A program made the translations under genes and the position numbers. The notes below the pieces were generated by a model. The model ran no database searches. It had not been told where the DNA came from and was given only the letters and a program-made list of their open reading frames with translations. From Prochlorococcus marinus XMU1408 (GTDB lineage Bacteria; Cyanobacteriota; Cyanobacteriia; PCC-6307; Cyanobiaceae), in contig NZ_QJUE01000004.1 of assembly GCF_003208055.1 (NCBI RefSeq), forward strand, positions 1 through 64,000: 64,000 bases of DNA, written 5' to 3'. Positions 1-64,000 of this stretch are shown here, piece by piece. Numbering within the stretch: position 1 is the stretch's first letter; every line of letters starts with the position of its first letter.

Positions 1-16
1 GAAGGCGATTCAGTGC

Positions 17-232
17 TCAAAAGATTCCAGGAATGATTTGACCAGTTGTGAAGTAAGAAACGAGAAGACTAAAAAAGCCAATCATCGCCCAACGACCATT
101 TGTCTTCTCTGCTTCTTCTGGGTAGCTTGTGTAATCCTCGACAAGCTGTGGCTGTGTTTCACGGCCAAAGATGTTTTGCTTGCCGTACTCAGTGATTACC
201 TGAGAAGAAGCTGCGTTAGAAGAGGTTGTCAT
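17..232 (-). CDS. hli: High-light-inducible protein (Hli/Scp family)
   Basis: This 71-aa protein belongs to the one-helix chlorophyll-binding family that protects photosystems and newly made chlorophyll in thylakoids under light stress. The family core is visible at residues 42-71: EKTNGRWAMIGFFSLLVSYF followed by TTGQIIPGIF, with the chlorophyll-ligand E..N.R pattern at the start of the single membrane helix. The N-terminal 40 residues are polar and probably stromal. The gene is complete, ending in TGA. It faces away from the microprotein genes at 515-796, so the space between them is a divergent promoter region. The family is very sure; the exact member is not resolved. Confidence 0.95.
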   Translation of the reverse strand: MTTSSNAASSQVITEYGKQNIFGRETQPQLVEDYTSYPEEAEKTNGRWAMIGFFSLLVSYFTTGQIIPGIF

Positions 233-421
233 TACTGGAATTGCGTTGATGCAAAAAACATAAAGTATTAGCTTTGTTAATCAAAGATTCGGTCCGGTAC
301 GGCTTCTTCTAATCCTTAATCGCTTTAAACATCAAACACCAAATACAGCAACTAGTTAGAGAGATATTTATCCAATGATTAGATCTATTGATGACTCTAA
401 TAAGTATAAATAGCCCGAACT

Positions 422-448
422 GGATAGCCCTACTTCAACCGTCCTACT
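422..448 (+). promoter_or_regulatory. Upstream element copy 1 (GGATAGCCCTAC type)
   Basis: The string GGATAGCCCTACTTCAACCG starts about 90 bases before the ATG of the 36-aa gene at 515. Close relatives occur on the minus strand at 1878-1904 and about 2846-2872; the latter lies at a similar distance before the paralogous 36-aa gene at 2643-2753. It may be a promoter-proximal site or part of a conserved 5' leader. Function is inferred only from position and repetition. Confidence 0.4.
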
Positions 449-514
449 ACTATTAAAAGCTTCTATTTATATTGTATTCATCTTTTTAAAACCAACTCAA
501 CCAAACTTTTAGTC

Positions 515-625
515 ATGCTTGCAATTAACAAAACTACTGCTGCAAAACTAATCGTTCTATGGAATCTTCCTGCACTTCTTTTATTAGTTGGTGCTTATGA
601 AGTTGGTACTACCGTATTTGCTTAA
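515..625 (+). CDS. 36-aa single-helix membrane microprotein (paralogue of 2643-2753)
   Basis: The protein begins MLAINKTTAAKLIVLWNLPA and ends in TTVFA. Residues 9-28 form one hydrophobic helix with a central PALLLL. It aligns without gaps over its full length with the 36-aa product at 2643-2753, with 16 identical residues and mostly conservative changes. That conservation supports a real gene despite its size. A 54-aa gene follows after 6 bases on the same strand, suggesting co-transcription. No family was recognised. Size and topology resemble small photosystem-associated subunits, but that is speculation. Confidence 0.65.
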   Translation: MLAINKTTAAKLIVLWNLPALLLLVGAYEVGTTVFA

Positions 626-631
626 CTCACA

Positions 632-796
632 ATGACATCATCTGATAACAGTCCAAAGAATTGGTCCGAGTGGAATAACACAAAGCATTTCACTGATTAT
701 TCAAGAGATTCTGGAACAGGCAAATTTGTTCGCTATACGATCGCTGCATTGCTTTTCGTTCCTATTGGTTTTCTTGCTTATATGACTACTATTTGA
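632..796 (+). CDS. 54-aa membrane microprotein
   Basis: The product starts MTSSDNSPKNWSEWNNTKHF and has one hydrophobic segment near its C-terminus (about residues 34-53). Its N-terminal 30 residues are polar and rich in Ser, Asn and Trp. It follows the 36-aa gene by 6 bases and is probably its operon partner. No family recognised. A weak hairpin (CTAGC/GCTAG, 856-871) lies downstream and could end the transcript. Confidence 0.6.
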   Translation: MTSSDNSPKNWSEWNNTKHFTDYSRDSGTGKFVRYTIAALLFVPIGFLAYMTTI

Positions 797-912
797 TAAC
801 TAATGATTTCAACGGACAATATTAGAAATAACAACAGAAAAGCAAATAGCTGCATCTAGCGTTAAAGCTAGTATCTAATAAAAAGCTCAAATAGAAAAAG
901 TTCTACTGGCAA

Positions 913-1119
913 TTAGGCTCTCGGATGTAAATCTGGGTACCTTGTCGTTTCATCTTTAACTCTGTTTGGATTTTCACGATCAGAGTTTCTAGCTGCGTTA
1001 AAAATCATTAGGAATGGAATAGCTATTGCAAAGAAATAAAAATGCAATAAAAGAAGGTCCCAAGGAACTCCTGAACTTCCATAGTCAGGAAAAAACAAGG
1101 CAGTCGATAACAGCATCAT
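913..1119 (-). CDS. Small membrane protein with FFPDYG..G.PWDL motif (paralogue of 11539-11784)
   Basis: The ORF can start at 1164, but the ATG at 1119 is preferred. An AAGG ribosome-binding site lies 11 bases before it, and conservation with the paralogue begins there. The 68-aa form has the motif FFPDYGSSGVPWDL, a hydrophobic helix (LLLHFYFFAIAIPFLMI), then AARN and a polar C-terminal tail with VKDET. The product at 11539-11784 carries the same layout. The family is not recognised; two copies in one accessory region point to a conserved role in this lineage. Confidence 0.6.
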   Translation of the reverse strand: MMLLSTALFFPDYGSSGVPWDLLLLHFYFFAIAIPFLMIFNAARNSDRENPNRVKDETTRYPDLHPRA

Positions 1120-1207
1120 ACGAAGGAACACCTTATTTTTATAGACTAAAAGGATTCTGAACAATTCGTGAGATATTTTGCTTTAACTGGAAGAATGGCT
1201 TAGATGT

Positions 1208-1321
1208 ATGTCTGGAAAAATAATAAATAACAGATATAGAAATTACTGCTGGAGTTGAAAAAAGATTGCCGGAATTTATGAAGTGAGTCCTACTACTGCC
1301 AGGCGTTGGTCTATTGATTAG
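1208..1321 (+). pseudogene. Decayed copy of the 37-codon HTH microprotein gene
   Basis: This stretch matches the intact gene at 4621-4734 codon for codon, from ATG to TAG over the same 38 codons with no indels. Codon 17 has changed from TGG (Trp) to TGA (stop). After the stop the frame still reads KKIAGIYEVSPTTARRWSID. It is therefore a point-mutated remnant, unless the stop is suppressed. Its 3' end overlaps the end of the minus-strand 32-aa ORF at 1318-1416. Confidence 0.6.
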
Positions 1322-1416
1322 TAACGAGCGTAAAGATCAAACAGAATCCCACCAATAAACTCACCTAGTCCGAACCATGATTTCTTCTTTGGTTGTGCTG
1401 GAGTAGATGTGGTCAT
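1318..1416 (-). CDS. 32-aa microprotein, coupled to the gene at 1416-1523
   Basis: The sequence begins MTTSTPAQPKKKSWFGLGEF and continues IGGILFDLYARY. It has a basic N-terminal half and a short amphipathic or hydrophobic C-terminal segment. Its ATG overlaps the stop of the upstream 35-aa gene (ATGTAATG), the arrangement of translationally coupled genes. No family recognised. Confidence 0.45.
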   Translation of the reverse strand: MTTSTPAQPKKKSWFGLGEFIGGILFDLYARY

Positions 1417-1523
1417 TACATACATTGGCGAAGTCTATTAACAAGGATTGTTGAAAAGCCAATAAACAACCCAGTGGGTATAGCCAAGCTTGCAATAATT
1501 GCTACTTCGTTGATTCCGTACAT
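1416..1523 (-). CDS. 35-aa membrane microprotein
   Basis: Read from the ATG at 1523 the protein is MYGINEVAIIASLAIPTGLF plus IGFSTILVNRLRQCM: one hydrophobic helix followed by a short basic tail. The open frame extends upstream to 1625, but that extension is extremely basic (MRRVLRKNTFHKRAIKQFLF...) and looks like non-coding sequence read through, so the short form is preferred. It resembles small photosystem or cytochrome subunits only in size. Its stop overlaps the start of the next gene. Confidence 0.45.
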   Translation of the reverse strand: MYGINEVAIIASLAIPTGLFIGFSTILVNRLRQCM

Positions 1524-1684
1524 AATTTTTAAGCGTTGGCGTTGGCTTTGCTTAGTCGTAGTTTTAAATAAAAATTGTTTAATGGCTCTTTTATGGAAAG
1601 TATTTTTCCGTAGAACTCTTCGCAATGTTGGAGTAACGGATTGAAAGGATTCATGTCCATTTTTTTAGTCCTAAACGATAACTG

Positions 1685-1880
1685 AAAAAGAGAACCCCCA
1701 CGTTGGAGGGTTGACTAATGGTTTTGATTACAAAAAAAGTGCAGACTTAATGAACTTTTAATGAATTAGCGAAGAGGGGACTGGGATTTCGACGACCGTC
1801 CCCCGATCTAGCTTGATGATGCTTCCGTATCACGCCATCAATATGGTCCTAATTTAAAAAGGATTTATTGAGTCCTGATG
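1685..1880 (-). ncRNA. Candidate small RNA (unverified)
   Basis: On the minus strand, the repeated element at 1878-1904 is followed by about 170 bases without an ORF. This stretch includes a 6-bp GGGGAC/GTCCCC helix with a 16-base loop. It ends in a 7-bp hairpin (1693-1712) followed by a T-run on that strand (1683-1692). A promoter-like repeat, a structured body and an intrinsic terminator suggest a short non-coding transcript. The 5' end is a guess and no known RNA family was recognised. Confidence 0.35.
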
Positions 1881-1904
1881 TTCGGTTTAGGTAGGGCTAT
1901 CCAA
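1878..1904 (-). promoter_or_regulatory. Upstream element copy 3 (GGATAGCCCTAC type)
   Basis: Read on the minus strand it is GGATAGCCCTACCTAAACCG followed by AACATCA. It shares the 12-mer GGATAGCCCTAC with the copy at 422 and the AACCGAACATCA end with the copy at 2846-2872. No ORF follows directly; the candidate small RNA does. Confidence 0.35.
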
Positions 1905-2002
1905 TCTTTTCTTGTTTTCTAACTTGATTTCGCCTATATATTTAATTGAGGCCAAACCTCATCAAGACATAATTGACTTTATATAGTACGAGTCGATTAA
2001 TA

Positions 2003-2043
2003 ACCCCTTTAGTTATTGGAATTTCTAGAGGGGTTTCTTGTTT
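2003..2043 (+). terminator. Intrinsic terminator
   Basis: AACCCCT pairs with AGGGGTT across a loop of about 20 bases, followed by a T-rich run (TTTCTTGTTTT). No clear plus-strand gene precedes it, so it may end a non-coding transcript. Confidence 0.5.
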
Positions 2044-2070
2044 TAACCTGTTTTTACTTGATCCATAAAA

Positions 2071-2106
2071 CTTGGGGCCAATGCCCCCAAGTAAATCGAC
2101 TGTCAA
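2071..2106 (-). terminator. Terminator cassette, copy 1
   Basis: CTTGGGGGCATTGGCCCCAAG followed by TTTTAT on the minus strand lies just downstream of the 50-aa gene at 2108-2260. The hairpin and the adjoining TTGACAGTCGATTTA are nearly identical to 5160-5196, downstream of another minus-strand gene. Confidence 0.6.
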
Positions 2107-2107
2107 G

Positions 2108-2260
2108 CTAGTAAGTGTTTAAGTCGAATTTTGCTTCAGTAGCCTTAACTGGAATTAGATTATTTGCTAAAGAATCATCTCCTGAGGAGGCTTGAAAAAT
2201 AACTCCAGCCCCACCTATCAATAAAACTGCGAACATGATTGCGTGATATGCAGTAAACAT
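2108..2260 (-). CDS. 50-aa membrane microprotein
   Basis: The product MFTAYHAIMFAVLLIGGAGV... has one N-terminal hydrophobic helix (about residues 6-24) and a polar C-terminal tail ending KFDLNTY. It lies downstream of the 36/44/43-aa genes on the same strand and just before the terminator cassette at 2071-2106, so it may be the last gene of that unit. No family recognised. Confidence 0.5.
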   Translation of the reverse strand: MFTAYHAIMFAVLLIGGAGVIFQASSGDDSLANNLIPVKATEAKFDLNTY

Positions 2261-2339
2261 TTTCTAAAACCTATACTTATGAAAATCTAATCAGATGAGA
2301 TATCGCAGTGATGTAGTACAAAGCGAATGTTTCTGGGGT

Positions 2340-2369
2340 GTTTCTGCTACTACTGCTTGGCGGTGATCA
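2340..2369 (+). pseudogene. 3' remnant of the HTH microprotein gene
   Basis: GTTTCTGCTACTACTGCTTG and the bases after it match the VSPTTARRWS coding end of the intact gene at 4621-4734, but now read V-S-A-T-T-A-W-R-stop. Only about 30 bases are alignable. It lies just beyond the end of the minus-strand 43-aa gene. Confidence 0.4.
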
Positions 2370-2381
2370 ATGGCTTAAAAA

Positions 2382-2513
2382 TTAGAGTTTCACCAAGTAA
2401 GAAATAAACCAAACGGCAAATATAATTTTTCCCAAAATAAGAAAAGGAACAAACTTAAAAGCCTTCTTTTCGAATGCTGCTTTATCAAATGCTTGTTTAT
2501 CAGTTGAAGTCAT
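2382..2513 (-). CDS. 43-aa membrane microprotein
   Basis: The product starts MTSTDKQAFDKAAFEKKAFK and then has one hydrophobic helix (FVPFLILGKIIFAVWFISYL). The amphipathic charged N-terminus followed by a single transmembrane segment resembles many thylakoid microproteins. Its ATG lies inside the end of the 44-aa gene (14-base overlap, different frame), so the two are probably translationally coupled. No family recognised. Confidence 0.55.
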   Translation of the reverse strand: MTSTDKQAFDKAAFEKKAFKFVPFLILGKIIFAVWFISYLVKL

Positions 2514-2634
2514 GAGAAAGAAGCAACTGAATTTCTAGCGGGGTTAAATCACTATTTTCTATTCCCCAAAGCTCACCTTTGTCTGAAGCTTCAAGGATAG
2601 ATTCGTAAAAATCAGGTGAGAATTTTGAAGGCAT
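2500..2634 (-). CDS. 44-aa soluble microprotein
   Basis: MPSKFSPDFYESILEASDKG... is acidic, has no membrane segment and ends LLLSHDFN. It lies 8 bases downstream of the 36-aa gene at 2643-2753 and overlaps the start of the 43-aa gene. Such tight packing suggests a single mRNA for three microproteins. No family recognised. Confidence 0.5.
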   Translation of the reverse strand: MPSKFSPDFYESILEASDKGELWGIENSDLTPLEIQLLLSHDFN

Positions 2635-2642
2635 TGTTCTAA

Positions 2643-2753
2643 TTAAACGATTACGGAAGAAGCAACATCAAATGAACCTGATGCAAGTAGTAGCGCAGGG
2701 ATACAAAAAAGAACTAGGAATTTAGCTGCTGAAGAATTATTGATTGAAGTCAT
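2643..2753 (-). CDS. 36-aa membrane microprotein (paralogue of 515-625)
   Basis: MTSINNSSAAKFLVLFCIPA then LLLASGSFDVASSVIV. It aligns end to end with the 36-aa product at 515-625; AAK, VL, PALLL, G and V positions are shared. There is one hydrophobic helix at about residues 10-27. It heads a tight minus-strand cluster with the 44-aa and 43-aa genes. A copy of the repeated upstream element lies about 90 bases before its ATG, as for its paralogue. Confidence 0.6.
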   Translation of the reverse strand: MTSINNSSAAKFLVLFCIPALLLASGSFDVASSVIV

Positions 2754-2845
2754 GGCAGGGAGGGGTTAAAAATTTTCGGTGATACAGGTATTGAACATTC
2801 CATGCACCGATGTAATAAATATAAAAAGTACTCTTGAAGTAATGA

Positions 2846-2872
2846 TGTTCGGTTGGGGTAGTGCTTCCCTAC
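2846..2872 (-). promoter_or_regulatory. Upstream element copy 2
   Basis: On the minus strand: GGAAGCACTACCCCAACCGA followed by ACATCA. It resembles copies at 422-448 and 1878-1904 and is placed about 93 bases before the 36-aa gene start at 2753. AT-rich sequence that could hold a -10 box follows it in both 36-aa loci. Confidence 0.35.
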
Positions 2873-2997
2873 TCCCATCCAAAAAAAAGAAGGATTAGAC
2901 CAAAGGTGTAAGAAAAGAGGCTTTATGAAACTCTTTACTCCCTTCACCATCCCCAAAAAAGACAACTGCGATCTTTGCAGAATTAAAAGGAATAATC

Positions 2998-3026
2998 AAA
3001 AGAGAGGCTATTTGCCTCTCTTTTTT
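2998..3026. terminator. Bidirectional terminator
   Basis: AAAAGAGAGGC pairs with GCCTCTCTTTT across a TATTT loop and has a T-run on both strands. On the minus strand it directly follows the stop of the DUF3104-like gene at 3025. Confidence 0.75.
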
Positions 3027-3306
3027 ACAACTGCTTTATTTCCTCGTAAAGCGAAGAAGGCTTTTTAATTGTTGTTCGATATTCGCAAACTATTTCAGTA
3101 ACTTCTTCCCCATGAATCCAACGGATTTCGCCAGAATCTACGTTGGCAATTTGAAAGAGTGAGGGTGCATCAGGATCACGAGAGCCGCCAGCAAAAGAAA
3201 GAACTTTTCCAATTTGGTCCTTTTCATATAAAACAGCGTCCCCAGGTCTGACTTTTAAAAATAAAGGTTCATCCATAAGTTCATTCTGTCCAAATCCATC
3301 AAGCAA
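3025..3306 (-). CDS. DUF3104-like small protein
   Basis: The product is 93 aa; the N-terminal 10 residues may not be translated, since MDEPLFLKVRPGDAV is an equally good beginning. The core LKVRPGDAVLYEK, then VLSFAGGSRDPDAPSLFQIA and VDSGEIRWIHGEEVTEIV, matches my memory of the picocyanobacterial DUF3104 family, which is soluble, of about 70 aa and of unknown function. It stands alone on the minus strand and ends at a strong terminator. Function unknown. Confidence 0.65.
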   Translation of the reverse strand: MLDGFGQNELMDEPLFLKVRPGDAVLYEKDQIGKVLSFAGGSRDPDAPSLFQIANVDSGEIRWIHGEEVTEIVCEYRTTIKKPSSLYEEIKQL

Positions 3307-3383
3307 GGGAAGTATCCTTTTAGACCAAATTTCTAAGTCTGTTAAGTCAAGTAGTTTCAGACAGTATTTGCCTAAGAAATAAG

Positions 3384-3446
3384 GTTTCTCCTACTACTGC
3401 TAGGCGGTGGTCAGTTCAGTAATAAGCCGATATTCTGCCAATGATC
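3384..3446 (+). pseudogene. 3' remnant of the HTH microprotein gene / direct repeat left copy
   Basis: Bases 3384-3422 read VSPTTARRWSVQ-stop, the end of the intact 37-aa product at 4621-4734. Bases 3393-3446 match 4705-4758 at 52 of 54 positions, including non-coding sequence after the stop. Just upstream, TTGCCTAAGAAATAAG resembles the start of the gene, suggesting an internal deletion. The repeat lies directly left of the porin gene. Confidence 0.55.
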
Positions 3447-3532
3447 GAGCAACTGTCTTATGTAGCTATTAATACTTCAGATTGTCTGTTTTTTTACAAG
3501 AATAATTTAAATTTATTTTGTGTGAGGACACA

Positions 3533-4543
3533 ATGAAGCTTTTTCAGCGTTTGCTGGTAGCTCCTGCTGCTCTAGGCCTTATGGCTCCAATAGCCGCTAA
3601 TGCAGATACTGCATTTTCATCAACTACATCTCTTGGTGGAAGTGCTTTTTTTACTGTTGGTTCTGTTGCTGACGGTGGAACAACAGATACGGAAGAAGAA
3701 CTTTATATGCAATACAAGTATGTACTTAGCATGAAATCTAGCTTTAGCGGCGAAGACTTGCTTGTTACTGGTATTAAAGCTGGTAACGCATCTGGTCCAT
3801 TAGCATCTATGGACAGCGCTTACGGTGGTGGTTCTGATCTTACTGTTAAAGATCTTTTTTACTCTTTCCCAGTTGGCGATCTTTCAGTAACTGCTGGACC
3901 GTTACTTGATCAGGATGATGTTGTTGCTGCAACAACTTCTGCTTATTCAGACGCTTTCAGACTAGGCAGCATGCCTTACTCATTGGCTGGTAACGAAACT
4001 GGTCCTGGAGTTGGTGTTACTTACTCTGGAGACAATGGCGTAGTTGCCTCTGTAAGTTTCGTTTCTGTTGGTGGTGCTTCTTCTACAGTAGGAATCGGCG
4101 CTGATGATGGTGATGATGTTTCAACTTTCACTCTTGGCTATAACGGCGACGGCTTTGGTGGCGGTCTTGTAATCGCTTCAAACGACGGTGAAGGTGGAAC
4201 AACTGGATACGACACATTCGGTGGCGGTATCTACTACAGCCCTGAGTCAATCCCAGCTACTATCAGCGTTGCTTATGACACAAATGATCCAGAAACAGGT
4301 GCTGATGCAACTGATTTGTTCGTTGGTGTTGACTATGAAGTTGGTCCAGGAACATTAAGTGCTGCTTACAATTCAACTGATGTTGATGGCAGTGATTCTG
4401 AAGACTCAACAGGATTTGAAGTTTCTTACACTTATTCATTGAACGACAACGTTACACTTACTCCTGGTTTCTTCACCGTTGAAGATACAAGTACTGGTGA
4501 TGACGACACAGGTGTTGTTGTTGAAACAGTTTTTAGCTTCTAA
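3533..4543 (+). CDS. Outer-membrane porin-like protein
   Basis: The ATG at 3533 is chosen because GAGGA lies 4 bases before it and a classical signal peptide follows: MKLFQRLLVAPAALGLMAPI, cleaved after AANA. The mature part of about 310 residues is rich in Gly, Ser, Thr, Asp and Val, with alternating short strands and acidic turns. It ends in VVVETVFSF, a C-terminal Phe typical of beta-barrel outer-membrane proteins. It resembles the Prochlorococcus porin group but I see no N-terminal SLH domain as in Som porins. It probably forms a channel for small solutes; the substrate is unknown. It is flanked by 54-bp direct repeats and ends at a clear terminator. Confidence 0.8.
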   Translation: MKLFQRLLVAPAALGLMAPIAANADTAFSSTTSLGGSAFFTVGSVADGGTTDTEEELYMQYKYVLSMKSSFSGEDLLVTGIKAGNASGPLASMDSAYGGGSDLTVKDLFYSFPVGDLSVTAGPLLDQDDVVAATTSAYSDAFRLGSMPYSLAGNETGPGVGVTYSGDNGVVASVSFVSVGGASSTVGIGADDGDDVSTFTLGYNGDGFGGGLVIASNDGEGGTTGYDTFGGGIYYSPESIPATISVAYDTNDPETGADATDLFVGVDYEVGPGTLSAAYNSTDVDGSDSEDSTGFEVSYTYSLNDNVTLTPGFFTVEDTSTGDDDTGVVVETVFSF

Positions 4544-4586
4544 ACCTTAAAAGCTAAATCAATCCCTTCGGATGGGTCATTGAATA

Positions 4587-4615
4587 AAAGGGCTGGCAAA
4601 AGTCAGTCCTTTTTC
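4587..4615 (+). terminator. Porin gene terminator
   Basis: AAAGGGCTG pairs with CAGTCCTTT (one G-T pair) across an 8-base loop, followed by a T-run. It lies 44 bases after the porin stop codon. Confidence 0.75.
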
Positions 4616-4620
4616 ATGTG

Positions 4621-4734
4621 ATGCCTAAAAGAAACAGAATTAACAGATATAGAAGTTACGGCTGGAGTTGGAAAAAGATTGCTGGAATTTATGGGGTAAG
4701 TCCAACTACTGCTAGGCGGTGGTCAGTTCAGTAG
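4621..4734 (+). CDS. 37-aa helix-turn-helix microprotein
   Basis: The protein is MPKRNRINRYRSYGWSWKKI plus AGIYGVSPTTARRWSVQ. Residues 15-35 fit a helix-turn-helix: helix (WSWKKIAGIYG), turn (VS), recognition helix (PTTARRWS). This is the pattern of Mu/resolvase and terminase-type DNA-binding domains, with a basic N-terminal arm. There is no other domain, so it would be a stand-alone DNA-binding peptide. It starts only 6 bases after the porin terminator. Three decayed copies lie upstream (1208, 2340, 3384), so it belongs to a small repeated element. Whether it is expressed is unknown. Confidence 0.5.
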   Translation: MPKRNRINRYRSYGWSWKKIAGIYGVSPTTARRWSVQ

Positions 4735-4758
4735 AAAGCCGATATTCTGCCAATGATC
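4705..4758 (+). repeat. Direct repeat, right copy (left copy 3393-3446)
   Basis: Fifty-two of 54 bases match 3393-3446. The repeat spans the last codons of the HTH microprotein and 24 bases of downstream sequence ending CCAATGATC. The two copies bracket the porin locus with a 1,312-base period. Confidence 0.8.
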
Positions 4759-4771
4759 TTTAAAAACCCAA

Positions 4772-5152
4772 ATGAAGAAAACTGCGATTGTAGGTGTTGT
4801 TGCAGCGGCCATAGGGCTTGCTATAGGTTCTCAACTTCCTAAATCTGGTACTGCGGGATATGCCGTAATTACAGGAACCACAAAAGATAGAGAAGCAGCT
4901 AAAGAGTATTTTCAAAACGTTAATCAATTCACTAAAGAATGTGGTTTTACAACATTGGTATTAGATAGAAATACAGATATACGAGAAGGAAATAAGAGAG
5001 GAGATGGTGGTCCTCTAACTGTTATTGCAAGACATCCAAAAGGTAAGGATGCAGTAATTAAATGCTACGAATCTGATGAATATCAAAGGCTAAAAGCAAT
5101 TCGAGCACCTCATACAAATTGGAATTTCCGACTAACAGAAGGAAAGCTATAA
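4772..5152 (+). CDS. DUF1330-type protein with N-terminal membrane anchor
   Basis: This 126-aa product begins with a Lys-Lys followed by a hydrophobic segment (about residues 4-21, TAIVGVVAAAIGLAIGSQ) that anchors or exports it. The remainder (GYAVITGTTKDREAAKEYFQ... TVIARHPKGKDAVIKCYESD...YQRLKAIR) follows the DUF1330 dimeric alpha/beta-barrel pattern. That family is small and generally without known activity. It is convergent with another DUF1330-type gene at 5230-5526, and the terminator hairpin 5160-5175 separates them. Confidence 0.65.
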   Translation: MKKTAIVGVVAAAIGLAIGSQLPKSGTAGYAVITGTTKDREAAKEYFQNVNQFTKECGFTTLVLDRNTDIREGNKRGDGGPLTVIARHPKGKDAVIKCYESDEYQRLKAIRAPHTNWNFRLTEGKL

Positions 5153-5159
5153 ATAAAAA

Positions 5160-5196
5160 GGGGGCTAATGCCCCCAAGATAAATCGACTGTCAACC
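5160..5196 (-). terminator. Terminator cassette, copy 2
   Basis: On the minus strand GGGGGC/GCCCCC with an ATTA loop is followed by TTTTTATTTATAG, a good intrinsic terminator for the gene at 5230-5526. The hairpin and the adjoining TTGACAGTCGATTTAT repeat the cassette at 2071-2106. Confidence 0.65.
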
Positions 5197-5229
5197 GAGC
5201 TTTAACTATATAAGAACCTCAACTTTTTC

Positions 5230-5526
5230 TTAATGAGTTACTCCGCCATCAATGATGGTGATATTGGTATCTGTTGAATTTGCCCAACGTAATTTGCTTA
5301 GTTCTTGATATTCCGAACTATTGAAAGCATCAATCGCAGCTTGCTTTGAGGGAAACTCAATGATGACTCCTAATTTTCCACCCTTTCCCTCAACAGTTTC
5401 AGCTTCCATATCTTTTGCATAAACTGAACCACCTACTGATTCAACCCAAGGTTGAAAGGCCTCAACATATTCAGCAAAAGCTGGATTCGTAACTGTTGTA
5501 GTAACAAGCCAAAGACCCTTAGCCAT
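5230..5526 (-). CDS. DUF1330-type protein
   Basis: The start at 5526 (MAKGLWLVTTTVTNPAFAEY) is preferred; the frame is open to 5565 but the extra 13 residues look like non-coding sequence. The 98-aa product matches the DUF1330 dimeric alpha/beta-barrel pattern, with FQPWVESVGGSVYAKD...KLGVIIEFPSKQAAIDAFNS..EYQELSKLR. It lacks the membrane anchor of its convergent neighbour. It is cytoplasmic, of unknown reaction. Similar proteins are often annotated only as stress-associated. Confidence 0.75.
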   Translation of the reverse strand: MAKGLWLVTTTVTNPAFAEYVEAFQPWVESVGGSVYAKDMEAETVEGKGGKLGVIIEFPSKQAAIDAFNSSEYQELSKLRWANSTDTNITIIDGGVTH

Positions 5527-5662
5527 CAAAAAAAAATCAATTCCAAAGAGTTTCACATACACCATCTACTTTGTATATAAATATTAGAGAACCCTTTAAC
5601 TTCCCTTATCTCATCTTGCTTTTGGGTTCACTTTTGGGTTCAACGAAAAATTAGCATTAAAA

Positions 5663-5688
5663 AAGACAGGCCGGGAAACCTGTCTCTG
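5663..5688 (-). terminator. Terminator downstream of tRNA-Pro
   Basis: AGACAGG/CCTGTCT with an 8-base loop is followed on the minus strand by a run of T. It lies just beyond the 3' end of the tRNA. Confidence 0.7.
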
Positions 5689-5693
5689 ACTGA

Positions 5694-5767
5694 TCGGGGC
5701 GACAGGATTCGAACCTGCGACCTAGTGCTCCCAAAGCACCCGCGCTACCAAGCTGCGCCACGCCCCG
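5694..5767 (-). tRNA. tRNA-Pro (anticodon TGG)
   Basis: The minus strand gives a full cloverleaf. The 7-bp acceptor stem is CGGGGCG/CGCCCCG with discriminator A, the D arm contains AGC...TTGGTAGC, the anticodon loop is TTTGGGA with anticodon TGG, and the T arm contains GGTTCGAATCC. CCA is not encoded. This tRNA sits in the middle of the accessory region. tRNA genes often border islands in this genus, but I found no duplicated 3' fragment nearby. Confidence 0.95.
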
Positions 5768-6387
5768 TTACTGCTTTTTTAGGCCCTCACTAACTTTGTG
5801 CTTTCTTGTGACTGGTGATGCATGGGCATGAATTTTATGCTTAGGCCGCTACTAGGCCGCAAAACCATTACCTAAGAAAATAGACTACAAAGACGGGAAG
5901 AAACCCTAAAAGAAGATGTTAAAAGTTTAGCCCGTGGGTGGAGCATTCAGGAAGAAAAGGCGAAATACTCGAAATTTTTAAAGGATAGAACCATGAAAAC
6001 TTAAAGGATACGATTCTTCTAGTCTTATTTAAAAAGAACGAAAATATATCAATTACAGGTTGGGACTTTGGGTTTTCTCCAATTATAAGGAAATAAGATT
6101 TCGGATTGCTAGCCCCTTTTAAATACTGCTGACCATTAATTGATTCTAGCCACAAACCAATTAAACTACCATTTCGATAAGCATGAAAGTAAGGATATAT
6201 CAGCAACAAATAAAACCCACTGAAACTCAATTTTGTGAAAAATGAGTATCTCTTGTTCCTTGCCCTGCTCAATACGGTGGATTTTATCCGTCATCAAAGT
6301 TCTTAAATAAAGATCAAACACAAAGTGATAATAAAAAAACCTGCAGTATTAAGCAGGTCTTTTTATTTGATATCTATCTTTTTTGAA
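5768..6387. other. Gene-poor stretch
   Basis: No well supported gene is seen. A minus-strand frame of 117 codons (5919-6272) is open, starts at TTG and encodes a Phe/Ile/Ser-rich sequence with a possible N-terminal membrane segment; I doubt it is real. A tandem TAGGCCGC pair lies at about 5843-5861. Confidence 0.5.
6340..6366 (-). terminator. Terminator of the 35-aa hli gene
   Basis: AAAAAACCTGC pairs with GCAGGTCTTTTT around AGTATTAA, with T-runs on both strands. It lies 22 bases past the hli stop on the minus strand. Confidence 0.7.
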
Positions 6388-6495
6388 TCAAAAGATACCA
6401 GGAATAATCTGACCAGTTGTGGCATATGCACCAAAAGCCGCAACAAATCCAAGCATTGCAGCCCATCCATTAAACTTTTCTGCTTCAGGAGTCAT
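6388..6495 (-). CDS. hli: Short high-light-inducible protein (35 aa)
   Basis: MTPEAEKFNGWAAMLGFVAA then FGAYATTGQIIPGIF. The E..N.W.AM.GF pattern and the TTGQIIPGIF end are the hallmark of Prochlorococcus Hli proteins, which bind chlorophyll and carotenoid in the thylakoid. This is the minimal form: almost no N-terminal extension, compared with the 71-aa hli at 17-232. The shared C-terminus suggests duplication of one type. The conserved Arg of the E..N.R pattern is Trp here, as can be seen in the short class. Confidence 0.95.
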   Translation of the reverse strand: MTPEAEKFNGWAAMLGFVAAFGAYATTGQIIPGIF

Positions 6496-6660
6496 AGCCG
6501 ATTAAGAATAAAACATGAAGCAATATTAATAAGAGTATTAAGACTTGTAAAGCTCATTTTGGCTTTTGCGTGGCTTTGCTTATTGAACAAAGAGCCTTTC
6601 TTCTGTTTTTTGCAAACTCATGAGATTCATTCTTATTAGTTAGGATAATTTTTGATCTTA

Positions 6661-6831
6661 GTGAACCCTTTGGCTCCTCATTTAGAACACCCTTTTTTGA
6701 TTCTTATTTGGCATTTACTCGTTGGCTATCTTCTTACCGTTAGTTGCGATTGGAACTGGATTCCTCTAACCAAGGAGGAGAAAAGCAGAGGGCCCTCTCT
6801 TGATAAAATTAGAGGTAAATTATTTGGCTAG
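6661..6831 (+). CDS. 56-aa membrane microprotein
   Basis: Read from GTG, the product is MNPLAPHLEHPFLILIWHLL... with one hydrophobic helix (about residues 11-27) and a basic tail ending KIRGKLFG. An in-frame TTG at 6652 is 6 bases after an AGGA, so translation may begin there (3 extra residues). The N-terminal half reads like a conserved protein rather than noise, but I cannot name a family. Confidence 0.55.
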   Translation: MNPLAPHLEHPFLILIWHLLVGYLLTVSCDWNWIPLTKEEKSRGPSLDKIRGKLFG

Positions 6832-7375
6832 CAATTCAAACAAGTAAAAATTATAAAAGCACGATTAGACACAGTTCATAGAGCTAAAAAAAATTTATTA
6901 GTTTTTTATTTCACATTGAAGTAAAAGATAAATGGCTAAACGAATTAACTTTGTCTTAAGTTATGTCCCTTGAAGTAGCTTATATTTAGTAGAATATATT
7001 CTTACAGTGCTGTTAACTTTAATTCTTGCAATTTGAGTTTAATTTGAAAAGTTCCAGATTGATCTCGTAAGGATAGGAAGTTAATCAAAATAATTAATGA
7101 CAAGATTTTTAGTGACATGCATATATAAGAATTTTTTATCTTAGTTTTTTGTCAAAATTAATTTGATAATTTTGACAATTCGTTTAATCCATATAATTTT
7201 ACTCTTAAATATTTAAAATATAAATTTTTCCTCATAAATATATAAATAAAATTTATCTTATATTTTAGCAGGCTTAACAATTAATATTTTTTCTTGTCAT
7301 GATGACGAATTTTATTCTACCTATAGGCTAGAAGTTTAATGAGGATAAATAGCTAGTGACTTAAAGATTGGGAAA
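6832..7375. other. AT-rich gene-poor stretch
   Basis: About 540 bases of very AT-rich DNA with stops in all frames. I see no ORF with coding character, no tRNA and no repeat. Confidence 0.6.
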
Positions 7376-7435
7376 GTGTTATTGATAGAAGATGAAGAAC
7401 ATATTCGAAAGGAAACTTTCGAGTTCTTTAAGTGA
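7376..7435 (+). pseudogene. Fragment of a response-regulator receiver domain
   Basis: The frame reads VLLIEDEEHIRKETFEFFK and then stops. This is the first strand and helix of a CheY-like receiver, with the ED/E acidic pocket residues. Nothing downstream continues it. A strong hairpin (GAAGGCAGTTT/AAACTGCCTTC, 7444-7480) follows, as if the fragment were read into a terminator. It is either a gene remnant or a very short peptide. Confidence 0.45.
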
Positions 7436-7443
7436 GCGAATTG

Positions 7444-7480
7444 AAGGCAGTTTTTTTATTTGATTTTAAACTGCCTTCTT
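7444..7480 (+). terminator. Hairpin terminator
   Basis: GAAGGCAGTTT pairs with AAACTGCCTTC over about 14 bases of T-rich loop. A short pyrimidine run follows. Confidence 0.55.
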
Positions 7481-7620
7481 TCCAAATAATATTTTGAGTT
7501 ATTTGAATATTTTATGAGATCATAGAATTATATTTAAAAAATAGATCAGACTCTTCTAGTTTTTGTTCACGAAAAGAATAAAAACCTTTCATAATAAATT
7601 TGTCAATAACAGCTCGGTAA

Positions 7621-8019
7621 GTGAGACTAATACCAAATTTTGCTGAGCTTTTGCATGAAATCAAGCTACCATCGCCTGAAAAATGTTTTCTTATAGAACA
7701 CGGTGATGAAAAGTACATAGAAAAATGGATAAAAAATGGTGAAATCTCATGTGAACTAGAAATTCTTTTCGAATGGCTTAACAAAGAATACAAACTAAAG
7801 AAAAAACATTTGAATCATGAAGAAAGAAAAATTGCTGAAGAAGTAAAAAAGCGTTTCCCTATGGAGCAATGGCGTGTAATTAGAGTGATTAGCGATCACC
7901 AAAGGAAGTACCGTTACTACAAAAAGGCAATAGAAGACGTAAAAAATCGAACTTCACCTCGAATGAATGAGCAAGCCATTATGACTATCTTCAGCCCAGG
8001 TTGGGGTATAAATACTTAG
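7621..8019 (+). CDS. Hypothetical soluble protein (132 aa)
   Basis: Starting at GTG, the product has many Lys and Glu residues and no membrane segment. Two blocks look coding: LIEHGDEKYIEKWIKNGEIS and a basic helical part HLNHEERKIAEEVKKRFPMEQWRVIRV. No family was recognised. It stands alone between AT-rich stretches, with the promoter of the next small gene directly behind it. The minus-strand frame that overlaps it (7512-7793) has less natural composition and is rejected. Confidence 0.55.
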   Translation: MRLIPNFAELLHEIKLPSPEKCFLIEHGDEKYIEKWIKNGEISCELEILFEWLNKEYKLKKKHLNHEERKIAEEVKKRFPMEQWRVIRVISDHQRKYRYYKKAIEDVKNRTSPRMNEQAIMTIFSPGWGINT

Positions 8020-8024
8020 TATGG

Positions 8025-8030
8025 TATAAT
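8025..8030 (+). promoter_or_regulatory. -10 box upstream of the 30-aa gene
   Basis: A perfect TATAAT, preceded by TATGG, is placed 29 bases before the ATG at 8060. No convincing -35 box is seen, which is normal for this genus. Confidence 0.5.
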
Positions 8031-8059
8031 TACCTATAAGCTCTGAAGCCCCCTCCCTC

Positions 8060-8152
8060 ATGATTGAAAAGTACCCTTTAATTCCTTTTATCATTTTTGC
8101 AGGAGCTTTGATAAGCACAGCAACGATAGGTTTACCTGTATTTGCTGGGTAA
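8060..8152 (+). CDS. 30-aa membrane microprotein
   Basis: MIEKYPLIPFIIFAGALIST then ATIGLPVFAG. It is nearly all one hydrophobic helix with a short charged N-terminus. Its own TATAAT promoter supports expression. The size suits a thylakoid complex subunit, but no family is recognised. Confidence 0.5.
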   Translation: MIEKYPLIPFIIFAGALISTATIGLPVFAG

Positions 8153-8292
8153 TTTAGTTTAAAAAATTTAATAGTCGTAATTGAAAAAGCTTCTATTTAT
8201 ATATACATAATTTGAATATTAATAAATTAAATTATTTTTTAATTTATTAACAGTATAACAAAAATAAGTTGTTAAGTCCCCAAATATATATC

Positions 8293-8403
8293 CTATTTTA
8301 CTAATATTGATGACCAATAATTAAATAAAAAATAAGAAGAATATATAAATATTCCAAGATACACCCAGTTTAACCAAGCAGGTCTCTTATTACTATTTTT
8401 CAT
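8293..8403 (-). CDS. 36-aa membrane microprotein
   Basis: MKNSNKRPAWLNWVYLGIFI then YSSYFLFNYWSSILVK. A basic, Trp-containing N-terminus is followed by an aromatic hydrophobic helix. It is complete from ATG to TAG in otherwise stop-rich AT-rich DNA. No family recognised. Confidence 0.45.
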   Translation of the reverse strand: MKNSNKRPAWLNWVYLGIFIYSSYFLFNYWSSILVK

Positions 8404-8527
8404 TAAGTTGATCAATCCATATTTAGCATAATATACTTAATAGTCTAATATCTGTCCTTTAGCATCAAAGGCTTAATGTAAATTCTAAAGTTAAAACCTA
8501 AAAATAATTACATTGGGAAAAGTATTT

Positions 8528-9022
8528 ATGAAAAAACGTTATAAGTTTTTAAAGAAACATATAAATGAGTTTATTGAAACCTACAAAAAAGTACAAGGAG
8601 ATAAATGGTCATTAGGTTTTCCGGTCTTTCTCTTTGACAGAGATTGGTTCAGACTTAAAAAAGTAAGCGTATATGATCTAGCAATAGAACTAAAACCGGA
8701 CAACTCACAAGAAGCTCCTGAGATAATTCAATATCAACAATTACTTAAAGAAGGACTTGATCCTTTACTCGCTATTCAAGAGTGTTGGAATGAATTTGGA
8801 ATTGAAGATTTTTATAGATCTCTTAGAAACTCGTCAGAATGGGAATCAAAAGGTAACAATGGATGGACATTTAAAAAATACGCTGAACTAGTGGTTGGAT
8901 ATAGGAAAACAATTGAAAACAAACAGGTTCGTGTACCAATAATTATTTTAGGAAGAACTCCGAAAGAGGATCATCAACTAGATTGGATTAGTGAAGAATA
9001 CATTTCGGAATTAAAAACATAG
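8528..9022 (+). CDS. Hypothetical soluble protein (164 aa)
   Basis: The ATG at 8528 (MKKRYKFLKKHINEFIETYK) is preferred over an upstream TTG at 8513. The product is mixed alpha/beta in character, with many aromatic residues, and carries no signal or membrane segment. Segments such as WSLGFPVFLFDRDWFRLKKV and VRVPIIILGRTPKEDHQLDW look like a folded domain, but I cannot assign it. It is isolated from its neighbours by more than 100 bases of AT-rich DNA on its upstream side. Confidence 0.6.
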   Translation: MKKRYKFLKKHINEFIETYKKVQGDKWSLGFPVFLFDRDWFRLKKVSVYDLAIELKPDNSQEAPEIIQYQQLLKEGLDPLLAIQECWNEFGIEDFYRSLRNSSEWESKGNNGWTFKKYAELVVGYRKTIENKQVRVPIIILGRTPKEDHQLDWISEEYISELKT

Positions 9023-9057
9023 CGTTAATGCCTTAAAAAAATCTATTTTTTATTTTC

Positions 9058-9255
9058 TTAAGCAATAGTCAAATCATCTGATCTTGTTCCCCATTCAGTA
9101 TCTTCCAAGAGATCAGAGTACCCAGATGCATTGACCAAATTATATTTCTGAAATTTCCAATCTGAATCTTCAAGGTAATCTGAATATTCAAATGTTTTCG
9201 CAAGGAGAGAAAATTCTTTGCTGAAAGGGCACATAAATTTTATGTATTTTTTCAA
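9058..9255 (-). CDS. 65-aa protein with an internal 10-residue repeat
   Basis: The frame starts at TTG, 9 bases after GGAG. Residues 24-33 (YSDYLEDSDW) are repeated at 46-55 (YSDLLEDTEW), giving two acidic copies 22 residues apart. The remainder has basic and hydrophobic residues at the N-terminus. No family recognised. The internal repeat and the ribosome-binding site argue for a real gene, though the lack of an ATG start weakens the case. Confidence 0.4.
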   Translation of the reverse strand: MKKYIKFMCPFSKEFSLLAKTFEYSDYLEDSDWKFQKYNLVNASGYSDLLEDTEWGTRSDDLTIA

Positions 9256-9396
9256 TCATTCACACTCCTATAGGTAAAAGCAAGTAAAAATTATAATTCC
9301 TAAATATTTAAGTAAAAGAACTATAAATTCATAAATGACCTCAATTTAATCATTGATATAAGATAAGAAAGTGCTAAGGCCTTTAAAGAAATAAGA

Positions 9397-9693
9397 ATGG
9401 GTTACATCAGAAGAGTGCAAAATGGAGAGTTTGACTTCGATAAACTTCCTGAGGGAGTTTATTCCTTTTCTGGACAAGAAGGATTTGTAAAAGTTGTGGT
9501 AGACCAAAAAGGTAATCAATTTTGGAATCTTGAAAATTGGTTTGCCTCATTAGATCCAGACGAAAATGAAGAGCAGCGTAATAAAATAATTCAAGACATC
9601 AAAACTCGACTAAATGCAGATACAGGTACAATCAATCCGCCTAAAAAGAAACAAAAAAAACTTTTTTTGAATCCATTTAAAAAGGAAGTGTAA
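9397..9693 (+). CDS. Hypothetical protein with basic C-terminus (98 aa)
   Basis: MGYIRRVQNGEFDFDKLPEG... has a compact N-terminal part (GVYSFSGQEGFVKVVVDQKG, FWNLENWFASLDPDENEEQR) predicted as beta then alpha. It ends in a strongly basic tail (PPKKKQKKLFLNPFKKEV) that could bind nucleic acid or membrane. There is no signal peptide and no family recognised. Confidence 0.6.
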   Translation: MGYIRRVQNGEFDFDKLPEGVYSFSGQEGFVKVVVDQKGNQFWNLENWFASLDPDENEEQRNKIIQDIKTRLNADTGTINPPKKKQKKLFLNPFKKEV

Positions 9694-9704
9694 TATAAAA
9701 ATTA

Positions 9705-10043
9705 TTAAAAAAATAGAATGATTTGATTTGAAGCTACTCCAATTAGGAAATATCTTAATAATGTACACCAAGCATATAAATTAACACATTCATAATCTGA
9801 CTTTGAGAGTTCAGCACCCTTAAGTTTTAATAAAAGACTAAATCTATAATTTGAATTATTCTTTACAATGAAGGCTATGCAAATTAGCAATAATAACAAT
9901 AAATTTGTCTTAACTAACAAAAAGAAAGCAATAATAAAAGAAAGATTTGCGATGAAGTCAATCCTGGGTATAAGAATAGCTGGTATAACAAGCAGATTAG
10001 ACAATGTATATATAACTCTTCTAAGGTTTGACCAAGAGAACAT
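9705..10043 (-). CDS. Hypothetical polytopic membrane protein
   Basis: Read from the ATG at 10043 (MFSWSNLRRVIYTLSNLLVI), the 112-aa product has about three hydrophobic helices: residues 13-24, 31-58 and the C-terminal YFLIGVASNQIILFF. The frame is open to 10100 but the extra residues (IYIYININK) look non-coding. Composition is extremely Leu/Ile rich, as expected of AT-rich membrane genes. No family recognised. A plus-strand frame at 9868-10062 overlaps it and is rejected. Confidence 0.4.
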   Translation of the reverse strand: MFSWSNLRRVIYTLSNLLVIPAILIPRIDFIANLSFIIAFFLLVKTNLLLLLLICIAFIVKNNSNYRFSLLLKLKGAELSKSDYECVNLYAWCTLLRYFLIGVASNQIILFF

Positions 10044-10297
10044 TTTATTGATATTAATATAAATATATATATCTTTAGCAAACAATCTAAAAGATGGCAA
10101 TTTTAAATCAAGCTTTATAAAAGCAAGGTAAAAACTAAGCTACGCTTGAATTTAATGGACATTGTTTAGAACCAAAAAGGCTATTGAAGATATTAAAAGC
10201 AAATCAAAAAAAATTGTTAGCTATTTATTTATTTTTTTTGTCATATATCTACTAAAATAGTTTAAGAAGTTATGATTACAAAATTAGAGCTTTTAGA

Positions 10298-10549
10298 ATG
10301 AAAATAATTCTTCTCTTTTCACTCATTTTTATAACGATTTTATTCATTGGAAGAAAATTCGTATATTCCGCAAAACGAAATCTTTTTAAGGATCAAGCAG
10401 CATGGTCTGGAAAAGATATAAAAATAAAATATAATGCTTCAACAGAGATATCAGAATCAAAAGGAAATGAAAATTTCCTAAAAATCATTGCTGATGAATC
10501 TAAAATCTATTTAGATGACCAGGCTAATAAAGATGATGAAACCCTTTAA
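10298..10549 (+). CDS. Hypothetical membrane-anchored protein (83 aa)
   Basis: MKIILLFSLIFITILFIGRK is an N-terminal signal anchor. The remaining 60 residues are hydrophilic with an acidic end (DDQANKDDETL). It probably exposes a small soluble domain on the periplasmic or lumen side. No family recognised. It is followed on the same strand by two more small membrane proteins. Confidence 0.5.
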   Translation: MKIILLFSLIFITILFIGRKFVYSAKRNLFKDQAAWSGKDIKIKYNASTEISESKGNENFLKIIADESKIYLDDQANKDDETL

Positions 10550-10637
10550 ATCAAAATATAAAGAAACAGATAGTCATCAAATTAGAAGTATTTATTGACA
10601 TCTATGATAAAAAAAATAGTTTTATTTTTAAATTAAA

Positions 10638-10865
10638 ATGTACAATCAAATTTTACAATTTAATAATATCTATTCCTTTTTAGTAAATAATACATTAATT
10701 GATATGACTATAAATAATCCAATCTTTGTTTTTGCTATCATAACAGTAATTTGGTTTATTCCTGGAATTATAGTTAGAAGAGTAAACGAGCAAAAACAGA
10801 TAAAGAGAAAACAAAAGCTACAGGATGATGCTATTAAAAAACTATATCCCAAGCCAAAAGATTAA
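10638..10865 (+). CDS. Hypothetical single-pass membrane protein (up to 75 aa)
   Basis: An internal ATG at 10704 (MTINNPIFVFAIITVIWFIP) could equally be the start, giving 53 aa. Either way there is one membrane helix, followed by a basic coiled tail (VRRVNEQKQIKRKQKLQDDA..KKLYPKPKD) that would face the cytoplasm. No family recognised. Confidence 0.5.
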   Translation: MYNQILQFNNIYSFLVNNTLIDMTINNPIFVFAIITVIWFIPGIIVRRVNEQKQIKRKQKLQDDAIKKLYPKPKD

Positions 10866-11044
10866 CTAAATTCATTTATTTTTAAATCTGTAAATTATAC
10901 AATAAAAATATATTTATATCTTATATTTAATTGTCTTTTTACAAGAGGATTCTTTATCAAAAATAGCATTACTATTATTTTTTGAAATCTCAAAAAATCC
11001 TCAGATAACTATCTTATAGTATTAGGACTATTATTGAAGATATA

Positions 11045-11353
11045 GTGAGATACTGTAAAAGACAAAACAAGCAGTCAATGATGATAAGAAAGCTAGGACA
11101 ATATGGTGGGTACTTGCTAAGTGGAATATTAATAGCATGGCTTATAAACCCAATAGCTGCATTAGCGTTTATTGAGTTTTTCTTAAAGATGACTGTATTA
11201 ATATCTATTCCTGTAGCTGGAGCTTATTTTTTAAATAAAATTATTCTATTAAAACATCAAAAAGCATGGAATATAATCTTACCTAGCTGGATAATAGGAA
11301 GTATATATTTTAGTTTTAGGCTAGTTAAATTAATAGAAAGCCTCATCAATTAA
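11045..11353 (+). CDS. Hypothetical membrane protein (102 aa)
   Basis: A GTG start gives 102 aa; the ATG at 11078 or 11081 (MMIRKLGQYGGYLLSGILIA) may be the true start. Three to four hydrophobic segments are visible: GGYLLSGILIAWLINPIAAL, FFLKMTVLISIPVAGAYFL and WIIGSIYFSFRLVKLI. Basic residues lie between them. No family recognised. Confidence 0.5.
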   Translation: MRYCKRQNKQSMMIRKLGQYGGYLLSGILIAWLINPIAALAFIEFFLKMTVLISIPVAGAYFLNKIILLKHQKAWNIILPSWIIGSIYFSFRLVKLIESLIN

Positions 11354-11538
11354 GTTTTAACTGAATAAGGTGATTAAAATGGGGATCCTTCCATAACTCG
11401 ATTCATATGTCTTTGTGATGAGACGTTATAGTAAGCCTTGGACTAACCCATAGCATTTCTAGAAGTTAAAATATCTAGCCATGCCGAAAGAATTTGTGCT
11501 TTATGGATAATGATTAGTACAGTAAAGACTTGAACAAC

Positions 11539-11784
11539 ATGGTATTTCCTTTTCTTACTGCAATATTTTTCCCTGATTATGGTTACCAGGGTATCCCATG
11601 GGATTTGTATCTACTTCATTTCTTCTTCTTTGCAATAGTAATCCCTTTTCATGTGATCATTTTTGCAGCTCGTAATGCTCAGACTGTAAAGCCTAATGGC
11701 GTAAAGGACTGGCTCAAAGGAGAGACTAAAGCAACTAAAGACGAACTAGATACTATGTTCCCTAACAATTTTCCAACCGCTTAA
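11539..11784 (+). CDS. Small membrane protein with FFPDYG..G.PWDL motif (paralogue of 913-1119)
   Basis: The ATG at 11539 (MVFPFLTAIFFPDYGYQGIP) matches the start of conservation with the 913-1119 product; a TTG 9 bases earlier is possible. After the motif FFPDYGYQGIPWDL comes one membrane helix (YLLHFFFFAIVIPFHVIIFA), then AARN and a longer polar tail containing VKDWLKGETKATKDELD. The invariant Pro, Asp, Tyr, Gly and Trp residues before the helix look functional. Family not recognised. Confidence 0.65.
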   Translation: MVFPFLTAIFFPDYGYQGIPWDLYLLHFFFFAIVIPFHVIIFAARNAQTVKPNGVKDWLKGETKATKDELDTMFPNNFPTA

Positions 11785-11889
11785 CTTCTCTTTATATCCT
11801 TTAAAAAATGTCTGAATTTATCAAGGTGCTACAACTTCACTAAATTTGGGCAATTTTAGGTTTATATATATACCTGCATCTAAAAAAAA

Positions 11890-12033
11890 ATGCTTCATTT
11901 GCCATTCTTAACTTTTGCTTTGGGAGGAGGAAGCCTCTCAGCGACTATTGTCGGTGTTGTATCTCTTGTTCTATTTGGACTAGTTGGTGTAATTGCTGGA
12001 CCAAATCTATCTAAGTTTGATTCTGAAGCTTAG
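11890..12033 (+). CDS. 47-aa glycine-rich membrane microprotein
   Basis: MLHLPFLTFALGGGSLSATI then VGVVSLVLFGLVGVIAGPNL and SKFDSEA. It has one or two short hydrophobic segments. The start is clear and the composition is far from the surrounding AT-rich noise. It is followed by terminator-like hairpins. No family recognised. Confidence 0.55.
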   Translation: MLHLPFLTFALGGGSLSATIVGVVSLVLFGLVGVIAGPNLSKFDSEA

Positions 12034-12068
12034 TTTTTAGCCAGTAGCAAATCCTATTGGCAAATTCT

Positions 12069-12113
12069 TAAAACAGATTGGATTTTAAATTTAGAAATCT
12101 ATCTGTTTTAAAA
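12069..12113 (+). terminator. Terminator downstream of the 47-aa gene
   Basis: AAAACAGAT and ATCTGTTTT pair around a loop of about 25 bases. The run after the stem is A on this strand, so it may also act on the minus strand. Confidence 0.4.
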
Positions 12114-12130
12114 AAATTTCATAAGAAACT

Positions 12131-12172
12131 CAATTCCATTAAGTGATTTTCCGCTTGATGGAATTTTTTTTA
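12131..12172 (+). terminator. Intrinsic terminator
   Basis: AATTCCATTAAGTG pairs with CGCTTGATGGAATT (with G-T pairs) and is followed by a run of eight T. Confidence 0.65.
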
Positions 12173-12272
12173 AACTCTGCTAGTTTTTTATCAACTAAAA
12201 ATCCATAATACATAATCAAAATCATTACCCTATCTTTATCTCAAAATTTAAGTTAAAAGACATTTACGATAT

Positions 12273-12325
12273 CGCAATATTCATAGCATATATAAGTTTT
12301 ACTTATATATGCTATGAATATTGCG
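12273..12325. repeat. Perfect 25-bp inverted repeat with 3-base loop
   Basis: Bases 12273-12297 are the exact reverse complement of 12301-12325, separated by TTT. There is no T-run next to it, so it is not a standard terminator. It lies near the border between the accessory region and the SulP gene. Confidence 0.9.
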
Positions 12326-12364
12326 TATGTAGCTTGATTAGTTGCAGGTCGTGCTTATACATTA

Positions 12365-12460
12365 ATGAGAATCAAATGTACAAAGTTAAATCAAATGGAA
12401 ATGAATCCTTATAAGCCTTTCATACAAGCTATTAAAAAAATCTATAGGAATTTCAAGTAA
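12365..12460 (+). CDS. 31-aa basic peptide ORF
   Basis: MRIKCTKLNQMEMNPYKPFI then QAIKKIYRNFK. It is small, basic and without a membrane segment. It has an ATG but no clear ribosome-binding site. It ends 14 bases before the convergent SulP gene. Reality is doubtful. Confidence 0.25.
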   Translation: MRIKCTKLNQMEMNPYKPFIQAIKKIYRNFK

Positions 12461-12473
12461 AACCTAATAATCT

Positions 12474-14018
12474 TTAATGAGCAGATTTAAATTCTCCTCC
12501 TCTTCCTCCTGCTTCAGTTGCTTGCCCTATTCGAGAAAATAAATCCAAACTTTCATCATTTAAATTAATCACTTCAACCTCAGACCCGCCTAATTTTATT
12601 CTCCTGATTACTTGATCTAAAACGGTTACTCCACTTTGATCCCAGATATGAGCTTCAGACATATCAATTGTAATTTTTTTAGGATGTTCGTGAAGTTCAA
12701 ACCCTTGTCTAAAGTAAATACTACTAACAAAAAATAATTGCCCCTTAACTTTATAAATCCTGTGATTTTCGCTGGTTAAGGTAGAATCAACCTTTATAAC
12801 TTTTGCCACCTTTCTACTAAATAAAATAGCTGCAAGGCCTACACCAGATAAGAGTCCCAAAGCTAAATTATGTGTAATTACAGTAACGAATACAGTTAAA
12901 ATCATAACTGAACTATCACTTCTAGGAATGCGGCGTATATCTTTAATTGAAATCCAATTAGCAGTATTAATTGCAATCATTATCATTACTCCAACCAATG
13001 TTGCCATTGGAATTTGATTAACCCAATCTTTAGCAGCAAGAATCATTGCTATTAAACAAACCCCAGAACTTAAAGTTGAAAGACGAGTCCTTCCTCCATA
13101 ACCCACATTCATAACCGATTGCCCTACCAGAGCACATCCAGCCATACCTCCAAAAAGAGAACTAACAATATTACCTATACCTTGCCCACGTGCTTCAACA
13201 TTTTTATTTGTACTTTTGTCTGTCAAATCATCAAGAATATCTTGAGTAAGAAATGTTTCCATAAGCCCTACCAGAGAAATTGCTAAAGCTGTTGGCAAGA
13301 TCAAACCAAGTGTTTCAAAATTAAAAGGTACTTTTGGAAACCCGAATCCAGGTAATCCATTAGGAAGGATACCTAAATTTGAAACAGTAGGGACATTTAA
13401 TTTAAAACCGATTGAAATAGCAGTACAAAGAAAAATTGCAACCAATGCAGAAGGCAGCAGCTTAGTAACTTTTGGTAGCAAATAGATAACTAATAAAGTA
13501 AGTATGGTTAATCCCCAAACCGCTGGCAATTGACCTGCAGTAACAACTTTTGCAGAATGAGCCAAGTCAATACCCAAATGAGGCAATTGAGCTAAGAAGA
13601 TTAAAATAGCCAACCCATTCACAAAGCCATCCATTACAGGCTGAGGTACAAATCTCATCTGATGAGCAAGTCTTAAATAGCCCCAAGCAATTTGAAGAAC
13701 TCCTGTTAGCAATCCAGCAGCTAAAAGATATTGCAATCCAAGGCCAGGACTAATATTTTCTCCCTGCTGAACAATCCCAGTCATCAAAAGTGCAGTCGAA
13801 CCAGTTACCGAAGTAATCATGGCCATTCTGCCTCCAAAAATTGCGAGAGTGACTGACAGTAAAAAGGCGCCAAACAGGCCAACTCTTGGATCTACTCCTG
13901 CAATACCAGAAAACGCTATGGCCTCTGGGATCATTGCAAAAGCAACAACAAGACCAGCAAGCACATCACGAGAAGGAGAAACAAATTTCTCCTTTGCTAA
14001 TAAATTGTTCAATTTCAA
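12474..14018 (-). CDS. SulP-family anion permease with STAS domain
   Basis: This 514-aa protein has the SulP layout. The N-terminal signature DVLAGLVVAFAMIPEAIAFS is followed by 10-12 membrane segments up to about residue 400 and a cytoplasmic STAS domain (about 415-505, with KITIDMSEAHIWDQSGVTVL). SulP carriers in cyanobacteria import bicarbonate (BicA) or sulfate. This one is of the MAMITSVTGSTALLMTGIV type and I cannot decide the substrate. In this setting a role in inorganic carbon supply is plausible. It has no operon partner. Confidence 0.85.
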   Translation of the reverse strand: MKLNNLLAKEKFVSPSRDVLAGLVVAFAMIPEAIAFSGIAGVDPRVGLFGAFLLSVTLAIFGGRMAMITSVTGSTALLMTGIVQQGENISPGLGLQYLLAAGLLTGVLQIAWGYLRLAHQMRFVPQPVMDGFVNGLAILIFLAQLPHLGIDLAHSAKVVTAGQLPAVWGLTILTLLVIYLLPKVTKLLPSALVAIFLCTAISIGFKLNVPTVSNLGILPNGLPGFGFPKVPFNFETLGLILPTALAISLVGLMETFLTQDILDDLTDKSTNKNVEARGQGIGNIVSSLFGGMAGCALVGQSVMNVGYGGRTRLSTLSSGVCLIAMILAAKDWVNQIPMATLVGVMIMIAINTANWISIKDIRRIPRSDSSVMILTVFVTVITHNLALGLLSGVGLAAILFSRKVAKVIKVDSTLTSENHRIYKVKGQLFFVSSIYFRQGFELHEHPKKITIDMSEAHIWDQSGVTVLDQVIRRIKLGGSEVEVINLNDESLDLFSRIGQATEAGGRGGEFKSAH

Positions 14019-14106
14019 AACAACTCTTCTACCATCCTGCCCTATTAGATATGAGAATTCATTATTGATAGGGATATCTTCTTACTAATATGAATAAATC
14101 TATTGC

Positions 14107-14286
14107 TTAATCTGATTCTTCTTTTCTCTCAATAAATGAATCCATCAGTTTTTTATACTCATTTTCCCTTGAACTTTTTGCAAAACCAACAATAAAAACA
14201 ATGGATGAAAAGATAATCAAAGCTAAAATTGTTGGACTAATGCCCATCTCACTAGCAGTTAGAGAAAAGAAGTAACAAACAGGCAT
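14107..14286 (-). CDS. 59-aa single-pass membrane protein
   Basis: MPVCYFFSLTASEMGISPTI... contains one membrane helix (about 20-36) and a charged C-terminal tail (AKSSRENEYKKLMDSFIERK). An internal ATG (MGISPTILALIIFSSIVFIV) gives a cleaner 46-aa protein and may be the true start. It lies behind the DUF3303 gene on the same strand with a gap of about 110 bases. No family recognised. Confidence 0.55.
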   Translation of the reverse strand: MPVCYFFSLTASEMGISPTILALIIFSSIVFIVGFAKSSRENEYKKLMDSFIERKEESD

Positions 14287-14400
14287 TTATTGCGAAATGA
14301 ATTTTAACAAGACTAAGTTGATTGAACCAAACGTGAAAGTTTTTTAGACAGAAGTTTATTTAAACTCAAATTAAACATACAAAACATTTAAATTTTTACC

Positions 14401-14697
14401 CTATTTTTCTTTTAATAGACCAACAAATTCTTCAGTAGATAAGGCAGGTTTATACTCCCAGGTCATACCAAATTTATCTCTCCAGGATCCAAATACCCTA
14501 AATAAAGTTGATGCATTTGAGGCCTTACAAATTATTACGCCTGTACCATCTTGAGGCGTGTGGGCCCAAGCAATTCTTTCATAGCCATCAATATGATCTT
14601 CAGATTTGCCACTTTCAACATAATCAACAAAAGCTTCAGATGAATAAATTTGATCTTCAGAAGATTCAAATTTCCAAGTCACTATATAAAGCTGCAT
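14401..14697 (-). CDS. DUF3303-family protein
   Basis: The 98-aa product MQLYIVTWKFESSEDQIYSS... has the pattern of the small alpha/beta DUF3303 family: a first strand, YVESGKSEDHIDGYERIAWA, GTGVIICKASNASTLFRVFG, WRDKFGMTWEYKPALSTEEF. Members are common in cyanobacteria and have no assigned function. It is soluble and complete, with a run of A/T before the start. Family assignment is from memory of the pattern. Confidence 0.75.
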   Translation of the reverse strand: MQLYIVTWKFESSEDQIYSSEAFVDYVESGKSEDHIDGYERIAWAHTPQDGTGVIICKASNASTLFRVFGSWRDKFGMTWEYKPALSTEEFVGLLKEK

Positions 14698-14731
14698 TTT
14701 TTTTTTTTAAAGATTGTATTGTATCTGAAAA

Positions 14732-15055
14732 TTATTTTTTATTCCTAAAACCAGGCTCAAATTGTCTTCGAGCTGCCTGGGTTCTAAGTATTAATTGCCT
14801 TCCTGAACTCGAAAGAGTAAATCTCAAGGCTTTACCAGACTTAAACATTGCCTCTCCGATTGCCTTGGTTCTAGATAATTCAATTTGATATGCCCTACTA
14901 ACAGCTCGTTCAGCATCAACATTTGCCAATTTTGCCTGTTGAGCTAAACGTTTAGTTTTTGATTTAGGAATTACGGAGAGTTCACTTTCAGGTTCTGCCC
15001 ACCTCCATAACCAATTAGAATTGGATTTTGTAATTGAAGAAGATTTTTTAACCAT
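14732..15055 (-). CDS. Conserved hypothetical basic protein (107 aa)
   Basis: The ATG at 15055 (MVKKSSSITKSNSNWLWRWA) is chosen because GGGGG directly precedes it; the frame is open to 15091. The protein is highly basic and helical (KTKRLAQQAKLANVDAERAV, RTQAARRQFEPGFRNKK), which suggests nucleic-acid or membrane contact. No domain is recognised. It is the sort of short conserved cyanobacterial protein found next to core genes. Confidence 0.6.
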   Translation of the reverse strand: MVKKSSSITKSNSNWLWRWAEPESELSVIPKSKTKRLAQQAKLANVDAERAVSRAYQIELSRTKAIGEAMFKSGKALRFTLSSSGRQLILRTQAARRQFEPGFRNKK

Positions 15056-15417
15056 ACCCCCATTTACATAAGACGTGAGGCAAATGATCACCTCAAGCCG
15101 AGCCTAACCTCTACAGGGAAAAAAAAAGGTTTGAAAAGAAAAAAAAAAAAGAAAGTTAAGAAACTGCTTTAAGATAAAAACTGGCGCATTAATTGCCTTA
15201 AAAATCAAAGCTAAAAGAGTAAGCCTGATCTAAGTTTACTAATTTAAATTCAATGGAAACTCCAATACTGCCCACATATACAAAGAAATATTTATAGCAA
15301 TTGCAGCTCCTACTGAAAGTTTCTTCATCAAAAAATAAATCAATATATTTATAATTCAGCAACAAAATTTCTTTTAAGAAAGTGTTTATATTCTCATCAA
15401 CACAATAGAGATTAATT

Positions 15418-15771
15418 TTATTGGTCTTCAGGAAGGAAAAGTAATCCTGACCTGCAATCATTAAGCAATTCTCTAACTTTAGCTAATTTTGAATCAGTTA
15501 ATTCATCAGCCTTTAGAGAGATCCAAAGAGGTTTAATTAATTCATTATTTGGTCCAAGTCTTACTCGAGCTCCAAACCAACTTGCATGAGATGCTATTGA
15601 AGCTCTGCATTTTATCTCATTAATACTTAAATCAACCTTTCTCTCAATAAGCCACTCTTCAAAATGAATCAACTTAGTAAAGTTTTTTATACCCGCATTA
15701 ACCGATTTAAAACTGCAAATAATAATTATTAAAAATAAAGGATTCTTCAGAAGCTCTTTAGAGTTAATCAC
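15418..15771 (-). CDS. Hypothetical secreted protein (117 aa)
   Basis: Starting at GTG, the N-terminus NPLFLIIIICSFKSVNAG looks like a signal peptide with a cleavage site at VNA. The mature part has two Cys (KCRASIAS..., LNDCRSG) and blocks such as HASWFGARVRLGPNNELIKP. It would act in the periplasm or lumen. No family recognised. The tRNA-Lys lies just upstream. Confidence 0.55.
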   Translation of the reverse strand: MINSKELLKNPLFLIIIICSFKSVNAGIKNFTKLIHFEEWLIERKVDLSINEIKCRASIASHASWFGARVRLGPNNELIKPLWISLKADELTDSKLAKVRELLNDCRSGLLFLPEDQ

Positions 15772-15803
15772 CTCTTGGAATCTTGAAATAATCTCATATT
15801 AAA

Positions 15804-15875
15804 TGGGTCGCCTGAGATTCGAACTCAGGACCAGCCGGTTAAAAGCCGGATGCTCTACCACTGAGCTAGCGACCC
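15804..15875 (-). tRNA. tRNA-Lys (anticodon TTT)
   Basis: The minus strand folds as a normal tRNA. Acceptor GGGTCGC/GCGACCC with discriminator A, D arm AGCTCAGTGGTAGAGC, anticodon stem-loop CCGGCTTTTAACCGG with TTT, and T arm with GTTCGAATC are all present. CCA is not encoded. Confidence 0.96.
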
Positions 15876-16087
15876 CTATCAGACCAATAGTAATAGTCCA
15901 CTATGAAAAATATCACGTTGTTGAAGCATTAATGGTCCTAATGTTCCTTTTTGAGGACTAAAAAACAAAAAAAATAAATTTTTTTACCTTCCTCATTGAT
16001 TTCTTAGGGATATTTTAAGTCTTAATAAATAGTTGAGGGACATGAGAATATTATTTAATTAAGCTTATTAAAAGAAAAAAACACAGA

Positions 16088-17491
16088 TTGAAAGAAGATC
16101 CATCGGTAATCGTAATTGGAGCTGGTCTTGCAGGCTCAGAAGCTGCTTGGCAAATAGCAAGTTCTGGAGTGAAAGTAACTCTATTTGAAATGCGCCCAAA
16201 AAAGAAATCCCCAGCTCACCATTCCTCCCAATTTGCAGAACTTGTTTGCAGTAATAGCTTTGGAGCCCTTAGTAGTGATAGAGCAGCAGGGCTTCTACAA
16301 GAAGAGTTAAGAGAATTACAATCGATTGTAATAGCAAAAGCTGATCAACACGCCGTCCCTGCAGGAGGAGCACTTGCAGTAGATAGAAGTCAATTCAGTA
16401 AGTCAATAACACATGAATTATCCTCTCATCCACTAATAAAAATTGAGAGAGAAGAATGCCCTCATCTCCCTAACGCTGACCAAATTACTATTTTAGCCAC
16501 AGGTCCTTTAACAAGCCAATCCTTAGCTGAGGACATAAAAGAATTTACAGGAGAAAAAGAATGTCATTTCTTTGATGCAGCTAGTCCGATAATTACTGGA
16601 GACAGTATTGACTTTTCAAAAGCCTTTCGTGCAAGTCGATACGATAAAGGTGATGCTGATTATGTTAACTGCCCTATGAATAAAGAGGAATATTTACAAT
16701 TCCATTCTGAATTAATCAAAGCAGAGCAGGCTGAATTAAAGGATTTTGACAAAGAATCAGCTCTTTTTTTTGAAGGTTGCCTTCCGATAGAACAACTCGC
16801 AAAAAGAGGAATAGATACTATGCGTTTTGGTCCATTAAAGCCAATAGGGCTCTGGGATCCAAGATGGGGAGATGTTAACGACAAAAATATTCGAATTTTA
16901 AAAAGAGCTCATGCTGTCGTTCAATTAAGACAAGAAGATAAAGCAGGAAAATTATGGAATCTCGTTGGATTTCAAACAAATTTGAAATGGGGCGAGCAAA
17001 AACGTTTAATCAGAATGATACCTGGCCTATCGAAAGCAGAGTTTATTCGTTTTGGGGTTATGCATAGAAATACTTTTCTTGAATCTCCAAAGCTTATAGA
17101 GCCATCGCTGCAATTCATAAATAGAAAAACATTATTTGCTGCTGGACAACTCACTGGTACAGAGGGTTATGCTGCTGCTATTGCCGGAGGTTGGTTGGCA
17201 GGAACTAACGCAGCGTTATTAGCTAAAGGATTAAATACAATTACTTTGCCACCGTCAACCATGATTGGAGCATTGACTAACTTTGTCAGCAATAGTCAAG
17301 AAAGTCTAAGGGTTCAAAATAAAAAGAACTTTCAACCAATGCCAGCTAATTTTGGATTATTACCTGAGCTCGATAATAGAATCAACAACAAACGTGAAAG
17401 ATATAAGCAATATAGAGATAGATCCTTGGGGAAAATAAAACAACTAAAAGAAACTTTTATAACTAAAACTTCTTCAACAAAGACCATTTAA
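16088..17491 (+). CDS. trmFO: tRNA (uracil-54-C5)-methyltransferase, folate/FAD dependent
   Basis: TrmFO makes m5U54 in the T loop of tRNAs using methylenetetrahydrofolate and FAD. The 467-aa product has the dinucleotide-binding start [15 protein letters not shown] (residues 7-21). Cys54 in [10 protein letters not shown] and Cys231 in [11 protein letters not shown] correspond to the two catalytic cysteines. The C-terminal FAD region [20 protein letters not shown] is intact. Length is normal for the family. It starts at TTG. crtH follows after 14 bases, so the two probably share a transcript without an obvious functional link. Confidence 0.97.
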
Positions 17492-17505
17492 TTTCTTAGT
17501 AAATC

Positions 17506-19062
17506 ATGACTCAATTAAAAAATAAACTTTCTGATTACTGGGATTCGATTGTGATTGGATCAGGTCTTGGTGGTTTAGTTACCGCAAGTCAACTAGCAAG
17601 TAAGGGTGCAAAAGTTCTGGTACTTGAACAATATAAAATCCCTGGTGGAAGTGGGGGGTCTTTTAAAAGGAAAGGATTTACGTTTGATGTTGGAGCATCA
17701 ATGATATTTGGCTTTGGTAAAAATGGATATACCAATTTACTAACAAGAGCTCTCAAAGATGTTGAACAAGAATGTGAGACGATTCCTGACCCGACACAAT
17801 TGGCATATCATCTACCTAATCAATTAGAAATTACAGTTGATAGAGATTATCAAAAGTTCATTAATAAGCTGATAAATTTATTTCCCCACGAAGAGAAAGG
17901 AATAAATCACTTTTATGAAACTTGCTGGGATGTATTTAAATGTCTCGATTCAATGCCTTTACTTTCAATAGAGGATCCAGCATATCTAATGAAAGTTTTC
18001 TTTAAATCACCCTTATCATGCCTGGGACTTGCTAGATGGTTACCCGTAAATGCCGGAGATGTTGCTAGAAAATATATCAAAGACCCTGTACTTTTAAAAT
18101 TTATTGATATTGAATGTTTTTGCTGGTCAGTCATGCCCGCGGACTTGACTCCAATGATAAACGCGGGGATGGTCTTTTCTGATAGACATTTCGGAGGAAT
18201 TAACTACCCTAAAGGAGGTGTCGGAATTATTGCAGAAAAACTAGTGAAAGGAATTGAAAACTTTGGAGGTGAAGTTAGGTATAAATCAAAAGTTAAAAAA
18301 ATTATTTTCGAAGAAGAAAATGCAATAGGTGTTTCACTAGAGAATGATGAAGAAATTTTTGGTAAAACAATAGTTTCAAATGCAACGAGATGGGATACAT
18401 TTGGTGGTCAGGGAGTTAATGATCCACTAGTTAGAAGAGATAAGATCCCACCTGCAGAAACAAAATGGAAAAAAAGATATATACCTTCACCTTCTTTTCT
18501 CTCTCTACACTTAGGAGTAAATAAAGACTCTGTTCCTTCTACCACACATTGCCATCACTTACTTCTAAATTCATGGAAAGAGATGGAGAGTGAACAGGGA
18601 GTTACTTTTGTATCAATTCCAACTCTACTAGATCCATCATTGGCACCAACAGGTAGCCATATTATTCACGCATTTACACCTTCTTCAATGGATTATTGGG
18701 AGGGGTTAAACAACAAAGAATATCTTTCAAAGAAAAAGGAAGACGGAGACAAGCTTATTTCAAAATTAGAACAATTATTCCCTAATCTAAGTCAAAACAT
18801 TTTGCATAAAGAAATCGGCAGTCCTAAAACACATAAAAGATTTCTTTCTAGAAACAAAGGAAGTTATGGTCCAATTCCTTCCATGAGATTGCCTGGTCTT
18901 CTTCCAATGCCATTTAATACTACAAGTATTAAAGGCCTATATTGTGTTGGTGATTCTTGTTTTCCTGGCCAAGGTTTAAACGCTGTAGCTTTTAGCGGTT
19001 ACGCTTGTGCTCATATCATCGGAACAAAGCTCGGAATAAACAAATGGGGCCTACCGGTATAA
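17506..19062 (+). CDS. crtH: Carotene (prolycopene) isomerase
   Basis: CrtH/CrtISO converts poly-cis lycopene from the plant-type desaturases into all-trans lycopene, at the membrane. The 518-aa protein has an N-terminal FAD Rossmann motif (IVIGSGLGGLVTASQLASKG, about 15-34), the family block VLEQYKIPGGSGGSFKRKGF, and a C-terminal FAD contact GLYCVGDSCFPGQGLNAVAF. Length matches the cyanobacterial enzyme. It sits 14 bases behind trmFO. A related CrtI-type desaturase is less likely given the CrtISO-type GGSGGSF block. Confidence 0.93.
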   Translation: MTQLKNKLSDYWDSIVIGSGLGGLVTASQLASKGAKVLVLEQYKIPGGSGGSFKRKGFTFDVGASMIFGFGKNGYTNLLTRALKDVEQECETIPDPTQLAYHLPNQLEITVDRDYQKFINKLINLFPHEEKGINHFYETCWDVFKCLDSMPLLSIEDPAYLMKVFFKSPLSCLGLARWLPVNAGDVARKYIKDPVLLKFIDIECFCWSVMPADLTPMINAGMVFSDRHFGGINYPKGGVGIIAEKLVKGIENFGGEVRYKSKVKKIIFEEENAIGVSLENDEEIFGKTIVSNATRWDTFGGQGVNDPLVRRDKIPPAETKWKKRYIPSPSFLSLHLGVNKDSVPSTTHCHHLLLNSWKEMESEQGVTFVSIPTLLDPSLAPTGSHIIHAFTPSSMDYWEGLNNKEYLSKKKEDGDKLISKLEQLFPNLSQNILHKEIGSPKTHKRFLSRNKGSYGPIPSMRLPGLLPMPFNTTSIKGLYCVGDSCFPGQGLNAVAFSGYACAHIIGTKLGINKWGLPV

Positions 19063-19082
19063 CTCTTAAAAATTCCTAAAGA

Positions 19083-19847
19083 TTAAGAAGGCAGATTGTC
19101 GAGGCTAAACCTATATCCCTGCTGACGAACAGTTGTAATACCTCCTCCATCCCCAAGACCAGCTTGTTCTAATTTTCTTCTGAGGGTCAAAACCTGAGTA
19201 TCAACTGAACGGGGGCCACCACTAAATGGAGGCCAAGCCATTCGTAAAAGCTCATGACGGCTTCTGACCATGCCAGGAGGCATTAATAGAGCACACAACA
19301 AAGCAAACTCCCTTGGGCTTAGCTCTACAGGTTTCTCTCTCAAGGTAACCTGTCTAAGCAGCAGATGAACTTCAAGAGGTCCTACTGCGACGCGTTCCTG
19401 TAAACCAATTCTGCCTCTTTTCAGTAAGGTTCTACACCTAGCAGCTAACTCTTCTAGGCCAAAAGGTTTTCTTAAAACATCATCAGCACCATCATCTAGA
19501 AGACCAACAACAGGTTCAACCCCTGTTCTTGCAGTAAGCACAATCACTGAACATCCCAATTGCTGTGCAAGTCGAAGTGCTGAACTTTTTTCTAACAGCT
19601 CAGCACTAACTAATAAATCTGGTGATTGATCACGACAAAGATCAACTGCTTCCTCAGCAGAACCAACCGCTGCTGCAAGCTGGCCATCTTGTCTGAGTCT
19701 CTGAACTAAAACAGTTCTAAGAGTTGGATGAGGCTCAACTACAAGCACCTTAGAAGGTGATTGTGTTGTTGCTTGAATAGGAGAAGAACCTGAGGAGGAT
19801 CCTTGAATTTGCTCTGTAGCAAGCTGATCTGCAGGTATTGATGTCAC
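19083..19847 (-). CDS. OmpR-type regulator with degenerate receiver domain
   Basis: The 254-aa protein has an unusual 30-residue Ser/Gln/Thr-rich start, a CheY-like domain (about 32-144) and a winged-helix DNA-binding domain (about 155-248, with VELSPREFALLCALLMPPG and RSVDTQVLTLRRKLEQAGLG). In the receiver the acidic pair is E38-P39 and the phosphoacceptor position (PDLLVSAELL) is Ala82 instead of Asp. Thr105 and Lys127 are kept. It therefore cannot be phosphorylated in the usual way and is probably controlled by another signal or by its level. GC content appears higher than in its neighbours. It is divergent from the gene at 19936. Confidence 0.9.
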   Translation of the reverse strand: MTSIPADQLATEQIQGSSSGSSPIQATTQSPSKVLVVEPHPTLRTVLVQRLRQDGQLAAAVGSAEEAVDLCRDQSPDLLVSAELLEKSSALRLAQQLGCSVIVLTARTGVEPVVGLLDDGADDVLRKPFGLEELAARCRTLLKRGRIGLQERVAVGPLEVHLLLRQVTLREKPVELSPREFALLCALLMPPGMVRSRHELLRMAWPPFSGGPRSVDTQVLTLRRKLEQAGLGDGGGITTVRQQGYRFSLDNLPS

Positions 19848-19935
19848 AAGTCAGAAATGTAGACCCTTAGACTAGATGAGATATTAAAGCAAACTGTTCA
19901 CGGACTACCAAGAATATTCCGTGTCTTAGCAAACC

Positions 19936-20202
19936 ATGACATCTTTCGATGCTCCAGAGACGATCAAACACTTCCAATCAATTTGTGATGCTTGTCAAGA
20001 ACTGACAAGTCGATACCACAGTCCATCTGAACTAAGGATCTATGCAGATGGGTATCTTCATTCTCTTAGGAATTGCAAGACATTAGGTTCACGAGATCAA
20101 GAGAAATTAGAAGCATTAATTGATAGATGGATCATGGATCCATCTAGCTTTATTGGTCCAGATGGGGATATTAACAATCTCTTTTTTCAAAGAGAAAACT
20201 AA
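19936..20202 (+). CDS. Conserved cyanobacterial protein (possibly DUF6761)
   Basis: This 88-aa soluble protein has a helical composition and the conserved-looking block SELRIYADGYLHSLRNCKTL followed by EKLEALIDRWIMDPSSFIGP. The pattern resembles a small cyanobacteria-specific family I recall as DUF6761; I cannot confirm it. Two cysteines (SICDACQEL) lie near the N-terminus. It is transcribed away from the regulator at 19083-19847, and the 88-base gap may hold shared control sites. Confidence 0.65.
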   Translation: MTSFDAPETIKHFQSICDACQELTSRYHSPSELRIYADGYLHSLRNCKTLGSRDQEKLEALIDRWIMDPSSFIGPDGDINNLFFQREN

Positions 20203-20224
20203 ATAAGACTATAAAAGTAACAGG

Positions 20225-20548
20225 TTATGAAGCTAGTGAGATTTCTAGTTTTTCTTTCAATTCCCCAGAGTTGTACATGCTGATCAATATGTCTGATCCT
20301 CCAATAAACTCTCCTTTTACATAAACTTGGGGTATTGTCGGCCAATTTGAATATTCTTTTATACCTTCTCGAATTTCCATATCTGAAAGCACATCAAAAG
20401 TATCAAAGCTCATACCGAGAGAATTCAGAATTTGAACAACGTTATTAGAGAAGCCGCATTGAGGCATCAACTTATTGCCCTTCATAAAAACAAATATTGA
20501 TTTTGAATTAATTAATTGTTCAATTCTCGAACGAGTGTTGGGATCCAT
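20225..20548 (-). CDS. grxD: Monothiol glutaredoxin (CGFS type)
   Basis: Grx4-type proteins carry and insert [2Fe-2S] clusters, usually together with a BolA partner. The 107-aa product has the CGFS active site at residues 31-34 (MPQCGFSNNVV), the family Lys (VFMKGNK), the cis-Pro block NWPTIPQVYVKGEFIGGSDI and a C-terminal helix. Length is normal. Its start lies 10 bases behind the bolA gene, so the two partners are co-transcribed. Confidence 0.96.
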   Translation of the reverse strand: MDPNTRSRIEQLINSKSIFVFMKGNKLMPQCGFSNNVVQILNSLGMSFDTFDVLSDMEIREGIKEYSNWPTIPQVYVKGEFIGGSDILISMYNSGELKEKLEISLAS

Positions 20549-20558
20549 AACGAAAAAT

Positions 20559-20795
20559 TTAATGAGGAGTTGAGGTTTTCAATGCCAAAGCATGAATTGT
20601 TTCGGTTTTTAATTCATTTTTTAACGCACCATAAACAAGTTGATGTTGCTGTACAAGAGATAAACCAGAGAATTTTGAAGATACAACATTCACCTCAAGA
20701 TGATCCCCACCGCCCAAATCCTTCACATCGATTTGAGCATCTGGAAGTGATTGCTTAATTAGAACTGTAACTTCTTTGGCTGTAATCATTTTCAA
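20559..20795 (-). CDS. bolA: BolA-family protein
   Basis: BolA proteins form a cluster-binding heterodimer with CGFS glutaredoxins in iron sensing or iron-sulfur trafficking. The 78-aa product has the class-II KH-like fold pattern: [60 protein letters not shown]. The conserved His in GGDHLEV and the QRH-like QQH are visible. The true start may be M1 or M3. It is immediately followed by grxD, which fits the known partnership. Confidence 0.94.
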
Positions 20796-20868
20796 GTAAG
20801 TAATTAGGAATGTATTAGAGATAAATAAATTTCAAAGTGACTACTAAAAAAGAATTCACACGATTATA

Positions 20869-21549
20869 TTAGCTCCGACCAACAGCTAGCAAAGCTAATC
20901 TCTCAGCAGAACTCATACTTCTAGAAAGATCAATATTAAAATCACTCGTAGATTGATTAAAATCTTTTGAAATTATTATTGGTTTAGAGAAACAAATCGA
21001 AGCAGAACCCAAAAATCTTGGCATAACCTCACTGTAGGCTAAACCGACTGGAACTATTTTTATATCGAACCCTTTATGGGAAGCCAATTGAGCTAAGCGG
21101 ATCAATCCTTTCTTAAGTCTTACTGGTTCGCTAAATCGATTTATCCTACCTTCTGGAAATACAACCAATTGTTGACGCGATACCAATAAATCAACCGCAT
21201 ATCTAAGAGTTGGCAAAGAAGGTCTTCCTTGATCAATGGGAAAACAACCCAACCTGTTTAAAAACCATCCCTGTAAACCTTTCATCTCTGATCTAGTGAC
21301 CATATATCGACAGTCTCTATGAGTAACTCTTCTACCAGCAGCCATAGTGAGCATCAAAGCATCCCATCTAGATCGATGAGTAGGAGCGAGTACAACAGAG
21401 CCACTCAAAGGTAAATTTTCTGCACCAATAACTATTCTTCTTTTGAAAAAATTATTCAAAGCAATATCTTGCGTTGCTACCATAGCTAATCGACTCCAGA
21501 AAGGATCAACCCCAAGGCATATTTTTTTTTCTCTCTGAAGAAGGGGCAA
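20869..21549 (-). CDS. plsC: 1-acyl-sn-glycerol-3-phosphate acyltransferase
   Basis: The enzyme acylates lysophosphatidic acid to phosphatidic acid at the membrane. The 226-aa protein has the HX4D catalytic motif H58-RSRW-D63 (APTHRSRWDALML), a second block FLNRLGCFPIDQGR and the substrate motif FPEGR at 131-135. It lacks a strong N-terminal membrane segment. A lysophospholipid acyltransferase with another substrate is possible. It is transcribed away from pdxJ. Confidence 0.9.
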   Translation of the reverse strand: MPLLQREKKICLGVDPFWSRLAMVATQDIALNNFFKRRIVIGAENLPLSGSVVLAPTHRSRWDALMLTMAAGRRVTHRDCRYMVTRSEMKGLQGWFLNRLGCFPIDQGRPSLPTLRYAVDLLVSRQQLVVFPEGRINRFSEPVRLKKGLIRLAQLASHKGFDIKIVPVGLAYSEVMPRFLGSASICFSKPIIISKDFNQSTSDFNIDLSRSMSSAERLALLAVGRS

Positions 21550-21687
21550 GGAACCCTCATTAAATATCTTTACTAATGAAGTTAACGCCGAAGGCTTAAT
21601 TATTAGCGGTGGTACTGGGCAGTTACTCCAGCGGCTAAAACTTATTTTGCTGTTGATGAATACAATCTAAGTATATTTTTAATTCAC

Positions 21688-22425
21688 ATGGCAAGTCTTG
21701 GCGTAAACATTGATCACATAGCAAATGTACGAGAAGCTCGTAAGACATTTGAACCTGATCCAGTAACAATGGCTCTATTGGCGGAGTTAGGGGGAGCTGA
21801 CGGAATCACAGTCCACCTTAGGGAAGACAGAAGGCATATTCAGGATAGAGATCTAAATCTTTTAAAAGAAACTGTACATACTCGTCTAAATCTAGAAATG
21901 GCTGCTACTGAAGAAATGACTTCAATAGCCATCAATACAAAGCCTGACATGGTTACATTAGTTCCAGAAAAAAGAGAAGAAGTTACTACAGAAGGAGGAC
22001 TTAATGTCATCCAAAACAAAGCAAAGCTAAAAGAAATAATCCATCGCCTATCAGATGAAAATATTCCAGTCAGTATTTTTGTTGATCCAGTTCAAGAACA
22101 ATTGGAAAATTGCGCAGAAATAAAAGCAGGTTGGATTGAACTTCACACGGGTAAATATGCAATCACAAAAAATAATGCAAGAATTTTGGAATTATCCATT
22201 CTTAAAGAAAGCACAGCCAAAGCAAAGTCCTATGGTTTAAGAGTAAACGCAGGGCATGGACTGACATATCAAAACGTTGAACAGATTGCAGCTATTGAAG
22301 GGATTGAAGAATTAAATATTGGCCATACAATTATTTCTAGAGCCTTAGCAGTTGGTCTATCTCAGGCGGTAAAAGAAATGAAAAGTCTAATTATCAATCC
22401 TAGGAAAGACATTCACTTCATATGA
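21688..22425 (+). CDS. pdxJ: Pyridoxine 5'-phosphate synthase
   Basis: PdxJ condenses 1-deoxyxylulose 5-phosphate with 3-amino-2-oxopropyl phosphate in the deoxyxylulose route to vitamin B6. The 245-aa TIM-barrel has [20 protein letters not shown] at the N-terminus, [27 protein letters not shown] and the phosphate loop [20 protein letters not shown]. Length matches the family. recC begins 26 bases after its stop, and the recBCD genes may be read from the same transcript. Confidence 0.97.
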
Positions 22426-22451
22426 AAAACGTTCCAATCGCATTTTGACTC

Positions 22452-25400
22452 TTGCTAACAATTTATCGAAGCAATAAAGCTGAATGGTTAGCGGAAATAC
22501 TAGGACACGAACTCCGATTAAATCCTCCTGAAATAACAGAAGAAGTTAACATTATTGTGAGTACATGGCCATCAAGCAGATGGCTAAGTGAACAAATTTC
22601 ACTCATTAACAATATCAATGCATTAGTTAACTACCCTTTCCCTGGAACATATTTAAAAAGGTTAGTTAAGAGAGTTATTGGTATTGATCCTAATGAAAAA
22701 GATCCATGGGAAAAGAATCATCTTGTTTGGGATATTTTAGAGTTTTTACCAGAATTAATAAAAAGAGAAGAAGCACAGGTAATTAGATCTTGGCTGGCAA
22801 AAAGCGAAAAAGAAAATGAGCAAATTAATATGAATTCATGGGATCTAGCGAACAATATTGCAGAAATCTTTGATGATTACATACTCTATAGACCTGAGAT
22901 TATCAAGCAATGGTTAAGCAAGAATAAAAAGAACGTCTCTAGAGACATTAGAGTTAACAAAAATATCCTTTGGCAAGAAACACTATTCAAGTTATTACAT
23001 GAAAAGATTAATAAAGACCCGTTCTGTATTCAAGCCGAAAAAGCTATTAACTCATTAAAGAAAGGTAAAATTTATAAAAAAGATTATCCCAAAAATCTAT
23101 ATATTTATGGTCTTAGCAGCCTGGCACCATTGCAAATAGATTTAATTCAGGCATTCTCAAAAGTAATAAATATAAAAATTTATCTGATTTCCCCTTGTAA
23201 TGATCTATGGCAAAGGTGCGAAACAAGAAGACTGCGATTTAGAAACACATGGAATACACCTCCTGACAGGCAATGGTTACTAGAATCTCCGAGACTTGAG
23301 GCCTTCCTCGGTCGGATGGGTGCTGAATTTCAACAGTTGCTAGAGGGGAGTGGAGAATATCAATTGGGAGAAAGAAATGAAGAAGATATTTTTTCTCTTA
23401 CAGCAGATATCACCTCTAATAAAGGCAACAAACCAAACATATTAGAACAATTACAACAAGAATTATTATTTACAAAAAGTGAAAATGTTTTAACTAAAGA
23501 GAAATCTGACAAATCACTACTTTTCCTTAAATCTCCGGGGAAGTATCGCCAAGTCGAATTAATACGAGACCATATATTGCAGCTCTTTGCTAATAACAAG
23601 AAGCTACAACCTAGAGATGTTTTAATAATGACACCTCAAATTGATAGCTATAAAGCAATATTTGCCTCAGTATTTAACAATATAGATCACAACACTACTC
23701 AACTACCCTGGGTAATCACAGATAGAAGTCAAGAGGATAAAGTAGGTTTAATACATTTTGTGCTAAATCTTTTAGAGATTTCGGCTTCACGTCTAACTGC
23801 ATCAGTTTTCGAAAACCTATTAACAAATCCAGCATTACAAAAACAACAGAATATAAGTATTGAAGAGGTGAGTGATATAAGCAAAAGCCTTCAATCCGCC
23901 GGCTTTACTTGGGGACTTGATTCATCAGAAAGATTTGGAGAAGAAACTCATAGCCTATGTTGGTGTTTAGAAAGATTCCTACTTGGTCTGGTTTTACCAG
24001 ACGATCCAATTAATGGTATTAGAAGTATCTCCCCATATTCCGAGAATATTTCAAATATAGAATTTATAAAAGCCTGGGGCATACTCTCAAAACTTTGCAA
24101 TTACATCGATGATCTCCGCAGTAAACGCTCATGCAAAGAATGGATAAAACTTATAACATTACTCGTAAAGGATTTATTTGGGGATGGTGGGGAATGGGCA
24201 TGGGAAGAACAACAACTACTAACTATTGTTAATAATTGGGGTCTCATAACAGATAAATGTGAACTAGAGATTGATTGTTTAGTAGTCAAAGACATTATTA
24301 CCAAAGCATTAAGTTGTACAAATGCTAAATTTGGTCATAGAACAGGAAAAATTACGATCAGTGCCTTAGAACCGATGAGAGCCATCCCTCATCAAATCAT
24401 CATCTTAATGGGACTAGAAAGTGGAACATTTCCAAGAATAGATAATAGAAAAAGTTTTAATCTTCTAGAAAGGAAAAGAGAACTTGGAGACCCTAATCAA
24501 TATGACAAAGACCGCTATTCATTGTTAGAAGCTTTAATCTCAACTCGTCAAAATCTATTACTCGCTTGGAATTCCAAAGATGAAAAGACAGGAGAAGATA
24601 TTGAACCTCCAAGTCCTATTCAACAATGGCTGAATTACTTAAAAATCAAATTAGGAGCCAACATGTTTAAAGATATTCTCATTGAGCCACCAGCAAATCC
24701 TCTTGATCAATTCAACTTTATAAAAACCAAAGATTCACAAATCATGAGTTGTGATAATAAGAATCTAGAGGCTAGAGAATGGCTTGAAAAAGCAATACCG
24801 ACAAAAAAGGTCGCACTTGCATTACCAATAAATTGGGAAGAAGCAAAAGGAATAAAATTAAAATCTATTTCCTTCGAACAAACAAAAGAATGGTTACTCA
24901 ATCCACAAACAACATGGTTAAGAGAGAATGATATTCAATCAAAAGAATTTGTAAATCTTATTCAAGACAATGATTTACTCGAACTTTCAGAGTTAGAAAG
25001 ATATCAACTTCTTAAATATCGACTAGAAAATAGTGATATCAGCAAAGTCAACGATATTAAAAATAATAAAAATTACTGGAAAGAGACTTTTTCTGGCAAA
25101 GGTGTTTTCCCTCCAAAAGGCTCTGGAATAATAGAGGAAGAGCTTCTTGAGGAGAGATGGAATAATTTATTATCAGCAGTCTATGCTACCGGTGAAATCA
25201 CGAAAAGGAGTATAGAGTTGCAAGAGCTAGAGACTGATTTTTATTTTAGTGGCAAGAATTTAATACAGATTGAAATTGGAAGTTTAAAATATAAAAATCT
25301 TATGAATGGATGGCTAAATCATTTATATCTATCTGCAAATAGTTCATTTAACTCTAAAACACTTATAATATCTAAAAAAATAGACCATAGAAAAAATATA

Positions 25401-25745
25401 AATTTTGGAGTAAGCAAGAAAATATTGCCAATTAATACCCAGGAAGCAACTAAAATCCTAAAAGAAATCAGTGTATTAGCAGCCGCAGGAAGAAAAAATT
25501 GTTGGCCCATACCACCAGAGAGTGGACTGGCCTATGCTATTGCTAAAAACGAACAGAATAAGGATGAGGAAGATTTATTTAAAAAGAAATGGGAAGGTGA
25601 TGTTTACATAGAAGGAGAGCGAGAAGCATTAAAAATGGAACTTTGCTTTGGTAAAGAGTGCAATGCCTCTACTTTTTTAGACGTTGAATCATTTCATGAG
25701 GTATTAATGAGTCTATACGAACCACTTCTAAAAAATACCAACTAA
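22452..25745 (+). CDS. recC: Exodeoxyribonuclease V gamma subunit
   Basis: RecC scans for Chi and holds RecB and RecD together in the helicase-nuclease that repairs double-strand breaks. The 1097-aa product starts at TTG with LTIYRSNKAEWLAEIL and has the family block VSTWPSSRWLSEQISLINNI. Further on come a helicase-like part (LYIYGLSSLAPLQIDLIQAF; ISALEPMRAIPHQIIILMGL) and a C-terminal inactive-nuclease region. It resembles standard RecC in length. It precedes an ICMT-like gene, recB and recD on the same strand. Confidence 0.95.
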   Translation: MLTIYRSNKAEWLAEILGHELRLNPPEITEEVNIIVSTWPSSRWLSEQISLINNINALVNYPFPGTYLKRLVKRVIGIDPNEKDPWEKNHLVWDILEFLPELIKREEAQVIRSWLAKSEKENEQINMNSWDLANNIAEIFDDYILYRPEIIKQWLSKNKKNVSRDIRVNKNILWQETLFKLLHEKINKDPFCIQAEKAINSLKKGKIYKKDYPKNLYIYGLSSLAPLQIDLIQAFSKVINIKIYLISPCNDLWQRCETRRLRFRNTWNTPPDRQWLLESPRLEAFLGRMGAEFQQLLEGSGEYQLGERNEEDIFSLTADITSNKGNKPNILEQLQQELLFTKSENVLTKEKSDKSLLFLKSPGKYRQVELIRDHILQLFANNKKLQPRDVLIMTPQIDSYKAIFASVFNNIDHNTTQLPWVITDRSQEDKVGLIHFVLNLLEISASRLTASVFENLLTNPALQKQQNISIEEVSDISKSLQSAGFTWGLDSSERFGEETHSLCWCLERFLLGLVLPDDPINGIRSISPYSENISNIEFIKAWGILSKLCNYIDDLRSKRSCKEWIKLITLLVKDLFGDGGEWAWEEQQLLTIVNNWGLITDKCELEIDCLVVKDIITKALSCTNAKFGHRTGKITISALEPMRAIPHQIIILMGLESGTFPRIDNRKSFNLLERKRELGDPNQYDKDRYSLLEALISTRQNLLLAWNSKDEKTGEDIEPPSPIQQWLNYLKIKLGANMFKDILIEPPANPLDQFNFIKTKDSQIMSCDNKNLEAREWLEKAIPTKKVALALPINWEEAKGIKLKSISFEQTKEWLLNPQTTWLRENDIQSKEFVNLIQDNDLLELSELERYQLLKYRLENSDISKVNDIKNNKNYWKETFSGKGVFPPKGSGIIEEELLEERWNNLLSAVYATGEITKRSIELQELETDFYFSGKNLIQIEIGSLKYKNLMNGWLNHLYLSANSSFNSKTLIISKKIDHRKNINFGVSKKILPINTQEATKILKEISVLAAAGRKNCWPIPPESGLAYAIAKNEQNKDEEDLFKKKWEGDVYIEGEREALKMELCFGKECNASTFLDVESFHEVLMSLYEPLLKNTN

Positions 25746-25758
25746 TCTAGTTAATAAA

Positions 25759-26319
25759 ATGAAGCCAAACAAAAGTAGTCTCTTTAAGGATATAAAAACT
25801 ATCCTATCGAAGTGGGGATTTAGTAAGCAGGGGCTAATTAATAATTCAAAAGGAGAGTGGTATCTGTTTTCTCAAATGTTACTAATACTCCTACATTTAA
25901 TACCTCCCTACCCAAAAATAGAGAATTTAGAGTTTTCAATAAATGCCTTTTTTATAATTATTGGTTTAGCAACATCAACTCAAGGGCTAATACTTGTTAT
26001 TAAAGCATTCATAGATTTAGGTGCAAATCTTACACCGCTTCCTTATCCAATGAATGAATCGATTCTGATAAGAAATAATTCATACAAAAATGTTCGTCAC
26101 CCTCTTTACAAGGGATTATTAATTCTTTCATTAGGAATATGTATTTTCTCATTGAGTTTAATACATCTATTTCTGCTCATATCACTAGCTTATATTTTAA
26201 AAATGAAAGCCATAAAAGAAGAAGAAAGATTAAAAATTAAATTTCCTGAATATAAAAACTATATCAAAGAAGTACCAGCTATTATAAAAATAATAAAGTA
26301 TTTAGATTGGAGATCATAA
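25759..26319 (+). CDS. Isoprenylcysteine carboxyl methyltransferase-like membrane protein
   Basis: The 186-aa product has four or five membrane helices and the C-terminal signature of the ICMT/phospholipid-methyltransferase fold: VRHPLYKGLLILSLG (about 110-124), then KMKAIKEEERLKIKFPEYKN. The signature residues RHP and EE/E bind S-adenosylmethionine. The substrate is unknown; methylation of lipids, quinone precursors or small thiols all occur in this family. It is wedged between recC (13 bases upstream) and recB (96 bases downstream), where no related function is expected. Confidence 0.8.
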   Translation: MKPNKSSLFKDIKTILSKWGFSKQGLINNSKGEWYLFSQMLLILLHLIPPYPKIENLEFSINAFFIIIGLATSTQGLILVIKAFIDLGANLTPLPYPMNESILIRNNSYKNVRHPLYKGLLILSLGICIFSLSLIHLFLLISLAYILKMKAIKEEERLKIKFPEYKNYIKEVPAIIKIIKYLDWRS

Positions 26320-26415
26320 AATGTTAATTATAAATAATTTAAATTATATGAATAAAGTGATAATAGAGAAAACAAGACTGCATCTTTTTTATATTATTAG
26401 AACTATCAAATTATT

Positions 26416-29400
26416 ATGAATAATGTAAACTTATTTCAAGCAAATAAATATCCTTTAACAAATGGTATGCGCCTAATTGAAGCGAGTGCTGGAACTGGAA
26501 AAACATTCTCTCTATCTCATCTTTTCTTAAGGTTGTTAACAGAAAAAGAATATTCGATAAACGAAATACTAGTTGTTAGCTTTACAGAAGCAACAGCCTC
26601 AGAAATAAAAGCAAAAATCATAGAAAGATTAATATTAGCATTAAAAATAATTGAATCAAAATATACCAACGTAAAGCAATATAAAGTTGACAAAGTATTA
26701 AATGAATGGGTTGAATTAAATATAACATCTAAAGATAGAGCTTTACATTTTGCTTCCCTACTTTTAGAAGCATTAGAGAGAATTGATAATGCAGATATCA
26801 CAACAATTCATGGATTTTGCAGTAAAACTCTTCGTAGAGAAGCGATTGAAAATGGTAATAATGTAAACCCAACCATCGAAAAAGATTCAAATTCATTAAT
26901 AAATGAAATTGTTGAAGAATATTGGAAAAAGGAAATATTAGAAATAGATATTTCAGAATTAAAAGGAATATTTAAAACAAATTTCAATCGTAAGAATTTA
27001 ATTCAAGTCCTTAACGCTTTGGATAATGATGTAAATAATATTTTCAAGCACACATTTAATGAACTAAAAATAGATGAGAGTCTCTCAAATCAATTAAATA
27101 ATTATATTCAATCATTATGGATAGATTTTAGAACTATTTGGAAAGAGAAGGGGAAGGAACTGGAAAATAGCTTTATAGATATTGCAAAGAATCTAAAATC
27201 TCAAGGTATTGCAGATACAAAGCCATACTCATCTAAGCCCAGAAAAAATCGTCATGAGCTTTTAAGTAATTGGATTGAGGAGTATAAAGAGAAAAAGCGG
27301 CCATCATATGAAGATATTCAAAAACAAGATCTTATAAATAAATATTTTCATCCTAAAAATCTTTACCAATTAGATGCGAAGTATAAAATTGATCTTTGCT
27401 CAAAAGACATTAAGCCAATACTTGATATTATAGGAGATTTATATGATAGTCCAGGTGAATTTGTTTGGGAACATGCTTTGTTATGGACAAAGAGAGAGCT
27501 TAAAGAAAGAAAATCTAAAAAGGGTATGATAAATTATTCTGATTTACTTAAATCACTAGATCCTAAAAATTTAAATAGTAACAAGATTAAAAATGAAGAT
27601 AATTCTAATGATGTCTATAAAAACTTAAAACTTAGATATAAAGTAGCATTAATTGATGAGTTCCAAGATACAGACCAAGTCCAATTAAGATTACTAAATG
27701 AAGCCTTTGGTAACCGATCAACACATCTATTACTAATGATTGGAGATCCAAAACAAGCAATCTATAGTTTCAGAGGTGGAAGCTTAAATACATATATGAA
27801 AGCCAGAGAAACTTGTGATCGAATTGATTTGATGAATGCTAATTATAGAAGTACAAAATCTCTAATTTTAATACTTAATAAATTATTTCTAGATGGATTA
27901 ATAAGATCAAATCTATCAACTCAAGAACTTAATCCGTGTTCACAAGAAGATCTACTCAAACTGAAAGGAATAAAAGAACCATTTAAGATAATAAATCTAA
28001 TAGATAATAATCAAAAAGATAAAAAACAAAGCGTAAAATTAGAATCGAAAAGCAAAATAGAGAATAAAATTCCAAAAATTCTTGGATCTTATTTGTTAGA
28101 ACTATTAAGCAATAATTCCAAAGATATAAACCCCTCAGATATTTGCATACTAGTCAATAGACATGATCAAGCTAAAAATATCCATACCTATTTATCAAAA
28201 ATAAATATTCCTTCACAACTTTCAAGCAATGAAAATATATTTACTAGAGAAGGTGCCCAAATCCTACAGATATTCATAAACTGCATCGTCAGTCCATATA
28301 ACCAACAAAAACTATCTTTACTAGCATGTTCTGAGCTAATGCAATGGAAAAAGGAAAAACTTAGTGAATCAAAAACTAATGGTGATTTTGATTCATTATC
28401 TTCGAAGTTCAATGAACTTGCTAAATTATTTCCAAAGGTCGGATTATTAGGTTGTTTATCAAACTTTCTAGAAGGAAAATCAATAGCTGACCTTTCTAAT
28501 AGAGGAACTTTATTAGGTGATCTATATCAAAGCTCTCAGTTAGTAGACGAACAGATCCATCGACAGAAATTTAGTGCCATGAGAGCATCACAATGGCTTA
28601 GCAGCCAACGGTTCCAGACCACTGAACCAATACCTGAAGAATACCAACCAAACAGTGCCATTAGTAATAGCGCTGTTAATATAATAACAATCCACAAGAG
28701 TAAAGGACTTCAATTTAAAATAGTAATTTGTCCATACTTGTGGCAAAAGCCACCAGATAAAAAAAGTCATTTATGGAAACACAATCAAAATCTATTCATA
28801 TCTAAAAAGTATAAATGGCATAAAAAATATAATTCTTATCAAGATTTAATTAAAAAAGAATCATTAAATGAAGCAGAGCGATTAGCTTATGTTGCGCTTA
28901 CAAGAGCTAAAAAACAACTAATCATCCTGTGGGCAAAGGCTGCTGGTCAAGAAGGAAACCCTCTTTCAGGATTTTTATTTGGATCTAAATCAATAAATCT
29001 AAATATAGAAGACTGTACAAAAGAAATGATGGAACATTCATTCAAGGAAAGGGAACTAAAAGTCGATATTCAAGATATAAAGTTAATTGAAGCCAACAGA
29101 ACCTGGACTCAACCTAAAAATGAAGTTAAATTATCACTTGGAGCATCTCCTAAGCATCAGTTTGAGAATAGTTGGGGAAGATATAGTTTTTCGAGATGGA
29201 TAACACAACAAAACAACGAATCAATTGTAAAAAACTTTTCAGATGAGTTAAATGAAGATCTTGCATTTAAAGATCAAATTGAATTCTTATCTTCAAAAAA
29301 AATTGATCAAATATTAATAGGAAAAGATCAAAGTTTTGACACATTAGAAGATCATACTTGGTCTAAAGAAAGTCCTATTGGAGATTTCCCTCGAGGTCCC

Positions 29401-30201
29401 ATAGCAGGTACTTGTCTTCATAAAATACTCGAAAGAGTAGATTTCAATGATATTGAAAATCAACTAAAAATTTCATCTATAATAAAGGAAGAATTAAATA
29501 TAGTTAATATAAATAATTCATTTATTGAACCAATTAATATTTTATTAAAGAGAATTGCCAATATCCCTTTAGGTGGTCCTTTAGGTAAATTTAAAATGAA
29601 AAATTTAAATCCTAAAAGCTCAATCAAAGAATTAAAATTTGATATTCCAATTTGTCATAAAACAAATCCAATCCATACTCTCGATTTATTATCAATATTT
29701 AAAGAAGATGCCCAAAAAAAATATGGCTCAGATTATATAAATAAACTAATGAATCTGAATATCTATAGCAACGGTTTCTTAACCGGATCCATAGACCAAG
29801 TTTTTGCAGACAATCCAAATCATGAAATTGCTAAATGGTGGGTTTTAGATTGGAAAAGTAACTGGATAGGAAGTCCGCTAACAAAAGAGGGTGATTTATC
29901 TTGTGGCCCCATAAATTATTCAATCTCAAGAATGGATGAAGAAATGTACCATCATCACTATCCACTACAAGCCCATATATATTTACTTGCATTACATAGA
30001 TTTTTAAATTGGAGACTCCCCAATTATTCACCACAAAAACATCTTGGAGGATACATTTACGTATTTTTGAGAGGAATTCCAGATAATCGAGATTTAGAAA
30101 AAATGAATTATCCTCAAAGGACTCCAGGCTTAATCATCGAACCTGCTCCTCTTAAAAGAATTAAAAAATTAGATTTATTAATAAAAAAACAAAATAAATG
30201 A
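26416..30201 (+). CDS. recB: Exodeoxyribonuclease V beta subunit
   Basis: RecB is the 3'-5' helicase and the only nuclease of RecBCD. The 1261-aa product has Walker A ASAGTGKT at 23-30, motif II DEFQDT near residue 414, NYRS, and VALTRAKKQL near 826. In the C-terminal nuclease, GTCLHKILERVDF supplies the His and VLDWKSN (near 1145) the catalytic D-x-K. All key residues are present, so helicase and nuclease should both be active. Its stop overlaps the recD start by 4 bases (ATGA), indicating translational coupling. Confidence 0.96.
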   Translation: MNNVNLFQANKYPLTNGMRLIEASAGTGKTFSLSHLFLRLLTEKEYSINEILVVSFTEATASEIKAKIIERLILALKIIESKYTNVKQYKVDKVLNEWVELNITSKDRALHFASLLLEALERIDNADITTIHGFCSKTLRREAIENGNNVNPTIEKDSNSLINEIVEEYWKKEILEIDISELKGIFKTNFNRKNLIQVLNALDNDVNNIFKHTFNELKIDESLSNQLNNYIQSLWIDFRTIWKEKGKELENSFIDIAKNLKSQGIADTKPYSSKPRKNRHELLSNWIEEYKEKKRPSYEDIQKQDLINKYFHPKNLYQLDAKYKIDLCSKDIKPILDIIGDLYDSPGEFVWEHALLWTKRELKERKSKKGMINYSDLLKSLDPKNLNSNKIKNEDNSNDVYKNLKLRYKVALIDEFQDTDQVQLRLLNEAFGNRSTHLLLMIGDPKQAIYSFRGGSLNTYMKARETCDRIDLMNANYRSTKSLILILNKLFLDGLIRSNLSTQELNPCSQEDLLKLKGIKEPFKIINLIDNNQKDKKQSVKLESKSKIENKIPKILGSYLLELLSNNSKDINPSDICILVNRHDQAKNIHTYLSKINIPSQLSSNENIFTREGAQILQIFINCIVSPYNQQKLSLLACSELMQWKKEKLSESKTNGDFDSLSSKFNELAKLFPKVGLLGCLSNFLEGKSIADLSNRGTLLGDLYQSSQLVDEQIHRQKFSAMRASQWLSSQRFQTTEPIPEEYQPNSAISNSAVNIITIHKSKGLQFKIVICPYLWQKPPDKKSHLWKHNQNLFISKKYKWHKKYNSYQDLIKKESLNEAERLAYVALTRAKKQLIILWAKAAGQEGNPLSGFLFGSKSINLNIEDCTKEMMEHSFKERELKVDIQDIKLIEANRTWTQPKNEVKLSLGASPKHQFENSWGRYSFSRWITQQNNESIVKNFSDELNEDLAFKDQIEFLSSKKIDQILIGKDQSFDTLEDHTWSKESPIGDFPRGPIAGTCLHKILERVDFNDIENQLKISSIIKEELNIVNINNSFIEPINILLKRIANIPLGGPLGKFKMKNLNPKSSIKELKFDIPICHKTNPIHTLDLLSIFKEDAQKKYGSDYINKLMNLNIYSNGFLTGSIDQVFADNPNHEIAKWWVLDWKSNWIGSPLTKEGDLSCGPINYSISRMDEEMYHHHYPLQAHIYLLALHRFLNWRLPNYSPQKHLGGYIYVFLRGIPDNRDLEKMNYPQRTPGLIIEPAPLKRIKKLDLLIKKQNK

Positions 30202-31919
30202 AGGAACCATTTAAAAAAAAATTTTCAACTGATTTAAATACATCATTATTAGCTACTCTTGCTCGCTATTTCCCACCTATAGAGTTTAATGAAGCTTTAA
30301 TTGATGTAGTAAATGTATTAATGGATGGTTTATCAAGAGGTGATATATATATAGACATGAGGGAAATCCCTAAAAATCTTGAACTTAAATATAAAGGTTG
30401 GCCCAGCTTTCATATGAAAGCTTTATTAGAAAGTGGCTGGACTAAAGGAGATCACTCCCCAATAGTTCTAAATGGAGATTTAATCAGTTGGCGTCGAAAA
30501 CACAATGAAATAGTTGAGACCATTCAAAAAATACTCGTAAGAAATAAACCTATTAAATACCTACCTAAAGAATTACCTATTCGAATTAATGCTAAGAGTC
30601 TAGAGCATCTAAATATTCAACAACTAGAAGCTGTTAACCTTGTTGAAAGTCAACAAATCATCTTATTAAGTGGTGGCCCAGGCACAGGCAAGACTAGTAC
30701 CATCCTTCAAATGCTTGTAAAAGCATTAACTAGAAATATAACTCTTCAGATTGCAATGGCTGCTCCAACAGGGAAAGCATCCAAAAAGCTAAAGGATACT
30801 ATTCAAGCTGGTATTGAAGATTTTGAAGACCCTATAAAAGATAAGCTTTCTAATATATCTTCTAAAACATTGCATAAATGGTTAGAAGCAGGACCAAATG
30901 GATTTAGAAGAAACTCTCAACGTCTCTTAAAATTAGATCTAATAGTTGTAGATGAGATGTCAATGGTTGACTTGTCAACCATTAATGGATTGCTAGATTC
31001 ATTACCAAAATCATGTCAAATAATCTTAGTAGGTGATCCTGATCAATTATTACCAATAGGAAGTGGTGGTATATGGCAAATTTTGCAACGCAAAGATACT
31101 AAAACCAACCTTCAATCAAACTCAGTCAAACTTACAAAATCATACCGAAACAAAGGAGATATTGCTTTATTAAGAAATACATTAAAAGATGAAGGAGTAG
31201 ATGCCTTTTGGCGCCTACTTTCAATGAAAAAAGATTCATCAAATACAAGTCAACACCTTTCATCCCTAAAAAACATTCCGGATCCCGTGATAAGTACTCT
31301 TTTGAACTATAGAAAGAAGCTTAAAGAGTTAACCGAAAATTGTATTCATTATATTCCTACTGAGGCATGGGAATCAAGCATGATTGAGGTAGAGCCATCA
31401 ATCGAGATGTTAAAACTCTATAATTTCATAGATAATCTGCTTATACTTTGTCCTCAAAGAAATGGTCCTTGGGGTGTAAAAAAAATCCACGAGTTCCTTT
31501 TAGGAAAGAGATTTGAAGAGGAAGTACAAAAATGGGGACAGGGAACACCAATCATGGCAAGAAGTAATCAACCTGAAATAGGTTTAGCGAATGGAGACGT
31601 TGGTATAATCATTGGCGACGGCGAGAAAAGACGTTTTTTATTTAATGTTTTTTCTGAGGAGCAAAGACTAGTAACTCGATTAATTAACCCATCAAGATTA
31701 AAAATGTTTGATGCTGCATATGCTATGACAATTCATAAATCACAGGGAAGTGAAGCTGATCAAGTGATTTTAGTTTGGCCAAGAACCTCAAAAAATTCAG
31801 AAGAGACTAATCTCATGAATTTTTATTCTGATGATTACGAAAAAAGAATGCTGTACACAGCAATAACTCGTGCAAAAAAACAATTACTGGTAATTACCAA
31901 TAAAGAAGAAGACTTTTAA
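30198..31919 (+). CDS. recD: Exodeoxyribonuclease V alpha subunit
   Basis: RecD is the 5'-3' helicase motor of RecBCD. The 573-aa product has a Walker A block LLSGGPGTGKTSTILQM near residue 160, motif II LIVVDEMSMVDLSTINGL, the motif GDPDQLLPIGSGG, and the C-terminal motifs MTIHKSQGSEADQVILVWP and LYTAITRAKKQLLV. It starts in the last codon of recB. The length is close to standard RecD, and no domain is missing. Confidence 0.95.
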   Translation: MKEPFKKKFSTDLNTSLLATLARYFPPIEFNEALIDVVNVLMDGLSRGDIYIDMREIPKNLELKYKGWPSFHMKALLESGWTKGDHSPIVLNGDLISWRRKHNEIVETIQKILVRNKPIKYLPKELPIRINAKSLEHLNIQQLEAVNLVESQQIILLSGGPGTGKTSTILQMLVKALTRNITLQIAMAAPTGKASKKLKDTIQAGIEDFEDPIKDKLSNISSKTLHKWLEAGPNGFRRNSQRLLKLDLIVVDEMSMVDLSTINGLLDSLPKSCQIILVGDPDQLLPIGSGGIWQILQRKDTKTNLQSNSVKLTKSYRNKGDIALLRNTLKDEGVDAFWRLLSMKKDSSNTSQHLSSLKNIPDPVISTLLNYRKKLKELTENCIHYIPTEAWESSMIEVEPSIEMLKLYNFIDNLLILCPQRNGPWGVKKIHEFLLGKRFEEEVQKWGQGTPIMARSNQPEIGLANGDVGIIIGDGEKRRFLFNVFSEEQRLVTRLINPSRLKMFDAAYAMTIHKSQGSEADQVILVWPRTSKNSEETNLMNFYSDDYEKRMLYTAITRAKKQLLVITNKEEDF

Positions 31920-32067
31920 AGATGTGATCAACTTATTCCTAAAAGGATTTTTAAGATGATAAAATGCATAAATAATCCCTTTAACAAGGCGAGTCAGCAA
32001 AGCACGGTTATACACCGATCGGAAGTTGTCTGCCTAATTTGAAGGACAAAAAGGCAACCATTATTAG

Positions 32068-33834
32068 ATGACAAATAAAAATTTACATGAGGATTCCTCA
32101 TGTCCAGTAGATCAAGATGGTATTAAAGAATCTACTGAGGAGATATGGGATGAAGGAGTTAAAAATTCAGAAAATGGATTTTCTGAATTTAACTTTAGCG
32201 AAGAACTAATTCAAACAATCTCTGATCAAGGCTACTCATCACCTACTCCGATTCAAAAAGCTGCAATTCCTGAATTACTTCTTGGTAGAGATTTAGTTGG
32301 ACAAGCTCAAACCGGTACAGGGAAAACAGCAGCATTTGCTTTGCCAATCCTAGAAAGGCTGAAAAAAAATGTTGGACATCCACAAGTTTTAGTTCTAGCT
32401 CCAACTCGCGAGTTAGCCATGCAAGTGGCTGAATCATTTCGCACATATTCCGCAGGTCATCCGCATTTCAAAGTACTTGCAATATATGGAGGCTCTGATT
32501 TCCGAAATCAAATCAATACTCTTAGGAGGGGAGTTGATGTAGTCGTAGGGACTCCTGGGCGAGTCATGGATCACATGCGTCAAAAGACTCTCAATACTAG
32601 TCATCTAAGTTGTTTAGTTCTAGATGAAGCTGATGAAATGTTAAGAATGGGATTCATTGATGATGTTGAATGGATTTTAGAACAATTACCAGAGGAGAGA
32701 CAACTGGTTTTATTCTCAGCGACAATGCCATCTGAGATAAGAAGATTATCAAAAAAATATTTAAATAGTCCTGCGGAAATAACAATAAAAGCAACTGAAT
32801 TAAAGGAAAGACTTATTAGGCAAAGATATATAACCGTTCAAAATGTTTATAAAGTCAATGCACTTCAAAGAGTACTTGAAGCGGTATCAGAAGAAGGGGT
32901 AATAATATTTGCAAGAACAAAAGCTATTACAATTATAGTAGCTGAAAAATTAGAATCATATGGATATAATGTAGCAGTTTTAAATGGAGATATTCCTCAA
33001 AATCAAAGGGAACGAACAGTTGAAAGATTAAGAAATGGTTCTATAAATATTTTAGTAGCTACAGATGTTGCAGCAAGAGGTCTTGATGTGGATCGCATTG
33101 GATTAGTAATAAATTATGATATGCCATTTGATCGCGAAGCGTATGTTCATAGAATTGGGAGAACTGGTCGCGCAGGAAGGAATGGTGAAGCAATTCTTTT
33201 TGTTAATCCAAGAGAAAGATCATTTTTAAGTAATCTTGAAAGAGCTGTAGGTCAACCAATTGAGAGAATGGATATTCCAGACAATGAACTTATCAACAGC
33301 AACCGAATTAAAAAGCTACAAGCAAAACTAATAAAAGCCGCCTCAACTGAAAGAGATAATCCAGAAGAGGCTAATATTTTAGAAGAATTAATAAAAAATG
33401 TTGAAAAAGAATTAGACATAGATCCAAAAGACTTAACACTTGCCGCATTAAATTTAGCAGTTGGCTTTAATGCACTTCTTGAGCATGGGAATGAGGATTG
33501 GATCAGACAATCAGCTCAAAGGAATACAAGAAATGATCGACGAGATAATAAATTCAAACAACGCAGAAGAGGTGATTTTGATAACAACAGACTTGAAGAT
33601 GAGATGGATAGATTCAGGGTTGAAGTTGGGCACCGAGATAGAGTTAAGCCTGGAAATCTAGTTGGAGCGATAGCCAACGAAGCAGGACTAAAAGGGAGAT
33701 CTATAGGCAGAATCAGAATATTTGAAAATTACAGTCTAGTAGATTTGCCCAAACAAATGCCTGATAAAGTTTTTCAGGCTCTAAAGAAAGTAAAAGTAAT
33801 GAATAGAGAATTACAGATAAATAGAGCTGACTAA
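32068..33834 (+). CDS. deaD: DEAD-box RNA helicase (DeaD/CsdA type)
   Basis: The 588-aa protein unwinds structured RNA and is typically needed for ribosome assembly and mRNA turnover in the cold. An acidic 40-residue N-terminus precedes the Q motif (GYSSPTPIQKAAIP). Walker A AQTGTGKT is at 80-87, PTREL at 112-116, DEAD at 186-189, then SAT and the C-terminal motifs ARGLD and HRIGRTGRAGR. After a basic Arg/Asn/Asp-rich linker, the last 75 residues (GNLVGAIANEAGLKGRSIGR...) form the DbpA-type RNA-binding domain. A leader of 148 bases lies upstream. Confidence 0.96.
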   Translation: MTNKNLHEDSSCPVDQDGIKESTEEIWDEGVKNSENGFSEFNFSEELIQTISDQGYSSPTPIQKAAIPELLLGRDLVGQAQTGTGKTAAFALPILERLKKNVGHPQVLVLAPTRELAMQVAESFRTYSAGHPHFKVLAIYGGSDFRNQINTLRRGVDVVVGTPGRVMDHMRQKTLNTSHLSCLVLDEADEMLRMGFIDDVEWILEQLPEERQLVLFSATMPSEIRRLSKKYLNSPAEITIKATELKERLIRQRYITVQNVYKVNALQRVLEAVSEEGVIIFARTKAITIIVAEKLESYGYNVAVLNGDIPQNQRERTVERLRNGSINILVATDVAARGLDVDRIGLVINYDMPFDREAYVHRIGRTGRAGRNGEAILFVNPRERSFLSNLERAVGQPIERMDIPDNELINSNRIKKLQAKLIKAASTERDNPEEANILEELIKNVEKELDIDPKDLTLAALNLAVGFNALLEHGNEDWIRQSAQRNTRNDRRDNKFKQRRRGDFDNNRLEDEMDRFRVEVGHRDRVKPGNLVGAIANEAGLKGRSIGRIRIFENYSLVDLPKQMPDKVFQALKKVKVMNRELQINRAD

Positions 33835-33845
33835 ATAAAATTAAA

Positions 33846-34121
33846 ATGTTCTATAGATTATTTCTAACCAGCATGATGACGTTACTTATTTTAGAAGTAA
33901 GTAACCCACTAGAGTATAAAGCAGAACATAAAAATAATCTAATTAATAAGTTCTGCATTGCATCATTAAAATCAAAGTTTAAATTTGAAAATAAAGAAAA
34001 ATTAGAAGAAATTAGTCATTTCACTTGTAAATGTTTCTTTGAAAAATATAGCTCCGGATCTTCGATAAAAAACTCACGTATTTTCTGCAGAGATAAAACC
34101 ACAGAGGAATTTAATCTCTAA
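33846..34121 (+). CDS. Hypothetical secreted protein (91 aa)
   Basis: The protein begins with a signal-like MFYRLFLTSMMTLLILEVSN. A Lys-rich part follows with four Cys (FCIAS, FTCKC, FCRDK), suggesting disulfides in a periplasmic or lumen domain. It sits 11 bases behind deaD and 20 bases before the ABC exporter gene, so it is probably co-transcribed. No family recognised. Confidence 0.55.
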   Translation: MFYRLFLTSMMTLLILEVSNPLEYKAEHKNNLINKFCIASLKSKFKFENKEKLEEISHFTCKCFFEKYSSGSSIKNSRIFCRDKTTEEFNL

Positions 34122-34141
34122 TTAAAAGGAACCTTCATACA

Positions 34142-35923
34142 ATGATTAATTCAAAATCAAATAAACCACTAATAAGACTTTTGGGTAATCTTAAAAGTCA
34201 AAAGCATCTAATTTATTCAGCTATTACTTGTTCTATATTAAATAAATTTTTTGATCTAGCACCACCGGTATTAATTGGTATATCTGTTGATGTAGTAGTA
34301 AGAAAAGAAAGTTCATGGCTTGGTTCAATTGGCTTTAATACTGTTCCAGATCAGTTAATTGCACTTGCAGTAATTTCATTTTTGATTTGGACAGCTGAAT
34401 CATTCTTCGAATATTTGTATGGCTTAATGTGGAGAAATTTAGCTCAAAAGACACAGCACTATTTAAGAATCAAAGCATATGACCATTTGCAAAAATTAGA
34501 GATGACATTTTTTGAATCCGATAATACAGGAAGGCTTATGACTGTACTGAATGACGATATCAATCAACTAGAAAGATTCTTGGATGAAGGAGCTAATAAG
34601 ATTATTCAATTAATAATTACTGTTTTTATTGTTGGTGGGACAATGATTTTATTAGCTCCCGGCATTGCATTACTAGCATTCATCCCTATTCCATTTATTC
34701 TTTGGGGATCTATTAATTTTCAGAAAAGCTTAGCACCACGTTATCGTGAAGTCAGAGATAGAGCTGGAGATCTTGCCTCAAGACTTAATAATAACCTAAG
34801 TGGAATGCTTACTATAAAAAGTTTCGCTACTGAGGATTGGGAACTTAAAAGATTAAGATTAGATAGTAATTCATATCAAGAAAGTAATAGAAAGGCAATT
34901 AAGTTATCAGCAGCATTTATCCCATTAATTAGATTCGCAATCCTATTCGCATTCCTTGCAATATTAATTGCTGGAGGCTTCCAAACTTGGAAAGGATTAA
35001 TGCCAGTAGGAACCTACAGTTTTTTAGTATTTATTACTCAAAGATTATTATGGCCCTTAACGACATTAGGGCATATTTTGGATGATTATCAAAGATCAAT
35101 GGCCTCAACAAATAGGGTTTTAGATTTAATAGATACTCCAATTAAAATTAAAACTGGGAAAGTTAAATTAGATCCTAATAATGTTCGAGGTGAAATCAAA
35201 TTTAAAAATATAGATTTTACATATCAAGGGCGATCTCAAGTTATCAAAAACTTTAATTTAGATATTAGTCCTGGCAAAAAAATAGGCATTGTAGGAGCTA
35301 CCGGTTCTGGCAAAAGTACACTTATAAAACTATTATTGAGGCTATATAAAATTAGCAAAGGTTCTATAGAAATTGATGGAAACTCAATTGAATCATTGGA
35401 TTTAAAAAGTCTACGACGTTGTATTGCACTAGTAAGCCAGGAAACATATTTGTTCCAAGGTACAATTGAAGAAAATATTTCTTATGGGTCACAAAATATT
35501 GATAAACCAAAAATTAAAAATGCTGCAGACATTGCGGAAGCATCAGAATTTATTAACCAACTGCCACAAGGTCTAAAAACCATAGTTGGAGAAAGAGGAC
35601 AAAAGTTATCTGGTGGACAAAGACAAAGAATTGCTATTGCTAGGGCAATTTTAAAAAATGCTCCAATATTAATATTAGATGAGGCCACAGCATCTGTAGA
35701 CAATGAAACTGAGGCCGCGATTCAAAGATCTCTAAATAAAATAACAAAAAGTTGTACTACAATTGTTATTGCACATCGTTTAAGCACTGTAATAGATGCT
35801 GACGAAATTATAGTTTTAGATAAAGGTAAAATCATAGAGAAAGGAACACATGTTTCTCTTCTGAAAAACAAAGATTTCTATTACTACCTTTGGAAAATTC
35901 AAGCTGGTGAAAATAATAGTTAA
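34142..35923 (+). CDS. ABC exporter (MsbA/multidrug-lipid type)
   Basis: This 593-aa half-transporter has an N-terminal membrane domain (residues 1-330, with the TMD1 block QLEMTFFESDNTGRLMTVLN) and a nucleotide-binding domain. The latter has Walker A GATGSGKST near 385, the signature LSGGQRQRIAIARAI near 489 and Walker B with D loop ILDEATASVD near 512, and an intact H loop (AHRLST). It would dimerise and export a lipid or hydrophobic compound. The substrate is not deducible from sequence. It is convergent with the PsbP-like gene. Confidence 0.92.
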   Translation: MINSKSNKPLIRLLGNLKSQKHLIYSAITCSILNKFFDLAPPVLIGISVDVVVRKESSWLGSIGFNTVPDQLIALAVISFLIWTAESFFEYLYGLMWRNLAQKTQHYLRIKAYDHLQKLEMTFFESDNTGRLMTVLNDDINQLERFLDEGANKIIQLIITVFIVGGTMILLAPGIALLAFIPIPFILWGSINFQKSLAPRYREVRDRAGDLASRLNNNLSGMLTIKSFATEDWELKRLRLDSNSYQESNRKAIKLSAAFIPLIRFAILFAFLAILIAGGFQTWKGLMPVGTYSFLVFITQRLLWPLTTLGHILDDYQRSMASTNRVLDLIDTPIKIKTGKVKLDPNNVRGEIKFKNIDFTYQGRSQVIKNFNLDISPGKKIGIVGATGSGKSTLIKLLLRLYKISKGSIEIDGNSIESLDLKSLRRCIALVSQETYLFQGTIEENISYGSQNIDKPKIKNAADIAEASEFINQLPQGLKTIVGERGQKLSGGQRQRIAIARAILKNAPILILDEATASVDNETEAAIQRSLNKITKSCTTIVIAHRLSTVIDADEIIVLDKGKIIEKGTHVSLLKNKDFYYYLWKIQAGENNS

Positions 35924-35924
35924 A

Positions 35925-36470
35925 TTAGATAAAAAAAGTAAAAGAGCTAACTACTCTTTTAAAAGTGTCTTGCATTTTTGACCAACGTTGTTCACTGGAG
36001 CTTGCAGCAAGAGTATATAAATAACCTCTATCTACGACGACAGTAGCAATTTCGTGCCTACTATTTTCTTCTAAAACAACTGAATATTCAAGATCATAAA
36101 ATTTGCGTTCATCAACTTTTCTCTCTGATGCATCAATAAGTTGAATAGGATTATTGCTATTTTTTTCACCAAAGAGTCTTTCCCCAACAGCATCCGCCCC
36201 ACCCAAATCATCTAAATCAACTTCATTCTCTAACTTAGAAATAACAAGACTGAGAGTTTCATCAGAGTTGATCAAATCATGATAAACAACCTCTGGGCCA
36301 TTATCGACAGCAACTCTAGTCCACCCTGTTGGGAAAAGGAAACCATATCTTCCATCTTGACTTTTGAATGGTTCCAGCCCTGCGGCTCCTCCCGTAGAAC
36401 ATGCTGCGAGTGTCAAGACTAGAGCTATGGCCAATAGGGATTTAAAAGATGTTCGTAGAAATTTGATCAT
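35925..36470 (-). CDS. PsbP-like photosystem II lipoprotein (CyanoP type)
   Basis: CyanoP helps assemble photosystem II on the lumen side of thylakoids. The protein read from 36470 (MIKFLRTSFKSLLAIALVLT) has a lipoprotein signal ending LAAC, so Cys24 would be lipidated. The mature part has the PsbP pattern: FKSQDGRYGFLFPTGWTRVA, PEVVYHDLINSDETLSLVIS, FYDLEYSVVLEENSRHEIAT and a C-terminal MQDTFKRVVSSF. The frame stays open to 36491. The gene's end overlaps a terminator hairpin. Confidence 0.88.
   Translation of the reverse strand: MIKFLRTSFKSLLAIALVLTLAACSTGGAAGLEPFKSQDGRYGFLFPTGWTRVAVDNGPEVVYHDLINSDETLSLVISKLENEVDLDDLGGADAVGERLFGEKNSNNPIQLIDASERKVDERKFYDLEYSVVLEENSRHEIATVVVDRGYLYTLAASSSEQRWSKMQDTFKRVVSSFTFFI
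35927..35960 (-). terminator. Terminator embedded in the end of the PsbP-like gene
   Basis: AAAAGAG (35940-35946) pairs with CTCTTTT (35954-35960) over a 7-base loop and is followed on the minus strand by a run of T. It lies inside the last codons, before the stop codon at 35925. Confidence 0.55.
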
Positions 36471-36590
36471 TTTGAGAGACTCAAGCATCACTATTTTGAT
36501 ACATTTCTAATTTAACTGACGGTAATCTTTTTTAAATTAGTGCAACCCAGATAAAACTCTGACTAAATTCAAGTTAATTGCTTCTGAACT

Positions 36591-37190
36591 CTGAGCGGCT
36601 TCACAAAACCATTATCAAAATTGATTGATCAATTTGAGCAATTGCCTGGGATAGGCCCAAGAACTGCTCAAAGATTAGCTTTGCATCTATTGCGTCAGCC
36701 AGAGGAGAAAATAAGACTGTTTTCTGAAGCTCTAGTCAATGCAAAGAGTCAAGTAGGTCAATGTAAGAAGTGTTTTCATTTAACTTCAGGAGAACAATGC
36801 GAAATTTGCCTAAATAAACAAAGAAATCAAAATCTCATTTGCGTTGTTGCCGAGTCAAAAGATTTACTTGCACTAGAGCGAACTCGAGAGTACAAAGGCC
36901 TTTATCATGTAATTGGTGGACTAATTTCTCCGATGGATGGCATTGGACCAGAAATGCTTGAAATATCAAGTCTCATAAGAAGGGTGGATAAAGAAAATGT
37001 AAAAGAAGTCATACTTGCCTTAACACCCAGTATTGAGGGGGATACTACTAGTCTTTATGTTGGAAGACTATTAAAACCTTTCACAAAAGTAACTCGTATT
37101 GCTTACGGACTTCCTGTTGGAAGCGAACTGGAATATGCGGACGAGGTAACACTTTCGCGTGCTTTAGAAGGACGCAGAGATCTAGATTAA
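36591..37190 (+). CDS. recR: Recombination mediator protein RecR
   Basis: RecR works with RecF/RecO to load RecA on gapped DNA. The helix-hairpin-helix ([20 protein letters not shown]), the four-Cys zinc finger ([20 protein letters not shown]) and the Toprim domain ([14 protein letters not shown]... [15 protein letters not shown]) are complete. The conserved N-terminal [13 protein letters not shown] begins before the first in-frame TTG (36621); the only candidate start upstream is CTG at 36591, giving about 199 aa, the normal length. From TTG it would be 189 aa. I annotate the longer form. Confidence 0.9.
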
Positions 37191-37202
37191 TCATCAAACA
37201 AA

Positions 37203-38126
37203 ATGACCGCAACCACAAGAAAAAAATCAAAATATAGCAGCTTTCTCCCAGAAGAACGTTTACCTAATTGGATCAAGCCATCTATAGGTAATGCATCTCA
37301 ACTAGAAAAAGTTCAAAAGCTAGTGAAGGAAAACAGATTACATACAATCTGTGAGGAAGGTAGATGTCCAAACCGAGGTGAATGTTATGCAGCTGGTACG
37401 GCTACTTTTTTATTAGGTGGCTCAATCTGTACAAGGAGTTGTGCATTTTGCCAGGTAGAGAAAGGAAAATCACCCGAGAAAGTAAATATTTTTGAAGCAA
37501 AAAAAGTTGCTCATGCCGTTCAGGTCTTGGGGCTCAAATATGTGGTATTAACCGCAGTTGCACGAGATGATTTAGCTGATCATGGTGCCAGTCTATTCAC
37601 AACAACAATGGATGCAATAAGATCATTGAATCCTAATGTCGATATAGAGGTGCTAACACCAGATTTCTGGGGTGGCAATAACAACAACAATAACGAAAAA
37701 CAAAAAGAGCGACTTAAGCTGGTTCTTTCGGCTGATCCTATTTGCTTCAACCATAATCTTGAAACTGTCAAGAGACTTCAAAAAGAAGTTAGAAGAGGAG
37801 CTACTTACGAACATTCACTAAACCTTCTAAAATCAGCCAGGGAAATTGCTCCAAAAATTCCCACAAAATCAGGAATAATGCTAGGACTCGGAGAACAATT
37901 TCATGAAATAATTCAAACACTTAAAGACCTTAGAGAAGTCGATTGTCAATATCTGACAATCGGTCAATATTTACGACCTTCACTTGCTCACATTCCAGTT
38001 TCTCATTATTGGTCACCTACAAAATTCAATGATTTTGCAGAAATAGCAAAGAGATTAGGTTTTAAGAAAGTAAATAGCGGTCCATTAGTAAGAAGCAGTT
38101 ACCATGCAAATGACACCCTAAATTAA
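37203..38126 (+). CDS. lipA: Lipoyl synthase
   Basis: LipA inserts two sulfurs into protein-bound octanoyl groups, completing lipoate on pyruvate dehydrogenase and glycine cleavage H protein. The 307-aa radical-SAM enzyme has the auxiliary cluster motif ([20 protein letters not shown]), the CxxxCxxC motif ([15 protein letters not shown]) and the C-terminal [11 protein letters not shown] with the Ser ligand. It starts 12 bases behind recR. An Asn run (NNNNNNE) in a loop near residue 160 reflects AT-rich codons. Confidence 0.97.
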
Positions 38127-38143
38127 TCTCCTTGAAAAGTTAA

Positions 38144-38656
38144 TTACTCCGACCAACTCCGATAACTTCTTTCAAGGACTGTCTCACAATTACCTACCAT
38201 AAATGCACCTGCACCTCCCCATACAAGTCTCAAAGGCAAGTCCAAAGGAGAAGATCCAACTGAACGCACAGTATTAAATCCACGCCTACGAAAGTATCGT
38301 TGCAAGATTTCGTGTTGATTATTCTCGTCGTAAATAGCTAATAATCTAGCACTTCTACATGGCGTTTCTTCTAAAGCCCAAGCCATAGTTGCAGCCCAAA
38401 CCAAATCACCTACTTTAGAATTAGCTTTCTTACTAACCTTCATAGTATCAAGTTGAAGTCCCTTAGTAGTTTGATATGCCCATCCTTTCATTTCACCCCA
38501 TAATTGGACTTTATCCTTACTAGTTATTTCGCCAACAACTAGTCTAAGAGACCAAATATTCAGAGGTCTTCTAACTTGTATTCGCAGCAACAAACCTCTA
38601 TCAGATGCTTCTTTCTCTAATAGAGTTAAATTAACTTTAGTCATGAGGATGGCCAT
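38144..38656 (-). CDS. GNAT-like conserved cyanobacterial protein
   Basis: The 170-aa product has a C-terminal stretch resembling GNAT acetyltransferases: RSARLLAIYDENNQHEILQR followed by YFRRRGFNTVRSVG, like the acetyl-CoA site and the YxxxGF motif. The N-terminal half (LLLRIQVRRPLNIWSLRLVV, VQLWGEMKGWAYQTTKGLQL) is not typical. The start may be M5 (MTKVNLTLLEKEASDRGLLL). It overlaps trhO by 16 bases, so the two are probably coupled. Function unknown. Confidence 0.65.
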   Translation of the reverse strand: MAILMTKVNLTLLEKEASDRGLLLRIQVRRPLNIWSLRLVVGEITSKDKVQLWGEMKGWAYQTTKGLQLDTMKVSKKANSKVGDLVWAATMAWALEETPCRSARLLAIYDENNQHEILQRYFRRRGFNTVRSVGSSPLDLPLRLVWGGAGAFMVGNCETVLERSYRSWSE

Positions 38657-39600
38657 ATAGAATTTTCAGGTAGACGTTTCATTATTTCATCAATTTGACG
38701 TTGTCTTTCCGCAAATCTAGCTCTGTCGCTATCTGTAAATTTATTTACACAAGCCTCACATTGTAAGCCTTTTATATACGTTGGCTTTTTCAAATCCTCA
38801 GGGGAAATAGGTAATCCACAAGCATGACACATCCTGTGAGAACCTGGTGATAGATCATGATCTAAAGAGACACGTTGATCAAAAACATAGCACTCACCAT
38901 CCCATAAACTTTTCTCATGAGAGACATCTTCTAGATATTTCAGTATTCCACCCTCAAGATGATGTACATCAGAAAAACCTTCCTCTATTAAATAAGAGGT
39001 GGCCTTTTCGCATCTTATTCCACCTGTACAATACATACCTATTTTCAAGGAGGGATTCTCTTTTATTAAAGGTTTTAAATGCTTTTGAACCCATGCAGGA
39101 AATTCACGAAATGAGCTTGTATGAGGATTTAGAGCTCCTTTGAAATTTCCAATTTTTATTTCATACTCATTCCGAGTATCAATAACGACAGTATTTGGAT
39201 CTTCTAGAAACTCATTCCATTCATCAGCTTTTATATATTTACCTACACATTTCTTAGGATTAATTTGTTTAAGCCCAATCGTAACTATTTCTTTTTTCTT
39301 ACGCGCCTTGAAGCGTCTAAATGCCTGTTTTTCAGTCCAACTATATTTAACATTAATATCAGAAATCTTTAATAAATTCATTAATAATTCAATAAATTGA
39401 GTAATCGCATTTTCTGTTCCACAAACAGTACCATTAACTCCTTCAGAAGCTATTAAGATAGTTCCTTTTATTTCTTTGTTCTCTGATAATTCCGACAATT
39501 CTTCTTTAATCAAAAGAATATCTGTATCAACAATCGATATGAAATTGTAGAACGCAGCAACTTTGTATTTTAATTTTTTGAAATTATCATCTGTCTTCAT
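38641..39600 (-). CDS. trhO: tRNA uridine(34) hydroxylase (rhodanese-domain)
   Basis: TrhO (formerly UPF0176) makes 5-hydroxyuridine at tRNA position 34 using oxygen. The 319-aa protein has the N-terminal acylphosphatase-like part (LIASEGVNGTVCGTENAITQ), a rhodanese domain (TVVIDTRNEYEIKIGNFKGA) and the active Cys in IGMYCTGGIRCEKATSYL. A C-terminal segment with paired cysteines follows (HRMCHACGLPISPED, QCEACVNKF), perhaps a metal site. Its start touches the bioB stop, and it overlaps the following GNAT-like gene. Confidence 0.94.
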   Translation of the reverse strand: MKTDDNFKKLKYKVAAFYNFISIVDTDILLIKEELSELSENKEIKGTILIASEGVNGTVCGTENAITQFIELLMNLLKISDINVKYSWTEKQAFRRFKARKKKEIVTIGLKQINPKKCVGKYIKADEWNEFLEDPNTVVIDTRNEYEIKIGNFKGALNPHTSSFREFPAWVQKHLKPLIKENPSLKIGMYCTGGIRCEKATSYLIEEGFSDVHHLEGGILKYLEDVSHEKSLWDGECYVFDQRVSLDHDLSPGSHRMCHACGLPISPEDLKKPTYIKGLQCEACVNKFTDSDRARFAERQRQIDEIMKRLPENSIWPSS

Positions 39601-40658
39601 TAATAATTGTTCTTGTATTCTTGAGCAAAGTTTGCTTTAACGCCCGCATCAGCTAAAAGCTTACGGTCCACTTCAACCTCGGGATTACTAGTTGTCAAAA
39701 GTGTATCTCCATAAAAAATCGAATCAGCTCCAGATTGTAGACATAGAATTTGAGCCTCCCTACCAAGTTGTTGTCTTCCTGCACTAAGTCTGATTCGACT
39801 CTTAGGCATAATTATCCTTGCTGTAGCAACCATCCGAACCATCTCTAATGGATCAATAGAAGATAGATCCTCCATAGGTGTTCCCTCAACAGCCACCAAC
39901 GCATTAATAGGAACACTCTCAGGATGTGGATCTAAAGTCGCCAAGACTTTTAGTAAAGATGCTCTATCAGATACAGATTCTCCCATCCCTATAATTCCAC
40001 CACAACACACTGTAATACCAGCCATTCGTACTCTTCTCAATGTTTCAAGTCGATCGTGATATGTTCTTGTTGAAATAATATTGGAATAATGTTCAGGACT
40101 GGTATCTAAATTATGGTTGTAAGCCGTTAACCCAGCTTCTGCCAATCGAGAAGCCTGAGAATCAGTTATCATTCCAGCGGTGACACATGCTTCAAGGCCA
40201 AGTTCTCTAACACCTCTAACCATTTCAAGCATTGAATCGAAAGAGTTTCCATCCTTTATTTCTCGCCAAGCCCAACCCATACAAAATCTGTCTGCTCCTG
40301 CATCTTTAGCGGCTCTTGCCCTCTCAAGGACTGACTTAACTTGAAGAGAAGGGATAGGTTCAACTTTAGTTTCATTATGTACAGATTGTGGGCAATATGC
40401 GCAGTCCTCTGAACACCCCCCTGTCTTTACGCTTAGAAGAGAAGCTAATTGAACCTTATAACCTGGATTGTAAGACCTGTGAATTATTTGTGCTCTCCAC
40501 AATAAATCCATTAATGGTAATTCGAGTATCTCTTTAACTTCTTTTATGGACCAATCATGTCTAATATCACCTCCCTTTATTTTATTAAAATTAAAAAAAG
40601 AGTCCTTCTTTATACTGAATTTATTAGATTCTTTAATATTGTGATTAATAATTGTCAT
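39600..40658 (-). CDS. bioB: Biotin synthase
   Basis: BioB converts dethiobiotin to biotin with radical SAM chemistry, sacrificing a [2Fe-2S] cluster as sulfur donor. The 352-aa product has CxxxCxxC in [16 protein letters not shown], the block [14 protein letters not shown], and [20 protein letters not shown] with the conserved Asn and Asp. Arg in the RIRLSAGR block is present. Length is normal. The N-terminal 30 residues are extra compared with the E. coli enzyme. trhO starts at its last base. Confidence 0.97.
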
Positions 40659-40752
40659 AAAAGAATTTTAATATAAAAAAATTTTATTGTTATTTAGTTT
40701 TAGCTGATAATCAATAAAAAATCATAGAAATCAATATATCCAATTAATTTAG

Positions 40753-41523
40753 TCATACACCTCCAAATCTTCTTCTTCTTGACTGATAGTCAAGAAGTGC
40801 CTTTGTTAGAGCATCTGCATTAAAATCTGGCCAAAAGACATCTGTCACATGTATTTCTGCATAAGCTAATTGCCATAATAGAAAATTACTTATCCTTTTT
40901 TCACCACTAGTTCTAATAAGCAAGTCTGGATCAACCTCACTTGCGGTAAACAATTCAGAAGCGAATACATTTTCATCTATCAAAGAAGGATCTAATTCTC
41001 CTTTTACCGATCGCTCAGCCAACTTTTGAGCAGCAAGTACTAACTCTCTACGACCTCCATAATTGGTACAAATATTAAAGCGTATTCCTTTGTTATTTAA
41101 AGTTGACTTAACCGACTCATTGATCAAGTCTTTTAATGAGACTGGCAATGGATCAAGATCACCTAAAAAATTAATTTTTACTTCTTCAAGTTTTAAATTA
41201 GACAATTCACGTTTAAGAACACTTTCAAAAAGTGTCATCAAGAAATTCACTTCTTCATTCGGTCTAGACCAGTTTTCAGTTGAGAAAGCATAAACAGTAA
41301 GAGCTCCTATCCCCCAATTACTACATAAGCGCAAAGTAGCTTTTAGCGCCTCAACTCCAGCGGTATGACCAATTGTTCTTGGCAACCCCTTTGCTTTTGC
41401 CCACCTGCCATTACCATCCATAATCACAGCAATGTGATCAGGCATACGAAGACGATCCAATTCTTTAGGTAATGGATATACCTCTTTAGTATTAGAGCTG
41501 CTTATTACAGAAGGGTAAGTCAA
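40753..41523 (-). CDS. uppS: Isoprenyl (undecaprenyl) diphosphate synthase
   Basis: UppS makes the C55 carrier lipid for peptidoglycan; homologous cis-prenyltransferases in phototrophs may make other chain lengths. The 256-aa product has the IPP/FPP loop [20 protein letters not shown] (catalytic Asp), [16 protein letters not shown], the conserved NYGGRRELV and the end block [20 protein letters not shown] then [15 protein letters not shown]. Its ATG overlaps the cdaA stop by 4 bases, so the pair is translationally coupled. Confidence 0.96.
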
Positions 41524-42422
41524 TTCAAAGACTCCTTACTGTCATTACTGTTCCCAAGATTAACTCTAGACTGACCAACTTTAGGTTCAATAGTAGAAGA
41601 AGTCGATTTCAATGAAGAATTCGTGCTGGTGGACTTAGATGCAGAGGGATTTGAAGGATCCAAAAAATCTTTCAGAAGATCAAGTAATCGACTGCTAGTG
41701 ATTGGTCTCTCCAGTCGTCCTTGACTTGCTAAAGATAAGGTACCTGATTCTTCTGAAACCACAACACAAATACATCTATCAAATCGTTCAGTTATCCCCA
41801 GAGCCGCCAAATGTCTAGTCCCATATCTACTTATTCCTTGCCTCGAAAGCGGCAAAATAACTCCTGCTGAGATAATTCTATTTCCCTTTACCAAAACAGC
41901 TCCATCATGAAGAGGAGTATCTGCCGCGAAAAGATTTAATAACAACTCAGATGACAATTGAGCATCTATTGGAACACCGGGGAAAAGAAAATCTTCAGGA
42001 CGCAAGTCACTCCCCATGTCAACAACGATTAATGCCCCTTTTCTATTTTGCGATAAGCGCCCTGCAGCTTCAGTTAATTGAGCAAAAGTATTTGAGCTTG
42101 CTCTAAATTCTTTTTGAGTATTACCAAGAATTACAGCTAATCTTCCAGTTCCTAATAATTCCATCAATCGCCTTAGCTCTCCTTGCCACAAAATTGCTAA
42201 AGATAATGAGCAGGCCAATACCAATGCATCTACCAGTTTTGAAGTGATTGGTAAATTCGCAAACCGCTGAACAAACCACGCTAATGAAACTAAAAAGAGA
42301 TAGCCTCTTAAAAGCCACAATGTCCTTTGTTCTTTAACTCTTGTAAAAAGGAGGACCCCAAGAGCTGAAGCAAATAAGACATCAAGGAGGACACGCAAGT
42401 TTATAAGCCACCAAAAGTTCAC
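41520..42422 (-). CDS. cdaA: Diadenylate cyclase (membrane CdaA type)
   Basis: CdaA condenses two ATP to c-di-AMP, a messenger for osmotic and potassium control. The 300-aa product has three N-terminal membrane helices (about 8-75) and the DAC domain. The DGA motif is at 173-175 ([12 protein letters not shown]). The second motif reads [12 protein letters not shown] at 201-212, with Leu205 where many family members have the second Arg of RHR. The C-terminus (about 250-300) is Ser-rich and low complexity. It is coupled to uppS and follows lysA, a cell-wall-flavoured cluster. Confidence 0.93.
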
Positions 42423-42451
42423 TCCTATACCCCAACGTTATTTCAACTTAC

Positions 42452-43816
42452 CTAATTCTTGGTAATAAAGCGATCAGGTAATACATCTAATTGCAATAGA
42501 TCTTCAGGAAGCTCTCTTCTTTGTGTTAACTCTACACAACCTTCTCCAACTATTACTGTGGCAGGTCTAGGAATTCTGTTGTAATTCGAACTCATTGAAT
42601 AGTTGTAAGCTCCTGTTCCAAATACGGCAAGGAAATCACCACTTTCACAAGACGGAAGGTAAAAATCTTTCAATAAAACATCTCCTGACTCACAATGTTT
42701 TCCTGCAATAGTGACTTTTTCTAAATTTAAATTCAATGGTTTGTCTACTAAGCAAGCACTGTAAAGTGATTGGTAAGTTATTGGACGGGGATTATCGCTC
42801 ATCCCTCCATCAACTGATAAATAGGTTCTTATTCCAGGAACAACTTTTTTTGCTCCAATCTGATAAATAGTAAGCCCAGAATTAGCTACCAGAGATCTCC
42901 CAGGTTCACACATTAATCTTGGTAAATCTAAATTTCTTTCTCCACATGCTTTGACGACAGCTTTAGAAACAACTTCAACCCATTCTTCAATTGAGGGAGG
43001 ATTGTCTTCTTGAACATATTTAATACCAAGACCTCCACCCAAATTCAAATCAACTATGGAATGACCGATTTCCTTGGCAAGCTTTAAAGTATCAGCCATA
43101 ACTCCAGCGAGATCAATATGCGGTTGAACTTCAAAAATTTGAGATCCTATATGAGCATGTAAACCAGTTAATTTGGCCCAATCGTATGTCTTTAATTCTT
43201 CTAAAACCGACTTCACATCATCAGGATCAAAACCAAATTTGCTGTCTAAATGTCCTGTTCGAATATATTCATGTGTATGGCATTCAATTCCAGGAGTAAA
43301 CCGCAACATTAATTTCGCTGGTTTTTTTTCAGAAGCAATGATTTTTAATAACTCAATGTCGTGATGATTATCTATAACTATTGTCACATTATTTTTATAG
43401 GCAAAATTTAATTCATCGTGAGATTTGTTATTTCCATGAAAAACAATATTCTCGCCTTTTACACCACCCTTCAAGGCCGTTAGTAATTCACCTTCTGAAA
43501 CTGCATCGAGTCCAAATCCTTCAGAAGCAATAAGTGCACAAATTGCCAAAGAGCTATTAGCTTTTGAAGCGTATAAAGGAAGAGAATCTCCTGGATAATG
43601 CTTATTTAAAGAATCAATATAAGTTTTACAGGCAGTCCTAAGTGATAACTCATCAAAAACATATAGAGGTGTTCCATATGTTTTTGCAAGTTCACTTAGT
43701 TGACAGCCTCCTACTATTAATTTCTCACTCTCATTAATTTCTGAAGAGATAGGAGCTATATTTCGATTTGGACTATAAATATCCCTATTGGGTTCATAAG
43801 CTTTTGGGCCTAGCAT
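42452..43816 (-). CDS. lysA: Diaminopimelate decarboxylase
   Basis: LysA makes lysine from meso-diaminopimelate with PLP. The 454-aa protein has the PLP lysine K85 in LYASKANSSLAICA, the His/Gly block LTGLHAHIGSQIFE, the phosphate-binding LNLGGGLGIKY, CEPGRSLVANSG, and the C-terminal AGKHCESGDVL and GAYNYSMSSNYN. The N-terminal 40 residues are longer than usual. It is the first gene of the lysA-cdaA-uppS cluster, 29 bases before cdaA. Confidence 0.96.
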   Translation of the reverse strand: MLGPKAYEPNRDIYSPNRNIAPISSEINESEKLIVGGCQLSELAKTYGTPLYVFDELSLRTACKTYIDSLNKHYPGDSLPLYASKANSSLAICALIASEGFGLDAVSEGELLTALKGGVKGENIVFHGNNKSHDELNFAYKNNVTIVIDNHHDIELLKIIASEKKPAKLMLRFTPGIECHTHEYIRTGHLDSKFGFDPDDVKSVLEELKTYDWAKLTGLHAHIGSQIFEVQPHIDLAGVMADTLKLAKEIGHSIVDLNLGGGLGIKYVQEDNPPSIEEWVEVVSKAVVKACGERNLDLPRLMCEPGRSLVANSGLTIYQIGAKKVVPGIRTYLSVDGGMSDNPRPITYQSLYSACLVDKPLNLNLEKVTIAGKHCESGDVLLKDFYLPSCESGDFLAVFGTGAYNYSMSSNYNRIPRPATVIVGEGCVELTQRRELPEDLLQLDVLPDRFITKN

Positions 43817-43907
43817 GGGAAGTTTTTACTTCAATATTTAGCCAATCTAGGGATCAATCAACCAATTAGTATTCTTTTTGAAGAAAGACCGCTTAAACAA
43901 TTAAAAG

Positions 43908-44366
43908 TTGGTTATGAATCTCAAAATAATCCAACTTGAGGAAATGCATTTAAATGATTGTTTTGACTTGGATCAAAAATCATTAAAAGGCCTTTGGACA
44001 AAAGATCAATGGCAAAGAGAACTTACTGATCCTAAAAGGATTTGCCTAGGAACGATAGATATTGAAACTAAAAAACTTCTTGGTCTATGTTCTGCATGGT
44101 TAGTAACAGATGAATTACACATAACATCAATTGCTGTTCATCCCATACATAAAAGAAAAGGAATTGGAAAAGTTCTAATCTCAGACTTAATTAAACGTGC
44201 AAAGGCTCTTTCAACAAAACACATAATTTTAGAAGTTAAAGACAGAAACGAAGAAGCTAAATCTTTTTACAAATCAATGGGATTCAAAATTGTAGGTCAT
44301 AGATCCAATTTCTATAAAGATGGGAGCGATGCTCTAATCCTCACTAAAGGATTATTTAAAAAATAA
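43908..44366 (+). CDS. rimI: Ribosomal-protein-S18-alanine N-acetyltransferase (RimI-like)
   Basis: A GNAT enzyme that acetylates N-termini, classically of ribosomal protein S18. The 152-aa product has the acetyl-CoA pattern LHITSIAVHPIHKRKGIGKV with the R/Q-x-x-G-x-G/A-like motif KRKGIGK, then ILEVKDRNEEAKSFYKSMGF. The start could be the ATG at 43914 (MNLKIIQLEEMHLNDCFDLD). It is divergent from lysA. A different GNAT substrate cannot be excluded. Confidence 0.88.
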   Translation: MVMNLKIIQLEEMHLNDCFDLDQKSLKGLWTKDQWQRELTDPKRICLGTIDIETKKLLGLCSAWLVTDELHITSIAVHPIHKRKGIGKVLISDLIKRAKALSTKHIILEVKDRNEEAKSFYKSMGFKIVGHRSNFYKDGSDALILTKGLFKK

Positions 44367-44383
44367 TAAAAGCAATAATTTAA

Positions 44384-44503
44384 GTACGGTTAACCGAAGT
44401 CAAAAACAAATATTTTTATTGGCCTTTGCATCAATAAATACATTTAATTCTTTTTCAACAAACACTTAATATTTACCCTTTATAAAAAAAAGCCTAACCG
44501 TAC
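44384..44503. promoter_or_regulatory. Leader region of clpC with a 9-bp inverted repeat
   Basis: GTACGGTTA (44384-44392) and TAACCGTAC (44495-44503) are exact reverse complements about 100 bases apart. The left arm also contains the palindrome GGTTAACC. The second arm lies 56 bases before the clpC start. Paired operator sites for a repressor, or a long-range RNA stem, are both possible. Confidence 0.4.
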
Positions 44504-44558
44504 ACATTTCACACTTAACCCTGATAAATTAGGTTAAATAGTTAATGGCAAGAGCTAA

Positions 44559-47126
44559 ATGTTTGAGAGGTTTACAGAAAAGGCAATAAAAGTGATCATG
44601 CTTGCTCAAGAAGAAGCAAGACGCCTTGGGCATAATTTTGTAGGAACTGAACAAATCCTCTTGGGTCTAATTGGAGAAGGAACTGGAGTTGCAGCTAAAG
44701 TTCTTAAATCTATGGGAGTTAATTTAAAAGACTCAAGAGTAGAAGTTGAAAAAATAATAGGAAGAGGATCAGGCTTCGTTGCAGTAGAAATTCCTTTCAC
44801 ACCAAGAGCCAAGAGAGTGCTTGAGCTTTCACTAGAAGAAGCTCGACAACTTGGTCATAATTACATTGGAACTGAACATCTTTTGCTTGGCCTTATTAGA
44901 GAAGGCGAAGGTGTTGCAGCAAGAGTTCTTGAAAACTTAGGCGTAGATCTTACAAAAGTAAGGACACAAGTTGTTCGCATGCTCGGTGAAACAGCTGAAG
45001 TAACCACTGGTTCTGGATCATCAAAAGGATCAGCAAAAACTGCAACTCTTGATGAATTTGGCACTAACCTTACTAAGCTAGCTAGTGAATCAAAGCTCGA
45101 TCCTGTAGTTGGGAGGTACGAAGAAATCGATCGTGTAATTCAAATTTTGGGTAGAAGGACTAAAAACAATCCGGTTTTAATAGGAGAACCAGGGGTAGGA
45201 AAAACAGCTATTGCCGAGGGACTTGCTCAGAGAATTCAACAAGGAAATATTCCTGATATTCTCGAAGAAAAAAGAGTACTAACTCTTGATATCGGTCTAC
45301 TTGTGGCAGGAACAAAATATAGAGGTGAGTTTGAAGAAAGATTGAAAAAGATAATGGAAGAAATAAAGTCTGCTGGAAACGTAATTTTAGTTATTGATGA
45401 AGTTCATACGCTAATTGGAGCAGGTGCTGCTGAGGGGGCTATTGATGCTGCAAATATTTTAAAGCCAGCTCTAGCAAGAGGTGAATTACAGTGTATTGGC
45501 GCTACAACTTTAGATGAATATCGCAAGCATATTGAAAGAGATGCTGCATTAGAAAGAAGATTTCAGCCCGTAATGATTGGAGAACCTTCAATTAAAGATA
45601 CAATTGAAATTCTTAGAGGTCTAAGAGAGAGATATGAACAACATCACAGATTAAAAATTACTGATGAAGCATTAGATGCTGCTGCAAATCTTGGTGATAG
45701 ATATATTTCAGATCGTTTTTTACCCGACAAAGCAATTGACCTAATAGATGAAGCAGGAAGCAGAGTTCGTTTACTTAATTCCAAGTTACCCCCGGAAGCA
45801 AAAGAGGTTGATAAAGAATTAAGGAAAATTCAGAAAAATAAAGAAGAAGCCATAAGAGATCAAAATTTCACACAGGCTGGGGAACTTAGAGAAAAAGAAG
45901 TTGAACTTAGAGATAAAATCAGAAACCTTTTACAAAACCTAAGACAAAAAAACTCATCAAATGCCGAATCAGATTCTGGTGAAAAGAAAGATACAATTCA
46001 AGAAAAAGCAGATCAAATAACTTCTCAACCAGATGAATTAAAAGTTTCTCAACCTATAGTCAACGAAGAAGATATTGCTCATATCGTAGCTTCATGGACA
46101 GGTGTTCCTGTACAGAAATTAACGGAGAGTGAATCAGTCAAACTTCTAAATATGGAAGATACATTGCATCAAAGATTGATCGGTCAAGACGAAGCTGTTA
46201 AGGCCGTTTCTAAAGCTATAAGGAGAGCAAGAGTTGGTCTTAAAAATCCAAACAGACCAATTGCTAGTTTTATTTTTTCTGGCCCAACAGGTGTAGGAAA
46301 AACTGAACTAACTAAAGCTTTAGCAGCCTATTTCTTTGGTAGCGAAGAAGCCATGATTAGACTAGATATGTCTGAATTTATGGAAAGGCATACTGTTAGC
46401 AAATTGATTGGTTCCCCTCCTGGATATGTTGGATTCAATGAAGGTGGTCAATTAACAGAAGCGGTTAGAAGAAGGCCTTATACAGTCGTTTTATTCGATG
46501 AAATAGAAAAAGCTCATCCAGATGTATTTAATCTTCTACTTCAACTCCTCGAAGAAGGTAGATTGACAGATTCAAAAGGTAGAACTGTTGATTTCAAAAA
46601 TACTTTAATAATAATGACCTCCAATATTGGCTCTAAAGTTATAGAAAAAGGTGGTGGTGGGCTAGGATTTGAATTCTCTGGTGAAAACCTAGAAGATACT
46701 CAATACAACAGAATTAAATCTCTAGTAAATGAAGAATTAAAGCAATATTTCCGACCTGAGTTCCTCAATAGATTAGATGAAATAATTGTATTCAGACAAC
46801 TCTCCAGAGAAGAAGTTAAGGACATAGCCGAAATCATGCTTAAAGAAGTATTCCAAAGAATTAAAGAAAAAGGGATTTCTCTAACTGTCTCAGACGATTT
46901 TAAAGAAAGATTAGTTGAAGAAGGTTATAACCCTTCTTATGGAGCTAGACCATTAAGAAGGGCAGTAATGAGATTGTTAGAAGATAGCCTTGCTGAAGAA
47001 GTTTTATCTGGAAGGATAAAAGATGGAGACAAAGCAGAAGTAGATATTGATGAAAGTAAAAAAGTAGTTGTAAAACATCTAGGAAAAGATAGTTCAACTC
47101 CAGAATTAGCAAGCGCTACTGTTTAA
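44559..47126 (+). CDS. clpC: ATP-dependent Clp protease ATP-binding subunit ClpC
   Basis: ClpC unfolds proteins for the ClpP/R protease and is essential in cyanobacteria. The 855-aa protein has two N-terminal Clp repeats ([40 protein letters not shown]), the first AAA domain with [10 protein letters not shown] near 216, and a middle domain with UVR-like sequence. The second AAA domain has [20 protein letters not shown] near 574, followed by the C-terminal D2-small domain. Both Walker B motifs ([24 protein letters not shown]) are intact. A 190-base leader precedes it. Confidence 0.97.
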
Positions 47127-47151
47127 CTATAAAAATTCAAACAACTAATAT

Positions 47152-48264
47152 ATGACCCTAAATATTCATTGTATTTCACCATTAAAAGTAGTAAAGGGAC
47201 AGGATGCTTGGATTAAATCGATAAAACTAATTGATAAATTAACTAAAAGGCCTTTAATTTTAGGTAGAAGCAGTTCAACAAAGCATGTAAGGGATTCATT
47301 TCAACTTGATCTTATATCAAAAGGTATTAATGCAATTTCTTATGAATTAGATAGCGATTGTTGTGAATTAGATATCAATAATGCATATCAATTTTCAATA
47401 AATAACAATTGTGATGGAATTATTGCCGCAGGTGGGGGGAAGGTCCTTGATGCAGGAAAGTTAATTGCTGATTTACTCGGCATCAATTGCATAACTGTTC
47501 CTCTAAGCGCTTCGACTTGCGCCGGATGGACTGCGTTATCTAATATCTATAGCCCTGATGGAAAGTTCATTAAAGATGTAACTTTAAAAAGCTGTCCCAA
47601 TTTACTTATCTTCGATCACAACATTGTGCGCGCTGCTCCACCAAAAACTTTAGCTAGTGGCATTGCAGATGCTGTTGCTAAATGGTATGAATCATCCTTA
47701 ACAAGTAGTACGAGTCAAGACGGCTTCGTTCAACAAGCAGTTCAAATGGCCAGGGTTTTAAGAGATCAGCTATTTTTAAATGGCTACAAGGCTTTCACGG
47801 ATCCGCTAAGCAACTCCTGGGTAACAGTCGCTGAGGGATGTGCTTTGACAGCTGGAATAATTGGAGGACTTGGAGGCGTTAGATGCAGAACAGCGGCGGC
47901 ACATTCAATACACAATGGATTAACTCAATTGGCTTATAAAAACAAACCACTTCATGGGGAACTTGTTGGATTTGGTTTGCTCGTACAATTATATTTAGAA
48001 GAGAAGAATTCAAATAGTCAATTACCAAAACAAGCTAAATCACAACTCATTAATTTCCTATCTCAACTAAATTTGCCTATTTCTATAGAATCTATTTCTT
48101 TAAAAAGTCCAACTCCAGATCAGCTACATAAAGCATGCAAATTTGCATGTAAAGATGGCTCAGACATACATCATTTACCTTTCCCAATTAATGAAAATGT
48201 TCTTCTTGAAGCCATTGAAAATTATCATTCATTACCTACAAGTTCCAACATAACTTTTAAATAA
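47152..48264 (+). CDS. Iron-containing alcohol dehydrogenase, glycerol-dehydrogenase-like
   Basis: The 370-aa product has the NAD-binding GGG motif GIIAAGGGKVLDAGKLIADL, followed by the family block VPLSASTCAGWTALSNIYSP and a metal site with conserved Asp and His (ASGIADAVAKWYE; AHSIHNGLTQLAYKNKPLHG). It resembles GldA and related glycerol-1-phosphate dehydrogenases; the true substrate is uncertain. It starts 25 bases after clpC and ends 12 bases before the alpha/beta hydrolase gene. Confidence 0.85.
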   Translation: MTLNIHCISPLKVVKGQDAWIKSIKLIDKLTKRPLILGRSSSTKHVRDSFQLDLISKGINAISYELDSDCCELDINNAYQFSINNNCDGIIAAGGGKVLDAGKLIADLLGINCITVPLSASTCAGWTALSNIYSPDGKFIKDVTLKSCPNLLIFDHNIVRAAPPKTLASGIADAVAKWYESSLTSSTSQDGFVQQAVQMARVLRDQLFLNGYKAFTDPLSNSWVTVAEGCALTAGIIGGLGGVRCRTAAAHSIHNGLTQLAYKNKPLHGELVGFGLLVQLYLEEKNSNSQLPKQAKSQLINFLSQLNLPISIESISLKSPTPDQLHKACKFACKDGSDIHHLPFPINENVLLEAIENYHSLPTSSNITFK

Positions 48265-48276
48265 TATTTAAGATCA

Positions 48277-49182
48277 TTGAACAAAGAACGAAGTAATCAT
48301 ATTAATCCAACAAATGCTTCAAAAGCTTATATAAAAAATATAAAAGATCAAATTATTGATAAGCAAGCTAGTAGGCTTTTTGAAGATCTAAATTGGATAA
48401 AATTAAAGGGTATTTCATGTAATGAATCAGATTTATTTCCAGCAGTCATAACAGGTAGAGGAAAAAAAATACTTCTTTTACATGGTTTTGACAGTTGTTT
48501 TCTTGAATATAGACGTCTCACACCTTTTCTAAAAAAGAATAATAAATTAATTATTCCTGATCTATATGGATTTGGCTTTTGTCCAAGATCTAGGGGCAAC
48601 AAATATGGATTTAAATATTTAATAAAACATTTAAATTCTGTTTTGGACCTTTTTTCAGACAATCAACCTATAGGAGTAATCGGTGCTTCTATGGGAGGGG
48701 CTTTGGCTTTGGAGTTAGCCAGACAAAACCCAAAAAGAGTCGATAAATTACTTCTTTTATCCCCAGCAGGTTTAGTAGGAAAAAACCCAAAAATACCCTG
48801 GCCCTTAAATCATTTTGGCGCTTTTTTCCTCAGCCAAACTTATGTCCGTAGGGGATTGTGTAGACAAGCATTTGCACATCCAACCAAAAGTGTTGGCCCT
48901 GCCGAAGAACAAATAGCTTCAATACATTTAAAAGTTCCCGGATGGGAATCTTCTCTTGCAGACTTTGCAGCACAGGGAGGTGTATCCGATTGTGGACTCC
49001 CAAAACCAACTCAACCTCTCAAAATTATTTTAGGGAAGCACGACAGAATTATTCCAAAGAATGAAAAGGAAAAAACGAACAAAATCTATAATTCCAGCAT
49101 ACAAATAGCAACGAATTCAGGACATTTACCCCACCTTGAAGAACCCCAATTAGTAGCTGAAACCTGGAAAAATTTTAAATAG
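48277..49182 (+). CDS. Alpha/beta-fold hydrolase
   Basis: The 301-aa product has the hydrolase pattern: oxyanion loop LLLHGFDSCFLEYRRL, nucleophile elbow GASMGGALALELARQNPKRV (Ser in GASMG), acid loop LKIILGKHDRIIPKNEK and the C-terminal His (SGHLPHLEEPQLVAETW). It begins at TTG with a 70-residue polar N-terminus before the core. The substrate is unknown; esterase, lipase or dehalogenase-like functions are possible. It is 3 bases from the following DUF2993 gene. Confidence 0.88.
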   Translation: MNKERSNHINPTNASKAYIKNIKDQIIDKQASRLFEDLNWIKLKGISCNESDLFPAVITGRGKKILLLHGFDSCFLEYRRLTPFLKKNNKLIIPDLYGFGFCPRSRGNKYGFKYLIKHLNSVLDLFSDNQPIGVIGASMGGALALELARQNPKRVDKLLLLSPAGLVGKNPKIPWPLNHFGAFFLSQTYVRRGLCRQAFAHPTKSVGPAEEQIASIHLKVPGWESSLADFAAQGGVSDCGLPKPTQPLKIILGKHDRIIPKNEKEKTNKIYNSSIQIATNSGHLPHLEEPQLVAETWKNFK

Positions 49183-49185
49183 CAA

Positions 49186-49818
49186 ATGATCTTCAAGCAG
49201 AATCATAAGAAAGGAGTTCTTGCTAAATTATTAGAAAAAGGTATAAAAATATTACTTAAAAAGGAGTGCAAAAACATTAGTAATATAACTATAGATATTG
49301 AATCTAGTTCTATACAAATCATTAAAGGTATAATAAAAAAAATAAATATAACAGCCAAAGATGTAAATTATAAAGACCTTTTATTTGATGAAATTGAATT
49401 GGAAGCTAATGATATGAAAATCATATTAAAGATTAATAATAAAGAATTAAATCTCAGAAATAATTGTAAAATAAAATTTAAAGTTTCATTATCTGAAAAT
49501 TCATTAAAAACTATTTTATTTTCCCACAATTGGACTTGGATTGGTAAATTATTAGCTCAAGGAATATTAAATCAAAATAAATTAGAAGACATAAAGATAA
49601 GAAATAATCAAATTTTATTTAAAGCTTCAAAAGATAATGAAATTATAAATGAAGAGGAAAATGTTGATATAAAAGTAGAGAAAGATAAGATTTTTCTAGA
49701 AAATAAATCCTATAAAAGTTCAGTTGAGATACCTATTGAGGATAAGATATTGATTAAAGATGTATCTATTAAAAATAATTTAATTATTATTCATGCTAAT
49801 TCTACTTTAAGTATTTAA
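49186..49818 (+). CDS. DUF2993-type lipid-binding protein
   Basis: The 210-aa product is rich in Ile, Lys and Asn, with repeating beta-strand segments (SSIQIIKGIIKKINITAKDV, DLLFDEIELEANDMKIILKI). A DUF2993/LmeA-like pattern of about 200 residues that binds lipids or attaches to membranes is the best match. There is no signal peptide. The composition is extremely AT-driven. It follows the hydrolase by 3 bases and is convergent with cdsA. Confidence 0.6.
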   Translation: MIFKQNHKKGVLAKLLEKGIKILLKKECKNISNITIDIESSSIQIIKGIIKKINITAKDVNYKDLLFDEIELEANDMKIILKINNKELNLRNNCKIKFKVSLSENSLKTILFSHNWTWIGKLLAQGILNQNKLEDIKIRNNQILFKASKDNEIINEEENVDIKVEKDKIFLENKSYKSSVEIPIEDKILIKDVSIKNNLIIIHANSTLSI

Positions 49819-49823
49819 TTAAT

Positions 49824-50711
49824 CTATGAGATGATTAATGGTGATAGCAAAATCACTATGTAAAAAACTATAGCAGGAGTAAATAAATAGCTGTCTATTC
49901 TATCGAGAATTCCTCCATGACCAGGTAAAAAGTCACCTGAATCTTTTAATCCAGCATTTCTTTTCATCATTGATTCAGTCAAGTCTCCGACGAGAGAAAA
50001 CAAGGCCACTAAAATACCAATAAAGATACCAATAAAGATTCCAAATTTCCACCTAAGTAAATAGCCGCAAAGTGCTCCAATTAATATTGAAAAAAATAAT
50101 CCACCAAAAACACCTTCAATGGTTTTAGAGGGTGAAATAGGAGATAGTGAATGATTCCCAAACTTCTTACCTACAAAATAAGAGCCTATATCAAATCCAA
50201 CTATCATCAGGCATGTAGAAAAGGTTATTAGCATTCCAAATGTAATAGATGATGACCAATCAGGAGGTATCAAATGTAGATTATTTTTTAAATCAGACTC
50301 TAAGAGATTTCTCAATTTAATCCAATGACTAGGCAAAAAACCCAAATAAAATAACCCGAAAATTGATGCTGCTATATCAGCAATTGAACCTGTAACTGGT
50401 TGAAGCAATAACCAGCAACAAATAGCAGCTCCAGATAATGGTAAAATTGCATCTGAAATCTCAATAGAAACATATCCACGAGAAGATAATTGAGTAAAAA
50501 AAAGTAATATTTGACAGGCCACTAATGTTGTCTTAGTAGCTGGTCTTATCCCTGTAAATTCTGTCATCCGAAAGAATTCTAAGAGTGCCATATGGACAAT
50601 TATACTTAATGATATAGAGAACCACCAATTACCAAGAGATACAATTAAGATCCCAAAAGCACCTACTAAAAGTCCACTTAATAATCTTTTTTTTGAAACA
50701 GCTAAGGACAT
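49824..50711 (-). CDS. cdsA: Phosphatidate cytidylyltransferase
   Basis: CdsA makes CDP-diacylglycerol, the precursor of phosphatidylglycerol, an essential thylakoid lipid. The 295-aa protein has about eight membrane helices and the signature SPSKTIEGVFGGLFFSILIG followed by SLVGDLTESMMKRNAGLKDS and FLPGHGGILDRIDSYLFTPA. The metal-binding Asp residues (GFDIGSYFVG, DLTES, LDRID) are intact. It ends 6 bases from the convergent DUF2993 gene. Confidence 0.96.
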   Translation of the reverse strand: MSLAVSKKRLLSGLLVGAFGILIVSLGNWWFSISLSIIVHMALLEFFRMTEFTGIRPATKTTLVACQILLFFTQLSSRGYVSIEISDAILPLSGAAICCWLLLQPVTGSIADIAASIFGLFYLGFLPSHWIKLRNLLESDLKNNLHLIPPDWSSSITFGMLITFSTCLMIVGFDIGSYFVGKKFGNHSLSPISPSKTIEGVFGGLFFSILIGALCGYLLRWKFGIFIGIFIGILVALFSLVGDLTESMMKRNAGLKDSGDFLPGHGGILDRIDSYLFTPAIVFYIVILLSPLIIS

Positions 50712-50810
50712 TAAATTAGATGTAGAAAATATAGCTTTCTTATATAAAACATACTTTGAAAGGTTTGCTAATAATAAATTTCATTATAGCTGATAAATAC
50801 ATATTATTAA

Positions 50811-52208
50811 TCAAGAAATAACTCTTACAAAATCTGAAATTTGATCTGGCCAAAAGCATCTTTGCTCCACCAACCAATCAACACGAGCTTTGTCCAAAAC
50901 TTCACCAGGCACCAATAAAGGTATTCCTGGAGGATAAGGGCAAACCATATCAACTGAAATTCTTCCTATAGATTCCTTAAGACTAACACTCTCAAAATTC
51001 GAACCCCAAGAAGAAGAGCATGGATTCAATGGCTTAGAAACGACATTAAAAGGTGGTCTTTTAAATAAAGAAAATTTTTGTTGACTATTAGAAGATTTTA
51101 AGATTTCATTCCAAACTCTTACAAATTTTTTTTTCAATCCCTTATGTGAAGAGAACCCAAGGCAAAAAGTTAATGTTCCTGGCTCAGCTAATTCACCAAT
51201 TATTCTTTTATCTATAAACTTTTTATCAACTTCAATGCCACTTAAGCCGTATTTTGAGGTATGGAGAATAAGTCTTAGTGGGTCACTATTTTGAAGAAGA
51301 GGTACATCATGGCTAATCAGAAATTCCGATAAAGACTCAGCTTCTTCAATTCGAGCATTCAATTTCTTTTGTCCTTTCGGTTCTATGAGTTCCTTGATTG
51401 AGCTTTCACAAGAAGCTAATAAAAGAGAGCTAGGGCTTGAAGTTTGAAGCAACTCTATACTTCTCTCGATTTTAAATGGATCAACCTTGTCCCCTTGCGA
51501 CCATAAAACTGCGGATTGAACTAAACCAGGTGCAGATTTATGTAGAGAATGAACAACAAGATCTGCACCTAAAGTTAAAGCCGACTTAGGTAAATCTGCT
51601 CTGATTTGACTTACTAGATAGCCACCATGAGCCTCATCAACCAAAACTGGTAAAGAGTGAGAGTGAACCTCTTTAATCAAAGGTTCCATATCGGCAGAAT
51701 ATCCTTGATAAGAAGGGTTAACTAAAACGACTGCAGCTATATCTTCTTCTAATTCTTTTGCTTTTATAAAAACCCTCTGTAACCAACTCCTATCAAAAAT
51801 ATAAGCATGACCACGATCAGATAGAAAAGGAACATCAAAAAGAATCGGTGTTAATCCTCCAAACAAGCATGCTTGAATACAGCTTTTATGGATATTCCTG
51901 GGCATAAGAACAGCTTGACCAGGACGAGCCAGCGCCAAAAGTGAGCTTTGAAGTAAACCCGTAGCACCGTTAACTCCGTACCAACATCTATCAACTCCCA
52001 CTTCAGAAGCAGAAGACTTTTGACTTTCTGCTACTGCTCCTTCACCAATCAATGGTCCACCAATTTCAAAAAGCTCCGGTAAATCCCAAATGCCAGGTCT
52101 TAGCTTTAGGAGCTTTCTAAGCTTTTTAGGAAGAGAATTCCCTCTCCCATGCGCTGGTAAAAAAAGGTTTTCACTTTTATTACCAGAAAGCAAGGTAATC
52201 AACCCCAT
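50811..52208 (-). CDS. Orn/Lys/Arg decarboxylase family protein (PLP)
   Basis: The 465-aa protein is of the short fold-type-I decarboxylase group. It has FLPAHGRGNSLPKKLRKLLK at the N-terminus, RCWYGVNGATGLLQSSLLAL, the Asp that contacts PLP (VLVDEAHGGYLVS) and the PLP lysine in VVHSLHKSAPGLVQSAVLWS. The C-terminal block SVDMVCPYPPGIPLLVPGEV is typical. It probably makes a polyamine or cadaverine; the exact amino acid cannot be told. Its C-terminal part (VDWLVEQRCFWPDQISDFVR) is shorter than in the E. coli enzymes. Confidence 0.85.
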   Translation of the reverse strand: MGLITLLSGNKSENLFLPAHGRGNSLPKKLRKLLKLRPGIWDLPELFEIGGPLIGEGAVAESQKSSASEVGVDRCWYGVNGATGLLQSSLLALARPGQAVLMPRNIHKSCIQACLFGGLTPILFDVPFLSDRGHAYIFDRSWLQRVFIKAKELEEDIAAVVLVNPSYQGYSADMEPLIKEVHSHSLPVLVDEAHGGYLVSQIRADLPKSALTLGADLVVHSLHKSAPGLVQSAVLWSQGDKVDPFKIERSIELLQTSSPSSLLLASCESSIKELIEPKGQKKLNARIEEAESLSEFLISHDVPLLQNSDPLRLILHTSKYGLSGIEVDKKFIDKRIIGELAEPGTLTFCLGFSSHKGLKKKFVRVWNEILKSSNSQQKFSLFKRPPFNVVSKPLNPCSSSWGSNFESVSLKESIGRISVDMVCPYPPGIPLLVPGEVLDKARVDWLVEQRCFWPDQISDFVRVIS

Positions 52209-52307
52209 AGAAAAAAAGAAATCCCTAAACTTAATGTAAATAATTAATGAGTAAGCAAATCAAAAGAAGGTATTAATGAGTTAGCTAACAGAACTTATGA
52301 TGAACAC

Positions 52308-53954
52308 ATGAAATACGATTTCAAAAGAGATTTAATCTGGTTAATCTTAAGGCCATGGATTTTAGTACCTAGATTTATTCAGATTGTCGGCGCTATATCT
52401 CTTCTTTTAGCAAGACTTATTTTTCAAGGTTCTAGTACTGATCAAAAGACCCAAAAGAGTCTCGCTAAATTTCTTCTTAATACACTTGTTGGTCTTGGTC
52501 CTTGTTTTATAAAAGTAGGCCAAGCACTATCTACAAGGCCAGATCTAATTAGAAAAGATTGGCTAGAGGAATTAACAAACTTACAAGACAACTTACCAGC
52601 TTTTTCTCACGAAAAAGCACTTGAAATTATTGAAAATGAGCTTGGGAGGCCAGCAAATCATCTTTTTGAAGAATTCCCATCAACACCAATAGCCTCAGCC
52701 AGTCTTGGACAAGTATATAAAGCCAGGTTAAGCAAAAACTATTGGGTAGCAGTAAAAGTCCAGAGACCTCTTCTGATTTTTAACATTAGAAGAGATATTG
52801 TAATTATTAAAATACTGGGTGTACTAAGTGCGCCAATACTACCTTTAAATCTTGGATTCGGGTTAGGTGAAATAATTGATGAATTTGGAAGAAGTTTATT
52901 TGATGAAGTTGATTACAAAAAAGAAGCAAAGAATGCTGAGAAATTTTCTACCCTTTTTCACGAAAACAAAGCAGTTACGATACCAAAAGTAGAAAGACAT
53001 TTATCATCCGTAAAAGTATTAACCACAAGCTGGATTGATGGTACAAAATTAAAAGATAGAAAAGAATTAATTACAAATAATTTAAATCCATCAAAAATAA
53101 TTAGAACTGGTGTTATCAGTGGAATTCAACAATTGTTGGAGTTCGGTTATTTTCATGCAGACCCTCATCCAGGAAACATGTTCGCTCTTAAAGGAAATAA
53201 TGGTGATTTAGGGAATATAGCCTACGTTGATTTTGGAATGATGGATTCAATATCAGAAGAAGATAGATTAACTCTTACGGGTGCAATTGTTCACCTTATT
53301 AATAATGATTTTTATGCTGTAGCTAAAGATTTTCAAAAGCTTGGTTTCCTAAGTGCAGAACAAGATTTAAAACCACTAGTACCTGTCTTAAAGGAAGTTC
53401 TAGGAAGTGCAATTGGAAAAGATGTTGCCTCATTTAACTTCAAAGAAATTACTAATAAATTTTCAGAGTTAATGTTTGATTACCCTTTTAGAGTTCCTGC
53501 AAGATTTGCCTTAATTATCAGAGCAGTAATTAGTCAAGAGGGACTTGCCTTAAGACTTGATCCTGATTTCAAAATTATTGACTTGGCATATCCTTATGTA
53601 GCCAAAAGATTACTAACTTCAGATACAAATGAGATGTTAAACATACTTTTAGACGTAATATTTGATCAGAATGGTCATATAAGAGTTGAGCGAGTAGAGA
53701 ATTTATTTGATGTATTAGTTCAAGACTCAACTACACCTGCAAAAGAGCTAATTCCTGTAGCAGGTGCAGGTCTTAAACTATTAACTAGTTCTAGAGGCTC
53801 ATTGGTTAGAAAAAACTTATTAATGAGTATTATTAAAGATGAGAAAATAGATACAAAAGATATGAAGCAATTAATCAAATTAGTACGAAAAACATTTAAT
53901 CCCTTAAAAATGGCTTCGGGCATTTTAAAACAAAATAATACACAAGTTGCATAG
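52308..53954 (+). CDS. ABC1/UbiB-family atypical kinase
   Basis: These membrane-linked kinase-like ATPases support quinone synthesis or other lipid transport in phototrophs. The 548-aa protein has the KxGQ motif GPCFIKVGQALSTRPDLIRK, the Ala-rich loop TPIASASLGQVYKARL, the VAIK-like VAVKVQRP, the catalytic HADPHPGNM and the DFG-like VDFGMMDSIS. Positively charged N- and hydrophobic segments precede the KxGQ motif. It is transcribed away from the decarboxylase. The exact quinone pathway step is unknown. Confidence 0.92.
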   Translation: MKYDFKRDLIWLILRPWILVPRFIQIVGAISLLLARLIFQGSSTDQKTQKSLAKFLLNTLVGLGPCFIKVGQALSTRPDLIRKDWLEELTNLQDNLPAFSHEKALEIIENELGRPANHLFEEFPSTPIASASLGQVYKARLSKNYWVAVKVQRPLLIFNIRRDIVIIKILGVLSAPILPLNLGFGLGEIIDEFGRSLFDEVDYKKEAKNAEKFSTLFHENKAVTIPKVERHLSSVKVLTTSWIDGTKLKDRKELITNNLNPSKIIRTGVISGIQQLLEFGYFHADPHPGNMFALKGNNGDLGNIAYVDFGMMDSISEEDRLTLTGAIVHLINNDFYAVAKDFQKLGFLSAEQDLKPLVPVLKEVLGSAIGKDVASFNFKEITNKFSELMFDYPFRVPARFALIIRAVISQEGLALRLDPDFKIIDLAYPYVAKRLLTSDTNEMLNILLDVIFDQNGHIRVERVENLFDVLVQDSTTPAKELIPVAGAGLKLLTSSRGSLVRKNLLMSIIKDEKIDTKDMKQLIKLVRKTFNPLKMASGILKQNNTQVA

Positions 53955-54004
53955 TTGATAAGTTTAAAATACAATAATTAAAAGCTTAAATCAAAATATT
54001 AAGA

Positions 54005-54463
54005 ATGTTTATCAACAATATTCTAGATCTACTCACATTCATAACTATTAATATAGAAAATGCGGACATTTCAAATATAGATGAATTTATTTCTGATTAT
54101 CAACAAATAAAACCCATTGAAGATCCAGTTTTTTGGATTTCTTGTGGGGCATTTATTTGTCTAATGTCTGGATTAATATTTGCCGATATAATGAAATCTA
54201 AATTACGTAATTGGTCAGCAGAAAAAATATCTCCTCTACCGCTGGAAAACCCCAGAACTATGTCAAGTTGGTTTTCATTCTTTACAGGCCTAACAATTAT
54301 TTTCGTAAGTGCCTTGAGTATAATAAACTTCTCAATAATTAAATCGCTTATATTTTCATCAATAATTTCCATACTTTTCGGCTTAAGCATGTGGAAAGCC
54401 ATTAAAGATTTATTGGTTCAAGTAGAGAATGGAACGATTAAGGAAATAGATGATTTTTTCTAA
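54005..54463 (+). CDS. Hypothetical membrane protein (152 aa)
   Basis: A 152-aa protein with three hydrophobic helices: PVFWISCGAFICLMSGLIFA, MSSWFSFFTGLTIIFVSALS and IIKSLIFSSIISILFGLSMW. The segments are separated by polar loops, with the acidic end IKEIDDFF. It follows the ABC1 kinase by 50 bases on the same strand. No family recognised. Confidence 0.55.
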   Translation: MFINNILDLLTFITINIENADISNIDEFISDYQQIKPIEDPVFWISCGAFICLMSGLIFADIMKSKLRNWSAEKISPLPLENPRTMSSWFSFFTGLTIIFVSALSIINFSIIKSLIFSSIISILFGLSMWKAIKDLLVQVENGTIKEIDDFF

Positions 54464-54534
54464 TAAAAAATATTATCTCTAGTCTTCAATTTTAATTAGG
54501 TTAATATTAAAATGAGAAATTTAATTTAAATTTA

Positions 54535-55248
54535 ATGTCACTTAGTAGACTACAAAAAATAATATCTGAATCAGGCCTTTTATCAAGACGAAAAGCTGAT
54601 TCACTAATTAAACAAGGTAGAGTTACTTTAAATGGTAGAAAAGCAATTATCGGAGAGAAAGCTGATCCTTTATCTGATCATATTTTAGTTGATGGTAAAG
54701 ATCTACCTGATAAGGTTAATTATAAAGTTATACTATTAAACAAACCTCCTGGAATAATATCTAGCTGTAAAGATAATCATGGAAGGGAAACAATATTAAG
54801 CTTAATCCCTGAACATCTTCGTCATGGCATACATCCTGTAGGTCGATTAGATTCATATAGCAGAGGAGCAATTCTGTTGACTAACAATGGAGAATTAACT
54901 CTGAGACTTACTCATCCCAAGTACTCACATACAAAAACATATCTTGTTTGGGTAAGTGGCCAACCTAGTCAATTAATTTTAGATAATTGGAGGAAAGGAA
55001 TATCACTTGATGGAAAAATGACAATGCCAGCGACTATAAAAGTGAAAGAAGTTATGAACAATAAAACACTTCTTAAAGTGACGATGAAAGAGGGGCGTAA
55101 TCGACAAATCAGAAAATTAGCTGCCATTTTTGGACATCCTGTCAAGGATCTACAACGGATAGCGATCGCAAATATAAAATTGAATGGCTTACAAGAAGGG
55201 AAATGGCGTGAATTAAACTCAAGCGAATGGATTTCGATTCTTAATTAG
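54535..55248 (+). CDS. Pseudouridine synthase (RsuA/RluB family)
   Basis: The 237-aa product has an N-terminal S4 RNA-binding domain (LSRLQKIISESGLLSRRKAD, VTLNGRKAIIG) and the catalytic block PVGRLDSYSRGAILLTNNGE with the invariant Asp. The C-terminal motif MKEGRNRQIRKLAAIFGHPV is also present. It modifies 16S or 23S rRNA; RsuA, RluB and RluE cannot be separated by eye. Length is normal. It is 15 bases before the RodZ-like gene. Confidence 0.92.
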   Translation: MSLSRLQKIISESGLLSRRKADSLIKQGRVTLNGRKAIIGEKADPLSDHILVDGKDLPDKVNYKVILLNKPPGIISSCKDNHGRETILSLIPEHLRHGIHPVGRLDSYSRGAILLTNNGELTLRLTHPKYSHTKTYLVWVSGQPSQLILDNWRKGISLDGKMTMPATIKVKEVMNNKTLLKVTMKEGRNRQIRKLAAIFGHPVKDLQRIAIANIKLNGLQEGKWRELNSSEWISILN

Positions 55249-55263
55249 AATTATAATAATTTT

Positions 55264-55782
55264 ATGGCTTTAACATTTCCGTTTAAAAAGAAATCATCAA
55301 ACTTGTCAAATTTGCATGACGAACCAGATCCTGATTATGATTTTTTAAAAGCAATAAATCTATTTAAATCTCAAAGAAAGAAATTTGAAGTTTCATTAGA
55401 AGAATTGTCAGAGAAGACAAAGATCTCAAAGAATGTACTAATAGCAATAGAAAATGGATGGAAAAAATATCTCCCAGAAGCAACATATTTAATTTCAATG
55501 ATCAAAAAACTTGAAATTGAGCTTAAGTTAGAGAAAGGAAGTTTAAATGGTCTATTAAACCAAAAAGTTACTGTAAATAGTCTATCTAAATTTAAATTTA
55601 ATTTTATAAATATAGACTTTCTAAATAGCTGGGTTGGGAGTTTATTATATATTATTACTATGCTTTTATCAATATTTGCAATAAATTTCCAACAAGAATA
55701 CCTTCTAAAGATACATAGTATATCCACTGAACCAATTATCCTAAATGATCCTGAGAAACCGAATGAAGATATAAATCAATAG
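55264..55782 (+). CDS. RodZ-like HTH membrane protein
   Basis: The 172-aa protein has an N-terminal helix-turn-helix of the RodZ type (about 39-62: FEVSLEELSEKTKISKNVLI, AIENGWKKYLP). A membrane helix follows (about 120-142: SWVGSLLYIITMLLSIFAIN), then a short periplasmic end. RodZ tethers MreB to the cell membrane and shapes rods; Prochlorococcus is coccoid and may have a reduced role. The protein is shorter than E. coli RodZ. It is convergent with malQ. Confidence 0.7.
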   Translation: MALTFPFKKKSSNLSNLHDEPDPDYDFLKAINLFKSQRKKFEVSLEELSEKTKISKNVLIAIENGWKKYLPEATYLISMIKKLEIELKLEKGSLNGLLNQKVTVNSLSKFKFNFINIDFLNSWVGSLLYIITMLLSIFAINFQQEYLLKIHSISTEPIILNDPEKPNEDINQ

Positions 55783-55798
55783 CTATTATTTAAAATAT

Positions 55799-57289
55799 TC
55801 AACGTTTATATCTTTTAGCTAAATTACCATATTTGTACAAAGCCTCTTTTATATTTAAATCATATTTGTTTAATCGCCATGACCAATTCCCTTCGATTGT
55901 TCCAGGCTTATTTAATCGAGAACAATCATCAAGATTTAATAAATCTTGCATAGGAGCTACGAATAGTTTTGCTCTCGTATTCATTCCAACACTAATCAAG
56001 TCCCAAGAAGAAAAGTTATCAGAATCACGAATAATATTTTTAATTTGTTCTTTTTTATCTTGATCTATTTCTTTCCACCAACCAAGAGAAGTTGAATTAT
56101 CGTGAGTTCCTGTATAAACAATCCAATTTTCATCTTTAATATTCTCTGGTAAATAGGGATTATTTAAATTCCCATCAAAAGCAAATTGGAGTATCTTCAT
56201 TCCAGCCAATTCATAATCATCTCTTAACTTTTCAACTTTTGAAGTTATAAGACCTAAATCTTCTGCAACTAGAGGAAGTGAGCCTCCACAATCTTTTTTT
56301 ATTAAACCAAGTATCTCCTTTCCAGGAGAGGGCAACCAAAATCCATTCTCTGCTGTTTTGTCTTTTCCGGGAATAGCCCAAAAAGCTTCTAAAGCACGAA
56401 AATGATCAAGACGTAAAAAATCAACCTGATCTAAGTGTCTTGAAATTCTTTTTCTCCACCATCTGTATTTATTTGCCTTATGCCTGCTCCAACGATAAAC
56501 AGGATTTCCCCAAAGTTGTCCAGTCTCAGAAAAATAATCAGGAGGGACTCCACTTTGAAGGTATGTCTCTGAAGTGGTTAAAATAGAAAATAATGATCGA
56601 TTACTCCATACATCTGCACTGTCTTTAGATACATAAAAAGGAACATCTCCAAATAAAAAAATTCCTAATTTATTTGCAAGTTTTCTTATTGATTTCCACT
56701 GCCTATCTAAATGCCATTGGATCAGGTTATGACCTAATAACTCTTTTTGATAATCTATTTTCCATTCTGCTAATTCATGCTTATCATATACAGCAAAATT
56801 TTCAGGCCATTCCCACCATGGAAGATTATTATTCTGAATCCTTAATTCCATGAAAATGGAATGATCATCTAACCAAAATTGCTTTTTACACCAAAATTCA
56901 AATTCCTCTTTAATAGTAGTATCTTGTTTTTCCCAATTATCAATCAAAGAAGAACTTAAAACTTTAACTTTTGAATTAGCTAATTGAAAATCAACTCTTT
57001 TTTCAAAACCCTCAAATTCAGAGGCAAATTTTTTTATATTTCCAGCTAAAAAGCCATCTCTCACTAAATCATTTTCATCTAGGAACCAAGGATTAAAAGC
57101 GAAACTAGAAGGAGAACTATATGGGGAACCTAGAGGATCTGGGGGTGCGAGAGGCAGAAATTGCCATACTCCTATTCCATTTTCAGCTAGGCCATTAAGC
57201 CATGCTCTAGCTGGGCTTCCAAAAGTACCGCAAATAGGGCTATCAGGTAATGAGGTTGGATGAAGTAGGATTCCTGAATTTCTTTCCAA
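55799..57289 (-). CDS. malQ: 4-alpha-glucanotransferase
   Basis: MalQ (amylomaltase/disproportionating enzyme) rearranges alpha-1,4 glucans in glycogen breakdown. The 496-aa product has the GH77 pattern: RNSGILLHPTSLPDSPICGT, FGDVPFYVSKDSADVWSNRS, DFLRLDHFRALEAFWAIPG with the nucleophile Asp, PLVAEDLGLI with the acid, and VYTGTHDNSTSLGW. Length is normal. It is the last gene on the left of the 767-base gap before prs. Confidence 0.95.
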   Translation of the reverse strand: MERNSGILLHPTSLPDSPICGTFGSPARAWLNGLAENGIGVWQFLPLAPPDPLGSPYSSPSSFAFNPWFLDENDLVRDGFLAGNIKKFASEFEGFEKRVDFQLANSKVKVLSSSLIDNWEKQDTTIKEEFEFWCKKQFWLDDHSIFMELRIQNNNLPWWEWPENFAVYDKHELAEWKIDYQKELLGHNLIQWHLDRQWKSIRKLANKLGIFLFGDVPFYVSKDSADVWSNRSLFSILTTSETYLQSGVPPDYFSETGQLWGNPVYRWSRHKANKYRWWRKRISRHLDQVDFLRLDHFRALEAFWAIPGKDKTAENGFWLPSPGKEILGLIKKDCGGSLPLVAEDLGLITSKVEKLRDDYELAGMKILQFAFDGNLNNPYLPENIKDENWIVYTGTHDNSTSLGWWKEIDQDKKEQIKNIIRDSDNFSSWDLISVGMNTRAKLFVAPMQDLLNLDDCSRLNKPGTIEGNWSWRLNKYDLNIKEALYKYGNLAKRYKR

Positions 57290-57792
57290 TTTTCACTTTG
57301 TGTTATGCCTGAAAAATAGAAAAGAAATACTAATAAAGCTATTTTTTTAATAGATTCAAAATTAATCGCGAATCGAAATAGAAAATCTTTTAGTTAAATA
57401 TCTTGGAAATTCAATTTATGGTATAGAGCTTACTTAAAGTTTCTCTTTAACTAAACAACAAATTTATAATAAAAATATGAATTAAATTATTCAATAAAAA
57501 AACAAGGTTTTTCCTAGATAAAAGCTACAACTTTAATGTCCCTTTTTCCTTTAATTAGATTATTTTTGATGTGACTTCATTGGCTTCTGAATGAAGCCAT
57601 CAAAACTAGAAAAGGACTTTTTTAATCTTCCTCTCAAATTCCTCCGACTTTTAGACACAAGCAAAAGAAACAAATAACGCTTTCAATAATGAATAAGTTA
57701 AAAACATTGATCAAGAAGTATCTCCTAAAGTAAATGATTTATCAAAAAAACTAATAGGTATATATTAAACCCTGTATTCCTCCAACCATGCT

Positions 57793-57817
57793 CCCATGCA
57801 TGGGAATTTCCATGCAT
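57793..57817. repeat. Nested palindromes (CCCATGCATGGG and ATGCATGG stem)
   Basis: A 12-bp perfect palindrome overlaps an 8-bp stem with a 6-base loop. It could form two alternative hairpins in RNA or be a protein-binding site. Confidence 0.5.
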
Positions 57818-57883
57818 CTTCTTCATTTAGAAGAATTTATCCATTACCAGGTCATATTCTAAAGTTTTCAAAAGGAAACTCTT

Positions 57884-57922
57884 ATGAAAAGATTTCTATT
57901 ACGTCACGACCCCAAACAATAG
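57884..57922 (+). CDS. 12-codon ORF with strong ribosome-binding site (leader peptide?)
   Basis: MKRFLLRHDPKQ is preceded by AAAAGGAAACTCTT, a very good Shine-Dalgarno at ideal spacing. The ORF is too short to be a normal protein. It lies 135 bases before prs, as a leader peptide could. A second tiny ORF of 24 codons (57788-57862) is just upstream. No known family. Confidence 0.25.
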   Translation: MKRFLLRHDPKQ

Positions 57923-58056
57923 ACGCTGCAAGGATTTCTTACTTTACCTGAGAAAATTAGAGCTCCAAAGAATTAATTAAAAAACAGTTTTTTCATGATC
58001 ATGTAACGAACATAAAGGTAGATTAGTAAATGTAATTTCTTGCTTGCGGTGGAACC

Positions 58057-59052
58057 GTGACCAGTTTTATCACTGCAGCACATCCTGAAAATACTAGTCT
58101 CACTCATGACACTAATAGGCTCAGGTTAATCAGTGGGACATCTAATACAGCATTAGCCAAAGAGATTGCCACATATATGGGGATAACAAATGTCCCTCTG
58201 GTTTCAAAAAGATTTGCGGATGGTGAGCTCTATGTCCAAATCCAGCAATCAATTAGAGGATGCGATGTCTTTCTAATACAACCAACTTGTGCTCCTGTAA
58301 ATGACAGTTTAATGGAGCTGATGATCATGGTTGATGCTTGCAAAAGAGCTTCTGCAAGACAAATTACAGCCGTAATACCATACTTTGGTTATGCCAGAGC
58401 AGACAGAAAAACCGCAGGAAGGGAGTCAATAACCGCAAAACTCACAGCAAATATTCTTGTCAAATCAGGCGTTGATAGAGTACTTGCGATGGATTTACAT
58501 TCAGCTCAAATACAAGGTTATTTTGATATCCCCTGTGATCACATATATGGTTCACCAGTTTTAGTGGATTATTTATCAACTATGCAGCTTGAAGAAATCG
58601 TAGTCGTCTCTCCTGACGTAGGAGGCGTGGCCAGAGCAAGAGCTTTTGCAAAACAAATGAAAGATTCACCCCTCGCGATTATTGATAAAAGGCGCTCAGG
58701 TCATAATGTGGCTGAAAGCCTTACAGTTATTGGAGAAGTTTCTGGGAAAACAGCCATATTAATTGATGATATGATTGACACTGGTGGAACTATTTGTGCA
58801 GGAGCTGAATTATTAAGAAAAGAAGGTGCAAACAAAGTTATTGCATGTGCATCTCATGCTGTATTCTCTCCACCTGCTTATGACAGACTTTCAAAAAAGG
58901 ATCTTTTTGAACAAGTTATTGTAACTAACAGTATTCCAGTCCCAAATAATCAACATTTCACACAATTAAAAGTTTTATCAGTTGCAAATATGCTTGGAGA
59001 AGCTATATGGAGAATTCACGAAGAAAGTTCTGTAAGTTCTATGTTTAGATAA
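58057..59052 (+). CDS. prs: Ribose-phosphate pyrophosphokinase
   Basis: Prs makes phosphoribosyl pyrophosphate for nucleotides, histidine, tryptophan and NAD. The 331-aa product has RLRLISGTSNTALAKEIATY, the block KRFADGELYVQIQQSIRGCD, YFGYARADRKTAGRESITAK (ATP loop), MDLHSAQIQGYFDIP and the PRPP-binding ILIDDMIDTGGTICAGAELL. It starts at GTG with about 20 extra residues compared with the usual N-terminus. A long structured gap precedes it. Confidence 0.97.
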   Translation: MTSFITAAHPENTSLTHDTNRLRLISGTSNTALAKEIATYMGITNVPLVSKRFADGELYVQIQQSIRGCDVFLIQPTCAPVNDSLMELMIMVDACKRASARQITAVIPYFGYARADRKTAGRESITAKLTANILVKSGVDRVLAMDLHSAQIQGYFDIPCDHIYGSPVLVDYLSTMQLEEIVVVSPDVGGVARARAFAKQMKDSPLAIIDKRRSGHNVAESLTVIGEVSGKTAILIDDMIDTGGTICAGAELLRKEGANKVIACASHAVFSPPAYDRLSKKDLFEQVIVTNSIPVPNNQHFTQLKVLSVANMLGEAIWRIHEESSVSSMFR

Positions 59053-59061
59053 TTTACTAAA

Positions 59062-61677
59062 TTACTTCAACATAAGTTCGACTACCTCCTTAGTATTCGA
59101 TGATATATTTGCTTGATTTATTTTTATAATTGCTTTATACATCTCTTCCTTATTTTTATCTTTATAAGATTTCCATTTACTATAAACTTTGACTATTCTT
59201 GAAGCCGTTATTGGATTAATTTTATCTAATTCTATTAATTTCTCTGCCATAAACAAATAGCCTTTTCCATCTAAAGAATGAAATAATTCAATGTTTTTAC
59301 TAAATCCTCCTAAAACAGCACGAATTGAATTAGGAGCCTTCCAATCAAATTTAGGATGAGAAAGTAAATTCTCAATAATATCAATTCCTTGTTTATTAGG
59401 CCTGGAGGCCTCATAAGAGAACCATGAGTCCAAAACCACCGGATTATCACTCCAAGCTTCATAAAATAAATTAGAAGCTTCCTTTGTTTCAGGGCAATCA
59501 AGTGACTTTAATGCATTAAGAGCTGCCCTTGAAATAGTCATTGAAGAATTAGCGATTGAGTCAACACAAATTCTTTTTACTTTCATATCCCCTGCAAGTG
59601 CTAAATAAGTCCATATTGTTCCTAATATTTTTCTCTCGCCTTTCCCCATGGGCCACACCTGGTTAATATTTACTAATACTTGTTCAGATAATATTCTTAA
59701 ATCCTCAAGAATATTATTACCAATTGCGACTTCAAAGTTTACAGACTCTTTATAAATAGAAATAGGGTCTACTTTTTTAAACATAGATTCCAACTCAGAA
59801 AAGCCAGGTATTGTTAAAAGCTTTGCTAAGAAAAAAGGATCATTTATTCCTAAAGATTTGATTGACTGTTTAATAGCATTATAAAAACTATCTTCTAATG
59901 AATAATTTGTTGTATTTTCAATCCTAGATTTAATTATCTTACGCATCAAAAACTGACCAGAATCCCACCTTGTAAAATAATCATTATCATTTAAAAAAAG
60001 GAAAAGATAGTCATCTATTGATAAATCAGATTCCCAAAGAACTGGAGAAGAGAATCGTCTAAATATAGATAAAATAGGAGTTTTCTTCTCATCAGATAAA
60101 ATATTAATTTGTAGATTCTTTTTATGTTTATCTAATACAAATAAATTATCCTTTGCAAAAGTCTTGCCTTCTTTTTCACTGCTATAACAAGAATAAAGAA
60201 TTGGGATAACCATTTCAACATTATCATTAGCCATACCATGATCTATTACTTGTTCAAATGAAACATTTAAAATTGAATTATTTGAATCCCAAGATTGACT
60301 TATATAAACCTTTGGTGTCCCTGACTTGTAATACCAATTCTTAAATTTTTCAACATCAAAATTACAATTTTCTTCTTCAACATAAGCACCTTTTATTATT
60401 GAAGAAATGAAATCCTCTGTAGTAGCTGCACAACCATCGAAAGTATCAATATAATTTTTAAAACCTTTCATGAATTTTTCAGATCCAATTAAAAGTTCAA
60501 TCATTCTTATTAACTCAGCACCTTTTTCATATATTGTCGTTGTATAAAAATTATCTATAGCAACATATTCTTTAGGCTTCACAGCATGTGATGTGGGTCC
60601 CTTATCTTCCGCAAACTGAAAGTTTCGAAGAAAGGAAACATCCTCGATTCTTTTTATACCAGAATTATGAAGATCAGAAGTAAAAGATTGGTCTCTGAAT
60701 ACTGTCAATCCCTCCTTTAAAGATAGCTGAAACCAATCTCGACATGTAATCCTATTACCAGTCCAATTATGAAAATACTCATGGGCAATTACACTTTCTA
60801 TCCTCTCTAATTCATCATCGGTTGCAGTTTTTGAATCAGCCAATACCAATTTAGAATTAAAAATATTTAATCCCTTATTTTCCATTGCTCCCATATTAAA
60901 ATGTCTTACGGCAACAATCTTATATTCATCTAAATCATACTCAAGGCCATATTTATCTTCATCCCATTTCATTGCTTTTTTTAGTGAGCTTATAGCGTGT
61001 TGTGTATATTTTTCATCTCCACGCTCAACATATATTTTAATAGAAATTAGTCTTCCAGTATTTGTTATATATTTATCAGATACTTTGTTTAAATCACCAG
61101 CCACTAAAGCAAATAAATAGCAAGGTTTAGGGAAAGGATCTTCCCAAATAATTTCATGTCTATTATTATTTAAATCATCAGAATATTTCATATTCCCATT
61201 TGACAATAATACAGGATAAGAGAGTTTATCGGCTTCTATCCTTACTGTATATTTGCTTAAAACATCAGGTCTATCAGGATGAAAACATATATTTCTAAAG
61301 CCTTCAGCTTCGCATTGGGTAGTAAGCATTCCAGAACTTAAATACAAGCCTTCTAATGAGGTATTATTGAAAGGATCAATTTTAGATTTTATTTTTAATT
61401 CAAATTCAGATAGTGGAGGATTATGAATAACCAAAAGATTATCCGAAAGAATATATTCTGCCCGAGCCAATTCATCATCATTAATTGATATAGATAATAA
61501 TTTAATTTGATTACCTTGAAGAATAAGATTTGAAGTTTGTTTTGCCTTTGGTTTGATTATCATCGAAACTTGGACAAAAACATATTCCTTACAAATATTA
61601 AAGTCTAAATTTATAGTTGGTATTAAGAATGGATATTCAATATAATCTGATAATTTAATTGATTTTTGAGTTAACAT
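59062..61677 (-). CDS. pepN: Aminopeptidase N (M1 family)
   Basis: A zinc peptidase that trims N-terminal residues from cytoplasmic peptides. The 871-aa protein has the substrate-binding GAMEN motif (HFNMGAMENKGLNIFNSKLV) and the zinc site HEYFHNWTGNRI with the third ligand Glu in SLKEGLTVFRDQSF. It also has the E. coli-type PepN C-terminal helical domain. Length is typical. It is convergent with prs (10 bases apart). Confidence 0.96.
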   Translation of the reverse strand: MLTQKSIKLSDYIEYPFLIPTINLDFNICKEYVFVQVSMIIKPKAKQTSNLILQGNQIKLLSISINDDELARAEYILSDNLLVIHNPPLSEFELKIKSKIDPFNNTSLEGLYLSSGMLTTQCEAEGFRNICFHPDRPDVLSKYTVRIEADKLSYPVLLSNGNMKYSDDLNNNRHEIIWEDPFPKPCYLFALVAGDLNKVSDKYITNTGRLISIKIYVERGDEKYTQHAISSLKKAMKWDEDKYGLEYDLDEYKIVAVRHFNMGAMENKGLNIFNSKLVLADSKTATDDELERIESVIAHEYFHNWTGNRITCRDWFQLSLKEGLTVFRDQSFTSDLHNSGIKRIEDVSFLRNFQFAEDKGPTSHAVKPKEYVAIDNFYTTTIYEKGAELIRMIELLIGSEKFMKGFKNYIDTFDGCAATTEDFISSIIKGAYVEEENCNFDVEKFKNWYYKSGTPKVYISQSWDSNNSILNVSFEQVIDHGMANDNVEMVIPILYSCYSSEKEGKTFAKDNLFVLDKHKKNLQINILSDEKKTPILSIFRRFSSPVLWESDLSIDDYLFLFLNDNDYFTRWDSGQFLMRKIIKSRIENTTNYSLEDSFYNAIKQSIKSLGINDPFFLAKLLTIPGFSELESMFKKVDPISIYKESVNFEVAIGNNILEDLRILSEQVLVNINQVWPMGKGERKILGTIWTYLALAGDMKVKRICVDSIANSSMTISRAALNALKSLDCPETKEASNLFYEAWSDNPVVLDSWFSYEASRPNKQGIDIIENLLSHPKFDWKAPNSIRAVLGGFSKNIELFHSLDGKGYLFMAEKLIELDKINPITASRIVKVYSKWKSYKDKNKEEMYKAIIKINQANISSNTKEVVELMLK

Positions 61678-61710
61678 TATTAAATAATTTTTTGAATATA
61701 AAAAATAAAT

Positions 61711-62172
61711 TTAATTATTTTGATTTAATTTCTCTACAGCTTCTAGAAATTTTTCCTTATCCTCTTCAGGGACTTGATCCGGGCAAAGCTGTATAGCTCC
61801 TTCAATCACTTGCAAATAAGATCCTTGATAAATTTGTTCATTAGTCAACTTTTTATCACCTATCTCTTCTATAAGACCTCCATGTTTTTTAGAAACTAAT
61901 AAAGCAAAGTTATTAGAAGCAATTGAAATTGACTTTGAAAATTGAACTTCTGCTTGCCTTGCAAGACAGAAATAACTAATGCCAATTTGCCTATATAAAT
62001 TCATGTCTTCACGACTCGCAGGACTAAAATTAATATTATTTTTGTTAGAATTGTTATTAGTTGGATTAGACTCTGACTTTATGGAAGAATTACAACTTGA
62101 TAAAAGTATTGAAGCAAAAAAAATAGATATAGCCAAGATCCTTTTTCTTGGTGAGTTTTTCATTTTTCTCAA
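61711..62172 (-). CDS. Conserved hypothetical lipoprotein
   Basis: The 153-aa product has a lipoprotein signal (KRILAISIFFASILLSSCNS); Cys27 in LSSC is the likely lipid site. The start may be M4. A low-complexity Asn/Ser linker (NPTNNNSNKNNINFS) is followed by a helical domain (REDMNLYRQIGISYFCLARQ, LQVIEGAIQLCPDQVPEEDK) with two Cys. It sits upstream of pepN on the same strand with a gap of 33 bases. Function unknown. Confidence 0.65.
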   Translation of the reverse strand: MRKMKNSPRKRILAISIFFASILLSSCNSSIKSESNPTNNNSNKNNINFSPASREDMNLYRQIGISYFCLARQAEVQFSKSISIASNNFALLVSKKHGGLIEEIGDKKLTNEQIYQGSYLQVIEGAIQLCPDQVPEEDKEKFLEAVEKLNQNN

Positions 62173-62287
62173 GTGATTTTAATTCGTAAAGATCTTATGC
62201 AGCAAAGAATTAATCAAAAATTCTTCACTTGCAAATCAAAAACATAATATTGTATGAAGGTCTGTGCAAATAGATTTAATCAACTAC

Positions 62288-62845
62288 TCAGTTGGGATTC
62301 TTAATCCTTAATTCATGATGGTTTTCAACTATCGTCAACTTATCTTTAAACCAACTATAAATAGTTCTTGATCTAAATTTGTCCTGATCTATCAAGCGTG
62401 TATGTTCTAATACATGCCAATTATCATAATTAGACTCAAAGATCAATTCATGCTCATCAACTTGTCTTATGTTTGATATCCCTGGAGAATTAGACAAATA
62501 AGAACTATCACGAATTAGTTGATGACCTTGAAGTCGGACTGTGATTTCACCTTCACTCTTATATGTGGGTTTTTTAATAAAAAAATCTTTTTTGTCTTCG
62601 CACCACCAGGTAAACCGATAGCTTTCAAATGTTGCATCGCTTTGTATTAATTTTTCAACATTAATGTACATTTCCAAATTAATAGCCTTCTCTTCGTCAA
62701 AAAAATATTGCCTCTTTGAATGCCATAATCCAATATTTCTGCCAAACCATCTTCTCAAACTACTATCAAAATCAATTCGAAGTCTATCAATACCTACTGA
62801 TGAGTTTTTTGTTTTCCCGATACCAGATGAATAAGAAATAGCCAT
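62288..62845 (-). CDS. CpcS/CpeS-like chromophore lyase
   Basis: The 185-aa protein resembles the CpcS/CpeS group of phycobiliprotein lyases, which attach bilins to cysteines. Visible parts are RLRIDFDSSLRRWFGRNIGL, TFESYRFTWWCEDKKDFFIK and the family-like end RSRTIYSWFKDKLTIVENHH. Prochlorococcus lacks phycobilisomes and keeps at most a phycoerythrin remnant, so the substrate is uncertain. Lipocalin-type binding of another tetrapyrrole is possible. It is divergent from sasA. Confidence 0.6.
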   Translation of the reverse strand: MAISYSSGIGKTKNSSVGIDRLRIDFDSSLRRWFGRNIGLWHSKRQYFFDEEKAINLEMYINVEKLIQSDATFESYRFTWWCEDKKDFFIKKPTYKSEGEITVRLQGHQLIRDSSYLSNSPGISNIRQVDEHELIFESNYDNWHVLEHTRLIDQDKFRSRTIYSWFKDKLTIVENHHELRIKNPN

Positions 62846-62941
62846 TTATCTGGGATGGAGAAATTAAAAAAGTATTCACTTAATTATTAGCTAATACCTA
62901 AAATGAGTCTCATTACCTTAAGGTATACGTAATTATTTAGA

Positions 62942-64000
62942 TTGCTCGACACTGTGAATAGTGCCGAAGCTACCGATAGACGACAGTTAAAACTGTTGCT
63001 TGTGGCATCACGTCACCATCTCTCAACGGGAGATATTCGCTCGTTAATTGAATTTTTAGAAGGGGAAGATTGTGGTTTCAACGTAACTCTTGAATTGTCA
63101 GATCCAACTGAGAACCCTGAATTACTTGAGTTTTACAGATTAGTCGCTATTCCTGCACTAATAAAATTAGAGCCTACACCAAAACAAATTTTTGCTGGTA
63201 GTTCAATTTTTGAGCAACTTAAAACTTGGCTACCTAGATGGCAACACGAAGGAATAATTAAGGGGATCGGAGTAAGTCTCAGGCCTAAAACAATTGAATC
63301 AAATCAAACACAAAAAGAACTTTTACTTGAGGATGATCTTTTAGTTCTTCGGCAGGAGAACGAAACGCTCACTAACAAAATACATTCTCAAGAAAGTCTA
63401 CTTAGAATGGTTGCTCATGAATTAAGAACACCATTAACCGCAGCAGGTTTAGCACTTCAAAGCCAAAAATTAGGGCAAATCAGCATGAATAAATTTCAAG
63501 AAGTCCTAAAAAGAAGGCTAGAAGAAATTGAATTGCTTTCGAAGGACTTATTGGAAGTTGGCAGTACTCGTTGGGAAACTTTGTTTAATCCTCAAAAAGT
63601 TGATCTTGCAAATATTTCTGCTGAAGCAATTCTTGAGCTTGAAAAACTTTGGCTTAATCGCAAGATAAAAATAAATACAGATATTCCCGCTGATCTACCC
63701 TCTGTTTTCGCAGATCAGAGGAGAATGATGCAGGTTTTATTGAACCTAATAGAAAATGCTTTGAAATTTTCTGAGGACGAAGGTGAAATTTTTATAACAA
63801 TGCTTCACAGAACAAATCAATGGGTTGAGGTCATTGTTCGAGATAACGGACCTGGTATCCCCCCAGAAGAACAACAGAGAATATTTGTTGATCGAGTAAG
63901 ACTTCCTCAGACTTCTCAAGAGACTATCGGCTTTGGCATTGGTCTTTCAGTTTGTAGAAGAATTGTTGAAGTGCATGGAGGAAAGATCTGGGTAGTTTCC
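62942..64000 (+). CDS. sasA: Circadian sensor histidine kinase SasA (3' end outside window)
   Basis: SasA relays KaiC state to RpaA. The visible 353 codons show an N-terminal KaiB-like thioredoxin domain (about 15-105, [20 protein letters not shown]), a HisKA box with His159 ([16 protein letters not shown]), and the HATPase motifs [32 protein letters not shown] and [20 protein letters not shown]. The start is TTG at 62942 or GTG at 62954; no strong ribosome-binding site separates them. The reading frame is still open at base 64000. Confidence 0.95.

What the first reader, a model, noticed from the sequence alone, without database searches (positions are those of the whole stretch)
1208..4734. 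Repeated HTH microprotein element: one intact and three decayed copies
A 37-codon gene (4621-4734) encoding little more than a helix-turn-helix is accompanied by a full-length copy with Trp17 changed to a TGA stop (1208-1321) and two 3' remnants (2340-2369, 3384-3422). Repeated gain and decay inside 3.5 kb suggests a small mobile or selfish element, or a rapidly turning-over regulator of this island. Sequence similarity is direct; mobility and function are inference.
Basis: partly seen in the sequence, partly recalled or inferred. Interest (0 to 1): 0.6.

Follow-up and report, generated by a model that had tools for sequence, protein, structure and literature searches.

The report
Broken membrane-anchored DNA-binding gene in islands
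The four similar pieces are old, broken copies of the DNA-binding end of a 63-residue membrane-anchored protein that travels with integrative elements sitting at a proline-tRNA gene in Prochlorococcus, and their shared sequence marks places where island genes have been swapped.

Summary
The four copies are real, but none is intact. Relatives encode a 63-aa protein: one membrane helix plus a three-helix HTH, often behind a covarying RNA hairpin. The window's 37-codon ORF keeps only the HTH and starts just behind a terminator-like hairpin; it is a 5'-truncated relic like the other three.

Full-length relatives are under purifying selection (median dN/dS 0.20). Whole or partial copies occur in 39 of 41 genomes of the genus. 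Of 33 listed copies in six complete genomes, 29 lie within 50 kb of tRNA-Pro or its fragments (2.6 expected). Of 38 near-full copies, 16 have a divergent tyrosine-recombinase homologue within 5 kb. One sits in a capsid-encoding satellite contig. The gene thus belongs to tRNA-Pro integrative elements of tycheposon type; formal membership could not be tested.

Fetched copies within one genome are at most 89% identical, which argues against recent self-transposition. Left and right flanks reassort; in one complete relative a mosaic HTH copy joins the left flank of copy 1208 to the right flank of copy 4621. So the copies mark island-shuffling junctions. The protein's function, probably membrane-tethered regulation of the element, is inferred.

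The parts
4621..4734 (+). 37-codon ORF: HTH half only of the 63-aa membrane-helix + HTH gene; 5'-truncated relic
   Evidence: matches profile positions 26-63 only
1208..1321 (+). HTH-half copy with TGA at codon 17; left flank (cluster U0) shared with 12 other fetched copies
2336..2375 (+). 3' remnant with the 22-nt core; left flank (cluster U3) shared with six other fetched loci from four genomes
3379..3446 (+). 3' remnant plus 24 bp of right flank; 3389-3446 is a 58-bp direct repeat of 4701-4758
4701..4758 (+). partner of the 58-bp direct repeat that brackets the porin gene
4580..4616 (+). terminator-like hairpin (-17.2 kcal/mol, z -5.5) with a T-rich stem end, 4 nt before the 37-codon ORF
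   Evidence: the consensus scan does not list it
3533..4543 (+). outer-membrane porin (Porin_4 above cut-off; SomB-type porin below cut-off); block 3451-4623 lies at another place in genome G056
4772..5152 (+). right-flank gene (126 aa) of flank cluster D7, found behind other copies in other genomes
5694..5767 (-). intact tRNA-Pro(TGG); its 3' fragments recur on the stretches that carry near-full copies in relatives

Best explanation
The finding is a set of decayed C-terminal halves of a 63-aa gene belonging to integrative elements that insert at tRNA-Pro in Prochlorococcus and relatives (tycheposon-type islands). Shown by computation: the full gene encodes one hydrophobic helix (residues 2-26 of the model) followed by a three-helix HTH. 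In most near-full copies its homology begins at a hairpin whose pairs covary, with a TANNNT box at -12 to -7 in front of largely unrelated upstream sequences, so the first base is the predicted transcription start. Full copies are under purifying selection and often sit between a divergent, variable gene on the 5' side and, in many cases, a tyrosine recombinase and/or a tRNA-Pro fragment nearby. Left and right flanks reassort, and a mosaic copy shows exchange inside the HTH sequence. Inferred: the protein is held at the membrane with a cytoplasmic HTH and binds element DNA, most simply at its own leader, to regulate the element. Also inferred: successive elements arrive by integrase at tRNA-Pro, decay, and leave HTH pieces that serve as short homologies for deletion, insertion and cargo exchange. 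In this genome assembly no full copy and no element-type integrase was found.
For: Full-length relatives and model. Constraint: (pN/pS 0.29, median dN/dS 0.20 in 12 Prochlorococcus-type copies; 0.15 in 7 from other genera). Distribution: 39 of 41 genus genomes have whole or partial matches, 17 of 17 good ones; unbroken matches over at least 58 of 63 positions are listed in 13 genomes; 57 of 400 family genomes, 12 of 59 genera; 18 of the 20 matching genomes outside the genus have one match. Leader: (45 leaders, 90.2% of cells paired, 9 of 10 pairs with double changes, score 0.436 against at most 0.169 when slid; 0 of 500 shuffles reach the score, 1 of 500 the pair count). -10 box: (24 flanks; T at -12 in 19, A at -11 in 17, T at -7 in 20). 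Mobile context: L075 carries a capsid gene, a recombinase, a tRNA-Pro fragment and the gene; 16 of 38; 29 of 33. Shuffling. No sign of a recent burst.
Against: The paper that defines tycheposons is not held, so the island label rests on features and recall. The recombinases match Pfam Phage_integrase below its cut-off or not at all. 22 of 38 near-full copies have no recombinase homologue within 5 kb on the fetched stretch, often because contigs end, and some of the 16 are only fragments. About ten copies have a different leader instead of the hairpin (profile start near 46). Breakpoint enrichment at the window's four copies is significant for distinct ends (p 0.002) but not when all ends are counted (p 0.17); other positions also gather breakpoints. 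The within-genome test used fetched stretches, not whole genomes, and left out an identical inverted copy on one contig (L068) as a probable amplification artefact. DNA binding, membrane insertion and regulation are untested.
Confidence: 0.7

Rival explanations
1. A small self-mobile element (IS- or MITE-like): the HTH unit is itself the transposing piece and the window shows recent gain and decay.
For: Several copies per genome, sharp 5' edge, many truncated copies, weak HTH similarity to IS630 transposases.
Against: Fetched within-genome copies at most 89.1% identical, median 79%; the nearest fetched relative is in another genome for 52 of 55 copies, although the pool of foreign copies is much larger. 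No catalytic domain. Two of the window's four left flanks recur in other genomes. The 5' edge coincides with a predicted transcription start. Not settled: one contig holds two identical inverted copies (L067/L068), set aside as a probable artefact.
Confidence: 0.06
2. The 37-aa protein is a functional small regulator of this island, kept in one copy while others decay.
For: Open frame; the HTH domain scores above Pfam's cut-off (27.0 against 24.6 bits).
Against: Truncated start, terminator-like hairpin 4 nt upstream, no promoter match listed near it by a simple scan that is itself weak, a residue invariant in 19 full-length proteins (T31) is Asn here, and the copy with the same right flank in L051 is full-length.
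Confidence: 0.08
3. The unit is only a passive repeat: any shared sequence in these islands recombines, and the gene's neighbourhood says nothing about its role.
For: Other positions, some of them other repeats, also coincide with breakpoints.
Against: dN/dS of 0.2 over the whole protein and a covarying leader shared across genera show selected function.
Confidence: 0.12
4. The leader edge is a dedicated cargo plug-in site, functionally like an integron's attachment site next to a divergent gene, so unrelated cargo genes are joined at a fixed spacing.
For: Start codons of at least nine unrelated divergent ORF families lie 4-11 nt from the edge; 28 of 42 leader copies have such an ORF of at least 40 aa against 2.8% of random positions in the same loci. 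A gene lies between the leader and a second gene in L055, L072 and L091 that is directly adjacent to the leader in others.
Against: No recombinase acting at that edge is identified; selection on overlapping divergent promoters could also hold the spacing; 14 of 42 lack such an ORF; a few of the ORFs are under 50 aa and may not be genes.
Confidence: 0.12

Closest known systems
Tycheposons of Prochlorococcus (Hackl et al. 2023, recalled; described second-hand in PMC10872708, passages read)
   Same: Tyrosine recombinase, islands at tRNA genes, variable cargo; capsid-bearing satellites among them (recalled)
   Different: The membrane-helix + HTH gene and its hairpin leader are not known to me as part of them; the defining paper could not be read
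Picocyanobacterial integrase islands at tRNA-Phe or tRNA-Cys (PMC10187409, a preprint, passages read)
   Same: Divergent tyrosine integrase that standard annotation misses, variable islands in Prochlorococcus and Synechococcus
   Different: Here the tRNA is Pro; whether the two integrase families are the same was not tested
Pfam PF13384 HTH_23 (homeodomain-like)
   Same: The HTH half matches; the 37-aa ORF is above the cut-off and the 63-aa form is at the cut-off
   Different: 63 aa in all, with an N-terminal membrane helix and no catalytic domain
Prochlorococcus repeat element PRE1 (recalled from Coleman et al. 2006)
   Same: Short repeat in genomic islands (recalled)
   Different: Sequence not available to me; identity untested

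Membership tests
63-aa membrane-helix + HTH gene family defined here | N-terminal membrane helix plus HTH in one frame | tested here: not met
   Listed own-genome matches cover only profile positions 26-63, 28-63, 33-62 and 34-62; a fifth, weaker match is not listed
63-aa membrane-helix + HTH gene family defined here | Homologous, co-linear HTH half including the 22-nt core | tested here: met
63-aa membrane-helix + HTH gene family defined here | Hairpin leader with -10 box | tested here: not met
   No window match to the leader part of the DNA profile; met in many but not all relatives
Tycheposon-type integrative element (as carrier) | Tyrosine recombinase beside the gene | tested here: met
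   In relatives: 16 of 38 copies within 5 kb, some only fragments; no element-type one found in the own genome
Tycheposon-type integrative element (as carrier) | Insertion at a tRNA gene with tRNA 3' fragments | tested here: met
   (fragments and co-location; integration itself not observed)
Tycheposon-type integrative element (as carrier) | Recombinase belongs to the tycheposon clade | not testable with these tools
   Reference sequences and paper not held
IS or MITE | Transposase, or near-identical copies in one genome | tested here: not met
   No catalytic domain; best within-genome identity 89.1% among fetched copies, one identical inverted copy on a contig (L068) left out as a probable artefact
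IS or MITE | Terminal inverted repeats and target-site duplications | not tested
   Only the 5' edges were inspected
Integron cassette site (attC) | RYYYAAC ... GTTRRRY arms and an intI gene | not tested
   Judged only by eye on the leaders, with the consensus recalled; no search run for the motif or intI

The most novel reading that the evidence does not exclude
The leader-plus-gene unit is the cargo-exchange module of these integrative elements. Its 5' edge, at its own transcription start, is where unrelated cargo genes are joined at a fixed 4-11 nt spacing, and its body is where integrase arms and cargo arms are recombined, with the membrane-held HTH protein acting on the hairpin DNA or RNA.
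Probability: 0.13. Interest if true: 0.8.

Novelty: new variant of a known kind. Interest (0 to 1): 0.52.

Why it matters
Prochlorococcus adapts largely through gene swapping in islands, yet how cargo is reassorted is poorly explained. A conserved small gene that often sits between recombinase and cargo, for which scans of Pfam, NCBIfam and PHROGs found no dedicated family and Rfam no match to its leader, and which marks exchange junctions, gives a handle on that question. It also gives a marker for decayed elements where the recombinase is gone, as in this window.

Tried and rejected
Rejected: a cyanophage gene (the 37-aa query has no phage hit better than E 0.8; the full-length profile found one IMG/VR contig); a known RNA family for the leader (window, eight loci); a recent transposition burst; PRE1 as an established identity (no text found).

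First attempts on the leader misled: a free stem search assigned wrong stems to many rows, and a fixed-anchor count had the outer stem shifted by one base (its inner-stem counts stand). They were replaced. The promoter scan found fewer promoter-like sites than shuffles do, so it carries little weight. PDB sequence and fold searches gave only generic HTH matches.

Rows dropped: one search used 20 chosen leaders of 51 (47 distinct after trimming); one search used 45 of those 47, leaving out one without the 5' half (L050) and one without the motif (L082). One search kept 24 of 52 flanks to remove related ones; two related pairs remain among the 24. One search used the 33 listed of 42 matches in six genomes, because the listing was cut. 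One search used 19 of the 20 ORFs picked by a pattern (L098, frame-shifted, left out); other full copies, such as that of L042, were not picked. One search compared 79 copies of at least 86 profile positions and left out L068 and loci of other genera. One search left out loci of other genera; its L090 line is garbled by merging of hits.
Full report
CHECK OF THE OBSERVATION. The ORF at 4621-4734 and the TGA-bearing copy at 1208-1321 read as described, and the 22-nt core is found at 1290, 2347, 3391 and 4703 with at most 2 mismatches, against none in 100 shuffles. The own genome has 6 matches to the 37-aa protein at E up to 10: three on the window's contig C4, two on contig C3 and a weak one on C2. 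Remnant 3391 continues past the stop codon: 3389-3446 and 4701-4758 form a 58-bp direct repeat that brackets the porin gene.

THE 'INTACT' COPY IS TRUNCATED. Many relatives run in frame upstream into a hydrophobic stretch of about 26 residues, giving a 63-aa protein such as MTSFTCVMAWLVALLMVPLMLFIWALDSKRTRINRYRSYGWTWRKISEIYGVSPTTARRWSMA. A model from 19 sequences (mean pLDDT 87, pTM 0.52) has helices 2-26, 29-38, 43-50 and 54-62. The listed own-genome matches cover only the HTH part, and none of the window's matches to the DNA profile reaches the leader. The genome is in 7 contigs, so a copy in a gap cannot be excluded. The 37-codon ORF begins 4 nt after a strong terminator-like hairpin at 4580-4616, which the consensus scan did not list. 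Residue T31, invariant in the 19 full-length proteins, is Asn in it.

DISTRIBUTION AND SELECTION. With a profile of full-length proteins, 39 of 41 genomes of the genus have whole or partial matches, including 17 of 17 that are at least 90% complete, with up to 10 matches each and many stops; unbroken matches over at least 58 of 63 positions are listed in 13 genomes. Of 35 named loci, 34 have Prochlorococcus in the record title. In a family-wide sample 57 of 400 genomes and 12 of 59 genera match; 18 of the 20 matching genomes outside the genus have a single match. Twelve full Prochlorococcus-type copies give pN/pS 0.29 and median dN/dS 0.20; seven from other genera give median dN/dS 0.15, with synonymous sites near saturation. 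Mean pS of 0.49 among the twelve shows that they are old.

LEADER AND EDGE. Homology of most near-full copies starts at GTCGAAG. About ten others (for example L043, L044, L045, L049, L051) have a different leader that also stands before the same divergent genes where the HTH gene is missing. On 45 of 47 distinct hairpin leaders a two-stem structure keeps 90.2% of cells paired, has double changes in 9 of 10 pairs and a covariation score of 0.436 against at most 0.169 for slid versions; 0 of 500 shuffles reach the score and 1 of 500 the pair count (a chosen set of 20 gives 97.0% and 0.589). G-U pairs on the HTH-sense strand are frequent in the inner stem, while A-C, the mark of G-U on the other strand, is rare there, which points to RNA of the HTH-sense strand. 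Over 24 upstream flanks the two most informative of 25 positions are T at -12 and T at -7, and A is common at -11: the shape of a -10 box, as recalled for bacterial promoters. So the first base of the element is a predicted transcription start. In 28 of 42 leader copies a divergent ATG-ORF of at least 40 aa starts 2-12 nt from the model edge, against 2.8% of random positions in the same loci. By blastp clustering, with signal-peptide genes counted as one, at least nine unrelated ORF families are involved.

CARRIER ELEMENTS. An IMG/VR contig (L075) holds a capsid-protease gene, an AAA-like protein (below Pfam's cut-off), a relative of the recombinases described here, a 3' fragment of tRNA-Pro and an intact copy of the gene. 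Recombinase homologues, some only fragments, lie within 5 kb of 16 of 38 near-full copies, in seven cases convergent on the 3' side at 262 to 2316 bp; 21 of the 38 copies have a tRNA-Pro match on their stretch, mostly the 3' part from nucleotide 29-31 to 74. In six single-contig genomes 29 of 33 listed copies lie within 50 kb of tRNA-Pro or a fragment, with 2.6 expected and 0 of 2000 random placements reaching this. The copies of the window lie 1.0-4.5 kb from an intact tRNA-Pro at 5694-5767. The recombinases match Pfam Phage_integrase below its cut-off or not at all and a XerC-like structure at E 3e-4 as a profile. The own genome has one distant recombinase of a kind found at similar E-value in many genomes of the genus, and no element-type one.

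SHUFFLING. Clustering of 300-bp flanks shows the same left flank with up to seven different right flanks and the same right flank with up to four different left flanks among leader-bearing copies. Relative to the window, complete genome G146 joins window 228-1311 directly to window 4638-5206 through one HTH copy that is 1208-type on its left and 4621-type on its right, switching near the core, while most of the block 1169-3380 lies elsewhere in its island. In G086 a left flank of the 1208 kind leads into the right flank of remnant 2336. The porin block 3451-4623 is at another place in G056. Distinct match ends near the four copies are 24 of 70 (circular-shift p 0.0021), but all ends give 46 of 180 (p 0.17), and other positions, some of them other repeats, also gather ends. 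Among fetched copies, those within one genome are at most 89.1% identical, and for 52 of 55 the nearest relative is in another genome; the foreign pool is much larger, and one identical inverted copy on a contig (L068) was left out as a probable amplification artefact.

READING. The gene is a selected component of tRNA-Pro integrative elements, and the window shows what is left after such elements decayed: HTH ends that act as short homologies at which island blocks were joined. That the protein binds its leader region at the membrane and regulates the element is the simplest functional proposal (about 0.3 by itself); it is not shown.

KNOWN WORK. PMC10872708 (passages read) describes tycheposons as large cargo-carrying elements with a tyrosine recombinase at one of seven tRNA genes. 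PMC10187409 (preprint, passages read) describes another picocyanobacterial integrase family at tRNA-Phe or tRNA-Cys. PMC2518516 (passages read) deals with non-coding RNAs in islands and PMC6102989 (passages read) with rearrangements at islands. None of the passages seen mentions this gene. Among the rows listed by searches (one listed none) no title or abstract start describes it; the lists are partial and the defining tycheposon paper is not held, so this is not proof of absence.

Noticed in passing
window 1948-2021: Yfr13 small RNA (RF02364), 64.7 bits, inside the shuffled island.
   Followed up: no
window about 2074-2110 and 5153-5216: A second repeat with a G-rich/C-rich hairpin and AAATCGACTGTCAA; match ends gather here too.
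   Followed up: partly
window about 1722-1913 and 2843-3001: A third repeat family shared between island blocks and genomes.
   Followed up: no
L043, L049, L051, L074, L095 upstream regions: A different shared 5' leader (TTTTGTCAGAAGAGCCTGAAGAGATGGCC and variants) precedes DUF3764, ABM and an unnamed gene family; in some genomes (e.g. the ABM gene of L043 at 1277) it stands without the HTH gene.
   Followed up: partly
L055, L072, L091: An extra 97-aa gene lies between the leader and a membrane-protein-like gene that is directly adjacent to the leader in other genomes.
   Followed up: partly
L079 (G184:C21), L067/L068 (G296:C23): Contigs with matching inverted copies at both ends, probably a single-cell amplification artefact.
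   Followed up: no
L066 (NZIO01000063): A contig labelled Pelagibacter MAG carries the element; probably misbinned Prochlorococcus DNA.
   Followed up: no
L042:2463-2525: Glutamine-II riboswitch about 2 kb from a near-full copy.
   Followed up: no
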